From Terebella lapidaria (Eukaryota > Annelida > Polychaeta > Terebellida > Terebellidae): a DNA stretch of 64,000 nt. Positions within the stretch are counted from its first letter, which is position 1, and each line of letters opens with the position of its first letter. The stretch is from NCBI GenBank assembly GCA_949152475.1, contig OX424563.1, positions 4,437,001 through 4,501,000 of the forward strand, in the 5' to 3' direction. A model generated the notes under the pieces. The model ran no database searches. It was not told the DNA's origin and saw nothing but the letters and a program-made list of their open reading frames with translations. The position numbers and the translations under genes are program-made. This document shows, piece by piece, positions 1 through 64,000 of the stretch.

Positions 1-371
1 TACCAGCCACCACAGACAGTACAGAGTTCGTTATCGCCCAGCCCAGGGCCGTAGCCTCCTTCCGGCATGGCGTCTTCCTGGACCTGGATGTGGGGCGGTA
101 GCATTATAAAACTAATGGTAATCGCATAGAATCGGTGGCTAGGCAAGAGCAGGTATGGCAAGTCTTGCCGATTACATAATTTTACATGTATAAATGTCAA
201 CATTTAACATAATAGTCCAGAACAATTTCATTGTGATTGTCTACCCTATCTGGAAGTCAGTTTCTCCCCCAACTGCATTTGTTTACATAGGCGCCGCGAT
301 GCTAGCAGTCATAAATGGACACTGATATTACTATAAGGATACCCAGTTCAACTTCAAGCAAGCCCATGTAC
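1..371. other. window edge, no firm gene
   Basis: The first 75 bases are open in two frames on the minus strand and are preceded by a possible splice acceptor (about 76-84). They could be another exon of the membrane-protein gene at 372-1684 or of a neighbour. The window ends before this can be decided. Nothing else is seen up to 371. Confidence 0.3.
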
Positions 372-1684
372 TCACGCTTTACACTGTAGCGGCATCATGA
401 TGAAGGCTAGGAGGAGGATGAACCCGTGCCATGCTGAGGTCGCCACCTTCCACTCAAACTCAGCCTCGCTCATACACACGTACCTCTGGGAATGCGTGGG
501 TTCAAGTCGAGAAATTATACATGTCCAAAAGTAACCTCGTTGAGTGTACAGCTTTGATTAGTCTCGACCATCAATTCGCTAACCAAATTAATAAATTTCA
601 AGCACTTTGATATCAATATGTCAATGTCATAAAGTGGTTAGGTAAATTATTTTGTACATATAAATATTTATTTTCATAAACTTCCAATTTCGTACATTTT
701 CAACAATTTCGGCGACAGAGGGAGTGAAAAGAATGCACCAAATCACAGCGGCTATTCCAATCACTGTCAGCATTCCCCACATTGCGAGGTTCGGTTTCCA
801 TTCATCATAAGAAGCCTGGAACGAAAAAACCGCAAATTTGTGAATTGTTAATTTGCTTATTTGTGAATTGTGTAATACATCATACTTTAAAATTATGTGT
901 GAAAACTACCTACCGACGGTTTCTTGTACCATCTGTATGAGTATATTGTAGCAGCCTTGACGAAAAGTCCGCCAAAGAACATCGAGAGTCCCATCAACAA
1001 AGCCGCCGGATAGAGCTGGTGGGGTATATTAGTTAATAGTTCACGTTATATTCTGATGAATATACCACTGAATGGTAGGTAGAAACTAACACAACTATTA
1101 AACACCGCAACTATTAATTAGGGAGGAGCAGACCTGGCATAAGCTGGAGAGGACGCTCATGTTCGTCCATGCGACGTTAACTCCCCGGATCAGCACCGTT
1201 AACGCGATTAGTCGCCCACCAAGTATGATGTAAAAGTCCATTGTACCACCGGGACTGGAAAGTAACGTTAGGGGTGGATTGTAAATATCAAGTATAGAAC
1301 AAACAAATACAAGAGATTAAGAACGACTGTTCTTCCTCATCCATGTTCAGATCATAGATAAAGAATACGCATCTGAATTTGTGTCCCTGCATTGAAAGCA
1401 TTCCTGACTACATTACTGTATGTGGATGTTTTGTTTTTCCACCTATGTAAAATCTGTTCCACTCATTCTATAAATCAAGGTTAAATGCGAGCTAGACATA
1501 CGAGTATATATACGAGGCGATATTACCTGACGCCTTTGATGCTCGGGATGCAGCATGGTAGAAATATCGAGACGAGACCTATGAGAACGATCAGAACCGT
1601 CACAGCACAGAAGACGTAAAACACTATCTCGTCAACACCGCCATACTCCTTCAACCACATGCTCTGGCCGGCACTGAGGGGGTC
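372..1684 (-). CDS. small multi-pass membrane protein, unknown family (last five exons)
   Basis: Five minus-strand exons join in phase with GT-AG borders: 1527-1684, 1134-1254, 914-1015, 696-815 and the terminal exon 372-485 (stop TGA at 372-374). Together they encode about 204 residues. If the Met in the first listed exon (sequence MWLKEYGGVDEIVFY) is the start, the protein is about 197 aa. Each exon carries about one hydrophobic span, so five membrane segments are likely, including VFYVFCAVTVLIVLIGLVSI and a last one near GFILLLAFIMMPLQ. A short polar tail (CKA) ends the protein. I could not place it in a family; it is not SLC5 and not clearly SLC6. The reading frame is also open upstream of the Met from a good acceptor, so an earlier exon before 1700 is possible. 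The exon chain is supported by phase and hydrophobicity, the function is not. Confidence 0.6.
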
Positions 1685-1709
1685 CTAGACTGGGGCGTGT
1701 ACGAGTCTG

Positions 1710-1734
1710 CAACAACAACAACAACAACAACAAC

Positions 1735-1767
<33 letters not shown>

Positions 1768-1768
1768 C
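1710..1768. repeat. (CAA)n(TAA)n microsatellite
   Basis: A run of CAA triplets passes into TAA triplets just upstream of the membrane-protein exons. It is a simple repeat; the open frame through it is not a gene. Confidence 0.95.
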
Positions 1769-2015
1769 TGCGTATTTCGTCCGACTCATAAGCTCAATAG
1801 AAGCTTTGTGGCATGCAATAATATACTATTATGCACTCTTTATAAATATTTAAATATTTTCATTTTAAGACTCGAGAAAGAACACATATTTGTGGTACTT
1901 CATCAATACATGAGTCATACAAAGGAATACTATATATATGTCAAGTCAGCTCATGCCAATACATGTCGCCTATAAATGCTATTAACAAGACAACTTTTGT
2001 GTCCACATTCCAACA

Positions 2016-2031
2016 GGGGGGGGGGGGGGGG
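2016..2031. repeat. poly-G tract
   Basis: Sixteen G in a row. A similar tract lies near 9565-9583. Such tracts are prone to assembly length errors. Confidence 0.9.
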
Positions 2032-2067
2032 AGGTGTAGGAGTCCGTGTGTGACGGACCGGGCAATA

Positions 2068-2152
2068 CCATGGTCAGTATCACACCGCTATGGTCAGTAT
2101 CTACACCGTTATGGTCAGTATCACACGGCTATGGTCAGTATCACACGGCTAT
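2068..2152. repeat. 20-bp minisatellite
   Basis: About four tandem copies of a unit like ATGGTCAGTATCACACCGCT, differing at a few bases. No coding role is seen. Confidence 0.85.
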
Positions 2153-2531
2153 AGGTGGTCGATGGCATTCTTCAGTGGCCAGTCAGCAGACACCTAGGCT
2201 TATTTTCTCTCATGCACGGGTGGTTTCATTACAGATCACTGTAGTGTGAATATTTGTTAGGTTCATTTTGATTATATAAGCACATGTATAATTAATGAAA
2301 GGTGTTGATGTTGGTATGCTTCCAAGTTCGAGTCCATACAAAATTACAAACGCCCCTATTTGCTCCATGTTATGCAGGCGGTTTATTTCTGTGTTTCAGT
2401 ATGTTATCGATAACTACATGTATGCATAAGTTGTTCGAATCGAAACCGTACGCACTTGATTGCCAATATTTTGATATCCATGAATTGTCGAAACCATTTA
2501 CACTCACTCATTAAAACCGCATAATATATAG

Positions 2532-2761
2532 CTTACGAGTACAAGTTATCCGTCCTAATTTTGCCGTATCCCTAAATTCGCCAAGCGACGAATTTGTAGG
2601 TTCTTCCCAGGAAACCAATTAAATTCAAATCATGGCGAAAGTGCAGTGAAGTTTTATTTTTTATCAGCATGAATGTCAACACAATAAAACAAATTTCAAC
2701 GACACTAAAATACTGTTGGCGTATCTGGAGATGCGGCGAAAATAGGACGGATAGCTCGTAG
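2532..2761. mobile_element. MITE-like element with terminal inverted repeats
   Basis: The left end (TTATCCGTCCTAATTTTGCC at about 2545) and the right end (GGCGAAAATAGGACGGATAG at about 2735-2754) are inverted copies with few mismatches. The outer bases TACGAG and CTCGTA also pair. The inside is about 170 bp, AT-rich and non-coding. The element is about 230 bp and non-autonomous. No clear target duplication was seen. Confidence 0.6.
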
Positions 2762-4453
2762 ATGTATTCAATGAAGTCCTATTATTTTAGTTCGTCTTTT
2801 TCACGTCGTCGAAAAACTTACAAACATTCACGTCAATAATAGAGCATGTCGAGCCAATTGAGCATTGCCTGCGGGAGAACACCTGGGGAGAATACAGCTG
2901 TCAGACAACCACAAACAGACCGAGTCTGTTATTTATTGATTACATGACTATTATGTTATACCGAGTCAACCGTGCAATAACAGGGCCTAGTTACCATGAC
3001 ATCAGATAAGCGATATGTGTAATGTATCTTCTCAAGCCCCATGCTATTATCATCACATGGCCCTAGCTATTCATTGTATATACGTCTCCAGGCCATGTTT
3101 ACTGTACTTGTTACTTTGTAGGGGCGTCACAAAACATACTGTGTTATTGGGTGCCGACTGTCCATGGTCCTGAATACACCTATTATGGATCTATATTTAT
3201 GAACGAGGTGCCCCCTAATAAGTGCGAATCTTTTTGTGGTGTTTGATGCAGTAAACACACTGTCACGTATACGTCATTTACGGGTACATTTGGTGTACGG
3301 GGCGGAACCATACACAACGCGAGTGAAGACACGAACAACCATAAAACATTGAAACGTTACTCACCTTGGATTTCCTGGTATTACAGTTAGAACTAAACAC
3401 ATACAGTGGTAATTCCCAGCAGACGAAAACAAACAAAATACGGGTTGAAGTCTCCAGAAATTTCCAGAAATTTCAACGAAATACTCGATATATCCGTGTC
3501 TCCAATGTTTCTTGATTCACCACATGTATCTGTCAAACGTCCTTCTTCTTTCTGTAAGCGTGCGAGCTACGACAGAAAAACACACGAGAACAAGAGAAAA
3601 TATCGCCTTGTCTTTGCGGATACGCATGGCTGAATCCTTATGCCGTGTGGCAAAGTGCACTGCCGGTAAACCACACTCGACTAAGTAATATTGACAGACT
3701 CGCTCGGCCTTTTTAGTCATGCATAGAATCACGCTTTGTGAAACGACACGCTTAGTGAATCACCCTTTATGGAAAAATATCGACCAGATTGTACTCATTT
3801 GGGCAGAGTATTGAATGCTGAACAGTGTTTTATGAAATAAATACTTGTAACTGGTTATACCCAAAACCCATACCCATGAATAAACACATATCAATGGTTA
3901 TTTTTAGCTTAGAGTGAGCTATCATTCATGGAAAAAAGGCCCGTTTTAATTTTTTCAATCGAATACAAATGTACTTCTTCGATAAAGTTAATTTATAAGA
4001 ATATAGGTTGTGTTCATTTCACCATCACAGTTCATGACGCAACTACGTCAGGGTAGAATGCCTGCCATATCTCTCAGCCTGTATCAATCCTAGCAAACTT
4101 TGTTACTCGGGTAGCCTGACTCCACACGGTGGCAACACATACCTCGCGGACACGCTCTGGTGCATCCTTAGTGGCGACCTTGTTACGTCATACGCGTTGA
4201 GTCACATCGCTGACAGGCTGACACTGGATGTCATACTATACCATAGAAAGGTTCCAATGGAATGAGACAAGACGGAGCATCTCTCAGCAATTTGTATCTC
4301 AATATAGGGGCTAACGCGTTCACTCTCACAAATGGACTAATGCTTGGCGCCATGTCCGGATCTGAGTGTGGGTGAAACCAATGTAGAATATTATTCATGA
4401 AATACATAATGTTTGATTGACATGTATTAAAACTGAAGATCACAGGCATATCA
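2762..4453. other. intergenic, no gene seen
   Basis: AT-rich sequence with only short scattered ORFs on both strands that lack family resemblance and splice context. No RNA gene or repeat is evident. Confidence 0.6.
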
Positions 4454-4459
4454 TGAAAA

Positions 4460-5740
4460 TACGGCGGCTCATATCTGCCATCTGAAAAAAATCAACCAAT
4501 AGTTTCGAACACTTACAAAGTAGGCCCCCTACATTTTACGAAATACGTTCAGAACTTTACTAACGCGTTCAATACATTATGAACGCGTTCAAAACATTAT
4601 GAACACGTTCATAACATTACGAACACGTTCGAAACTTTACGAACGCGTTCAAAACATTATGAACGCGTTCTGAACATAACGAACGCGTTCGAAACATTAT
4701 GAACGCGTTCAAAACATTACGAACACGTTCGAAACTTTACGAACGCGTTCAAAACATTATGAACGCGTTCAAAACATAATGAACGCGTTCAGAACATAAC
4801 GAACGCGTTCAAAACATTATGAACGCGTTCAAAACTTTATGAACGCGTTCATAACATTACGAACGCGTTCGAAACTTTACGAACGCGTTCAAAACATTAT
4901 GAACGCGTTCAGAACATAACGAACGCGTTCGAAACATTACGAACGCGTTCAGAACATTATGAACGCGTTCAAAACTTTATGAACGCGTTCGAAACTTTAT
5001 GAACGCGTTCAGAACAAAACGAACGCGTTCAAAACATTATGAACGCGTTCGAAACTTTATGAACGCGTTCAGAACATTACGAACGCGTTCAGAACATTAC
5101 GAACGCGTTCAAAACATTATGAACGCGTTCAAAACATTATGAACACATTCATAACATTACGAACGCGTTCAGCAGCCAGTGGGATAATATAGGGCCTATG
5201 TGATACTTCAATGCTATTTCTACATTTTATTTTCATTCTTATTAAAACAATTGTTTTCAAACGCGTTCGCAATGTTCTAAACGCGTTCATAACGTTCTGA
5301 ACGTGTTCATAAAGTTTCGAACGCGTTCATAATGTTTTGAATGCGTTCATAATGTTTTGAACGCGTTCGTAATGTTCTGAACGTGTTTGTAATGTTCTGA
5401 ACGCGTTCGTAATGTTCTGAACGCGTTCATGATGTTAGGAACACGTTCATAAAGTTTCGAACGCGTTCATAATGTTTTGAATGCGTTCGTTATAATCTGA
5501 ACGCGTTCATAAAGTTTCGAACGCGTTCGTAATGTTCTGAACGCGTTCGTAATGTTCTGAACGCGTTCGTAATGTTCTGAACGCGTTCATAATGTTAGGA
5601 ACGCGTTCGTAATGTTAGGAACGCGTTCGTAATGTTATGAACGCGTTCATAATATTTTGAACGTTTTTCGCAAAATGTACTTTGTAAGTGTTCGAAATTA
5701 TTGGTTGATTTTTTTCAGATGGCAGATATGAGCCGCCGTA
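4460..5740. mobile_element. foldback element with GAACGCGTTC arrays (FB-A)
   Basis: The element starts TACGGCGGCTCATATC and ends in the exact inverse at 5740. The terminal inverted repeat is about 90 bp. Inside each end lies a 20-bp tandem array whose unit is the perfect 10-bp palindrome GAACGCGTTC plus a spacer such as AAAACATTAT: about 31 units at 4561-5170, and about 20 units in the opposite orientation at 5255-5660. A loop of about 85 bp separates the arms. A 6-bp direct repeat, TGAAAA, flanks it at 4454-4459 and 5741-5746, which shows insertion. There is no transposase, so it is non-autonomous. It resembles Drosophila Foldback in plan; the superfamily is unknown. Confidence 0.85.
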
Positions 5741-5746
5741 TGAAAA

Positions 5747-6299
5747 GTCCAATTATCCCACAATTCTAGAATACACCGAGATATGTATGCTTCCGTAATT
5801 AATAGACCTAGTTCATCCAAAAAACAAGTTCACAAGTTGTGCTGCTATGCAGGGGTTCTATATGCTGCCTGGAATGCAAGGAGATCTTCTGACTGCGTTA
5901 AGTATAGTACCGAGGCCCTACAAAACACCTTTGAGCTTTTCCTTGAACACAAGAGTGGAACATGTTGGAAATGATATGCAGTACACATACAGTATAGAAT
6001 TCGACTCCTCGATTTCCATGACATATGGTGGAACAATATACGCCAGTTGCACGATCATAACGGTCAGTTGTGCATGTCCAAATTTATGCTTCAAGATATT
6101 CATGTTGATAACTATCCGCTATCAAATGATTGTCCATTCCGAAAGGATGCTGGATCTACATCATGAAGCTATTGCGACGAACTGCCCCAAGTATTTTCAA
6201 ATTAAAATTTAGTTTAGTAATATAAATATATGGTGCAAAATACACCAGTTGAACTCGCCATTTATGACCAGTTAAGGCAACACTCTAGTCAGACCATTG
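5747..6299. other. intergenic, no gene seen
   Basis: Ordinary-composition sequence with overlapping short ORFs on both strands and no recognisable product. Confidence 0.55.
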
Positions 6300-7270
6300 G
6301 CTAACATGCAATATTTATTTCATTTTGCTGCTCATCTGTACACGCACAACTCAACATTGAATAACATAACTGAAAAACATCCAGAAGTTCAGGATTAAAT
6401 TTCCACTCTGCACACGAAAGGCATATTTCACGAGGTGTAAATTTTGAACGGTTCGTCACAATTATGTGACAGTTCAATAGCCAGTCGGAGAGCCACGCTT
6501 GGTTAGTATTGTAGCAACACGAGAAGGAATGCTGTAGGAGAGGACCTGCAGGTACTCTGGCGTAATTTGACTCTAACAGATAGTCAACCTTCTGTCGCGG
6601 CTCTGAGAGTGTGGCTGGTGGATCTCGGATTTGGTGGTGATCCAAACCCAGACGTTTTCCAGTACGTTCAAATCAGGGCTGTATGCCGGCCACAACATTG
6701 TCATGACGTCATGGCTTCCGAGCCAGTGTTGGGTACTCCTGGCTGTGTGAGGAGAAGTATTGTCTTGCTGGAAGATCACAAATTGCTCACGATCGCCAAA
6801 AATGTTCTCTCTGAATTGGAACAGGGAGTTTTCCAGTGTATCTTAAACCAATCGCGTTCATTGTGCCCTGAGTCCGCACAAGGTTTCCAACGCCATGCAT
6901 TACAATTGCATCATCAGAACACGATTCCTCCACGTTTTAAGGAGGGTTGCTGACGATGTTCTTCGGGTCATAAGCAGTGCCCACGCGACACCAAACACAG
7001 ACTTTACCATTCGTGGCAGTCTTATTGGAGAAACTTTCCTCTAAGGTTCCCTTTACTCCAGTTCATCACTTTACTAAAGTTGTTATCAACTGTCCACCGT
7101 TGGATGGCACGTGCCCAGGCATACATCGCTGCCGGACTACCACGGAAATGAGCTTGATACACGGGACTTGATACCAGCCTTATTCTGCCTGAACATAGAA
7201 TATTAGGCAGTGTTGTACAAATAAAATGCCAAAACGGCAAAACCAGTTGCTTCAATGTCCTTATTCTGAG
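6300..7270 (-). pseudogene. decayed Tc1-like transposase (DD34E)
   Basis: The minus-strand frame at 6573-6779 reads QQDNTSPHTARSTQHWL, then WPAYSPDLNVLENVWVW. These are the second Asp and final Glu motifs of Tc1-family transposases, with exactly 34 residues between the D of QDN and the E of LEN. Upstream on the same strand (about 6950-7200) other frames carry matching Tc1-like segments, including one near RWTVDNNFSKVMNW and another reading VCVWCRVG. The coding sequence is therefore split by frameshifts and stops and no intact ORF remains. Terminal inverted repeats were not found, so the limits are approximate. Confidence 0.8.
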
Positions 7271-7342
7271 CACAAATGAAGGATTTACCTGAAAAATATC
7301 ATAGCGTTGCAATTTTGCAAATTAACACAGAACTAGTAAGTA

Positions 7343-8420
7343 CGGAAGCTCTGAAAGGACATGGTGAAAAAAAAATATCTCGTATATACGACATATTATC
7401 TCGTATATACGACTTGTGTATATCTCGTATATACGACATATTATCTCGTATATACGACTTGTGTATATCTCGTATATACGACATATTATCTCGTATATAC
7501 GACTTGTGTATATCTCGTATATACGACATATTATCTCGTATATACGAGTTTGTATATGTCGTATATACGACATAATCTCGTAGGCCTATATACGACTTGT
7601 ATATCTCGTATATACCGTATTGACGCGCATATAAGCACATGTCCTTATATGTGAGAATGTCCTCATATTCGGACAAAGAAATATGTGAATTTTAAACAAA
7701 AATGCAATCAAAACATCACCCACATATAAGAACATTTGTATGTTAATGATTCCACATTGTGAAAAATTACACGTCTTTCGGGCAAAAGCATTGCAATTTT
7801 ACAAGTGCAGCATTTGGACATTAAACATATACTCTTGTGGCCTTATAAAATTATATGAAATTAAATTGTATATGTCAAATGTGTGTGTTATCATGGTTAT
7901 AGGCTTGGAACAGTGTAGCACCCAAACAGTTATGAGTAAGTGTGCCAGGGATTTAATTAGGTCCCCATTCTTTAGTTTATGAGAAGTGTTCTTATGTCCT
8001 TATATGCGCGTCAATACGGTACGACTTGTATATGGATCTACATCGCTGGCATCTATGGAAGACCACTGAGGAAATGCGAATTGCCAGTTCATTGATAATT
8101 ATGTCGTATATACGAGATATACACGTCATATATACGAGATACACAAGTCGTATATACGAGATACGCAAGTCGTATATACGAGATACAAACAAGTCGTATA
8201 TACGAGATAATATGTCGTATATACGAGATATACAAGTCATATATACGAGATACACAAGTCGTATATACGAGATACGCAAGTCGTATATACGAGATACAAA
8301 CAAGTCATATATACGAGATAATATGTCGTATATACGAGATATACAAAAATCGTATATACGAGATAATATGTCGTATATACGAGATATTATTTTTTTTCAC
8401 CATGTCCTTTCAGAGCTTCT
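7343..8420. mobile_element. foldback element with TCGTATATACGA arrays (FB-B)
   Basis: The terminal inverted repeats share GAAGCTCTGAAAGGACATGG and a following A-run. The inner arms (about 7375-7612 and 8100-8385) are inverted tandem arrays of units containing the palindrome TCGTATATACGA. A 7-bp direct repeat, GTAAGTA, flanks it at 7336-7342 and 8421-8427. A separate MITE (7615-8019) is nested in it, so the original was about 670 bp. No transposase is present. Long open frames through the arrays are a by-product of the repeat. Confidence 0.85.
7615..8019. mobile_element. TA-flanked MITE nested in FB-B
   Basis: Both ends read CCGTATTGACGCGCATATAA in inverse orientation, followed by a looser match. 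TA dinucleotides flank it at 7613-7614 and 8020-8021, the target duplication expected of Tc1/mariner. It is 405 bp and non-coding, and it interrupts the FB-B array, so it is younger than that element. Confidence 0.85.
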
Positions 8421-8427
8421 GTAAGTA

Positions 8428-10748
8428 AGCTACAGTGGAGAGAATTATTTTTGTGGCCAGCGGAAGTATGCTGGGATGGGAAAGTTTATGTGATTAATAA
8501 CCTTAATTTATTAGATTAAATTGTTCATTATTCTCCATATAATAAACAAAGAAGAACTAATCCGAGCTCAGACATTAAATGGTTTGAACGTTGCCTCATG
8601 TTTTGGATCAAATTGTTAGTTTATGCTTCTATTTTGGTGTAAAAAATTTTTTCATCACATCTCATCCCTTTCATATCGTAAACTATAAAAAATTCGCAAC
8701 TTTTCGTGATTGTTCTGCCAACATCAGAAATTTAGCTCAATATTTTTGACATTAGAGCGTTGGGGGCGAAGCCCCCAACCCTCTACATGTCTATGTGCTG
8801 ACTTTTTCATGGAGGTTTCATGCCAACCTATCGACGCATGTTTTGGCATGTAAACGTTTAGATACCTACTTCAAATGAGGATTTTCTTTGTCCTTGACAT
8901 AAAATCTCTCGAATTGATGGGAAACTTTGACTATTCCACAGATATATGAGGCATGAATCGATGTGCTAGGTTTGAGAAAATAACGTAAATGTTCAAATTA
9001 TCGAAAAACGTCCCAAAATGGCGGAGCCGATGGAAATTGACATTCCCAGAATGCAAAGCAAATTTTACCACAATGACGCGTATTATGAAACACAATTTCT
9101 GTTCAGCAATTCGTGTATGCATACATGCATGTGGGCATCTGTGTGTGGACTTTTTTGGCGTTATGAAGTAAACACAGCGATTCGTCTGCGATGCCACGGC
9201 TACATTTACCGTAATTTGACGTATTTTATAACATCATGACAATTGAGCTGGTGTTCTGTGCTGGATTGCTAAGTCTTTTTATTCTTAACTGGTATTTTAA
9301 TTTACCCAGTAAAGGCATGTGTTAGGCTATATCTGATGTTATCAGATGCAGATATTCCTCATAGTTTCCAATGTTTTGAGGATATTTTAATGAGGTTCCA
9401 TATCATTTTAGCAGGCATATCTTTTCCATTGATCGATTTAAAAAAAAAAAGTTTACTTATTAGTAATATGAATGAAGTAGGCCATGTTTTTCATCCTAGT
9501 ATACGGAAATGAATTGGAATCACATAGGGGATGAAATTATGGCTTCTTCTTTCTTTTTTCTTTTGGGGGGGGGGGGGGGGGTAGGCCTTACGTTGTGTAA
9601 GATATATTCAGCTGTCGTGGTGCTGATGATGTGCTCAAGCTCTAATGTCGTCTTCCGCAGTTTGCTGCATTTTCTTGTTGTTGCGCTACTGTATGCGTAT
9701 GATTCACGGTAAATCAACAAATATCACAAAGCTCTCACAGTATTTGTGTTTATCCACTAGATTAATGTGTAAAACCTAATGGAAACAATCTGAAATATTA
9801 TTTTTGAAAGTGCTGTGATCCTATATTGTTGTAATTATTATTTTTAACAAATGATAGCTGGTCCGGGCCCACTCATGCCTATTCTCCGTGGTTCTGTTTT
9901 TACCCAAACTTAGAAGACCAGCGCCATGCGCTGGCCATTAAGTGTAACAGATAGTTCTGGGGGTTGCATAAAAACCAGTAACATCGTTCCTCGTTCTCTT
10001 GAGTTTGATCGATGTTTTCTTCGGTTTAAAACTTGCCAAATGGACGAGTTGGTTCTTCTGACGACGTGTTGATATCAGGGGGCTGCCCCTACCTGCAATG
10101 TCCTTTTGGCATCCTGTCCGAACTGCTAGTCGGCTACAACCCAATTAGTGCATGATATTGATGACGTTTTCCCAAACTCAAATTTCGACAGTCGTGGTCA
10201 GTGACCATTAGAATAGTTTTTATATTCACAAATTCGACGCTGATTGTTGACCAACAATCCCGTCTTGAAGGGATGTGGAGCCAAAGACACTACACACACA
10301 TTTGACACACACATGCTTTAAAACCTACCCACCTGTTACCATTTTGGGACGTTGTGTGCAAATGGCGAAATGTATACACGTTTCAAAATAGTGATGAATA
10401 CTACTTTACAAGCATACCACTATATGTTTTGAAAAATACAGCAAAAATCAGAAATAAACCAGACCAGACATGCTGTTATTTCCCCCCAAATGACAGCAGG
10501 TTGGACCAGTGGCCTGGCTTATATTTTTCCACCACGGTCGATCTGCATTACTGAGTGGTTGCCACAATTCAATCAGGACTGCAGTAAACACGTTCCATGA
10601 CATTGTTTTCAAGTTTAACGGTGCCTCAAGTGTATTCGTGTAAGGCTAAGAAATAAAATAAAATGAAACTTCATCTACTGTCGTTGAGTAGATAACAAAT
10701 GAACAGTAACATTTATGTATATCAGAAATGATATTTACGATGAATTAC
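8428..10748. other. intergenic, no gene seen
   Basis: AT-rich sequence with a poly-G tract near 9565-9583. Short ORFs on both strands show no family motif. I see no RNA gene. Confidence 0.55.
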
Positions 10749-10842
10749 TGTGGCGATTTTGCCCTAAGCACGCGGCAGGTGATTGTAAACATACATGCCA
10801 TTTATGTGGCCTTTTCGTTCTTGGCCTTGTTTTGACACGCTC
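10749..10842. repeat. piece of the GC-rich element repeat, left of FB-C
   Basis: Closely matches the reverse complement of about 51473-51565 (and the tandem copy near 52930-53020). The match resumes at 12094 on the far side of the foldback element, so the two pieces were one sequence before that insertion. It is an old, isolated fossil piece of the family described at 51-57 kb. Confidence 0.85.
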
Positions 10843-12093
10843 GTTGAACCCACAAATGTTAAAACGCCCACAAATGTGAAAACCCACAAATGTGAAAACA
10901 CATTTTGTAAATCACCCACAAATGTGAAAATATCATTACCCACAAATGTGAAAAAAAATCCACCCACAAAATGTGAAAAAAAAATTTAACCACAAATGTG
11001 AAAACGGTTTTTGTCATTTGCCCACAAATGTGAAAATCAAACACAGCATTAGGTTCCACATGAGGAATGTCTTTTATTGTTATGTCTTTTTACGGAACCT
11101 TGTTCTGATAACCCATTGCATGGCATTGCGTCCTTCATCCGTCGTCGTCCGTCATACGTCTTACATTTTTATTTTTATCTCGAATTTACGGTCGAATCTT
11201 TTCGAAATTTGCGCTAAAATGCCTAAGAATACAGGGAAGCACTTTTCTGAAAGATTTTTTGGGCTACCGGACCTTTGGTCCGATAACCTATTGGCATCGC
11301 GTTGCGTCCGTCGTCCGTCCATCCGTCGTCCGTAAACAATTTTATCTTTAAATTTTTGTAACGAATGTGACTTCGTTAAGTAGCAACCAGGTTAGTACCG
11401 TCATAGCATGGTTAGTAGACAAACATCACATCACATATCACATATCATATAATGAATAATAATAGTAATGTTGCCGTTACGTGAGGCCCGAGAACCATGG
11501 GAGGGGTCCCCGGAACCACAACGCTTGGGCGTGTTGTTCGTCCGGCCTTGTTGATCCTTGGGCATCCTGAGCCCATTTCCTTGAAAAATATTTTTTTGTA
11601 CTTCCGGTTTGGTGTAATTTGACATCACAGGTGTAATCTTATACTAAACCACACCAGTATATGGCCAATTTGTCCTACGGGTCCGAAAATAACGTCCTTT
11701 TTGCTCTACGATCAATATTTACTGAGATATGAAGGTTTTTATGGAAAAATGATGATAATAGGGGAAAGTATTAATTGTGCAATAGGTTTTCAGAACAAAG
11801 GTCGGTAACCTAAAAACATTCCTCATGTTGAAGCTAATGTTGTGTCAGATTTTCACATTTGTGGGCAATTGACAAAAATGGTTTTCACATTTGTGGTTGA
11901 TTTTTTTTTTCACATTTGTGGGTGAAGTTTTTTTCACATTTGTGGGTGAAGATTTTCACATTTGTGGGTAGTTGACAAAAAACGTTTTCACATTTGTGGT
12001 TGATTTTTTTACATTTGTGGGTGATTTACAAAATTTGTTTTCACATTTGTGGGTTTTCACATTTGTGGGCGTTTTAACATTTGTGGGTTCAAC
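10843..12093. mobile_element. foldback element with CACAAATGTG arrays (FB-C)
   Basis: Starts GTTGAACCCACAAATGTT and ends in its inverse. The arms are inverted arrays of CCCACAAATGTGAAAA-like units (to about 11040, and from about 11850), and the inverted match runs inward past an ATGAGGAATGT motif on both sides. A perfect 8-bp target duplication, ACACGCTC, lies at 10835-10842 and 12094-12101. The uninserted order can be read in the homologous sequence near 51470, where ACACGCTC occurs once. The centre holds two partial ends (11085-11250 and 11262-11365) of the ACCGGACCTTTGGTCC family. No transposase is present. Confidence 0.9.
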
Positions 12094-12870
12094 ACACGCT
12101 CCGTTCGAGAGTGCGTTGCCACGGCAACGCATTGTAATTTACGTTCCAGTAAACTATAACAATGGTTTGATCATGCTGTGCGTGCTGTCTCTAGTTTGTG
12201 GTGTATTATATATACACTGGAAGCTAGTCGATCGAGGAGATTGTCCGAGAGAGAGTGTCGGGACAGCACGCAAGCTCACCATGAGCTTTGCGTCCCTGTT
12301 TCGTGAGTAGAGGCCCTTGGGGCCTGGGGACGATTTCCAAGGGGGGCCCGGGCCGGGGGAGACGAGTTGCTGACTCGGGGGCGCAAGCCCTGTGGATCGC
12401 CAGCTCTCTCCCGCCCCGGGACGGTGTGACACAGGCTCTGGCAGACCGTCGGGCTGGCTCAGAGTTCTATCTCTGTGACAGTGCCTTCGGCGAGACCGGC
12501 CAGCAACATGCCCACGTGTACGTGCTCCGTGGAGCCGCTCCATGGCTCCTCGGACTCTACACACGGCTACATTACCATAACGAATGTATAATGTGCATGT
12601 TGTAGATAAGGTGATGATGATGATATGTGTTATGTTGTGATGTATGACGGCCGGACCCGTTCCGGATATGCGGAGCCCGTTCCGGATGTGCGGAGTCCCG
12701 TTCCGGATGTGCGGGACTCGTTCCGGAGCCCGTTCCGGATGTGCGGGACCCGTTCCGGATGTGCGGAACCCGCTCCGCATGTTCTGGATCCGATCCGGAG
12801 GTGCTGTTACCTGGTTGTAGTTGTTACCGTAGAGAGCGGCGCCCTGTAGCGGGCACCGAACTTTACATTA
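12094..12870. repeat. piece of the GC-rich element repeat, right of FB-C
   Basis: 12094 to about 12490 matches the reverse complement of about 51100-51480, including the TATA-like stretch (12204-12222 here, 51352-51370 there). The rest is GC-rich and includes a minisatellite. An open minus-strand frame across it (12154-12780) overlaps sequence that looks non-coding at 51 kb, so I do not call a gene. Confidence 0.75.
12650..12790. repeat. GC-rich minisatellite
   Basis: About eight loose copies of a 15-19-bp unit based on CCCGTTCCGGATGTGCGG, partly degenerate. Confidence 0.8.
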
Positions 12871-13069
12871 CTATTATATAACTAAACTGCCTTTGGCACA
12901 GTTGTCCCAGGGAAACTCTCCCGATTGTTGAGTCAGAAAATCGTCAAGGATATAGTCTTCCTGCAAGACCGGACCAAAATCACTATAGCAAAAACAACCT
13001 CGAGATATGAAGTGCTCAGGGGTCAGTGATCTCGACACGTATTCCACTCCATTGCAAGCATCTTTCAAA

Positions 13070-13700
13070 GGCATAATTTTGCCTACCATAAATATTCAGT
13101 ACGCAGATGATAAAGAGTTCTATACGGTGTATTACCCAGGAAAATCAGGTGACGGGAATGAGCTGTGATGGCGATGATGGACTGTGCGAAAGAAACTCAT
13201 GATTGGATGTCTCGACGGTGGCTCAAACTCAAAGACAGCAAGACTGCTACTTGTTTTGTTCATGTCCAAACACCACATGCAGAACTGAGGCCCATGTGAT
13301 CTGACGATTGGTGACAGAAAGTTCCATCATGTCCTGGAAGGGAAGTATCTAGGTCTACCAACATAATTATGTCAACGAGACGGCAAGTAACTGACACACT
13401 GACTGTCATCTGTACTTCCTGTAACTGTCATCTCTACGCGTTGTCCAAGCTCGTACGGCATCTCACACTTCAAGCTATCAAAGCAGCAGTACACGCTATT
13501 GAAGTCTACAGAAGCAACTACTGTAACTGGATGCTAACAACCAGGGCACACGGTTACAGCCAATACTAACAAAACAAGGCAGCTCAAGAGGCCAGAAAGC
13601 CATCACGTCTAACCAGTGAGGAAATCTCATGCATCTGATGAAGATGTTGGTGCTTGTCTATAAATGTTTTCAAAAAAGAACTATAATATTTTTCTGTCAA
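13070..13700 (+). pseudogene. decayed LINE reverse transcriptase, CR1/L2-like
   Basis: In shifting plus-strand frames I read NIQYADDKEFYTVYYPGKS (the catalytic YADD block, about 13085), HDWMSRRWLKLKDSKTA (about 13190), then a YLGLP block, and at about 13450-13560 VRHLTLQAI, AVHAIEVYRSNYCNW, which matches the usual LINE thumb motif ending in R-DYCN. A final VLVYKCFQ follows at about 13650. The order and spacing fit the C-terminal half of a CR1/L2/Jockey-type RT. Several frameshifts and stops make it inactive. It is more decayed than the LINE at 43-47 kb. Confidence 0.75.
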
Positions 13701-14682
13701 TCAAACCAACGGATCGTCTAATTCATGGTGCTGGTGTTATCCAGTGAAAACATCCAATCACCAAGAAAACAGTTGTGAACTGGTCTTCAGTGGCTGCACC
13801 TTGAAATCAGCTGCCTCGGAATATTAGGCATAGACTGTCAAGAAAGTTGTAAAAAATTCACTGTCTTAATTTATTTTATTGCTGATTACTCCCAAATAGA
13901 ATTATTGTTGTATGTGTATCGTGTGAGGCACATCGATATAATCCACAAGGTTAATATAATATTAATGTGAAACACGGCACCGTATAGCACGAATACTTCA
14001 GCCACAACCAAGATTCTTCGTGCTAGAGCCTTGATAAGATAAGAGACAACTTCATATAAAGTTACAAGATAACATTGATATTTAAAATATATACAAATAG
14101 ATGAGTGTGCTACAATGACGTGAACGTTACACCTTTTAAAATACATACAATGTACATGAATATTTGATGTTGCAATAACATATTATTTTTTATTTGTTTC
14201 AACCAACTCTTGATAAAATGATGCCATGAATGAGTCACCGTGAAAACAATTGACATGCCAGTGACTCGTATCGAAACTGAAACTGAAACTGAAAACCACC
14301 CTTGACACATAAAGGGAAGCTGTTGCACGTATGTAACACGTACGTGTAAAATACGTGTATGTAAGAACGTGTATATACCTGTCTGGCTGCTATCCCGCGA
14401 AGAAGCGTGCAAACAAGTGAAACTATAATTCGTGTCTCATATGGGATCGATGGGAATGCTTGCGAATACGCGTAACTGAGGCAGGAAGAAAGCGTCCAGC
14501 CCCCTACTATTGGCTTATGGTTGTGAGATACTGTTCGGTTCCCTGGTATTTGAAAGTTGAAACTGGAATACAAAGCAACACATAGAAGAGCATCATAGGA
14601 TGAAACAATTCTGAGATATTGCTGGATAAGCCACAATCAGGTGAGATCAGCGGCTCCTCGCGTGGGTGTTATCTCTCCCAGT
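13701..14682. other. non-coding with a dispersed repeat
   Basis: About 14265-14680 resembles parts of 17000-17115 (ATCGAAACTGAAA, then CACGTACGTGTAA and CCTGTC) and of 19190-19370 (ACTGTT, CCTGGTATTT, AGAGCATCAT). This is an old dispersed repeat of unknown class. No gene is seen. Confidence 0.5.
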
Positions 14683-15008
14683 CTGATATCTACGGAGCCC
14701 CTAAGGGGACATGCAGAAAATTAATTTAGAATGACCACTGATTATTTCGAGCGCTCGAAATAAAACAATTCGAGTGCTCGAAATGATTTCGATAGCTCGA
14801 ATTAATTATTTCGAGAGCTCAAAATGATTTCGAGCGATAGAATTGATTTATTTCGAGCGCTCGAAATGATTTCGAGAGTTCGAAATGATTTCGATAGCTC
14901 GAATTAATATATTTCGAGCGCTCGAAATGATTTCGAGCGCTCTGAATAATCAGTTGTCATTCTAAATTAATTTTCTGCATGTCCCCTTAGGGGCTCCGTA
15001 GATATCAG
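14683..15008. mobile_element. foldback element with TTCGAGCGCTCGAA arrays (FB-D)
   Basis: Both ends are inverted copies of about 60 bp, beginning CTGATATCTACGGAGCCCC and continuing past AAATTAATTTAGAATGAC. The centre is a short array of the palindrome TTCGAGCGCTCGAA and variants joined by ATGA. The length is 326 bp and it is non-coding. The target duplication is not clear (perhaps CAG). Confidence 0.8.
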
Positions 15009-16174
15009 CAGCCGGACTCTCATAATCAAACAAGCATGGTCGGGACAATGGTTCGAGGCCCCTTTAATGTTTGTTTCATTATGGTGGTCTGCGAGGCAAC
15101 CTAGGAAATACGGAAATGGCGATTACTGTAAGGTTTTGTGGCTAATATGCAATATATATAGATTGTCAGGACCCAGAAAATGCAGGAAGCTAATTGGCAT
15201 CTTTTGAGCATTTTGTATAATTGACCTAGTTAGCATATAATTAGGTCAAAACACCAAAACATTGATAACTTGGTTAATAATCCATCTAGACGTTTATTTC
15301 TGGTGCCTAGATCTATATTTTTGACATAAAGGAATCATTTGCTCGAAATAGAGAGCATGTAAACGGCCGTGCAGCCCCGATGCAGATCATACATGTTGAG
15401 GCCACTGGAGGATGTACTATGTAATATGTAAGGGCATTAATCATTGGTTACTTAGAACTTGACCTCGGATGATATTGAGTGAGCAATATCGAGGTCACGT
15501 TAGGCCTGAAACGTAAATTGGCTCGAGATTGGCTTGACTTTTAAACTAGAGTTCAGGTTTGTATTATGAATTTTATGAGAAAAATATTACCTAGAGTGCT
15601 CATAGTTTTGTTCACCACAAAGAGTTTGAAGGTTGATTTTTTTCAAACATAACCCGCAACGTTAAACCATTTAATTTACGTTTGTATCATAGACACAGGG
15701 GTCCTATATGGTCCACTAGTTCACAGGTTATATTTGGACACAATATTCTTGAAAAGTTTAAGGTTTTGTGCAGTACAAATGTGTAAATTTTTCTATGGGC
15801 ACAAAACGCTTGAAGATTGGAAGTCACATATTGTTCACCATTCGTTCAATTGACATTGAACTCAAAACAAAATGGTTGAAAATAAAGCTCAGGTCTGTAT
15901 TATGAAAATATAGGAAGGCGTATATGGGGCATCCGTTGGTCACCTTGAGCTTGACACACGGCGATCAGGAGTACTCACGTTCAATGTTGTGTGCCAAACT
16001 AAAGGCTTAACTTTGTCTTTCGAGACGAAACCCCATCAACAATCCTTCAATTTCATTTATTTATTTTCTGTTTTCAGTTTTGTGAACAAAACGACAGTAT
16101 CATGAGTGAGGCAATCTGGATCTCAGAAGCGTTTGTGCTGCAGCAGGAACATTTTGTTTAAACATAGGATACAT
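15009..16174. other. intergenic, no gene seen
   Basis: AT-rich sequence with scattered TTGACCT-type motifs, similar in style to 20760-21360 and 24300-24900. It is probably old repeat. No coding signal. Confidence 0.5.
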
Positions 16175-16176
16175 GT

Positions 16177-16384
16177 ACTGTAAAAAATACTAATTTTGGC
16201 GGCTATTAAATTTGGCGTTTGTGAGCCCCACGGTATTTGGCGGAGATTTAATTTGGCGGTTTCAAAACCACATATATTTCTCAACATATATCTAGTTAAT
16301 TTGGCGGACGATTTAATTCGGCGGTTTTGCCGCTACCGCCAAATCCGCCAAACAAATCGTCAGCCAAAATTAGTAGTTTTACAC
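16177..16384. mobile_element. TA-flanked MITE with TTTTGGCGG motifs
   Basis: The ends pair as inverted repeats around ACTAATTTTGGC, and the inside carries several more TTTGGCGG motifs in both orientations. TA flanks at 16175-16176 and 16385-16386. Length is 208 bp, non-coding; Tc1/mariner-type by its target duplication. Confidence 0.75.
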
Positions 16385-16386
16385 TA

Positions 16387-18236
16387 AGAAAAGATAAGAT
16401 AATTGTTCTCAACAACATTTCTTTATCATAATCATTGTAATAGGGCTGGAAAGCGGAAATACTCATCGATGAGAAATTCAAATGAATTTATTCGGACTGG
16501 GGATAAGCACCTGACGCTTCCCTATCTTTTAACATGGGTGGATTTTATATGGCGATATAAATGGATAAACGATGTTTATATAAACGATGTCTTTAGTGTA
16601 TTGTAGTGTTCATACACGATGAAGATATACAAAAACTAATGTAAAAGATAAAATTGTCCAATTGCACAACATATTTAAGCTTCGCAGGGGGTCCGAGCAA
16701 AAAATGGCATTTTGAATAAAGCATTGTTCCAGCAAAATTACCGGCTGACGGCCTGTTATTCTAACTAATTTTGGCACATGTATGCCTGCTTTGTATTTTT
16801 GAAGAGTTTTTTTTACACACAGAACACATTATTTCAGCAGTTGTTGACACTGTTAGAAAGTGGGCGATAATAGGTTTATCCCCGGCGACGCCTTGTACAC
16901 GAATATTTCATTGGAATCTATCATCGATCATACTTCCGCTCTCCAGCCCTATGGGCTTATATTATCCGCTATGAAAACAGGGGACCATATTCTGGAAAAA
17001 AATGTAATCGAAACTGAAAACCTACCCTCACAAAGGAAAGGAAATTGGTCATGCGTGGGTACCTGTGCTACACGTACGTGTAAGAACACACGTGCTTGTA
17101 TCTACCTGTCAGTTAGACTACAGGAAGACAGACCATGAATACGTGTGAAATCGATTCAATGTCTCGTATATTATCCATCCAGCGTCTTAAGGTTGCGTAT
17201 CGGTAACATTCTTGTAGACGGAATGGTTCCACTCCATGTACATTTAGTTCATATCGCGGCCGTTTCGTAACAAATGCTCAGGAAAATGGATATATTCTGG
17301 ATATAATGAGAAAGTTACTGACATATAATGAGGAAGTAATGAGGAAGTCACAGACGAATTAGTATATACATACAGTTGGATGTTATTGAGCAAATGCAAC
17401 TTCCATATAGCGTATATAGTATCGTAACTATAGCGAACTATCCTTGATCAATAACCTCAATAATCCCATGAATATTCACGCTAAATTGGTAGACAAATAC
17501 ACGTACGTACGGGCTGCACATATTGCGATCCACTGAAAATATCTTGGTCGCAGGTTCGTGAAGAGTACAAGTCAGCGGATAAGGCCAAAAAAAATAAATG
17601 TTTTGGATTGCGTTCCCGCGCGCGTCGTCCAAAACCTCCCGCGTCAGATTTTGTTGTTGTTGCCAGGATGATATTTCACAAGCAGCGGCCACATTTCAAT
17701 TCTGTGCAAGTCGATGAGCTTCCCCAAGTGGTTGTATTAGTGACTGTCGAGGATTGCAATCTTGCAGGAACCAATCAGGCGTTTAACTGTGGAAGCTACA
17801 AACCAAACAATTAGCAAGCCAATACTTTACAGATTCGTTTTTAAGATAATTGAGAGTCGTCCGGTAAATGATTTTTCAAATTCCGACACTAGCATAATCC
17901 CTTCCCGCGGAAGTAATGACACCTATTTTCCATACGAGCCCCTTCCACTTGTCATTGATTAAAACAGCAGATCACCCCAGTGAACCGCTTCGTGAGAAAC
18001 TTGTTACATACAGACATAGGGAGTTGCATGCGTGGCCATCTAGACACTCTTTCTTAGAAACAATTCGAGTTTATATCATTGATATATTTTGTAGCGAGAA
18101 TCTGCCAAAGTTTTCGAAGTAAACATTTACTTCTGTATTTTTTTAGTTGTTTTATGATTTTTTTTTTATTACATGACTACTTTCATTGAAACTGTTATCA
18201 ATTACTAGTTTCCACTCGTTATTTGATCCATACTGT
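16387..18236. other. intergenic, no gene seen
   Basis: Short ORFs only. 17000-17115 is a copy of the dispersed repeat at 14265-14420. No exon chain or RNA gene was recognised. Confidence 0.5.
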
Positions 18237-18616
18237 GGGTGATTTAGGACGTGCAAAAAATTGTTTTATCTTGTTATTATTAGATAATTATATAGGAAAC
18301 CAAAAAAAAATATTGTTTTTTATCTCGTTATTTCGAGATAACGTGGTAACTATCTCAAAATAACGAAATAAAAAACCATTATTTTCGGAGTCCTATATAA
18401 CTATACTATCTCAATGTAACGACATAATCATCTCGAAATAATGAGATACTATCTCGAATGAACAAGATGATTTAACTATCTCGAAATAACGATATAATTA
18501 TCTTGAAATAATGAGATATTTAACTCGAAATGACGAGATAAAAAACACAATTGTTGTCGTAAACAATTTTCTCGAAATGACGGCAAATTCTTTCTTTGGG
18601 GTGTCCTAAATCAGCC
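18237..18616. mobile_element. foldback-like element with TCTCGAAATAACGAGA arrays (FB-E)
   Basis: The ends carry inverted TGATTTAGGAC (18240-18250 and 18603-18613). The interior (about 18325-18580) is a loose inverted array of units such as ATCTCGTTATTTCGAGATAA. More diverged than the other foldback elements. The target duplication was not resolved. Confidence 0.6.
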
Positions 18617-20066
18617 ATCGTAGGTCCAATAGACTTTGATAAATCTATACTTTGACTATTCCCGGAAAAATATTGAACAAGCACACTTCTTATGCCAAAA
18701 AAAAAATACATAAACCGATACTCAAAAAAAAATAAATAAAAATAAAACCTCAGCGCCATAGCACCGATTTCGGAGCATCACCGGGACGCAAACCAAAACA
18801 AAAAATTTTGGTTCTTTTGGTTCTATACTTTAGAAAATAACGAGAGTCGCTCAATTCTTGATACAACATGTGATTGCGTTACGATACAAACGGACAGAGA
18901 CGTTCTTTTTGTGGGTGTATTTTCACTGCGAATGGAGCAACCTGTCGGCCATATAAAAAACCAAGACCAATTTTCAACGAAATTCGTTCTGGAATTGGAG
19001 AGCTGTTGCCCAAATTAGAGTTTTGTTGCCCAAATGAAATATAACAGGCATGTATGATAAATGCCGACTGATAAGCAACCTTAAGCTCGATCGACGGTGA
19101 GCGCTTCCCATATAATTGAACTGAGACATGGCAATAGGCGGGAAATAATATGTCCCCAGATAGATTTCACTGTTCTAAATTGTATGCCCAAGTGGTGTTG
19201 AGAGAATACTGTTACCTGGTATTTTTGTAGAAATTGATACTGGTATCAAGCAACCAAGCAGAGCATCATGGGACGAAAATGTCCTTTGAAAAGACGGAAA
19301 ATGGAGTCCCGACAGCAGATTAGTGCCATCATATACCGTGGAATCCATCTCTCCCGTACCCGAGTATGATTTATTCTAGCCATATCAAAATTGGACACTG
19401 ATAATCAATTGAATATTATTGAAACAATGGTTCGAGACTTCGGAAGCCTGTAAAATGTCACATGTGAAAATAGTTCTGATACGGAGCAAAGATATTGGGT
19501 GTTTTCTTGGCGACCTTGGACTAGAACTTTGATGGCCTTGGGTAGGCCCACTCAGACCTATAAACACAGATTGCTTCAAGAGAGAATTGTTTCCTCATAT
19601 GGCAGCACTCCGGGAAATTAATTTGTTTTACCGAGATAATAAGTCGTTTTAGCGATATATGATCGTTAAATCTATTCGCTTATCTCGTGAAAATCGACTT
19701 AACACATCTCGTTAAAACGACTTTTTTTTCTCATGTGGCAGCGCTGTGTAATTTTTGTAGTTACTCGACCCTATCATATATTGTTCATTTGCCTAAGGAC
19801 GAGAAGTCCAACTTGATAATCACGGACAAGCCTGGTATGGCGGTGAAGTTATTCTCATTCTCAGTGTAATTTAATGTACGAAAAGACGCTCGTTGATGGA
19901 ACTCAATAGCTTAATCAATATTGACGCTGTGACGATATTTGAACCGATCAAAACGTTGGTCTCCAAGTATGTTCCGTAATAATATAGTATATTTAGGATA
20001 ACGGTGGGCGAATTTTTCTTCCATTTCACCATTCACTGTCTATGATGATAAATATATGTTGTATAT
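18617..20066. other. intergenic, no gene seen
   Basis: 19190-19370 resembles the dispersed repeat at 14520-14680. 19610-19730 has inverted CGTTTTA/AAAACGACTT motifs. No supported gene. Confidence 0.5.
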
Positions 20067-20674
20067 ATATATAGAGGTTATATGATGGGGTATCGGATAT
20101 CGGCACATGTATGGACAAGAGTTTGTGGATATCGGCACGAGGCTTTAGCACAGACCATGAGAGGCAATATATATATATTTATTACATGGACACGGAGTGT
20201 ATTGATGCAGTTGAAGGTGATTTTGTCATTGTATATTCATAATATGAATCAGCAAATATACAGCACGCAATGCCAATATCCACTACAAGTGGGCCTACAA
20301 CAACAAGAACTAGCCATGGAGGTGGAGACTGTGCCGATATCCGGATATCGGCACAGGTATCGGATATCGGCATGGGTAAGAAACTACAAAGTGTAGGATG
20401 AGCAATGCAGGATATCCGGATATTGGCACAGATTGCATCAAAACGTCAGGACGTTCTGTATCCATGGATTTCCTAACGACGGTCTGATGCCATGTAATAA
20501 ACAGGTTACATGATGGGGTATCGGATATCGGCACATGTATGGACACTCGTTTGTTGGACATCAGCACTCGGCTAAAGCCTCGTGCCGATATCCACAAACT
20601 CTTGTCCATACATGTGCCGATATCCGATACCCCATCATATAACCTCTATATATTGCCTCTCATGGTCTGTGCAG
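20067..20674. repeat. palindromic repeat cluster (GATATCGGCAC family)
   Basis: An arm of about 82 bp at 20067-20149 (ATGATGGGGTATCGGATATC and onward) has a near-perfect inverse at 20571-20652. A third, direct copy at 20504-20578 abuts that inverse, forming a hairpin with almost no loop. A perfect 24-bp palindrome centred on ATATCCGGATAT lies at 20331-20354. A side sequence, CAGACCATGAGAGGCAATAT, follows the outer edge of the right arm and the inner edge of the left arm, so the order is not a simple inverted repeat. Non-coding. Confidence 0.85.
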
Positions 20675-21550
20675 TGTTAGAACTAATTTGACAGGAGGAA
20701 TGTTGCTTGAAATGTACCGTCATTTTTGGTTGATGTGTCTATTGAAGCAATAGATTAATCGAAATCAAGGCTGAGGTCACTACACAATTATAGACGAGAC
20801 TTGAAACTTCTTTGCATTATGACGTAATACGTCATATCTGCTGCATATTTGGGTGACCTTGAATTTGACCTATGATGACCTCGAATGCGAATAAAAATCA
20901 AGATTGTGTTCATCACAAAATGTACCAAGTGGTATTTGAAGAATACATTATTGAAAGTGAAGCCTATGAATCTGTTCTGAGCAGACAGGAAGTTATATCG
21001 TTCGGTCACCTTGAGCTTTACCTAGCTAAGATTACATAATGTGCCAAAACTGAAGGTTTTGTACACATGTATGATCAGAGAGTGTAGAACACTCTCTGAT
21101 ATGATGAGGTCTTTGGAGATAAAAGTTCGAAAATAGACCCTAAGTTTGTAATTTGGTCATATAGAAAATCAGATACTATACATCCTTCAGTGTAACCCCC
21201 TACAAGCCTCCTTATCCGTATGGGTATCTGTATACGTGCATCCCTCTTGGAGAAATACAATCCTACAAATCCAAAACTATTCTTATCGTATTTCAAGGGT
21301 TTGTTTTGGTTTGTACGTGTGTGTTGCAGTCCTACATGTATCAAGTGTGTGTAAGAAACGACCATATCGATACATGTTTTAACCGCACGAAAAGAGTGGA
21401 AAGTTTATTATAAACCTGCGATACTTTCACAATTTATAAACATATACATGAACAAAATGTATAACTAAAGTTATACATTATGATCTGTAACATTAAAAAG
21501 TTATACACATGTATCTTTACAGACAGGTCAAACACGGGAGCGATTCTACA
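20675..21550. other. upstream of SLC5 gene 1
   Basis: AT-rich, with TTGACC-type motifs near 20770-20880. An in-frame ATG at 21509 precedes the chosen start at 21551. No promoter motif is clear enough to call. Confidence 0.45.
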
Positions 21551-24500
21551 ATGACGTCATCAGATAGCCGGTTTGGCGTCATAGACTATGTGGTGTTCGC
21601 CGTGACGATTGCTGTGTCTTTAGCAGTCGGACTGTTTTTCGCCTTCAGAGGCGGCCAGAAAACCAACGAACAGTATCTGGTCGGCAACAGGAAAATGAAA
21701 CTGATACCCGTAGCTGTGTCTTTTCTTGTCAGCTACCTGTCTACTCTTGGTATGTGCACAACTACGCACTGGTCTGAATGTTTGCAGACATGTTTTAGTT
21801 TCGTTGTTTTCCCTTGGATGTGTCCAATTAGCAACAATAATATATATAATTTAAATAATAACAACGTATTGTGGATCACATTTCGCATTAACATCTTTGT
21901 ATTTATGATGATACGTAGAAATATCTTTGTGTTCTCTCGCGAGGGAGGCCCAAACGTTCCATCGCGAAACTATCCCCTCGATTATTTTATTTGAGAGATT
22001 TTCTTTAGGACGCCGTGAAGATGTGTGTTGATCGTGAATGACAATGGAACAAAAAAAATTGGAAAATTTCCTTTTTTCAGACATATTGGGTAACCCGGCA
22101 GAAGCGTACGCTTACGGTACTCAGTACATGCTGTACTCACTCGCCTGTGTACTGGGAATGGTGATTGGTACTTTCGTGTTTGTACCTCTGTACTACCCGC
22201 TCCAGATCACCAGCGTGTTCGAGGTGACTACGGGCGCTGACAACATTGGTCTGAGGATGAATACTTAATGATTCGATATGTACACTATAGAATGCAGGTG
22301 AAATACACGTTATTATATTCCGATATTAGTATTGTTATTCACGATGAACAACACAATGTTTTTGACAGTATCATCGGATGCGTTTCAAGTCGAGAGTTGT
22401 GGAGAAATTCGCTGTCTGCTTAGCAATCTGGACAACGGTACACAGTAATTCCAGTTTGACTATATACATTACTGGTGAACAGGGTTGCAATTCACATATT
22501 ACTAGCTACATTGAGCATGCACTCTACCTGGTTTTCACCCGTGTATCTAATTTCAGTTGTTGTTCACATCCATTCTGATATACTCACCTTGCATGGCGTT
22601 TGAGACAGGTAATAACCCAGCACATAGGGTGGGCTAATAAAGAAGGTCCCGAAAGTTGGACAAAACATGAACATAAATAAGCAGCGCATCTTGTCTTCAA
22701 TTTGACTTTCAATTATCCCAGGTGTACCTGAAATGAATTACAAACAATAAAATAATGCAAATGATCAATGGGAATGTCAATTAGCATGACCAGAGATGAA
22801 TGATCGATGAAGATGTCCGATGTCTTGACTGATCCTCACAGTTCTGGATCAACCCAAGTGTCCTGATTTCTCATAGGTCAAACACTCAGTAGCCCAAAAT
22901 CCCTGCATCAATTTGAATACATTTATGTTTTAAGGTGCCTCCTCATGGAAGTGATCTTCAAGTTCATGTTGTGTTCATGTTGACAAGTGATGGTTCATAA
23001 TTCCTCCCTTCACCTTTGGAATAATGTTCAACGAGCCATATCTGTTCTGGGCTGACCTTTGCCATGATGAAATTGATACATGGAAATGACAAGTTTTGAC
23101 ATTTTTGAAGTTGTAACTCCGTGATTACCAATTTATTATGAAACGTGTTCTCGGCGGTGTATCAAGCAGTGGTGAAATTATTTCACATTTCTCAATTTTA
23201 ATAGGATTTTTACTCTCGATATCTGTATATCTGGATAAGTTTATGCATATCATTTTCGGTACCCTTTCATTAGCCCACCCTGTATGTAATATACTGATAC
23301 ATACCCGCCTCGATCATAATGTTGTGTAAGAATAGCGAGCATTTACTAATAGTAATAGATGTTACCATTGTTCTCTTGTAGTAGGAAACTGTCGTGCTTC
23401 TGATCATATACCGGTACATGTAGTTGGAAATGAAATATTCCTAACCGATTAACAAATCTCATTCTAACATACTTAAACGTCTAGGCCTACACACACGCGT
23501 GAAATTGTCACTGAGTTTGGTTCCTTTTTGTTGCTCTGTGAAAGGTACATGTAAATACTAAATTTGAATATTTTCGCGCTAAGATCTGTATGTATTGTTT
23601 TTCAGTATCGGGATGTCCCACATGGGTTTCAATGCTGATAACTGGCGTGGCCACCATCCTCTATACAAGTCTGGTGAGTAGTAAAACACAGATGCCTTAC
23701 TGACAAACAAAAACAAAGAGTTTATATAGGTAAATACTACAGAAAAAGGACAGGTGATATGGTGGCCTGCAAAACATTGTATCAACAAATATTGTTATAT
23801 AGTATATATACGTGTAGTAATTAGTACTGATATATTGATATTATCGATTGTAGCTTTCTCTCCTTCTATTCTATACTGAAAAATAAGCTTCGTTCGTTAT
23901 CATGTTTTGCCAGGGTGGTATGCAAGCTGTGGTGTGGACGGACTGTTGCCAGGCTGGAGTGATACTCGTGGCATTGATCATCATCCTTGTGAAGGTCAGT
24001 AAACGGCGTGATAAACTCGTCGGGAGGGTGGGCAGGGTAAATTGTACTACATGTATCTTTCGAACCGAGAAGCTGCTGTCGTATTTTCTCGCCGTTTTCT
24101 TATTGAATCGTTCTGCTGATTCGGCGGATGAATTAGCACTATTTATGCTTTTCTCAAAATCTGTTCCCATAGTACTCAATTTGTCATCTAATTGTGTAAA
24201 AGGATCACATTTTCGTGTGATTTAGGGTTTGGCTTGAATCGCTTCGAAATTGAACAATGTGGGGTCCAGATAAATAACTTGGAATATCCCGAACAGGTTT
24301 CTAATGGGGAATGATCGAATATACATACGTTTGATATGTAACATGATCATGTGGGGTTCATATATACGGCGTTTTCATTTGACTTTGAACTTGCCCTCCA
24401 GTGGCTTTAAGAGATAATAAAGGACGTCTATTAAATGATCAAAATTTGAATATGAACATTGCTCAGATATATACCACGGTCTCTAATTATGAACATACAT

Positions 24501-27500
24501 GAAACATACTTCACTGGCCTTGAAATCGCTATCAGCACTGAGTGCTTCGAAATAAGGAGTTTATTTTGTTCAAATAACTGTAGATTGACATGCAGATCAA
24601 AGGTAGCGTTTAGGCTTGTATAATACATATATACATTTATAATCGAAGAATATTTGTGTGACTTTCAACTTGACCTTTGATGACCTTGAGTACTAAGATT
24701 TACGGATATGTCCACCCTAAAATTTTGAAGCATCATATGAACACCAGATGCTTCAATAAATGGCTTAGACTTGTGATATGGATGCATATAGGAAACCATA
24801 TGTGGTGCAACTGTGGATAATCTTGAACTTGATCTGAAAGGATATTGAATGCACAATTTCATAGTTGGTCTGCCATTCTATCCAAATCTGATCATATGAG
24901 GTTAGTTTTATACTATATTCTAACTCGTTCACACTGTTTGTCGCTGATATTTTTGTGATGCTAAATGATATCGTTCTAGAACTTGGCATATCACCTGGGA
25001 GTCAAACGGCAATTTGCCACCGAGTTTCAGATTTCCACTCCGAAAATAGAAAAAGTCGTGCATCTTTTGAATTTTGGTCATACATTTTCGTCTGGTTAAT
25101 GACGCTTCTCGACTTCCTATCACGTATTATTCATTCGCCAGGGGACGCTGGAGGTAGGAGGAGTGGCCGAGGTCTGGAGAATTAACGAAGAATGGGGACG
25201 AGTCAAGTTCTTCGAGTAAATAAATGAAACACTTTATATTGCTAAATGCTATCGCCATATATCCGTAAAGGCCCCATGTTTATTGCTTAACTTGCTTAGC
25301 ATGTAATATACTTTGTTTCCAGCTTCAGCTTGGATCCCACGAAAAGACTGACGTTCTGGTCGGTCGTCGTTCTGAACTCTTTGAACTACGTTACCATAGT
25401 GACGGCCCAGCCGAGTGTACAGCGATTTGTTGCTCTTCCCACCATGACACGTGCCAAACTGTAGTGTCTTTTACTTATATTATTTTTTTTATTATGTTAC
25501 TATTAGTCAGTGAATTTTTCTATGTTTAGCATTTCCTCTGTATTATATGGTTCCTGACACTAAGTAATGTAGAATTATAAACTGCCACCAGGTCGGCGCT
25601 GCTGGCTATGCCTGGGCTTATCGCATCCGGGCTGCTTACCTGTGCTTGTGGTATCACGGCCTTTGCTTACTATACCAAGAAAGGCTGTGATCCAGTGACA
25701 TCCGGCAAAATATCTGGACCAAACCAGGTAAAACAACATCCTGTGTGTACATGTATAAACGTTATTTATTGGTATCACCAATAAATACTTAGTTCTGGTT
25801 AGTTCTGGCTGGAATTGGTCAGATCAAGACAAGTGCCTGAGTAGAGAACGGGTCATGAGAATTAATTATGTACTACACAATACAAAATATCATGTACATT
25901 GTAGATCACATCCTGTCGAGAATCCGGCATTTCCATGTTAGATCTAGTTGTTACTTTGTAATGGATGAGTTGGTTTGTTAACTTCAGATCATGCCGTACT
26001 TTGTGAAAGATGTTTTGGTTTGTAAACTTAAGATCATGCAGTACTTTGTGGTGGATGTGTTGGTCTGTTAACTTTAGATCATTCCATACTTTGTGATGGA
26101 TGTGTTGATCAGTTAACTTTAGTTCATTCCATACTTTGAGAATGGAGGTGTTGGTCTGTTATCTTCAGTTCATTCCATACTTTGTGATGGATGTGTTGGT
26201 ATGTTAATATATCTCATTCCATACTTTGTGATGAATGTTTTGGTCTGTTGACTTTAGATCATTCCACACTTTCTGATGGATGTGTTGGTCTGTTAACTTT
26301 AGTTCATTCCATATTTTGCAATGGATGTGTTGGTCTGTTAACTTTAGATCATGCCTCACTTTGTGATGGATGTGTTGGTCTGTTAACTTTAGCTCATTCC
26401 ATATTTTGCAATGGATGTGTTGGTCTGTTAACTTTAGATCATGCTGTACTATGTGATGGATGTGTTGGTCTGTTAACTTTAGTTCATTACATATTTTGCA
26501 ATGGATGTGTTGGTCTGTTAACTTTAGATCATGCCACATTTTGTGATGGAAGTGTTGGTCTGTTAACTTTAGCTCATTCCATATTTTGCAATGGATGTGT
26601 TGGTCTGTTAACTTTAGATCATGCTGTACTATGTGATGGATGTGTTGGTCTGTTAACTTTAGATCATGCCTTACTTTCTGATGGATATGTTGGTCTGTTA
26701 TCTTCGGTTCATTCCATACTTTGTGATTTATGTGTTGGTCTTTTAATTCTAACTCATTCCATATTTTGCGATGGATGTGTTGCCCACGCTGTAGATTATG
26801 CCGTACTTTGTGATGGATGTGTTGGTCTATACCCTGTAGATTATGCCGTACTTTGTGATGGACGTGTTGGTCTATACCCTGTCGATGATGCCATACTTCA
26901 CTTTGTGATGGACGTGTTGGTCTTTACCCTGTAGATTAAGCCGTACTTTGTGATGGACGTGTTGGTCTATACCCTGTAGATTATGCCGCACTTTGTTATG
27001 AATGTGTTGGTCTATACCCTGTAGATTATGCCATACTTTGTGATGGACGTGTTGGACATCCCAGCTCTTCCAGGCTTGTTCGTGGCTTGTCTGTTCAGTG
27101 CATCTCTCAGGTGACAAAATCTATCCGATGATAATAATGTCGATACCTATTTGCTGGGACTCTTCTCCGTTTCGCAGATAACATTGCATTTCGACATTCA
27201 GACAGAGTTTCATATTTTAATTGTGATTTGCATGTGATCTTCCAGTTCCGTGTCATCGCAGTATAACGCGTTCTCAGCAATGATGTGGCAGAATTTCCTT
27301 CGGCATAAGTGCCAACATTTGCCTGATGAAAAACTAACCACGATCACCAAGCTGACCAGTACGTCTGTAACTTCTGCGTACATTATATTCCTGTGTGAAT
27401 TCGTGGGTTGTGTTTCTGTTGGTATAAAAATATGTCCATGCACTGATGAAGTGTTTCCATCGTCTTACAGCGGGGGTGTTTGGTATCGTTGCCGTCGCAG

Positions 27501-28976
27501 GGGCATTCGTTGTCATGAGAATGGGCGGGACACTGATCCAGGTAACTTCAAAATATCTGATGCCAGGATGCAGAAACACTGGTGCAGATAAATCTTAGAA
27601 TTCTAATCTGGGAATGTTGAAACACTGGTCCAGGTAACTTTCAGTAATCTGATCCGGGTATGCTGAAAAACAGTGATCCGGATCATTTCTAGAATTCTGA
27701 TCCAGGTATGATGAAACATTGGTCCAGGTACCATAGCGGCTGAAACATCTTTAGCATAAATACAAAGTTTGTATACATGGATAGTCAAAGCGACATTTTA
27801 TTGTAACGAATCAGGAAACGCATCTAGATGTATATGTGCATATATTCTGGGTTTGCAGATATCTTTCACTATGATCAGCACAGTGTCAGGTCCTTTGCTA
27901 GGAATGTTCCTCATGGCTGGGGTGTCGACCAGGGTAGGACCGAGGGTAGGTACTGGTTGTGTCGGATTGTCGATCAACTTTAAAGTAATAAATATTCACT
28001 ATACCTGACGATACGAGCATGATGTTTCTTGTCAAGTCTAGTTATTATTATGGCAAATGTTTCCTGGCATTCAGGGAGTGATGGTTGGCATGGTGATGGC
28101 TCTGGCCCTGTGTGGTTGGATTGGGTTCGGGGCAATGTTCTCGGGCTCGCACGAACCCCCACTGCCTGGCCCCACCAACAGCTGTTTGTTGCCTAGCAAC
28201 GAGACCACTACACCACATTACTTAGGAACCACATACCCCGTGAACATCACCACCGATGAGAGCCCACTCATCGATAGCAGGTCCAATTCCGCATTTCTGC
28301 TCCACTTAAATGTGAAACATTACAAATGCAATATTATTTATTCTACAACAAAATATCTACAATCCCCACAGATCGTGGCTGGAGTGGATGTATTCAGTAT
28401 CATACTTCTACTACTCGACGATAGGTGTCGTTGTGGTAGCCCTCGTGTCGACCATATCCAGCGTTATCCCGCGTACGTCACGAGCTTGATTACTAATAAA
28501 TCAGAGTTGCAAACTATAGTATTCTTGAATATCGAACACCTATAACTGACAATGCTTATTTCATCATCCCCGTAGACTGCGAGGTCCCACAGCGGGTGCC
28601 CAAGAAGCACCTGTTCCCGTGTGTCAGACGATGTTGTGGTCTGGAGCATGAAGACGGGTCGGACAGCAACAAGGTAACCATGACTACCAGATCAAATATT
28701 GACCAATTATTGCCATCGTTTTAGATTATGAATTCATAGATGTTATCATTTATTATTTTTGCTCAGGCTGTTGGTGTTAATGGAGAGTTAGACACACTGC
28801 TTGGCATGGTATAGATCACCATTTTTATTGTTATTTTTCTACCTAATATTACTATTATTGTCGTTGCAAAGGCATATGGTCAAAGTTGTTATTTTTTCGT
28901 ATTTCCCTGTCAGACTGGAGGTGAAAGCACTGAGCAAGACTTGCTGCAAAAGTCTCAGTCCAATGACAACGTATGA
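21551..28976 (+). CDS. SLC5-family transporter 1, SMCT-like (complete, 18 exons)
   Basis: Plasma-membrane sodium symporter; by family a carrier of lactate, short-chain fatty acids or similar monocarboxylates. Exons: 21551-21749, 22081-22223, 22369-22437, 22557-22608, 23606-23673, 23914-23994, 25142-25215, 25323-25460, 25592-25727, 27025-27110, 27246-27358, 27471-27541, 27859-27945, 28075-28280, 28372-28472, 28576-28673, 28767-28808, 28914-28976. All introns are GT-AG and all phases agree, giving 608 aa, the size of human SLC5A8. Diagnostic blocks: DYVVFAVTIAVSLAVG (TM1), GGMQAVVWTDCCQAG (SLC5 signature), KKGCDPVTSG, IMPYFVMDVL, LPGLFVACLFSASLSSVSS (TM8, serines at the usual Na2 site), MYSVSYFYYSTIG. 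The tail ends SNDNV, a possible class III PDZ ligand. Start 21551 was chosen over 21509 because family N-termini are short. Intron 9 and exon 12 carry boundary-derived repeat arrays. The exact substrate cannot be told. Confidence 0.93.
22627..23282. mobile_element. TA-flanked MITE in intron 4 of SLC5 gene 1
   Basis: The ends pair around GGGTGGGCTAAT (left) and ATTAGCCCACCCTG (right), with TA at 22625-22626 and 23283-23284. Length is 656 bp, with no transposase. Tc1/mariner type by target site. Confidence 0.65.
25975..27024 (+). repeat. 45-bp array derived from the exon 10 acceptor of SLC5 gene 1
   Basis: About 23 tandem units of 45 bp fill intron 9 up to the true exon 10 (27025). Each unit holds a copy of the end of the intron (for example TCTGTTAACTTTAG) and then the first bases of exon 10 (ATCATGCCGTACTTTGTGAT, then GGATGTGTTG, encoding IMPYFVMDVL), followed by a GT. 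The last units, with CTATACCCTGTAG spacers, are closest to the real acceptor. Because 45 is a multiple of three, one frame stays open for 247 codons (26191-26934); that ORF is an artefact. Confidence 0.92.
27531..27730 (+). repeat. 46-48-bp array derived from the exon 12 donor of SLC5 gene 1
   Basis: The exon 12 end and its donor (CACTGATCCAG then GTAACTT) recur at 27577, 27623, 27671 and 27717. The five starts, 27531 included, are 46-48 bp apart. Copies at 27623 and 27717 keep a CCAGGTA donor consensus; the others have changed it. The array lies in intron 12. Confidence 0.88.
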
Positions 28977-30572
28977 GGGATAGGCCTACGTCTGCTAACT
29001 TCAGCGGTTTCCATGGTGATCAAGCTTTCCACATACTTCTCACTCTCTAGGGATACAAACATGACAACTGCACCTTGCGGATGTTTACCAGAACACCATA
29101 CAGATCGACTTTTATCGTGGCGGTTTTCACTCGCGCCAGAGATAAGAGGGATGGTGTTATTCCATTTGGATCAATCTCCCCGTCTGTCTCTCTATTTGTT
29201 TTTTCCGGGCACATAAATCGAAGACAAACGGTCTGATCGATCTGAAACTCATGGGGATGTCATAGCTAATACGGTATGATAGTGGTTTGGTTCTTTTCAC
29301 TTTTTGTCGAATGACAGCCGAAAAAATGAAAATAACATACTTAGTCTAGTATATTTTTTTCTATGTCCAACTCCCAATCATATGGTTCGATCGATGGTCG
29401 TATGACCAGAATTCCCCAGTATCGCCCGAAATTGGTTGTCACGATTTTACCACGTTTATGTTTCCCGAGCTGGTGTAACGGTTTTTTGTGACCAATAATC
29501 CCAATATCGTATCTAATTTTAAAATCAATTTTTACACACTCAACATAGGAATTCACATGGAAAATCTTTGTTTATATTGAGTTTTGATGATCTTAATTTC
29601 GAGGTCATGTATATAAGCAAATGTATAAGAGGACAGGACGCTTAAAGGCAGAGCTTTCGACGGTATGTATGACATGTTCTTTATCATCTATAAACAAAGG
29701 GTAAATCATGCATGGAAAATAAATTAAACTTCGATGGTCCGAGTGATAATGTTTTAAAGATATTTTTGAATGTATAAATGGTGTTAGGATACAGAAACAC
29801 TTCGAGCTTCATATATTGCCGAAAAGCTACATTTCACAGGTATCTGACCTAGTTACTCAACTTGTGCGGTATCAATGTTGACAATCATGAATCAATATAG
29901 TATAATGGATTAGGTAATATATTGATTCAGTTCAAGCTACAAACGTATATCAGCGACAGTTCAAGCTACAAATATATATAGTAGTTCTAGCTACAAAGTA
30001 TATCACTTACATTCAAGCTACAAATGTATGTAGTAGTTCTAGCTACAAAGTATATCAGTTACAGTTCAAACTACAAATGTATGTAGTAGTTCTAGCTACA
30101 AAGTATATCAGTTACAGTTCAAGCTACAAATGTATGTAGTAGTTCTAGCTACAAAGTATATCAGTTACAGTTCAAGCTACAAATGCATATCAGCGACAGT
30201 TCAAGCTACAAATGTATGTAATATTTCTAGCTACAAATGTATATCAGTTCTAGTTCTAGCTACAAATGTATATCAGTTCTAGTTCTAGCTACAAATGTAT
30301 ATTAGTGAGAGATCAAGGTACATATAGATCTATATCACTGAGAGGTCATGCCACAAATGTAATCAGAGGCAGTTCAAGCTATATCAAGCTATATTTGGAC
30401 TCTGTGAGATCGGAATGAGCTTTGAATATCAGTTGCATTCATATCATGGCTTACCAAAATTCTGAGTAACTGCTATAAGTTGGTCCATGAATGTTATCAG
30501 TATATTGTATTTATATAGTCTTTTGAAATCATACTATGACAATATGACAGATAACGTTAGTTTTGATTTTTA
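28977..30572. other. 3' flank of SLC5 gene 1
   Basis: Downstream of the stop I see no further coding exon. The first clear AATAAA on + is at about 29718, a possible but distant polyadenylation signal. 29930-30380 holds a minisatellite. Confidence 0.5.
29930..30380. repeat. AGCTACAAATGTATATCAG minisatellite
   Basis: About 18 loose copies of a short unit, alternating TTCAAGCTACAAATGTAT and TTCTAGCTACAAAGTATATC forms with higher-order units near 50 bp. Confidence 0.85.
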
Positions 30573-31616
30573 GGCTACCGAACCTTTGGTTCGATAACCT
30601 ATTGGCGTGGCGTTTCGTCTGTCGTCCGTCGTCGTCTTCGACGTCCGTCTACATTTTTATGTTTAAAGTTTACGGACAAATCGTTCTGAAATTTTGAACA
30701 AAAATACCCAAAAATATTTTGAGAGGGAGTTATTTTTCTATTTTTTTTATGTTCGCAATTGTTTTCAAAATGGCGGCCATTTTTGACAAAAAATTGCTAA
30801 TATTGAACTTTGACGGTCGTTTTCTCCAAAAAAAAGATGCATAACACACCTCATATATACCGTTGCCCTTGGATTGCCCGAAGTGGGCCATTTTGGCCCA
30901 AACTCGGCCCAAATGGGACTTTCCCATGTTAAATTCTCTTATGCTTTATGATGGGACACTTATTTCCAAATATATCACTTAATATTGAGATTAGGAATAA
31001 ATTGTGGACATATAGGAAATGATATATTCTAAATATTGTCATGATCTTGAATTTGACCTTTGACCTCATTTTCAAGGTCACAGGACAAAATGGCTAATAT
31101 CTCACTTATTATTGACTTTACAGCTAAGGAATCAATTGTGAACCTATAGGGAATGATATATGCTGAATATTGTCATGACCTTGAATTCGACCTTATTTTC
31201 AAGGTCACAGGACAAAATGGCAAATATCTCGCTTATTATCGTCTTTACAGCTAAGGAATCAATTGTGAACCTATTGAAAATTATATATGCTGAATATTGT
31301 CGTGACCTTGATATCGACCGTTGACCTCTTTTGCAAGGTCACAGGACAAGATGGTTCATATCTCACTTCTTATCGACTTCATAGCTTGTGATTCAAGGTC
31401 ATAGAACAAATTGCTATTATATCTTACCTGATATTGAATTTACAGCTTACAATCAATTGTGAACATATGGGGAATGACATACATGTACATATTTGCTGGA
31501 TATTCTCATGATGTTGCATTTGACAAGTGACCTTATTTTCAAGGTCACGGGACAAGAAGGATAATATCATATTTTATCCGGTAACCTGTCTTAGCCTTTG
31601 GGCTAACTTTTTAGTC
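30573..31616 (+). mobile_element. ACCGGACCTTTGGTCC-family element, copy X1
   Basis: Starts GGCTACCGAACCTTTGGTTC (a small hairpin), then GTCGTCCGTCGTC; ends GGTAACCTGTCTTAGCC then TTTGGGCTAAC. The inside has about four tandem units of 120-130 bp with TTGACCTTTGACCTC and CAAGGTCACAGGACAAAATGG. Non-coding. Copies X2 and X3 have the same ends in the opposite orientation. The transposon class is unknown. Confidence 0.7.
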
Positions 31617-32134
31617 AGCATGAAAGAGGAAGACTACTGAGAATCCATCACATACAAAGTATACATGTGGCATAAACTGTTGTATAGCCTACCATTCAAG
31701 TGAAGGCCTATTACTATTATATCTCGTGTTTTAGCGCATACTAATACAACTATCTAGTGTATGTTTATTCTTTGTAAATCTTAGTTATTGCAGTAATTTG
31801 TGTGAATTGCTAGGTTTATCGTCAGAATGAATTAGCCTATACATCATGTCCATAATTTTGGAACATTTTTCTTCTGATTGTGCACATGTACCAATTTATT
31901 TACCGAGTATCGTGTATTGTGTACACATCATGCTGATAATGTTGTCATGCTGAAGTGAACGATGATCTGTCCGAATATCTTTGATAATGTTGTGATGCTG
32001 TAGTGAATGATGATCTAACACTGTAATCTATTCTGAGTACCATCCATAGTTGTATAATGACTTGTCTGTTATTTTATTTTTTATGTACTGTTATAATATA
32101 ATCTGATAAATTGGTGTTCGTAATAAAAAAACAT

Positions 32135-33238
32135 AGCTCAAGGGCAGAGAAAAGTTACCGGAAAGATGTTTTGTGTTTAACTACAACTTTTTCCACCTAA
32201 ATTGCCGTTTTGACCTTTCAAGGTCATTACCGGTCAAATTCAAGGTCACCTGGGAATTCGCCATATATGACTTCCCATTTGAATGTGTCACTATTTAAGC
32301 TCTATCTTGAAGTGTTCTAGTATTTACTCTATACAGCTCCCATCATTAAGGAAAATTGGGTGGAAACCCCTAAGTGCAAAAGAATTTTCAAAGAGGACAA
32401 CATTTTTGTTATTTTCATCCGGCTGGAATCACTCAGAACGAATCTTTAGTGGCTTGAGTCAAGAGGAAAAAATTTTATTCGCTGCCCCGTTGAAAAAATT
32501 AAAATGGCCGCCATGGAAGAGCCGCTATTCAAGGGCAACAAAACTTGTACATGACGCGAAGGTACACAGAAGGAATCGTTTGAAACAAAAATCTCAAATT
32601 TGTCTGAACAGTTTTTGAGAAAACGACCACCGAAATCAGAAATTGGTCATTTTTTGACAAATAGGCCGTTTTGACCCCTGAAGGTCATTGAAGGTCAAAT
32701 TCAAGGTCACGCAATATATGATTTCCTATTTGAATGTGCCAATATGTAAGCTCTGTCTTGTGTTCTAGAAGTTTACTCGATATAGCTCCCATTATGAAGG
32801 GAAAATTGGGTCCAAAAAAACTTTCACGAGGGCAAATTTTTTTTTTTGGCTAGAAATCACTCAAAACGAATAATGAATGGATTTTTGACCCGTCAAAAAC
32901 TCAAAATGACCGCCACGCGTAGACCAGCGATTCAAGGGCAGTGAATCTTATACAGGTCACAGAGGTATATGGGGAGAATCTTTTGAAACAAAAATCTCAA
33001 AAGTTGTCAGACAGTTTTTTAGACAATGTTCCCCAAAGTTTTTCGTCAAAAATGGCCGCCATTTTGAAAAAAAAGCGAATTAAAAGAACTCTAAGTACCT
33101 CCCTCTTGACATATTTTTAGGTATTTTTGTGCAAAATTTCAGAAAGATTCGACCGTAAACTTTGAAGATAAATATTTAGACGACGACGGACGCAACGCCA
33201 GGCAAATAGGATATCGGACCAAAGATCCGGTAACCTAA
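32135..33238 (-). mobile_element. ACCGGACCTTTGGTCC-family element, copy X2
   Basis: Begins TAGCTCAAGGGC then GTTACCGGA and ends with the inverse of the X1 start (TATCGGACCAAAGATCCGGT). With X1 it forms a large inverted pair between the two SLC5 genes. It contains AAGGTCA-type repeats and fragments such as AAAATGGCCGCCA. No gene. Confidence 0.7.
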
Positions 33239-33301
33239 AATTGAAAATACATGTTTCGTAAAATTAGTTTTTAATTATAGCGCCTTCCTGTCCAACTCAG
33301 T

Positions 33302-33307
33302 TTTATT
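33302..33307 (-). terminator. candidate polyadenylation signal of SLC5 gene 2
   Basis: AATAAA on the minus strand about 150 bases after the gene 2 stop codon, a normal place for a cleavage signal. Confidence 0.5.
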
Positions 33308-33458
33308 CTAATGTGGACGCAAACGAACAACGTAGTCATGATTGTCTACAACCAAGAATAATCTGATAATGCACAAGATATATTGATCCCCATATCCTCC
33401 GAAAATCCGCTTTGACCACATCTCGGCTGTCGGGATTCTACAATACGACAGTACAGAT

Positions 33459-36400
33459 CTATAACACAGTCAGTGTTGCCTTTGACTCTGCATTCCCTTC
33501 AAACACCTGCGAAAATAATGTATTAACATACGGTAAATATTTTAAACACAAGAACACATAAGGGTGTATTATAACGACATGCGTTTTGAAGACTTTGAGA
33601 ACATTCTGGGGGGAATTTGGCATTAGTATTTAATACAGAAGGGTCGATAAACTGCCCCATCATCCTGAATATTACAATATTGTGAAACTACTGGACAATT
33701 GGGCAGACTGGACTGAAATCGAAATTTCATTCGATAAAGTCGATCATCCTGTATATTGTAAAACTGGGAATACACACCACGGGGGTAGTGTCAGACATGA
33801 GGGAGTCCGGCCGTGATTCCTCCTCGACCCCGAAACGTCCGCGGAGAAATGGAAACAACAGCTTCTTTGGCACACGACCGTCACTACCAAACCCTGCAAC
33901 ATAGCAATCACTGCAATTTCATCATCAGTAATCAAGTACCAGAAGGAGACTATGCCTATATGTCGGACCTTTTCAGTGTGTAAACCTCTATTGTCTGTAC
34001 CTATTCAACATACCTCACCGATCGGTGAATATCCCAATGAACGTCTTTGAACAAATTTGTTAGATATAAATACATGACAGGGAGATGTAGGGTTCGGCGA
34101 CCCCACAATAAAGAGGTAGACCCCATTACTGGAGTGTCACCGCATTGTCTCATTAACCTGCCAGCACGTTCACGCCATATAAACCGTGGTGACACTACTG
34201 TGTAGCCACCACGTCATAACGCTACAGAAATGTTATTCTGAACTACGATTACCAAGATATATGTAGTATTGTGGATACCTGATGACACACAGTATCATAA
34301 AATCATAGCCAATATATATGTACGACACATTAGAACATATACCGTACCTGGTATGAGGCTGTACAGATTAGCTGAGATCAGTACGACGGCAATAGCGAAA
34401 GGGTGATAGTAGAAGTATGATATTGAATAGAACCATTCCAGCCCACTGAAATAGGGAAAATGCGTACCGAAAATGCCAAGATATGTTGTGTTATTACCGA
34501 TTTATAAATGATGAATCATGACAGTGGAAACATAAACTTCCTGTAAATGAGAAAAGTAGCAATAAGAAAATATACCTTTTAGCCGCAAGTTTTGTGGTTT
34601 CTGATTCTGCGGGGCTCAAGGTGACTTGGTCAATGTGTACACTGAATTCTGTGCTGAATAAATGCGTGTCAACCATGTCTGAAAGCCAAGATATATTTAT
34701 TTATACAGGTACTTGTACCAAAATGAACTCGCAATCTTTCTTAATGATTCTCTATGATTTCGAAGACTGTATTTGATGGGCTCATGTATTTTACCAATAG
34801 ATGAAGGTGTACCTCATTTTCTTCAACATCACTATCATACATTCGTACGGTCACGTTTATGCTGTACCGGGTAGTTGCTATACGTCTGAGTTCAATATGC
34901 TAAATGCGGAGGTCTCACATGTTACATCCTCGCCAGCACGGTTAGTGACGGAGTCGTTACTATGGAGAACGCATCTATGGGTGGGACCTTCCAACATCGG
35001 AGTTTGTTTGCCCCAGATCTGTGCCCCAAATATCAACCAAGACGAGAAGGCAACTCCAGTCAGTATGGCTGCTAGGGTGCTCTGTGCTCGCAATAACAAT
35101 GATGTTTTTTGAGAAAAAAACAAAACAAAATTAGCCCAAGGGCTAAGAAAGGTTACCATACAAAGTTTTACATCTTATATATTAGCCGTTTTGTCCCGTG
35201 ACTGTGAAAACAAGGTCAAAGGTCACAAGAATATTCAGCATATATCATTTCATGTCCACAATTGATTCCCATCCTGTCAAGATATTAACCATTTTGTGCT
35301 CTGACCTTGGAAATGAGATCAAAGGTCAAATTCGAAGTCATGAGAATATTCAGCATATATCACTTCCTGTATGTCAACAATTTTTTATTCCTAAGCTTTA
35401 AAGTCGATAATAAGCGAGGTTTTAGCCATTTTGTGCTCTGAGCTTGAAAGTGAAGTCAAAAGTCAAATCCAAGGTCATGACAACATTCAGCATATATCGT
35501 TTCCCATATGTTCACTATTGATTCCCAAGCTGCAAAGTCGATAATAAGAGATATATCAGCCATTTTGTGCTCTGGCCTTGTAAATGTGGTCAAAGGTCAA
35601 ATTCAAGGTCAAGACAATATTAAGCATATATCATTTCCTATATGTGTTCAATTGATTGCAAAGCTGTAAGGTTCGATAATAAGCGAGATATTAGCCATTT
35701 TGTGCTTTGACCTTGAAAATGAGGTCAAAGGTCAAATTCAGGGTGATGACACTCTTCAGCATATATCACTTACTATATGTTCACAATTGGTTATCAAGCT
35801 GTAGAGTTGATAATAAGCGAGATATTAGCCATTTTATGCTCTGACTTTGAAAATGAGGTCAAAGGTCAAGTTTAAGGTCATGACAAGATTCAGTATATAT
35901 CATTTCCTATTTGTGCACAATCGGTTCCTAAGCTATAAAGAAGATAATATGCGAGATATTAGCCATTTTATGCTCTGACCTTGAAAATGAGGTCAAAGGT
36001 CAAGTTCAAGGTCAAGATAATATTCAGCATATATCACTTCTTATATGTCCCCAATTGATTTGTAAACAGTAAAGTCGATCATAAGCGAGATTTTAGCCAT
36101 TTTGTGCTCTGACCTTGAAAATGAGGTCAAAGGTCAAATTCAAGGTCACGATAATATTCAGCATATATCATTTGTTATATGTCCACAATTGATTCCCAGT
36201 CCCTAATCGCAATGTTAGGTGAGATATTGGCAATAGTGTGTCCCATTATAAAGCATAGGAGAATTTAACATGGGAAAGTCCTATATGGGCCAAGTTTGGG
36301 CCAAATGGACCACTTCGAGCGATTCAAGCACAACAAAACTTATACACATCTCAGGAGTACATATGAGGAGTGTTATGTATCAAAAAGAAAAAAGGTTACT

Positions 36401-39400
36401 GAACAGATATTGAGAAAATGGCCGCCAAATTCCAAAATCAGGTATTTTTTGTCAAAAACGGCCGCTATTTTGAAAAAAATGCGAAAATCGGAAAACTAAA
36501 AAAAAATCTTTCCTGGAAATATTTTTAGGTATTTTTTTTGCAAAATTTCAGAAAAATTCGACCGTAAACTTTAAAGATAAAAAAATGAACGACGGACGAC
36601 GGACGGACGACGGACGCAATGCCACGGCAATAGGTTATCGGACCAAAGGTCCGGTAACCTAAAAATACAGCTACACAAGATGCAACGTTATATTGAGACG
36701 TCGAAATTACCCTAGCCCCCGGCCTGGTACACAGTCCTCCCAGGATCCCGACGCCCATAAGAGGACCACTCAACACGCTCATCACACTGTACGCCAGCTG
36801 TGACAGGATACAATACACGTACAGACGTTTGTAATAGATACGTGTATGTATCGAAAATATTGTATAAGTAGGAAGGACCTATCATGTCAAATAACAGCTT
36901 GATAATTATGCCAAGCATTAAGTTCTACCACTATTCATGAATAATTAGTGTTCAATCACAACTCAACTTTCTCACTGAGAATGGGAATAATCCACATGTG
37001 AGCAATGCTTTCAAACATCAAAACGGACCTGTATGAGAGTTCCACCCATCTGCATCAGGAGAAAAGCTGCCCCGATACTCAACAAGCCGACAACCAGTGC
37101 TGAAACATATGACAGAATATATTCATATATTTGTCGGTGTCGCTTGGTTTCTTGATACCATTTACTTTACGACATCATATGTGTAGTATAGAATACAATA
37201 GGTATATCTCCCATTTTCACAACTATTACAACACCATCAGTGTGGGATGTTGACACTCGAGCTAGTGTGCGTACTCGAGAGTTTGTTGACGCTGGTCTGA
37301 GTACCGACAGGGAGGTGTGACAGTCTATACTGCAGCACGTCACCCCACAGCACAGCCGCCATCGCGTTATAGTTGGATGATATCGAACTGTCAACGGTAC
37401 ATCACATCAAATAGTATCAGGTCTCTTAGAGTTTTACGAAGTTTACAGTGTGTGTCATCGGTGTTTATATGACTGCAAAGTTTTTCAGTATAGTTTTCCA
37501 ATGATTCAACGACACATTTGGTATCTATAGCGCGAGAATGAGTCGCCAATTATAGGACAAATTGCGTCATTGAATGAGAAGCAGACGAAGTATTACAAGA
37601 ACCTGCAGGATATTTCAACAGTGGCAGCAGGTTATACCTGAGTGTGGCGCTGAAGATAGCTGCAATGAACAGACCAGGCAGACACGGAACATCGAGCACA
37701 TCCATCACAAAATACGGCAGTATCTGCACGAAACAAACATGTATCTTGGCGTAGTCTACGATCTGTGTGGCCAGTTCTGTAATAATGAATTATGTGTGAT
37801 TTTTGCTAGAACAAAAGAGAGAGAACAATTCCGGATTAGCTTCAACACATTTTCTTATTCCGGAATATATCCGCTTGCCACACCATAAATTTATTCTCTT
37901 CACCATACATCACTTGCGTTCATGCTTAGCTAACATGTTTAACCGTAAGTAGATAAATTAAAATAAAAAGAATGGATAAACTACAATTTATCCATCAAGT
38001 GGTATGGCGTATAAAACAACATACCTGGGTGGGCTTTAGTTGCCCGGATGACAACGGGTCACACCCTTTCTTGGCGTAGAAAGCGAAAGCAATCACTCCA
38101 CAGATACAGGTAAGGAAACCGAAAGTGAAAAACCCGGGAATCATCAGCAAGGCTGATCTGACGGGGACATCAGTGAAATATAAGTGTGAGTAGTGAAGTA
38201 GCTGCGTAGATTTGTCAAGGTCAGGAGTCTAGTGAAGTTGGCCAATATCAGAATAGACGTTAAACATGATGACCATCTGAGTTGGATCAAAGTTGGGAGG
38301 GGTCATCGAGTTCTAGATAGTATCTCAATATGAATGCACCAACTTCTTGGCCTGTCCCACGGAAGACAAGGCGTTGTATCGCTGCAGGCTGGCTTGTGCC
38401 GATAACATAGATGCCCACAAAACAATATCCGCCACAGCCACAGACCAAAACGTCAGCCTCACCGTCGGATCGAAACTGAAACTGTACACCGCGGCAAAGA
38501 ACCAGTATTGATCTTGAACGTCTCATAGCATTTTCAAATCAATTATATACTATATTGTGTTTATGATTCACATTCCAATCTATAATATTTTATCATATAA
38601 TATTTCGTATATTGAGACATATCCTCATGTCAAATCAGACCCGACATACTCGAAGAATTTGATTCTGCCCCACTCTTGGTTCAACTCCCAGACTTTCTGG
38701 ACACCTCCTGCATCAAATGTTCCCTGTGAAGAGAGGGCATTGTTATAGTAAAGAGTGAACAAATATATAAACATTCCATGTCAAATAGCTTTTGTTGTGG
38801 ACGTGGGGCGTTTATATTTTTGTTCAGTATATTGAACTAACTTGAGTGCAAATTTACATATGACACATTTTCTGAATATTGCGTACTACGTCGATACACT
38901 ACATATCCAACATATTTTCATAAGTTTGTCATACATGGGATGGAGTGGTTGAACTTGTCACATGTAGTAGATGTCGCAATGAATGAGAAGTGAGTACAGA
39001 CAGGAATTGATTTGATGGGGGAAAAAACAATAGACAAAGGGAGGAGAAACTCTTCTATATGTTCATGGAAAAACTCCACCTTGATGACGACAGCTAGGAG
39101 CCCTGCCAGAATGACGACAGCTTGGAAGACATCAGTCCACACCACGGCCTTAAGTCCGCCCTGTGTGATAGGACAGTCAAGCATTAGAGGACAGGCAGGC
39201 AAATATAGAGATCATACTCTCAATTCTCTAGTGACTACCGAAGTGATTCCGCTGGCTATGCCATCGATACTAACCAGAGCAGTGTAGACACAGGCTGTGG
39301 TCCCACAGATAGTGATAGAAGCCCACACGGGAAAACCCGACACTATGAGGGAAGGGGGGGGGGGGTCAGGTAGGATTATAGCACATTCATTGAATATTCA

Positions 39401-40439
39401 TATTGGTGGTACAGAAAACTATGATTGATGAATACACACGGAGTAGTGGAAAGAATGTATCATTTTGACATGTCATCATATGCTTTTGAACATAATAATT
39501 TTGTGAACAATGAGGTTATAATTACCCGCCTGGAAAGCCACACAGGGTGCAAATATAAGTATACCATTCAGAACGACCTGTTGAAGTATAATATTTATGA
39601 TTCCATACATTTTTATATCCAAATACATCGTCGGTGGGACATATACGAAGGAATGAGCCATTATTATGGTATTACAAATATAAAGGATGAATAGTGTCCA
39701 CTGTACCAGCATAAGTAGGGATATCCCGGCACAGGTCAGCTCCAGATATCGCTCCCCAAACCGCATCCGGTAGTACTATAGCAACAAAAACGTGTGAAAT
39801 ACTCGCACAAGCTTCTGCATTGTGGGGGATATTTTGGTGACTTGTCGAATATTTTAACTTGATTTTCACAAGATGAATAAATTTGGCTGTTTCCTGTTTA
39901 ATGAAAATCTACACTGTCCAAAGTTTGGTCTCATGTTCAAGTATTATGAAACCATCCTTTCGTTGTGAAAGCCAATTAGGTAAAATTATTGTATGACAAT
40001 GAAGTTTTCAGGACTGACCTCGTAGACGCTTGTGATCCGGAGTGGATGATAGAGAGGTACAAACAGATATGTCCCGCCCACGATACCGGGCACCAAGGCA
40101 ACCAGAAACATCATGTACTGTGTGCCATAGACGTACACCTCGGCGCAGTTACCCAGCACACCTGTTGCAATGACGACATGGGTTAAGGTCGTGACATTTG
40201 GATAAACATCTTGATTTTCGATTCACAAAAATTTACTGTTAAACATTAAAAACCTCCCAGTGTCAAAACTGAGAGACTGAGTCCTGCAATTTTACAATTT
40301 TTTCACATTATTGGAGACTAGAATGATAATGACTTTGAAACCACTTTTCTGGATTCTAAATACATGTAAATATCCCAAAATACTAAATAACAATGCTACA
40401 TTAATCACGACTGTCACAAGAAGCCAGTGTTTCATCTTG

Positions 40440-40494
<55 letters not shown>

Positions 40495-40839
40495 CGAATT
40501 GTAACTCACATATACGAGTAATACAACCAAACATGTAGACAAAATGGAAACAATTCGTGGACTGCACTAAAGAAAAAAGTTTCTGTACAAAAGTGGGGCC
40601 CACAGATCGAAATAATTTTGCTATAGACACACGGAGGACTTACCGATGGTTGAGAGAAAGGTGACGAGGAGGCTGACGGTGACGGGTAGGAGTCCCAGCC
40701 GGCCGCTCCCGCTCAGGTACTCGCTGTTTGAGGCCTGACTCCGGCCACGGACGGCGTGATACAGCCCGATAGCGAGCGACACCGCCAGCGTGACCGCGAA
40801 CACGGCGTAGTCAGCCGCTCCAAAACCGCGCCGCTCCAT
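33459..40839 (-). CDS. SLC5-family transporter 2, SMCT-like (complete, 18 exons)
   Basis: Paralog of the gene at 21551-28976, convergent with it; by family a sodium-coupled monocarboxylate symporter of the cell membrane. Exons, 5' to 3': 40644-40839, 40019-40161, 39707-39775, 39526-39577, 39275-39342, 39080-39160, 38650-38723, 38344-38481, 38025-38157, 37638-37723, 37275-37387, 37030-37097, 36711-36797, 34919-35081, 34576-34678, 34348-34445, 33778-33893, 33459-33506. Phases all fit; 611 aa. Blocks: DYAVFAVTLAVSLAIGLYHA, GGLKAVVWTDVFQAV (SLC5 signature), KKGCDPLSSGQ, ILPYFVMDVLDVP, LFIAAIFSATLSSISS (TM8), FYSISYFYYH. The C-terminus TLTVL fits a class I PDZ ligand, as in vertebrate SMCT1. The loop before the last membrane segment is split into two exons here (donor at 34918 inferred from phase) but is one exon in gene 1. 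The start at 40839 gives the same short N-terminus as gene 1. Confidence 0.93.
35131..36661 (-). mobile_element. ACCGGACCTTTGGTCC-family element, copy X3, in intron 13 of SLC5 gene 2
   Basis: Ends TAGCCCAAGGGCTAAG (35131) and TATCGGACCAAAGGTCCGGT (to 36661). The inside is about eight tandem units of 125-140 bp. Each has AGGTCAAAGGTCA or a near match, then TTCAAGGTCA and GCATATATCA. Perfect AGGTCAAAGGTCA occurs at 35213, 35722, 35856, 35990 and 36124. Non-coding. Confidence 0.75.
40441..40493. repeat. (TCAA)n microsatellite in intron 1 of SLC5 gene 2
   Basis: Perfect tetranucleotide run of about 13 copies. Confidence 0.95.
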
Positions 40840-41945
40840 CGGTTAAAACTCGGAATGTGCACGTGAAAATGAAATGTGTGTTGAAGACAAGATGACACTG
40901 ACCACTGGAGTGCGTGTGTATAATCAATCAACTGGTGTTTGTGGCCTAGGCCTCCTGGCCGATTCGTCCAGAAAATATGTATCCTGACTTCAGTCCCTTC
41001 CCCTGAGTCGGCCCTGTTATCCGAATCATGTACACACGCTGTCCAGTTGTTAAAATTAACTTTCAAATGGAGATTTCAACCATGCTCATTTTCCACGACA
41101 CATAGCCGCCAATATGGAATTCAGTCCCGACATATGATACATAGAATAAATAAATTCCCGCGTTAGTTCTAACAAATGCGTTCTAAATATAAAATATGTG
41201 TTCTCAATTTAACATCCCATCCATGTGACTTGGCGTGAGAGAGGAGTATTCCTCGCACGCAGTGACCTGCCCAGCCTGATTTTCATGTCAACTTTCCTAA
41301 TTACTGTACTTCTCGTCGTGAATAAGATTCATGTTCAGAATTTTACAAACAAACACACTGTGCCCTGAAATATGACATGTCATCCCCGTTACTGATGGGT
41401 GAAAAGACATGAAAGGAGTCCGACTTATTTAGGTTTTCAGCACACGAAAACGTCCAATACATGTATTTCTTCTTCGTTGACCTTAAAGCAATATTATTTT
41501 TCGAGTATAACCTCTGTTATATTACCAGTTATAATTGGTGCGTGCAGATGAGCTGGGTTTAGCCGTGTGCGACAAATGGTGTTAATTAACTGTTCTTCCT
41601 GAATTTTTTAACTTGTACCCAATAACACGTACCCATGGATATGCGTGTAAGAACAAGCTGATAACACATCAACGCAAATATGCTTTATTTGGGTTAAAGA
41701 TGTCTCATCTTACATCAACAAACTTTTATAAGAATACACAGAGCTCTATTTTACTCAATACAAGTGTTGTCCTAGAGATTTCCACATATTGAAATCTAGC
41801 CATGTTCCTCTTTTGGCATGGTGTGATTATATCGAATATATAACAATAACATTGTTATCCTCGTTGGTACATTCTGAATAATTACGCCATTAACATATGG
41901 CTTGGTCAGGTGTAGTTTAATTTATTTTTATTTTTATTTTTATTA

Positions 41946-42013
<68 letters not shown>

Positions 42014-42053
42014 GTTATTATTCACATACACGCTATTAGCACGCAAGTATAGC
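40840..42053. other. 5' flank of SLC5 gene 2
   Basis: No further exon seen. 41913-42012 is a long TTA/TTT-type microsatellite next to the large foldback element. No core promoter motif is clear. Confidence 0.5.
41913..42012. repeat. (TTA)n microsatellite
   Basis: About 100 bases of ATT/TTA triplets with a TTTTTA start; the asparagine-rich open frame through it is not a gene. Confidence 0.95.
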
Positions 42054-43431
42054 GTATAGTATGGTGGCTGATAGCGTCCATCTGACAATCTCGCTCCCTC
42101 GCGCCGAGAGAGCGAAGCGAGGTAGCGAAAGAGCGATACGAGCGCACGAGACAGCGATGCGAGGGAGCGAGAGAGCGATGCGAGGGGGCGAGAGAGCGAT
42201 ACGAGGATGCGAGGGAGCGATGCGAGGGAGCGAGTGAGCGATAAGATATTGACATAAATCCACCCCGCTTCCTCGCATCGTTCTCTCGCTCCCTCGCACT
42301 CTCGCTATCTCGCATCGCTCTCTCGCTCTATCGCATCGCTATCTCGCTATCTCGCATCGTCCTCTCGCTCCCTCGCTCTCTCGCAATCTCGTTCTCTCGC
42401 TACCTCGCATCGCTCTCTCGTTCCCTCGTTCTCTCGTTCTCTCGTCCTCTCGCAATCTCGTTCTCTCGCTACCTCGTTCTCTCGCTCTCTCGCTCCCTCG
42501 CTCTCTCGTTCTCTCGTTCTCTCGCTACCTCGCATCGCTCTCTCGCTTTCTCGCTCTCTCGTTCTCTTGCTCTCTCGTTCTCTCGCAATCTCGCTCTCTC
42601 GTTCTCTCACTCACTCGTTCCTTCGTTTCCTCGTTCTCTCGCTCATATGACAGGTCACAATAAATTAATCCGTTCTAACGATAAATTTCTCGTTATCACG
42701 GTTTTTTTTCTTTTGTTCAGATGCTATTTTTTTTATTCGTTACGACGATATTTTTCGCGCACACGAAAAATAATCACGTCCACTCTGCTGCATTAATATT
42801 TATACGTGTATACCTACCAGTGAATATGTTCAAATATTATTTATTGCATATGGTCAAATATGACCAGTTAATCCTTTACGACAAAACTTGAATATGTATC
42901 TCCCTGTACATATTCAAGCGCAAAACATATGACGTTCAATACCGAAATAACGATTTATATAGATTTATATAAATAACATGAATAAATGTTGTTGTTTTTT
43001 ACCATCTATTTACCTATATACCCCTTCCCTTCCCTTCGCACAACGCACACAATAATCGATGTCAACAAATTATATTTAAAATTATTTATTGAACGTTAAT
43101 CATACAACAATTTTGTGTCAATTGTGACAAAAACAAAGCTGTAATTGAAGTGAAAGAATATATCTCCGTTCAAATAACATTCTGACATCGGAACTTACAT
43201 GATATTTCTGTAACTACTGATATTTAATTAATATTCTCAATCTGAATAAAATATGTAAGATAAGATAAGATAAGATAAAATTTTATTTAACGTCGATATA
43301 AAAAGTTCAACAGTAACATTAGCCATATGGCTATTCACCGACAATGGGATAACAAGAATGGTTATATACAATGATATGAGAAAATATACAAATGAGATTA
43401 GGACATGCCATCAATATTATCAAATGTATGC

Positions 43432-46400
43432 TTACAAATCATTCAATTTACATAATATGCAATAAGAACAGGTACATTTTATGGGCTGCCAGGCATTGAG
43501 TTTACTTTTAAATATCTGGATTGACCCTGATAGCTTTAATTCATTACTTAATGAGTTCCAAAGTTTACTCCCCTGATAGACAATACTGTTATACCCATAT
43601 TTCACACTATTGAATTTCCTGAGATTAAGTTGCAAAGCATTGCGTGTTTTATGATTACTATTATACAAAGTAAAGAGTTCCTGGATATACATAGGTGAGA
43701 ACTTATTGATTGCTTTGTATATTTCAAGTAAAATACATCAAAGTCGATTGACATAAAGTAATGGTTGGTGAGCCTTTACCCTCAAACATTCATACGTAGG
43801 AAAATGGTCATTAAAAACATATCTTAGTGCTTGTTTTTGGATCCTTTCTACCTTCAATGTATTTCCCTTCCCACAACAATGCCATACAATTGCACAATAT
43901 TGAAAATGCGAGACTATAAAAGAGTGAAACAGAATAAGTTTGCTTTTTTCACACAAGCTCCATGATAATCGCCTGAGAACATTAAGTTTTCTTCCAGCTT
44001 TCTGACAGATTTCATGCAAATGATATTCAAAAGTTAACTTTTCATCAAGTACAACACCCAATAGTTTCACTTTTGTTACAATTTCAATAATAGTATTGTC
44101 AATAACTATATGATCCTGTGGATTTACAAATCCTTTACCAAATATAATATATTGAAATTTTGAGGTATTTACCTTCATATTGTTATAAGAAAACCATGCC
44201 ATCATTCTTTCAAGTACACTCATGAGATTTGTTTTCACCATGTCAACATTTTCTCCATAACAACAGACTGTACTATCATCAGCATAATTGAAAATATCAC
44301 ATAGATTGCTAATATACAACACCAAATCAATTGAATGAACATTATAGCAAAAAGGACCTAAAATAGAACCCTGTGGAGCACCAATATTAAGTGGTAACCA
44401 TGTACTATGGAAAGGATACAGTTTGACTCTATGTAACCTGTTACGGAAATATCTTAACATTAGTTTACAAGAGTTGTTATCAACAACATATGCATGCATC
44501 TTAGCAATAAGTAATTCATGGGGCAATCGATCGAATGCTTTGGACAGATCAGTAAGTATAGCACCAGCATATTGATTTTTGTCCAACTGACATTTTACTG
44601 CTTCTATAAATCTCAACAAAACGCTCTGACAACTGTAGCCTTTACGGAATCCAGATAAATGTTCAGAGAAATAATTATCAAAATATTCAGAAATTTGATC
44701 AAACATAATTTTTTCGAAGAGCTTTGAAATGCTACTGAGAATGCTGACTGGCCTATAATTTTCTTTTAACAATGCATCGCTTTTTTTAAAAACTGGCATA
44801 ATTTCTGCATTCTTCAGATAAGAGGGAAATGTACAAGTATCAATACACTTATTTAACAAAAACATGTATGGGTAACAAAGAACATCAGCACCTATCTTCA
44901 AAAGTTTTGGAGGTATCATATCATACCCGGTAGCTTTTGCCGGGTTCAATTTGTGCAATTGTTTACGCATGCTCTCAACCGAAATCCTCTTAAAACCGAA
45001 CTGTTCATTGTCATTTTTATACGACAAAATATGCTTGATACTATCATGAGACTCATATTGTTTCACAATATTTTGTATGACAAATGGGTCATCATCAATA
45101 TAATTATCGCTTCTGTCCGACATTGTGTCATCACTTGCGACCGTGTTATAATAATTGTTTAGAAGTTCACAAACAGAAGCACCATCATTTTGTATCGTTC
45201 CATTTTCAGATAAAATTATGGAGGTTTGATCACCTTTGTATTTGTCTGAAATCAAAGGTTTGATTGTTTTCCAAAAGGTTTTCCCATCCTGTTCAATTTT
45301 GCAATTTTTCAGTAAATAGTTGGACATACTTTTCTTGCGAAGCCTTACAACAAAATTCCTCTGCTTTCTATACAAATCCCAATACTGAGTACTTCTATAT
45401 TTATCAAATTTCCGTTTCAGCATATTCTTGTAATTGATAGCTTTTCGTAATTTGTCATTCATATATGGAACCTGTGCATTTCGCACAGTCTTTTTCTTCA
45501 GTGGGGCATGTTCATCGATAATAGTCCTCACTAAAGAATTACAAAACCAGTAAGCATCGTCAACATCATCAAATATTTCAGCAACATGATAAGGTGCTGC
45601 ATCCAAATCATTACAATATTGGTGCTCATCAATTTTTTTGTAACTACGATATGTGATCACTTTGGGTTTTCGGTTGGGAACATGCAGTTTAGTGGCAAAA
45701 GCCACCAGGTGATGGAAATCACTCAAGCCTGAGTCTAAAACAGTAACACCCTGTAAACGCTTATAACTATTGCTCAAAACAACATCAATCGTGGAAGGAT
45801 TAGCACTTTTAAAGCATGTGGGAACTTTTACAATATTTTTGACACCAAAAACATCACAAAAATTTGTTAAACTATGCTCTTTCGTAGAAAAATTAATATT
45901 TAAATCACCTACAAGAACAATATTTTTGAAATCATTGCTTGCAGTCGCAAAATGTTTTTCAACAATATTTATAAAATGTTCCAGTTGTGCCTTCGGTTGC
46001 CTATAAACACTTGAGAATAACCATTTTTCCTGATTGATAATAACTTCAAAACACATCATCTCTATTCTCCCATGAGCACATTCATTATATTCAAGGTCGG
46101 ATCAAGGTCGGATTGTGTACAATATCATTTCTGATACAGGCCATTATTCCACCCATATTGGATTTGACATCACATCGATAAACTTTGAAACCATCAATAT
46201 TAAATTGTCCACTAGGAAAAGTATCATCTAACTTGGTTTCTTGGATGAATAGTATGTCAATCAGACCATTAAGCAAAATATTTCTAAGCGGATCAAACTT
46301 GTGCCTAACACTATTTATATTGATGTGAGCAATTTTTAAACATTTTTGAAATTGCTTATAAAATGAAACAAGTTCATTCATTTCTTGAACATCCTCATCT

Positions 46401-46738
46401 ACACTACTCAAATGGCATGCATCGTGTTCATTATCAGATACATTGACTTCAATATTACCAGACTTATCAATATCATGCATACTATGATTGTTAGATGTAA
46501 ATGTAATGTAACTATTCTCTTCAGGACAAGAATTGATATTTGCCTCATTACTCATATTGACATCAACCATTTCGACTGCAACATTGTTATAATCACTATT
46601 ACTCATATTATCACTTTCCTCACAGTATAATGCAGCAAAGCGATTAAAAATATGTACATCATCTGGATAAAAAGTTTGCAAGAAACATGAGTCTATGTTA
46701 GAGTTTAAATTAGAACCGGCAATACCTTTGCCTACCAC
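43432..46738 (-). pseudogene. LINE ORF2: AP-type endonuclease and reverse transcriptase
   Basis: 46091-46738 holds the endonuclease N-part (LKIAHININSVRHKFDPLR, then FIQETKLDD with the catalytic Glu). The frame then shifts near 46075 at a small local duplication of AAGGTCGGAT. The 773-residue frame 43738-46059 continues the endonuclease (LVGDLNINF; DSGLSDFHHLVAF) and the RT: YRPVSILSSISKLFEKIM, LTDLSKAFDRLPHELL, GAPQGSILGPF, and the catalytic NYADDSTVCC near residue 595. Another shift near 43735 leads to the C-terminal block at 43432-43692 (SIVYQGSKLWNSLSNELK), typical of the end of CR1/L2 proteins. Two frameshifts make it inactive but it is otherwise well kept, so it is probably young. Confidence 0.88.
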
Positions 46739-46744
46739 CTAATG

Positions 46745-47220
46745 CGAATGAAACATATGACAGTATTTTGACTAATGTCCATACTGATGACAAGAGTCAC
46801 ACAACACTTTCTTTCCGTGTCCGCACTGCTCCTTGGTGTGACCGGGCTCGGCGCAGTACCAGCAGCGGATCTGATTGCCACGTCTCGTGTTGTGGGGACT
46901 GCTGGGTGCCTGTCTCGGGTGCTGCGCTGTGTAACGGGGCATGTCGTCACGAGTACCTCTGTGTGGAGCGCGGTCAGAGCGGTAGCGAGGCATGTGCTGG
47001 TGAGGACGAACTGTGTGTGTTTGTCCATACCATGGAGAAGTGCGTGGAGAGGTGCGTGCGGCAGGGTTGGACCTTGGCTTCAGGGAGAGGTTCTTCATCA
47101 GCTTGGAGGTGCCGTGGGATGAGAGGTGAACGCCATCATGTACGAAAGAACCTAGGTCAATGTCACCGTTCCTCAGCAGAAAGATGTCGTCATGGTTCAC
47201 AAACTTAGCCCCGTGATCTG
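46745..47220 (-). pseudogene. LINE ORF1 C-terminal part with SGNH-like end and zinc knuckles
   Basis: The minus-strand frame reads DHGAKFVNHDDIFLLRNGD, then FVHDGVHLSSHGTSKLMKNL. That resembles the last block (D-x-x-H) of SGNH/GDSL esterase domains known in CR1/L2-group ORF1 proteins. A basic, proline-rich stretch follows, then a zinc knuckle CWYCAEPGHTKEQC (C-x2-C-x4-H-x4-C) and a second CDSCHQYGH motif. The N-terminal portion is lost to 5' truncation. Linkage to the ORF2 just downstream supports the assignment; the esterase assignment rests on one motif. Confidence 0.65.
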
Positions 47221-48490
47221 TACAGACTCGGATACAGATGTGAGGATTTTATGGTTAATTCCTATGTATTAATATTATAAATTCGTCGGATTACATGTGT
47301 ATTTTACAGGCCCTATATATCATATTTGTACATGGTTCAAGCATTTAGATTTCGCTAACGGCATGTACAACACATACATATAATCTGCACATGCTCCGAT
47401 CCTACAGCCCAGAAGATTGCGTAAGAGAGCCTGGTGATTGGATAAGCCTCGCTACCACGTGACAGTGATATAACCAATGAGGTGACTTGCAGCGGATGAA
47501 GGTGTAGACTGGGTGGAGGGGGTGAGGGTAAGGCGGCTAGGTGGGAGGTGGTGGTTCACGGATGAGCATACAATACACGTACTTCAAATAACACGATATT
47601 TATCACCGTTTATCGTGATAGCACGATATGGAATTGTAATTTTCGAAACAATATAGGACTCATATTGCATAATTTTACAACTTAATCGCCTATGCATACA
47701 GTGGTTTTCAAAGAATACACTGTTAAGTAGAAACTATGATGTAAATTTCAGATCAATATAATCTATTTTATATGTCCTATTTTTAGATGTCCTACAAGGA
47801 AACTGGTATGACAGGGGCGTGTCCAGGGAAGGGTGGGTACAGTCCGTACGTGCTCCTTCCCTTCCATTATTTCTGTACACGCCCATGAGCATTGTAATAG
47901 CACTGACTATGTCGAAACCTTTATATCATTAAAATATACATATAAAAGTTAGCTTCGTAGATGAATGTACATGTACATACATGGTCGTATGTATGGTTAT
48001 ATTAGAACAAAAAAAAAATCATCGTGCGAGTTATCAAAAGTGCGTTTTATTTGTATGCTGAAATCTTTAGTTAGTTTCTAATACTGCATACCTGGTACAT
48101 GAAAATTAGTTTCTGCATACGAGACAGCGAGAGAACGAGGGAGCGAGAGAGCGAGAGAGCGAGAGAACGAGGGAGCGAGAGAGCGAGAGAGCGATGCGAG
48201 GAAGCGAGGTTGATCAATGTGAATTTCGTATCGCTCACTCGTTCTCTCGCATCACTTCCTCGTTCCCTCGCATCGCTCTCTTGTGCACTCGCATCGCTCT
48301 CTCGCTACCTCGCATCGCTCTCTCGTTCCCTCGCATCGCTCTCTTGTGCACTCGCATCGCTCTTTCGCTGCCTCGCTTCGCTCTCTCGCCGCGAGGGAGT
48401 GAGATTGACGAATGGACCTTATCAGCCACCATAGTATAGAGATATTGAATTACACGAAAGATTATTAAAACCCGATTTAGTTACTAAAAG

Positions 48491-48585
48491 CTGACTCCGG
48501 CCACGGACGGCGTGATACAGCCCGATAGCGAGCGACACCGCCAGCGTGACCGCGAACACGGCGTAGTCAGCCGCTCCAAAACCGC
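48491..48585 (-). pseudogene. 95-bp copy of SLC5 gene 2 exon 1
   Basis: Identical over 95 bases to 40735-40829 and in the same orientation. It encodes the residues around DYAVFAVTLAVSLAIGLYHA but lacks the true start and the end of the exon with its donor. A new upstream ATG gives MCGFGAADYAV and a short frame that soon ends. It lies 51 bp beyond the FB-G target duplication. Nothing else of gene 2 is found next to it. Confidence 0.93.
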
Positions 48586-48591
48586 ACATTT

Positions 48592-49277
48592 TCCACCTGG
48601 ATGATAATCGGGGGATTTTGGTCGTACAACCATTGGTCATATATCAAATGGTCGGAAATTGACCATACATAAAAACAAAAATCATGGGAGAAATAATCTT
48701 TAATGAAAATAGAGTTTTTACCGTAAATCTTGCGATTTTTCTATCCTAACTATATTCTCGACCACGACCTGAATTTTTGATACTGACCTCTCAAACTTCG
48801 CAAGCTAACTAGTCAGATTTATGCTGCATACTGATGTTCAATATTCTATCGAATATCGTCCGTGGTTTTGGAACTACTGCTATTTGAAATATGATTACTC
48901 TTGTAATCTTGGGCGATAATGGGTGAATTGTTATAATACGAACATCGGTCATATTGCAATAGGGAAAATTTATCATGAATATAACCAGAGTTATTGAAAC
49001 TTTTCGATTTTGACATTTTCTTGTCGTTCAATATTGAGCTGTATAATTTCACATTATTGTTTCTATTGTTAAGGCACATCTTCTGAACAAAAACGGTATA
49101 GAAAGATGGAAAACAGGCTACACAATATGGTCTTGAATCTCAGAACACTTCAAGTCGTGAATCGTGACTCCAAAATTTCAACATCGCTCGATATTGGGGA
49201 GTTTTTGTGTTCAGTCTTGCAATATACGATCGGGAATTGTCCATAGAAAAATACAAAAATAGTGGGAAAATAATGAT
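48592..49277. other. non-coding
   Basis: AT-rich, no supported gene. 48620-48760 and 49110-49330 share loose similarity in wording (TTGACCATA/TTGTCCATA, AAAAATCATGGGA/AAAATAGTGGGA), so an old local repeat is possible. Confidence 0.45.
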
Positions 49278-49279
49278 TA

Positions 49280-50365
49280 AAGTCGGCGTCATTCAACTCA
49301 GACCCACTGTTTTTTCGCGATAATTTCTTCAATTTAACCTTTCTGAAATTCCAACAGCGTTCATCATGCTTAGCGACCTAACTTGTTATAAAATTTTGGA
49401 GAGTTTGGACAGTAAACAAAAAAGTTGACTATTTGGCCTATAGTGAATCTATGGTGAGATTTGGCGTTGGACCGCTGCCAACCCCGTAGCATTCATATAG
49501 ATAACGTTTGACGTTTTCTGTTTACGTTATGTATAGGGTCCTTACGCGAGATTTAAAACGTCACGTTATTTTGCGTTATTTCGTCATTTTGGGACCATTC
49601 GAATTTCCCGCCAAATATTCGGCCCAATCATGCAAGTTGGATACCCGCGGTTTTACACTATATAAAAGCAATTTATCGGAAATACACAAGACACCCACTT
49701 CACAAATTTCAACAGATACTAGTTGGTATGAACTGGTCTATTTAGAGTTTAGACATAGTATCTTTTATAGAGAAAAGGTGATATCAATTGTGACAAACTG
49801 TAGTAGTATACTACTCATCAACAGTTTCGTGGGCCGCACGTGTTGCCGTGTATTTTTGACACCATTTAAATCATAACATCGCCAATAAAATTTAATCATC
49901 AGTAATTTAAGGGGCGAAAATCACACTATAAAACACTATGTAAATAAGAGGCAATTTGAGTCATTCAAATCATATCTATCGTGCTATATTCAACACAAAT
50001 AAGTAACGGAGAGCCATTTTGAAGAACATGAAAAAAGTTCATTATTCTATTCCAAGTCATCTTTTTCTGCGGTGCTTCTTAACCCACGGTAATCCGGCAA
50101 AAATGACCACGTGGCATTGTTTGGCCCCGGAAGGACTAGATTACGTACCCAATTACGTTATTTGATGACATAAGATGAACGAGACTTACAGAGCCTATAG
50201 GCCAAATGGGCTAACTTTTTTGTTTACGAGCCAATCTTTCTGAAATTTTGTACCAAATTAGGCCGCTTAGAATAATGGAAGCTGCGAAATTATCATGCGG
50301 TTATCTTAAAAATTTATTAAATTATCGCGAAAAAACAGTGGGTCAGAGTTGAATGACGCCGACTT
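49280..50365. mobile_element. TA-flanked element with about 180-bp terminal inverted repeats
   Basis: The left end AAGTCGGCGTCATTCAACTC and its inverse at the right pair closely. A further inverted match lies inside (about 49410-49455 and 50187-50225, GTTTAC to GGCCTATAG). TA at 49278-49279 and 50366-50367. The middle shows no transposase, only unassignable short ORFs. Probably a non-autonomous Tc1/mariner-type element. Confidence 0.65.
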
Positions 50366-50693
50366 TAGAACCGGAGTTATAGGCAATTGTGTGATTTTAA
50401 ACTTTTCGGTTGCCATGACAACCATTTTTCTTCGATTTTTATATAAAAAAAAATTGAAGAGGACCGAACCAATGCCATACCGGTCCATCTCTATGACTTT
50501 CAAGTCGATCGCCATTCGGACTATATCTTTTCGCACGGACAAATGGGAAGACAGACGAGGAGAAAGATAGACAGGGAGACAGGGAGGGAGACAGACGAAC
50601 ATACACAAATGCAATACCCTCTACCCCATGTTGGATTTTACATGATAGATAGGAAAGACATATTATTATATCTATGTAGTAATGCATGTTAGC

Positions 50694-50839
50694 TCATTGG
50701 CTCGTGCTTCGCGCTGGGGGTAACGTAAGTCCTCTCCGTTCAGCCTCATACACACAATGCTCATCACCACAGATAGGGCACTTCGAGACGTCATCCTCGG
50801 GCCATGGGCAGTCCTTCTCACCGCAAACCGGACACTGTT
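50694..50839 (-). CDS. possible terminal exon with paired CPxCG zinc motifs
   Basis: After a good acceptor (TTCTGTGTTATAG) the minus strand reads, in phase 1, EQCPVCGEKDCPWPEDD, VSKCPICGDEHCVYEAERRG, then about 13 more residues to a TGA at 50694-50696. Two CPxCG-x3-C units with a Trp and acidic spacer look like a structural zinc site. I found no upstream exon whose donor clearly fits; the nearest candidate (donor near 50980) does not match in phase. It could be the end of a host gene or of a retroelement protein, because the GC-rich element begins about 200 bp away. The motif is seen, the gene is inferred. Confidence 0.35.
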
Positions 50840-51346
50840 CTATAACACAGAAAACTATCACATAAATTCTTCAAATTTTTGTTCACCGGGTTATCGCACT
50901 GAAACGGTTGGATTTATACACCAGACTAATTTAAAGCTACTGCCTTCGAATGTAGGTGTAAAGTTATTGACTACCGTCCGCTCTTCGGGATCCTCGAGGA
51001 TAGTCCTCTCACCACGAGTCCTTTCAGAAAGGAAACTGGTTCATCACCACGGTGTTAACTGGCGGGGCCTGGCGAGCCGCGGTCTGCCTCGGGGACGGAA
51101 CCCCGTACAGTCCGACATGCTGGCCAGAGCCTATGTCACACGTCCCGGGAAGGGAGAGAACTGGCGATCCACAGGGCTTGCGCCCCCGAGTCAGCAACTT
51201 GTCTCTCCCAGCCCGGGCCTCCCCATGGAAATCGTCCCCAGGGCTCTAGGAGCCCACTACTCACAACCAGGGAACGCAAAGCTCATGGCGAGCCTTGCGT
51301 GCGTCCTAGTTACTCTCTCTCGGACAATCTCCTCGATCGAGTCGCT

Positions 51347-54203
51347 TCCAGTGTATATATAATACACCACAAGCTGTAGGACGCACGCGAGGTCTAATCG
51401 ATCCATTGTTATAGTTTACTGGAGCGTAAATTACAATGCGTCGCCGTGGCAACGCACGCTCGAACGGAGCGTGTCAAAACAAGGCCAAGTACGAAAAGGC
51501 CACATAAATGGCATGTATGTTCACAATCACCTGCCGCGTGCTTAGGGCAAAATCGCCACATTACCCCCTTCTTACAATGTTGGTCCCCAACATGTTCCGC
51601 CTGCGCCCAAAACTGCCAAAACCCGACGAAGGCTTCGCATGGCGGGGTCCGGAAGAAGGCAAGATGGCAACACCCGGAAGTCACGGCGCAAGACACTAGG
51701 TATTTAAGAGTCCCTTTTGGAAGAATGGGGAACTACCCCCGGACTTACGGAGTAAACTATAACGCGCTTTGCAATTTCGAATAAACCCTCATAAACAAGC
51801 TAAAATTTTGCCCGAGGTGGTCCAAAACCGTGTGATGACCTTGAAAGGTCATCCGTTATAAAAGGACGGTGTGTCGAGTCTTTGGAATATATTTAAGGAT
51901 AAACTTTAAATTTAGAAATTTTGTAAAACGACACACCGAGTGATCAAAAGTGATAGTACCTCTAAAAAGTGTTGCCGACCGCCCTGCCGGCCGGCTCCTC
52001 AGATCCGCAGAACGGGTCTGAGGCAGGGCGGAGCCGCGGGAGCGACTCCGGCACGCCGCCGCACAAGTGCGGCGACGAGGCTAGTGCCCTAGCCTTCCTC
52101 CGTCGTCATCGGCTCCTCATCCGTGCCGCCTGTCTTGGGGTCTGGCGGCGGTGACGAGTCCCTACGCCGCGGAAGCAGCGGAGCCGGCATAGAGAAAGCC
52201 GGCTGCACGGGCGGATGAGGCAGGCCCGGTGGCGCTTGCAGGGGCTTCTGCGGTGAGCCCTGCAATCCGGGTCCTGACGGAGCCATCACGACGGAGGCCG
52301 GTAGAGATGTAGCGCCGAGATCTGCAATGGCGCGGAACATCTCTACCGTATCGCGGGTGCGCTGAGGACCGGCCGTATGTTCTCCCCACACCTGGACCAG
52401 GTATGGGTAGATGGCCAGCTCCAAAGCAGCATCCGCCCGCTGGAGAGCCGCCTGGTTCAGGGCGGACGACGCGGGGTCATCGACGCCCTGGAGTAGGCGA
52501 GTCCGAGCGGCCTCGGCTTCATCAAGACGACGCCGTAGCTGCTCATTCTCAGCCTCCAGGTGCTCTATCCTAGCGGCTACCTCTGGGGCGGGGGCGTACG
52601 CCCCGGACTGCTCGGCTAGAGCGGCGGTCCGACCCTGGTCGAACGCGCGCCGCTCAATGACGGCCGACAAAGTCCGGTAGCTCTCTAGGCTCCGCCGGGT
52701 GCCTTCCATGAGGCCCTGGTCGTATGCGAGATCGCATGCGACATGGGAGGCCTCGGCGCGGCACCGGCTGAACCGATCCAGAGAGCTGTCCATCTCCGCG
52801 CTTCCAGTGTATATATAATACACCACAAGCTGTAGGACGCACGCGAGGTCTAATCGATCCATTGTTATAGTTTACTGGAGCGTAAATTACAATGCGTCGC
52901 CGTGGCAACGCACGCTCGAACGGAGCGTGTCAAAACAAGGCCAAGTACGAAAAGGCCACATAAATGGCATGTATGTCTACAATCACCTGCCGCGTGCTTA
53001 GGGCAAAATCGCCACATTACCCCCTTCTTACAATGTTGGTCCCCAACATGTTCCGCCTGCGCCCAAAACTGCCAAAACCCGACGAAGGCTTCGCATGGTG
53101 GGGTCCGGAAGAAGGCAAGATGGCAACACCCGGAAGTCACGGCGCAAGACACTAGGACTTTAAGAGTCCCTTTTGGAAGAATGGGGAACTACCCCCGGAC
53201 TTACGGAGTAAACTATAACGCGCTTTGCAATTTCGAATAAACCCTCATAAACAAGCTAAAATTTTGCCCGAGGTGGTCCAAAACCGTGTGATGACCTTGA
53301 AAGGTCATCCGTTATAAAAGGACGGTGTGTCGAGTCTTTGGAATATATTTAAGGATAAACTTTAAATTTAGAAATTTTGTAAAACGACACACCGAGTGAT
53401 CAAAAGTGATAGTACCTCTAAAAAGTGTTGCCGACCGCCCTGCCGGCCGGCTCCTCAGATCCGCAGAACGGGTCTGAGGCAGGGCGGAGCCGCGGGAGCG
53501 ACTCCGGCACGCCGCCGCACAAGTGCGGCGACGAGGCTAGTGCCTTAGCCTTCCTCCGTCGTCATCGGCTCCTCATCCGTGCCGCCTGTCTTGGGGTCTG
53601 GCGGCGGTGACGAGTCCCTACGCCGCGGAAGCAGCGGAGCCGGCATAGAGAAAGCCGGCTGCACGGGCGGATGAGGCAGGCCCGGTGGCGCTTGCAGGGG
53701 CTTCTGCGGTGAGCCCTGCAATCCGGGTCCTGACGGAGCCATCACGACGGAGGCCGGTAGAGATGTAGCGCCGAGATCTGCAATGGCGCGGAACATCTCT
53801 ACCGTATCGCGGGTGCGCTGAGGACCGGCCGTATGTTCTCCCCACACCTGGACCAGGTATGGGTAGATGGCCACCTCCAAAGCAGCATCCGCCCGCTGGA
53901 GAGCCGCCTGGTTCAGGGCGGACGACGCGGGGTCATCAACGCCCTGGAGTAGGCGAGTCCGAGCGGCCTCGGCTTCATCAAGACGACGCCGTAGCTGCTC
54001 ATTCTCAGCCTCCAGGTGCTCTATCCTAGCGGCTACCTCTGGGGCGAACGCGCGCCGCTCAATGACGGCCGACAAAGTCCGGTAGCTCTCTAGGCTCCGC
54101 CGGGTGCCTTCCATGAGGCCCTGGTCGTATGCGAGATCGCATGCGACATGGGAGGCCTCGGCGCGGCACCGGCTCAACCGATCCAGAGAGCTGTCCATCT
54201 CCG
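51347..54203. repeat. 1456-bp tandem duplication
   Basis: 51347-52801 and 52802-54203 are direct copies, nearly identical, offset by 1456 bp: ORF ends at 52089 and 53545, the TATA-like site at 51353 and 52809. Each unit contains the LTR-like stretch and the C-terminal part of ORF B. The high identity means a recent event or an assembly duplication. Confidence 0.95.
52089..52800 (-). pseudogene. second copy of the ORF B C-terminal part
   Basis: Repeats the coiled-coil and proline-rich end of ORF B as part of the tandem duplication. It has no ORF B start of its own; its open frame runs in from the LTR-like stretch. Confidence 0.85.
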
Positions 54204-54885
54204 CCACAAGGTACTCCGCCGCTCGGGTGAGTCGACCACGCTGGGGGTGATCCCAGGGGTGCTCCTCCCGAGCGCGGACCAACGCGGCCACACCTGCGGA
54301 CCCCAAGTCACGAATGGCTCGGGGCACTGGCAGGTTCACCAACGCTGGGTCACCGGGGATCCGGTCCATACCATCGCGACGATGGCCGACCGCCTGGCCT
54401 ACAGACTCGCGAAAAGTCTCGTAGACACTGGCGGTCGTGGGACCGAGCCTCCGGCGTACGTCCGCCGTGGCGTCGAGGGGATCCAGGTCCAGGGAGGCGG
54501 TGCTTTGCCATCCCGCGGACGTCCCCTCAACTACCAACGAGGACGTGGACGCCGACCTCGAGAGAGGTACCGCACGTCCGCTACTGCTCGCAACCGAGGG
54601 AGTCACACGTGGGGTCCTTGGCGGGACCACCGACGCGGTACTCGAGGAGGCGGAGGTGTCTGCCACCACCCGTCCCTCAGACGGACCCGCGGGTACCGTC
54701 ACCTCGAGCAAGCCCGGGAAATCCTCCTGAGTCAGCGCACCCGGGGACTGCAAGGGCGTCGTCCCGGCCGGAGTTTTTCCAGCGGACGAACCCTTCCCCT
54801 GAGTCCTTGGCGGGGGGCGCGGCTTAGGAGAAGCCACTCGTGTCTTGGCCGCGATGTGCGGCATCTCCGACACGACCATGGTCAC
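53545..54885 (-). CDS. ORF B, 446 aa, coiled-coil and proline-rich, unknown
   Basis: A long GC-rich open frame beginning MTMVVSEMPHIAAKTRVA. The first half is Ser/Thr/Pro-rich and probably disordered. The middle (about residues 215-330) is a helical, charged region with a heptad-like stretch, ARIEHLEAENEQLRRRLDEA. The tail is proline-rich and acidic, ending EEPMTTEEG. No enzymatic motif. It may be a structural, gag-like protein of the surrounding element, but that is inference from position and composition. The N-terminal part also occurs in inverted orientation at 57152-57383. Confidence 0.5.
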   Translation of the reverse strand: MTMVVSEMPHIAAKTRVASPKPRPPPRTQGKGSSAGKTPAGTTPLQSPGALTQEDFPGLLEVTVPAGPSEGRVVADTSASSSTASVVPPRTPRVTPSVASSSGRAVPLSRSASTSSLVVEGTSAGWQSTASLDLDPLDATADVRRRLGPTTASVYETFRESVGQAVGHRRDGMDRIPGDPALVNLPVPRAIRDLGSAGVAALVRAREEHPWDHPQRGRLTRAAEYLVAEMDSSLDRLSRCRAEASHVACDLAYDQGLMEGTRRSLESYRTLSAVIERRAFAPEVAARIEHLEAENEQLRRRLDEAEAARTRLLQGVDDPASSALNQAALQRADAALEVAIYPYLVQVWGEHTAGPQRTRDTVEMFRAIADLGATSLPASVVMAPSGPGLQGSPQKPLQAPPGLPHPPVQPAFSMPAPLLPRRRDSSPPPDPKTGGTDEEPMTTEEG

Positions 54886-55089
54886 CCGGGGCCGTTCTTC
54901 ACCTGCCTTGGTCGCCGGCGGTTACCGGACAGCCGCTGCTGCTGTCCGGGCGGCTTCCGCCGCCTGGTACTCCGCCAAAGTCTGGCCCATTGACGCCGTC
55001 AGGCGAGCTGTGTAGCTCGAGCCCGCGGACATCAAACGATCCCGGTTGAGTGCTTGGTGCGGGTCCTCATACCCATCCAGGGATTCCGG

Positions 55090-56601
55090 TCAGAGTTGGC
55101 ATATTACGCCCTCCTCTGTCTCGGGCGGCAGCCCGACACGCTCCTCGTCCGTGAGTGGACGAGGCCGTGTGAAAGGCGTGTCGGCTGCCGCACCGGCGTC
55201 CGCCGTGCGGCGCACCTGCGGATCCCTGCCATAACGCGGGAGGAACATGTGTCCCTGACGGACTCCAGGGAGTTCGGGGCCCATCTCGGCCCGCAGCCTC
55301 TGGATAGGGGGCTGCTCAGAGGACGACCGTTTCTTCTTTTTGGCCGCCCCCGAACGATTCTCCGACCTGGTTTGTCGGGGCACACTCTTCCCGCGTTGGG
55401 GCGCGGTCCTCTGTTGCTGCGCAACGAAGGACCGCCGTCCCGCTTCCAGTGCGGCGTCAGACAGGTGGACCCCGTCTTGCTCCGCGCGCTTCCGGAGGAG
55501 TTCTAAACGAAGATCTCCTTCCTTCGGCACGGGACGCCCTCGATCCACTGGACTGGACCCCACCTCCGCAGCTCCGGTAGGTTTCTTATTACCGGAGGAA
55601 GAAGAGGAGGAGGTTCCTTTCGGTGCCTGGATAGGCACCCGCTTACTGGAACCTCCTGCGCCCGGGCCGGATCCTGCGGAGGCGCCGCCCGCACCAGATC
55701 CCGAGGGATTAGGCGCCTTGGCGTCTCCGGGTTTGGCGGAGGACCCTGACTGGCCGCCCGGCTTAGGCGCCAGCGGCTTAGGTCCTCCGGCCTGCGATCC
55801 GGTTTTAGGCGGGGGACCGCCGGACTTCTTTTTCCGGTGGGTCCGCTTCTTCTTCTTCGGAGGCGAGGAGACCGGGTCCTGGTCGGATCCGGTCTCAGAT
55901 TGCCCGCGGTTGGAGGCCTCCAGCGCTTGCTGGGCTCTCCACTGCTTCTGGGCAATCTCTCGGGCTCGACGGCGAGTACGCCTAGAGACGGGCGATGTAA
56001 ACCCGTCATCTTGGTTCTCGGTCTCCTTCGAGCCAGACTCCTGTTCCTGGGCCGGAGCCTGGGATGCGGCTTCCTCAGCCGCGTCAACCTGCTCCGCCCA
56101 AGTCCCAGGGGCCTTCTGGTCGTGCGGACCAGACTCCGCAGGTGCGGACACCGAGGAGTTCTCGGCGGAACCGGTGTCCGGACGGCTATGACCATCCGGA
56201 CGGGTTTCCGCACGAGTACTCTCATCCGGACCCAGAGACGCAAGCATCTCCGAGGGCGGATGCAACTCAATATCCACACGAGCAAGTCCCGCACCACCGC
56301 AGTCCATCACCTCTTCCATACGAGGAAAAGGCGATGGATTTAAGAGCTGCTCGGCGCCTGGCATGGCCGAGTCACTCTCTGCGGGGCGGTCCTCCGCGAC
56401 CTCGCTCTCGGACTCAGTTCCCGTACCGGAATCAGAGCCGGAGCTGGATTCCGCAGAACCCACGTCCTCGCCTTCGGAGACGACCTCGCGGTCATCATCT
56501 TCAGGCCTAGCAAGGGGTCTCGAGTACACCTTAGTGCGCTCTAGAGACCCCTCCTCCCTCCCTACATCATCTCCCCACCCGTCACTTGACTCTGACATCA
56601 A
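55090..56601 (-). CDS. ORF A, 503 aa, low-complexity charged protein, unknown
   Basis: Open from an N-terminus MSESSDGWGDDVGREEG. Ser/Glu/Asp-rich to about residue 190, then basic patches (SRRTRRRAREIAQKQW; PPKKKKRTHRKKKSGG) and a Gly/Pro/Ser-rich stretch, ending near PPETEEGVICQL. It is likely disordered and nucleic-acid binding by charge. No known domain is recognised. It lies just upstream of ORF B on the same strand. The reverse strand is also widely open because of GC content, so coding status rests on the start context and composition only. Confidence 0.4.
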   Translation of the reverse strand: MMSESSDGWGDDVGREEGSLERTKVYSRPLARPEDDDREVVSEGEDVGSAESSSGSDSGTGTESESEVAEDRPAESDSAMPGAEQLLNPSPFPRMEEVMDCGGAGLARVDIELHPPSEMLASLGPDESTRAETRPDGHSRPDTGSAENSSVSAPAESGPHDQKAPGTWAEQVDAAEEAASQAPAQEQESGSKETENQDDGFTSPVSRRTRRRAREIAQKQWRAQQALEASNRGQSETGSDQDPVSSPPKKKKRTHRKKKSGGPPPKTGSQAGGPKPLAPKPGGQSGSSAKPGDAKAPNPSGSGAGGASAGSGPGAGGSSKRVPIQAPKGTSSSSSSGNKKPTGAAEVGSSPVDRGRPVPKEGDLRLELLRKRAEQDGVHLSDAALEAGRRSFVAQQQRTAPQRGKSVPRQTRSENRSGAAKKKKRSSSEQPPIQRLRAEMGPELPGVRQGHMFLPRYGRDPQVRRTADAGAAADTPFTRPRPLTDEERVGLPPETEEGVICQL

Positions 56602-57087
56602 GCGCTCTAATCGCTGTAAACACTGGGAGTCAGATCCGCAGATCCGTCTCCACCAGTGCCGAGCGCTTGAATGACCAGTAAGTGTCGAGTTACATCGATT
56701 ATAGGCATCAAGTGTTGGCAGTTATACTGCACACGCATCGTATGACGCGTTCCCGTGGAAACGTCTATTCACTGCATCTACCAGATCGACAGACAAAAGA
56801 ACGTTTTACACTATCGCATTCACATACACACATCTCCCCCCGGTGACTCCTAGCGTGCCATGTATACGGGTGGCTTATGTACACAAGCCATCCCGGGGGA
56901 ACCCGCTAAAATACTACAGTAATTAACAGCAGTCATTAGCAATAGCTTTCGCACTGGCGATCAATGACGTGAAGTTAATCACCCTCGCAGGTTAAAGATT
57001 GTATACAATGTATCAAAAGCCAAACTACTTGTGGGTGTTACGATTATGTCACCCTATCAGCAGCGATAAATAAAAATTTAACACCGC
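56602..57087. other. spacer of ordinary composition in the GC-rich block
   Basis: Non-coding. It separates ORF A from the inverted copy of the ORF B start. Confidence 0.5.
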
Positions 57088-57383
57088 TCGGACAGCAGCA
57101 GCGGCTGTCCGGTAACCGCCGGCGACCCAGGCAGGTGAAGAACGGCACCGGGTGACCATGGTCGTGTCGGAGATGCCGCACATCGCGGCCAAGACACGAG
57201 TGGCTTCTCCTAAGCCGCGCCCCCCGCCAAGGACTCAGGGGAAGGGTTCGTCCGCTGGAAAAACTCCGGCCGGGACGACGCCCTTGCAGTCCCCGGGTGC
57301 GCTGACTCAGGAGGATTTCCCGGGCTTGCTCGAGGTGACGGTACCCGCGGGTCCGTCTGAGGGACGGGTGGTGGCAGACACGG
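57088..57383 (+). repeat. inverted copy of the ORF B start
   Basis: Matches 54680-54950 in reverse orientation with very few differences, including GACAGCAGCAGCGGCTGTCC and the first residues MTMVVSEMPHIAAKTRVA. With its partner it forms an inverted repeat of about 290 bp around ORF A. Confidence 0.92.
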
Positions 57384-58505
57384 TACGCTTACAAGGCGAT
57401 CGGACAAGCCCATGACAGGCGGACAGACAATTGGGCGCCCTGTGGGCGTTCATGACGCGCCCACTAGCAACCCCAACGTACAGCCCGGCCACGGAGCAAG
57501 CCCGGTCCAACCTAGAGCCCAAACAAACGACTACCGGAGCGCGGAGCCAATAGATTAGACGCGGAGCCGGCATGGTCCATAACCTCAATGGTTAGGGGGC
57601 GAACCATTCATACCGGCGCCCAATCTAGAGGCGCCCAAAGATGGTGAAAGCAATAGCCGGCGGACGTCCGGAGCTGCCCGCGGACGGAGTCCAGGCCGGA
57701 CGCCTACCATAGAACGGCGTATTGCCCTTATCCAATGTATATGAAATTGGAATTAAAAGCCACCACAAGTGTTGCGCATGTAATATACGACCCCCTTCTC
57801 AGAAGGAGGCCGGGGTTCCGGTCATTCCGGCCGGACCGCGTATTGTAAGGTACAATCCGGACGAGAATGAACGTCACCCGCTACAGCGGCTGGTCCGCAC
57901 ACGCGGATTTAACAACCGCTCCATTATCATAATGGATAGTCGGTTTCCTGCCGTAAGAAACCTTACTTACTATAACCTTAATTATAGTAATGGCTCACGG
58001 GGGATAACTACACCGAAGTGCGTCATCTTAAAGCGTCGCGGACGCCGGACGAGTCACGCGGACGAACCGCGGATGTCAGTCCTAACGTGCGGACACTATC
58101 CCCGCGTCCAGAGCCACCTCCCCAAATCCGTGGGAAGGCGCTTCTCCCGTAGCGGACGTAAATCCCAACCTCAGTCTGGCCACATAAGAGGTTGTCCCGG
58201 GACCAGGGGCGTCCGGCCGGATCAGTAAATTCGTCCGGCCAGCGTAACCGTTGTGCGGATTACGCCGGACAGCCGTCCACAATGTGCGGACAGGCCATCC
58301 GCACGTCCCTGGCGCTGGAAACTACGGGAGGGCGGATACGGAGTGGTGGCGTTACGACATGAAAGTATCCGCGGACCTCAACTCCGAAGATAGCCACAAA
58401 GTAGCCACCCGCGGAGGTAAGTCGTGCGGACTCTCACGGAACGACCTAAAACCCGTCCTTGGTGTGATAGACGGGTACCGCAGACGCATCTGCATGGGCG
58501 GAAGG
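57384..58505. other. GC-rich flank between the two fossil elements
   Basis: No coding signal. It probably holds the downstream end of the Ty3-like element (a possible LTR), but no matching second copy is in the window, so LTR limits cannot be set. Confidence 0.4.
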
Positions 58506-61500
58506 TTATTCCCACCCATACCGGGCTGGCGCACGTGGTTTCCGGCGTGGCCGCCCGTCATCCGCAGGCACTGGAGGGAGTGGGGGTACCTGCAGATCGC
58601 CGTCATCTGGCTGATAGCCACCCAGTCCATCATCCGACGGGTCAGAGAGGTCTGGGAGGCCCACCATACGGCGCACACGCTCGTCCGGAGTCCGCGGATG
58701 CTGACCGGACGGATCCCATACGGGAGCATCATCCGGTTCCGCATCTTGAACGAGCGGATCCATGACAAGCGGGCCCTCGTACTTCTTCAGATTATCGATA
58801 TGGACAACCAGAACCCTGTCCGGATCGGAATCCCTCTGGATCCGGTAGTCCACATCGGTCACCTGTTTCAGTACCGTAAACGGGCCTATCCACGGCTTAG
58901 CAAATTTATTACCTTGCTTAAGCGGCGGATAATAGTAGCCCACCTTGTCGCCTTTCGCAAAAGCTGGCCTACCCTTAGCATGGGCGTCATAGCCTCGCTT
59001 CTGCCGGATGGCAGACTTGTCCAGGCGCGCGCGCGCGAAATCATGGGCGTTCGCCAGGGCGCGGCGAATCCACTCCACGTACTCCGGACCGCACTGGGGT
59101 ACTGCGCCGGTCTCTGCCGCAGTTGGATACATAATATCCACGGGCAAATTTAGCTCCCGGCCGTACAACATCGCGTGCGGAGTAACTCCGGTCGAAGAGT
59201 GGACCGACGATATGTACGCCATTAAGACATACGGGAGGTGGTCATCCCAATCATTCGCACGATCGTTCACAAAGGCCGCCAGCATGTTGAGGACCGATCG
59301 ATTAAAGCGTTCGACCTGGCCATCAGACTGGGGCCTGTAGGGGGTGGTCCGCACCTTGGTACTGCCTAGCATCTGTGCTAGGTTTCGGAACAGGTTGCTC
59401 TCAAATTGCGTGCCCTGATCCGAATGTACCTGTTTAGGTACCCCATGGTATACCACCCATCTATTTACCAACAACCGAGCTACCTCGTCCGCAGTCTGGC
59501 AGCGCAGTGGGTAGGCGTCGGTATACTTGCTAAAATAGTCGGAAATCACCAGGGTGTACCGGAAACCGCGCGGGGTGACCCGGTGGGTATCCAGTATATC
59601 CAAAGCTATCCGATCGAACGGCGCGCCCGCCTTAACCGTGGTTAAGGGGTGGCGGCCAGGGGAGTCGGAAGTCGGAACTCCTTTTCGAGCTTGACACCGA
59701 GGGCAGGCTGCGCACCACCGTTGCACGTCCAAGCCGCTACCAGGCCAATGAAAGCGCTGTTGTAGCCTATGGACGGTCCTCCGGATTCCCAAGTGACCGG
59801 TCACCCGGAGGTCATGCAACTGGTGGAGTACTTCTTTCCGCAGCTCCGCCGGAAGCACCAACTGCCATATGGGAGGCAGTGGAGTCGGTGGCTCATAGCG
59901 CCGGTATAAGAGGCCATCCATCAAGGAGAGTCTTTCCCACTGGGATACTTGAGACAAAGTCTCCTCCCTGTAGGTCTTCCGCTCATCCTTCGAGGGCTTC
60001 TGGCCGGCCTCAAGGGCTGTTATTACCGATGCCAGAGCTCTGTCAGCTCTTTGCGTCGCAGCTATCTGCGCCGGAGAGTAGCCACCCAAGTAATTAGGCT
60101 CCTCATCCGTCGCGTCCGGCTGCGCCGCAGCGGCCATCACCACAGGGGGCAAGGACCGCTCATACTCAGACTCTCCAGAGGACGAGGGTACCCACGAGGA
60201 GTACACCGCCGGACTCGAGGAGGACTCGCTGGAGCTGAGCCGCACCTCCGCTTCGTAAGCGGGACGCCCTCGCCGATAACGGCGGGTCCGCGCGCGGAGA
60301 TTAGCCCTAAACGCTCCAGCCGCCGTGTTGTTAGAGGGGACGGCGGCCTGCGGTCTCCCCGGGACGTCCAGTTCCGAGTCTGAGGACGAATCCGCGGCTT
60401 GCTGGAATGGCGCCATCCCTGCACAACCCGGATTCTTGCACTTATGACAACGGGACAGGCCGTCCGCGTTGCCGTGCAACTTACCAGCGCGATGCTCTAT
60501 CTGCATGTCATACTCCTGGAGTTTGACGAGCCACCGCGCCACCAAGCCATCGGCCTCACTATAGTTGAGGAGCCATCTCAGCGAACTATGATCAGTCCGC
60601 AAGCGGAAATGGCGTCCCAACAAATAGTGCCGGAAGCGCTTGGTCATCGTAACCACCGTGAGCAACTCGCGATGAGTGGTACAGTAGTTCATTTGAGAGC
60701 GGCTCAAGGCCACACTCGCATAAGCTACTACCCGCTCTTGCCCGTCCACGATCTGCGAGAGGACACCGCCGAGTGCGAAGTTACTCGCGTCAGTGTCCAG
60801 GATGAACTCGCAGTCCGGACGAGGGTGCCGCAGCACCGGGGCCGCTACCAAGGCCTGCCGGAGTCCCGAGAAGGCGTCAGCCTGCTCGGCAGACCAAACA
60901 AAATCGGCGCCCTTTTCCGTGAGGATAGTAAGGGGACGCGTGATCTCCGCAAAGCCGCGAATAAACCTGCGGTGGTAGCTCGCGAAGCCCAAGAATGACC
61001 TCACGTCCGCCACGTTACATGGCGGAGGCCATTTCTGCACAGCCGCCACCTTTGCGGGGTCTGGTCTCACTCCGGTGCCCGTTACCATGAAGCCCAAGTA
61101 CAGGATTTCCTGCGCGAATAGCTCGCACTTACTTGGCTTCAATTTAAGCCCTGCTCCGCGGTTCCGGCCCTGCTGTCCCGGAGGACCAGACCGGAAGGAA
61201 CTCCTCCGTTGCGGGCCAGGGAGGGCTCCCTGGTATCCGCGCGACCGCATGCGTTCCAACAACTCCGGACACTTCAGCCAAAAGTGTCCCTGCTTTCCGC
61301 AGAAGTAACAGGGACGGTTCTGAGCTGGTCCGGAGGTGAACGCGCAACATTCTGCGGGTCCCGGAGCTTCGATCCCGGCGCAGTGCGCAATCATCTGCGC
61401 GGCGCCGAGGTCGTATTCCTCGATGTAGCACTCGTCCGAGGACGAGCACGGCGCGGCGACTGGTGCCGAATGTGCGGGCGCCCCTGTAGAGGGTGCCGGC

Positions 61501-63200
61501 GCACTAACCCACTGCAGGGTAGGTTCCCTGGCGGGTTCCCGGACGACCGGGTCCTGCCACGGGGTTACCTGCGATGCCTTGGCCGGAGGAGGAGTCGCCG
61601 CCTGCGCGGGTACAGCCGAGGCCGGAGCCAGGGCCGGAGGCAACTGTCTAGGGCGGACAGCCACCTCAAGCGCAAGCGCGGAGTCTATTGCCTCCTCCAT
61701 CGATCGTTTTTCATGGGTAGCCAGCCCGTAAGCTAAGTGGTAAGGCTGGCCATCGATGAACTGATCGATCAGCATCATTTCGAATCGTCTAGAGTCCATG
61801 TCCGGAAAAGCTCTCCGGCCGAGTATGCGTAGGTGGAATGCATAGTCTGTCACGGACTCGGTCGGTTGGCGGGTACGCGCCTTGAACTCTCGTTCAGACT
61901 GCCGCCGATTGGTCGTCGGCGTGAACAGCAGGCGAAGTTGACGGGCAACCTCGCCGAAAGTCACTGTTCCCACCGGCAGACACGGCATCACGCGGAGAGC
62001 TTTTCCTTCCAAGCTCCCCGCGAGGACATGTCCAGCTTCATGCTGGGACCATCCTTCATACACGGCGGTACGCCATACCTGGAGTAAGTAGTCCTCCAAG
62101 TCGGCGTTATCCCCGTTGAACCGTTTCCGCCACGAAGAGTGGTCGGGCCCGTCATCGCGTTTGTTACGCGCCCGACGTGCGGTCCCGGCTCCGGGGTCGT
62201 CCGTGTACAGCGGCAAGTTCCGCGAGCTGCCCGTGCCTGCGGCGGAGTCTGCCGGAGCAAACATCGACGCCGCGGACATAGGAGCAGGAAAGCTCACGTT
62301 TGCCACCGGGGTTATTCCCGCTAAAAACCCACTCTGGCTAGGTGCGGGCAGGGCTCCCATCGAACCTACTGGGTAGGCTCCAGAAGGGGCGGCAAAGCTT
62401 GGGGCCGAAGCCGCCTGTTGCCACTGCCTGTCCGACACACTGTACGTGCCAGGGTAAGTTGACCACGCGGCTTGCGCTCCAACCGTCGGAACGGTCGACG
62501 CGGTCGCCAACGCGGTGCCTCCGAGCCGCGGAGCAGGCGCGGGTCCCATTGCGGGGGCCACTGGCGCCTGCGGACTCGGCAGGACTTGGGGAGGGGCTAT
62601 TGGCCCAGACATCCCCGGACTAAGAACGGCCGACGGGTCGACGCTCGGAGGCGGCTGATTCCGCTTGAACAGTACAAGCGCCTCGGATATCAGCCACCTC
62701 TCCCTCTCCGTCAAAGGCCCCGAGTTGCCTTGTGACGGCGGAGAGGGGGAACGGTTCCGCCGGTCTGATCGTCCCTGATGGGGTGACCGGGCGCGGTCAT
62801 AGCGCCCTAGAGGAGCCAGCTCACTCAGAGTGTGGGTGAGCTGGTCCATTCCGCCTGATGCGGACTGTCTGGATTCCCTGCCGGGAGCCCTCGCAGGAGC
62901 TCTTCCGGCTGGAGGTGGCATCCAGAACTGCTGGTCCGCTTGCCCGGAGGTAATCGCGCCGGCTTCCACTCGATTCCGGACATCCGGAGATGTCCCCTGG
63001 AAGAGCGTCGCCTGCCACGACTGCCGTCCGGACTTAGGCGGGCGCGGGGTAGCGCCGTTGCCAGCTCCACCTACCGCGCATACCGGATCAGGGCCAGGCC
63101 CTGATCGCAACCTCTGTTGCGGCCCCTCGGGGCGTGACTCGTCGTCCGGAGACGGAGCCAGGGACGTCGGAGTCGACTCCGCAGACGGGATCTTGTCCAC
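58506..63200 (-). mobile_element. Ty3/gypsy-like LTR retrotransposon fossil, internal region (broken)
   Basis: Parts seen in minus-strand order: a proline-rich leader and capsid-like gag domain (about 62130-61650), a zinc knuckle (CYFCGKQGHFWLKC, about 61310), reverse transcriptase connection and RNase H (about 61150-60500; DTDASNFALGGVLSQ), an integrase H2C2 finger (about 59820-59680), an integrase core (about 59620-59290; HSDQGTQFES, GQVERFNRS) and a C-terminal GPF module (about 58880). The protein order RNase H then integrase places it in Ty3/gypsy. It is broken, with at least one sizeable break, and no LTR pair is seen. The long open frame suggests it is fairly young. Confidence 0.9.
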
Positions 63201-63230
63201 GGAGGTCTCCGCACGTTCCTTCCTACCGCC

Positions 63231-64000
63231 GGAATGTATAGCGAATGTTCCTCACACATGCATTGTACCATTTCGCACTAACATCATCAAATAACGTTAA
63301 ATTTTAGGCGTTTAATGGTGACGCTACATGTGTGATTTGGATTTTAATGGTATTTCTATGTACACTTTTGCCACCAGAACCGCATACCATTTCCGCTGCT
63401 TGGTTTTAAATGATCGATATTGTCCCCATATATAATTGTAGGCTGTTGGTTCTGTGCAAATTCGTCTTAACCACACAATAATACTTGACAACACATATGT
63501 ACTATCTTTTCACACATGCATCATATCTCTCACACATGTGTCGTGTCCGTTTTCACACATGCATATCCAGCGCTTTAACAGTTTGCGGGGAGTGTTTATG
63601 GTATATATCCACTTTAAGTTACATGATGGGTGTTTGGATGATAAATGTACACTATTTTACAACGAATCATTGATGTTTATTTGCCGTTTGAGTCCGTGTT
63701 TCAATATTGCCTTCGCCTCAACGTTTTCGTCTTGGACCCAGGATGCGCGTACAATACACACAGGATGTTCGTTGCATAACCCAGGATGCGCCAACCAAAC
63801 CCATGTTTAGCGGACTGGTTCCCCCAGCGTGTTGAGGGCATGTTTTGGAGTTAGTTTCATATTTGTATCAGCGTTTATTCCAAAGATAAACAATTTCGCC
63901 CTAATGATCATAATGTTTGTGTTCAAAGAATTTGTTATCCTGAATCCAGGTTTTTTTTTTCGCCGATGATGAGAGATATGGATTGTGGTGACGTTCATAC
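63231..64000. other. intergenic, no gene seen
   Basis: Composition drops sharply from GC-rich to AT-rich at about 63230, marking the edge of the inserted element. Several CACACATG motifs occur at 63250-63570. No gene. Confidence 0.55.

Follow-up and report, generated by a model that had tools for sequence, protein, structure and literature searches.

An SLC5-type gene of the annelid Terebella lapidaria (gene 1) carries, directly upstream of one of its exons, a minisatellite whose units repeat the edge of that exon. How did such an array arise, and what does splicing make of so many copies of one acceptor? We addressed both questions in the 64,000-nucleotide stretch that holds the gene (the window) and in related loci of the same genome.

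Anatomy of the intron 8 array

Gene 1 (21551-28471, plus strand) was delimited by homology to a second SLC5-type gene, gene 2, by a genome search, by tblastn in five paralogues and by splice sites; 14 homologous exon blocks were placed, and one further block lies at 28593-28667. The model probably lacks some short exons and its exon numbers are provisional. An earlier sequence-only reading had correctly seen the array, in front of an exon that it counted as exon 10; this exon is number 9 in our model. Exon 8 (25592-25727) ends in phase 0 with ...CCAG/GTAAAA, and the array makes up the final 1075 bp of the 1297-bp intron 8 (25728-27024). The real exon 9 (27025-27110, IMPYFVMDVLDIPALPGLFVACLFSASL) is followed by the donor CAG/GTGACA; all three features lie on the plus strand.

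TRF reported 24.5 copies of 45 bp at 25952-27055 with a score of 1165, and an array of 1100 bp with such a score is not a chance product. Aligned to the unit, the sequence shows 23 full units between 25988 and 27024, with a partial one ahead of them at 25950 and the real exon behind them from 27025; the opening 30 nt of that exon form the 24th copy. The earlier description of about 23 tandem units, with the real exon as the last of them, was borne out. The unit, of about 45 bp, joins the end of the intron (15 nt) to the opening 30 nt of exon 9, and four of the 23 units deviate from this length (46, 44, 42 and 50 bp). Its intron part is GTCTGTTAACTTTAG or GTCTATACCCTGTAG in most units, and its 30-nt part is identical or similar to the start of exon 9, ATTATGCCATACTTTGTGATGGACGTGTTG, which encodes IMPYFVMDVL. 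This general content agrees with the sequence-only reading, which had given the unit a CTTTAG end, the same ten residues and a following GT and had noted that individual units differ at the acceptor and in the coding part. CTTTAG precedes 12 of the 23 units (CTGTAG precedes four of them and the real exon), the exact peptide is encoded in two (units 19 and 20, the others being altered), and GT follows the 30 nt in 21 (all except units 3 and 18). An AG stands before 19 of the 23 unit starts, the exceptions being units 6, 17, 18 and 21. Open frames of 248 and 239 aa span the array, owing to the 45-bp period, whose frames can be stop-free. A whole-genome DNA search with the array stretch, which ignores very common words, returned the array itself as its sole match.

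The units fall into two blocks, both read on the plus strand. The distal block (25950-26794; partial unit 0 and units 1-18) mostly has the tail GTCTGTTAACTTTAG and a first codon ATC, TTC or CTC. The proximal block (26795-27024; units 19-23) mostly has the tail GTCTATACCCTGTAG, and its first codon is ATT in four of the five units, as in the real exon. Unit 18, in the distal block, is transitional and has a CTGTAG tail.

With boundary-spanning units that continue into the real exon and with AG and GT kept at the frequencies given above, the array is a "mirage" minisatellite, a kind already described in lancelets. The amphioxus mirages (Adh3, the globins BflGb6 and BflGb9, PGBD5 and troponin C) likewise consist of tandem units across an exon-intron boundary, at the 5' or 3' edge; as here, AG and GT are kept in many units and clusters of the array turn over blockwise (PMC3087553, PMC3902484, as far as the available parts of both texts go). 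Their units measure 10-72 bp in Adh3 and 150-160 bp in the globins, according to the same portions of these papers, the second of which describes the lancelet PGBD5 mirage and cites those of Adh and TnC. Two differences concern BflGb6: it has 3 to 6 copies against 24 in the annelid array, and its boundary units are described as excluded from homogenisation, whereas the exon-side units of gene 1 carry the newer states of the exon (PMC3087553, same portion).

Origin and growth of the array

Contig C9 carries five SLC5-type genes (genes 1-5), and gene 2 lies inside the window on the minus strand (33802-40824). Gene 1 is closer to genes 4 and 3 (80 and 78%, respectively, in exon 1) than to gene 2 (about 57%). 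Intron 8 is found at the identical place and in the identical phase in all five paralogues, with lengths of 1297, 301, 123, 216 and 72 bp in genes 1 to 5. When intron 8 of genes 2-5 was checked for the array, none was found, and the array is confined to the gene 1 copy. The proposal that the expansion followed the duplication had been made from gene 2 alone; it now gains from three further array-free paralogues, and for two of these the similarity to gene 1 exceeds that of gene 2. The exons of gene 1 are open, with dN/dS values against genes 2-5 of 0.17, 0.09, 0.16 and 0.11; the underlying dS values of 1.3-2.5 are near saturation, and these ratios cannot distinguish constraint that predates the array from constraint that acted later. 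As a side observation, genes 1-4 have an intron between exons 12 and 13 that is absent from gene 5 (L056).

Two other accounts of where the array comes from were considered. Assembly errors are common in tandem arrays, and the repeat could in principle be one of them; most units, however, differ from each other, the array occupies 1.1 kb within a contig of 41.5 Mb, and arrays of the same kind exist at other loci, so that we regard an artefact as very unlikely. The other account makes the array the source of intron 8, in line with published models that derive introns from duplicated segments carrying AG and GT (PMC3087553 and, for intron gain in Drosophila, PMC2891723, in the parts of these texts available). 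An intron gained by tandem duplication was rejected, since intron 8 stands at one place and phase in five paralogues, four of which are array-free, and this leaves the idea next to no probability.

Unit positions that differ between the two blocks suggest an order of growth. At column 3, all 18 distal units share C with genes 3, 4 and 5, and T occurs in the exon and four of the five proximal units. At column 24, 16 of the 18 distal units share T with genes 2, 4 and 5, and C occurs in the exon, three of the five proximal units and gene 3. Column 3, and for the most part column 24, thus show an earlier state of the exon preserved in the distal units, which implies that copying of the proximal block came after the change in the exon. 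Column 6 shows the opposite, the distal majority state T (11 of 18) being derived and G being common to the exon, the proximal units and four paralogues. Proximal units are nearer to the exon than distal ones (Mann-Whitney P 0.004), and a smooth gradient of unit likeness to the exon is absent (P 0.19). A four-unit block has itself been duplicated, with 94% identity at a shift of 180 bp, and this points to more recent turnover. Taken together, the unit sequences support amplification of the exon edge at least twice, as an old distal block and then a younger proximal one.

Splice sites and coding potential of the units

Weight matrices were built on 59 acceptors and 59 donors located in genes 1-5, which are AG and GT partly by construction, having been sought within 9 nt of the homologous place. 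The acceptor matrix has little discriminating power: among 1942 other AGs, 19% reach the 10th percentile of the real sites. The real acceptor of exon 9, excluded from its own matrix, scored 3.2 bits, the fourth lowest of the 59. Upstream acceptors ranged from -5.0 to 6.9 bits, and seven of the 23 (units 1, 5, 7, 19, 20, 22 and 23) reached at least 3.2 bits; units 20 and 23 match the exact 23-mer of the real acceptor. The units had been described as a graded series of splice sites, which fits the range of scores and overlooks that ten of the 23 have one identical 20-nt tail. The donors of 22 of the 23 upstream units scored 3.0 bits or less, a level at which at most four of the 59 real donors lie. 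Unit 5 (26169-26198, plus strand; 30 nt, FIPYFVMDVL) is the only one with two fair splice sites (acceptor 6.9 bits, donor 5.5 bits) and is the best pseudoexon candidate. Reading from each of the 23 upstream unit starts met a stop within 7-42 codons, because the TAG of a later acceptor, or the TAA of a distal tail, lies in frame.

Compared with the consensus of their subfamily, the units show 46 non-synonymous and 15 synonymous codon differences and no stop. The non-synonymous share of 75% is close to the 77-79% given by random single changes (18-20% synonymous, 3% stop). Parsimony changes at codon positions 1, 2 and 3 number 13, 7 and 20 (P 0.042), some of them being silent changes of the live exon; this bias is a weak hint of coding constraint and counts against a neutral reading, as does the absence of stop codons within the 30 nt (none among 61 changed codons, against an expectation of about 3%). 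The codon changes appear to be mostly neutral.

Two uses of the units in splicing have to be weighed against these results. As coding microexons, single 30-nt units would be spliced in and would add ten residues in frame ahead of a transmembrane segment. Their phase 0, their length, the AG and GT that most of them retain, the codon-position bias and the fair sites flanking unit 5 are all compatible with such a use; apart from unit 5, however, the units have donors that are weak or absent, and the codon changes lack clear constraint. Adjacent units are moreover 15 nt apart, which is too short for an intron, so that inclusion would be limited to single units or units lying far apart. The in-frame pseudoexons of the sequence-only reading fare poorly on these counts, and we consider a coding role of the units highly improbable. 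Its other suggestion, decoy acceptors, holds better: judged on sequence, the upstream acceptors are plausible decoys, and the idea is testable. Some leakage to them is likely because the real acceptor is weak and no better than seven of the 23 decoys; such leakage may not be neutral, which counts against the neutral reading. It is a further step to propose that the upstream acceptors compete in a regulatory manner, sending a steady share of transcripts into nonsense decay, with array length setting the output. The high-scoring acceptors and the stops that end all 23 frames would agree with this, and so would the VNTR in intron 18 of human ABCA7, an intronic minisatellite with a donor in its unit, for which single-unit retention in about 2% of transcripts, with a frameshift, and a correlation of length with exon 19 skipping and lower expression are reported (PMC5954066). 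That VNTR differs in its 25-bp unit, in lying on the donor side and in having measured splicing and a disease association, and the portion of the paper available does not state an exon-edge origin. Against the regulatory proposal, the stops are automatic for a 45-bp unit ending in TAG and are hence no sign of design; the acceptors have decayed in four of the 23 units; and AG changes amount to 2.0 per site versus 2.1 elsewhere in the intron part, which argues against maintenance of decoys. Lancelet mirages, for which length variation was also shown, are likewise reported to leave regular splicing undisturbed (PMC3087553, PMC3902484, in the parts available). Altogether, regulation by decoys seems rather unlikely.

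We therefore consider, with good though not complete confidence, that the array is best explained as a tolerated, near-neutral exon-edge (mirage) minisatellite that originated after the gene duplication and grew in at least two rounds. A 45-bp segment across the acceptor, with 15 nt on the intron 8 side and 30 nt on the exon 9 side, would have been tandemly duplicated in gene 1 after the split of the paralogues, a timing given by their comparison. Growth would then reflect ordinary repeat turnover, probably through slippage or unequal crossing-over, and the states shared with the exon suggest that the younger block is a copy of the new edge, made after changes in the exon and its intron tail. 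The last copy presumably remains the working acceptor, since no other copy runs on into the rest of the exon and its donor. The upstream acceptors would be leaky decoys at most: with no donor of their own, reading from them would run into an in-frame stop and give a nonsense mRNA.

Exon-edge arrays in other SLC5-family loci

Gene 1 contains a second exon-edge array (27530-27730, plus strand; 46 bp × 4.3), which the sequence-only reading had missed, as it had the known status of the array type. It repeats the end of exon 11 (27471-27541) with the donor CAG/GTAACT, and four later GT sites in it reach at least the 10th percentile of real donors. Each of its units resembles two related halves of about 23 bp apiece. 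A TRF scan of 22 other loci (171.5 kb, comprising 18 other SLC5-family gene regions and four pieces of genes 3-5) revealed four more exon-edge arrays, all on the donor side: one in L042 (1904-3170; 60 bp × 21.3), two in L047 (2245-2501, 54 bp × 7.3, and 6433-6824, 70 bp × 3.6), both loci in contig-strand coordinates, and one in L050 (4024-5185; 41 bp × 28.2). The last lies at the donor of the exon 9 homologue of another SLC5 gene and repeats the exon end with CAG/GTAAAG in most copies; 22 later donor-like sites within it reach the 10th percentile of real donors, and one more does so just beyond it. In 23 loci, one acceptor-side and five donor-side arrays were thus found, so that both the 5' and the 3' edges seen in mirages are represented. 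When the first donor of each array was taken as the real one, as homology suggests, read-through to later donors led to a stop in all four cases tested in gene 1, in all four tested in L050, in the one case in L042, in five of seven in the first array of L047 and in none of one tested in the second.

Are exon edges hotspots for such arrays? We counted arrays of at least 2.5 copies and a period of at least 10 in 23 loci (187.5 kb), among them genes 1 and 2. The count used 197 exon intervals, the initial 200 less three in L047 that the array itself had created; three two-copy arrays that lie within 30 bp of an exon and do not overlap it were left uncounted. Among all 34 arrays, six straddle an exon edge versus 3.15 expected, which is not significant (P 0.10; with the founding array left out, 0.21). 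Exon interiors contain none of the 34, versus 3.45 expected (P 0.03). At a threshold of at least 1.8 copies (56 arrays) there was no excess at edges, with 6 versus 6.16 expected. Of the 17 locus-specific arrays, those with a unit not seen elsewhere in these loci, six straddle versus 1.41 expected (P 0.003; with the founding array left out, 0.015); their absence from exon interiors, versus 1.77 expected, is not significant (P 0.17). Restricting these to periods of at least 40 leaves six of eight straddling (P 0.0005, or 0.002 without the founding array), and all 14 arrays with such periods give P 0.03 (0.08 without it); in the tests with this limit one array was entered with a period of 54, and of 106 in the other counts. 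The locus-specific and period filters were chosen post hoc, and gene 1 was sampled because of the original finding. Six additional loci, kept outside these counts, contained no straddling array, with exon intervals available for two of them and one strand read. The simple reading is that arrays seed anywhere, those inside exons perhaps being purged and those at edges tolerated, since splicing can conceal the latter; a true preference for edges is possible. The wider claim, that minisatellites in this annelid arise preferentially at exon edges, that very many genes hence carry surplus splice sites and that array length sets a steady rate of nonsense mis-splicing varying among individuals, is unlikely.

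Two other systems resemble these arrays in part. Human genes in segmental duplications have internal tandem repeats at exon boundaries that differ between paralogues, and these repeats are reported together with new introns or altered exon lengths in the transcripts, whereas intron 8 of the annelid gene is old (PMC2812944, in the part available). Earthworm metallothionein genes, also from annelids, have intronic minisatellites and surplus copies of exon 4 that are missing from the final transcript; the available portion of that paper does not describe units spanning an exon edge, and it reports one inverted exon 4 copy (PMC12783039). In the open-licence literature searched, exon-edge minisatellites have so far been reported in lancelets and human genes. 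Our search of open-licence PubMed Central found no report of an annelid one, which does not establish absence from print. Six arrays in 187.5 kb of annelid SLC5-family loci suggest that the phenomenon is not restricted to lancelets and human. Such arrays put near-identical splice sites, spaced 41 to 70 bp apart, into natural competition, which makes choice of the correct one measurable; annotation errors are likely to stem from them as well.

Other repeats were seen in passing. A 134-bp tandem unit forms arrays in L046, in gene 2 (window 35280-36198) and in gene 4, and its sequence occurs in further loci, as an interspersed array-forming repeat. At 4546-5663, 7375-8386, 42105-42644 and 48120-48388 of the window, adjacent pairs of short-unit arrays have units that appear to be mutual reverse complements.

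At the level of the genome, a search for the erythrocruorin-linker family, which is presumably annelid, gave seven matches; the 14 controls were silent, and as all of them are prokaryotes this silence carries little weight. A lancelet origin of the genome, considered because of the mirages described there, was rejected, since the linker-family matches and the mitochondrial gene order both indicate an annelid. A search for the GFP family gave no match in the genome, a weak negative, the controls being equally silent. The mitochondrial contig C438 (15,973 bp) reads on one strand cox1-cox2-cox3-nad6-cob-atp6-nad5-nad4L-nad4-nad1-nad3-nad2, an order that we take to be the annelid ground pattern; cox1 was identified by family search and the other genes were named by eye from translations. 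A second COX1-like gene is present near 44633-46450 of the 61-kb contig C417.
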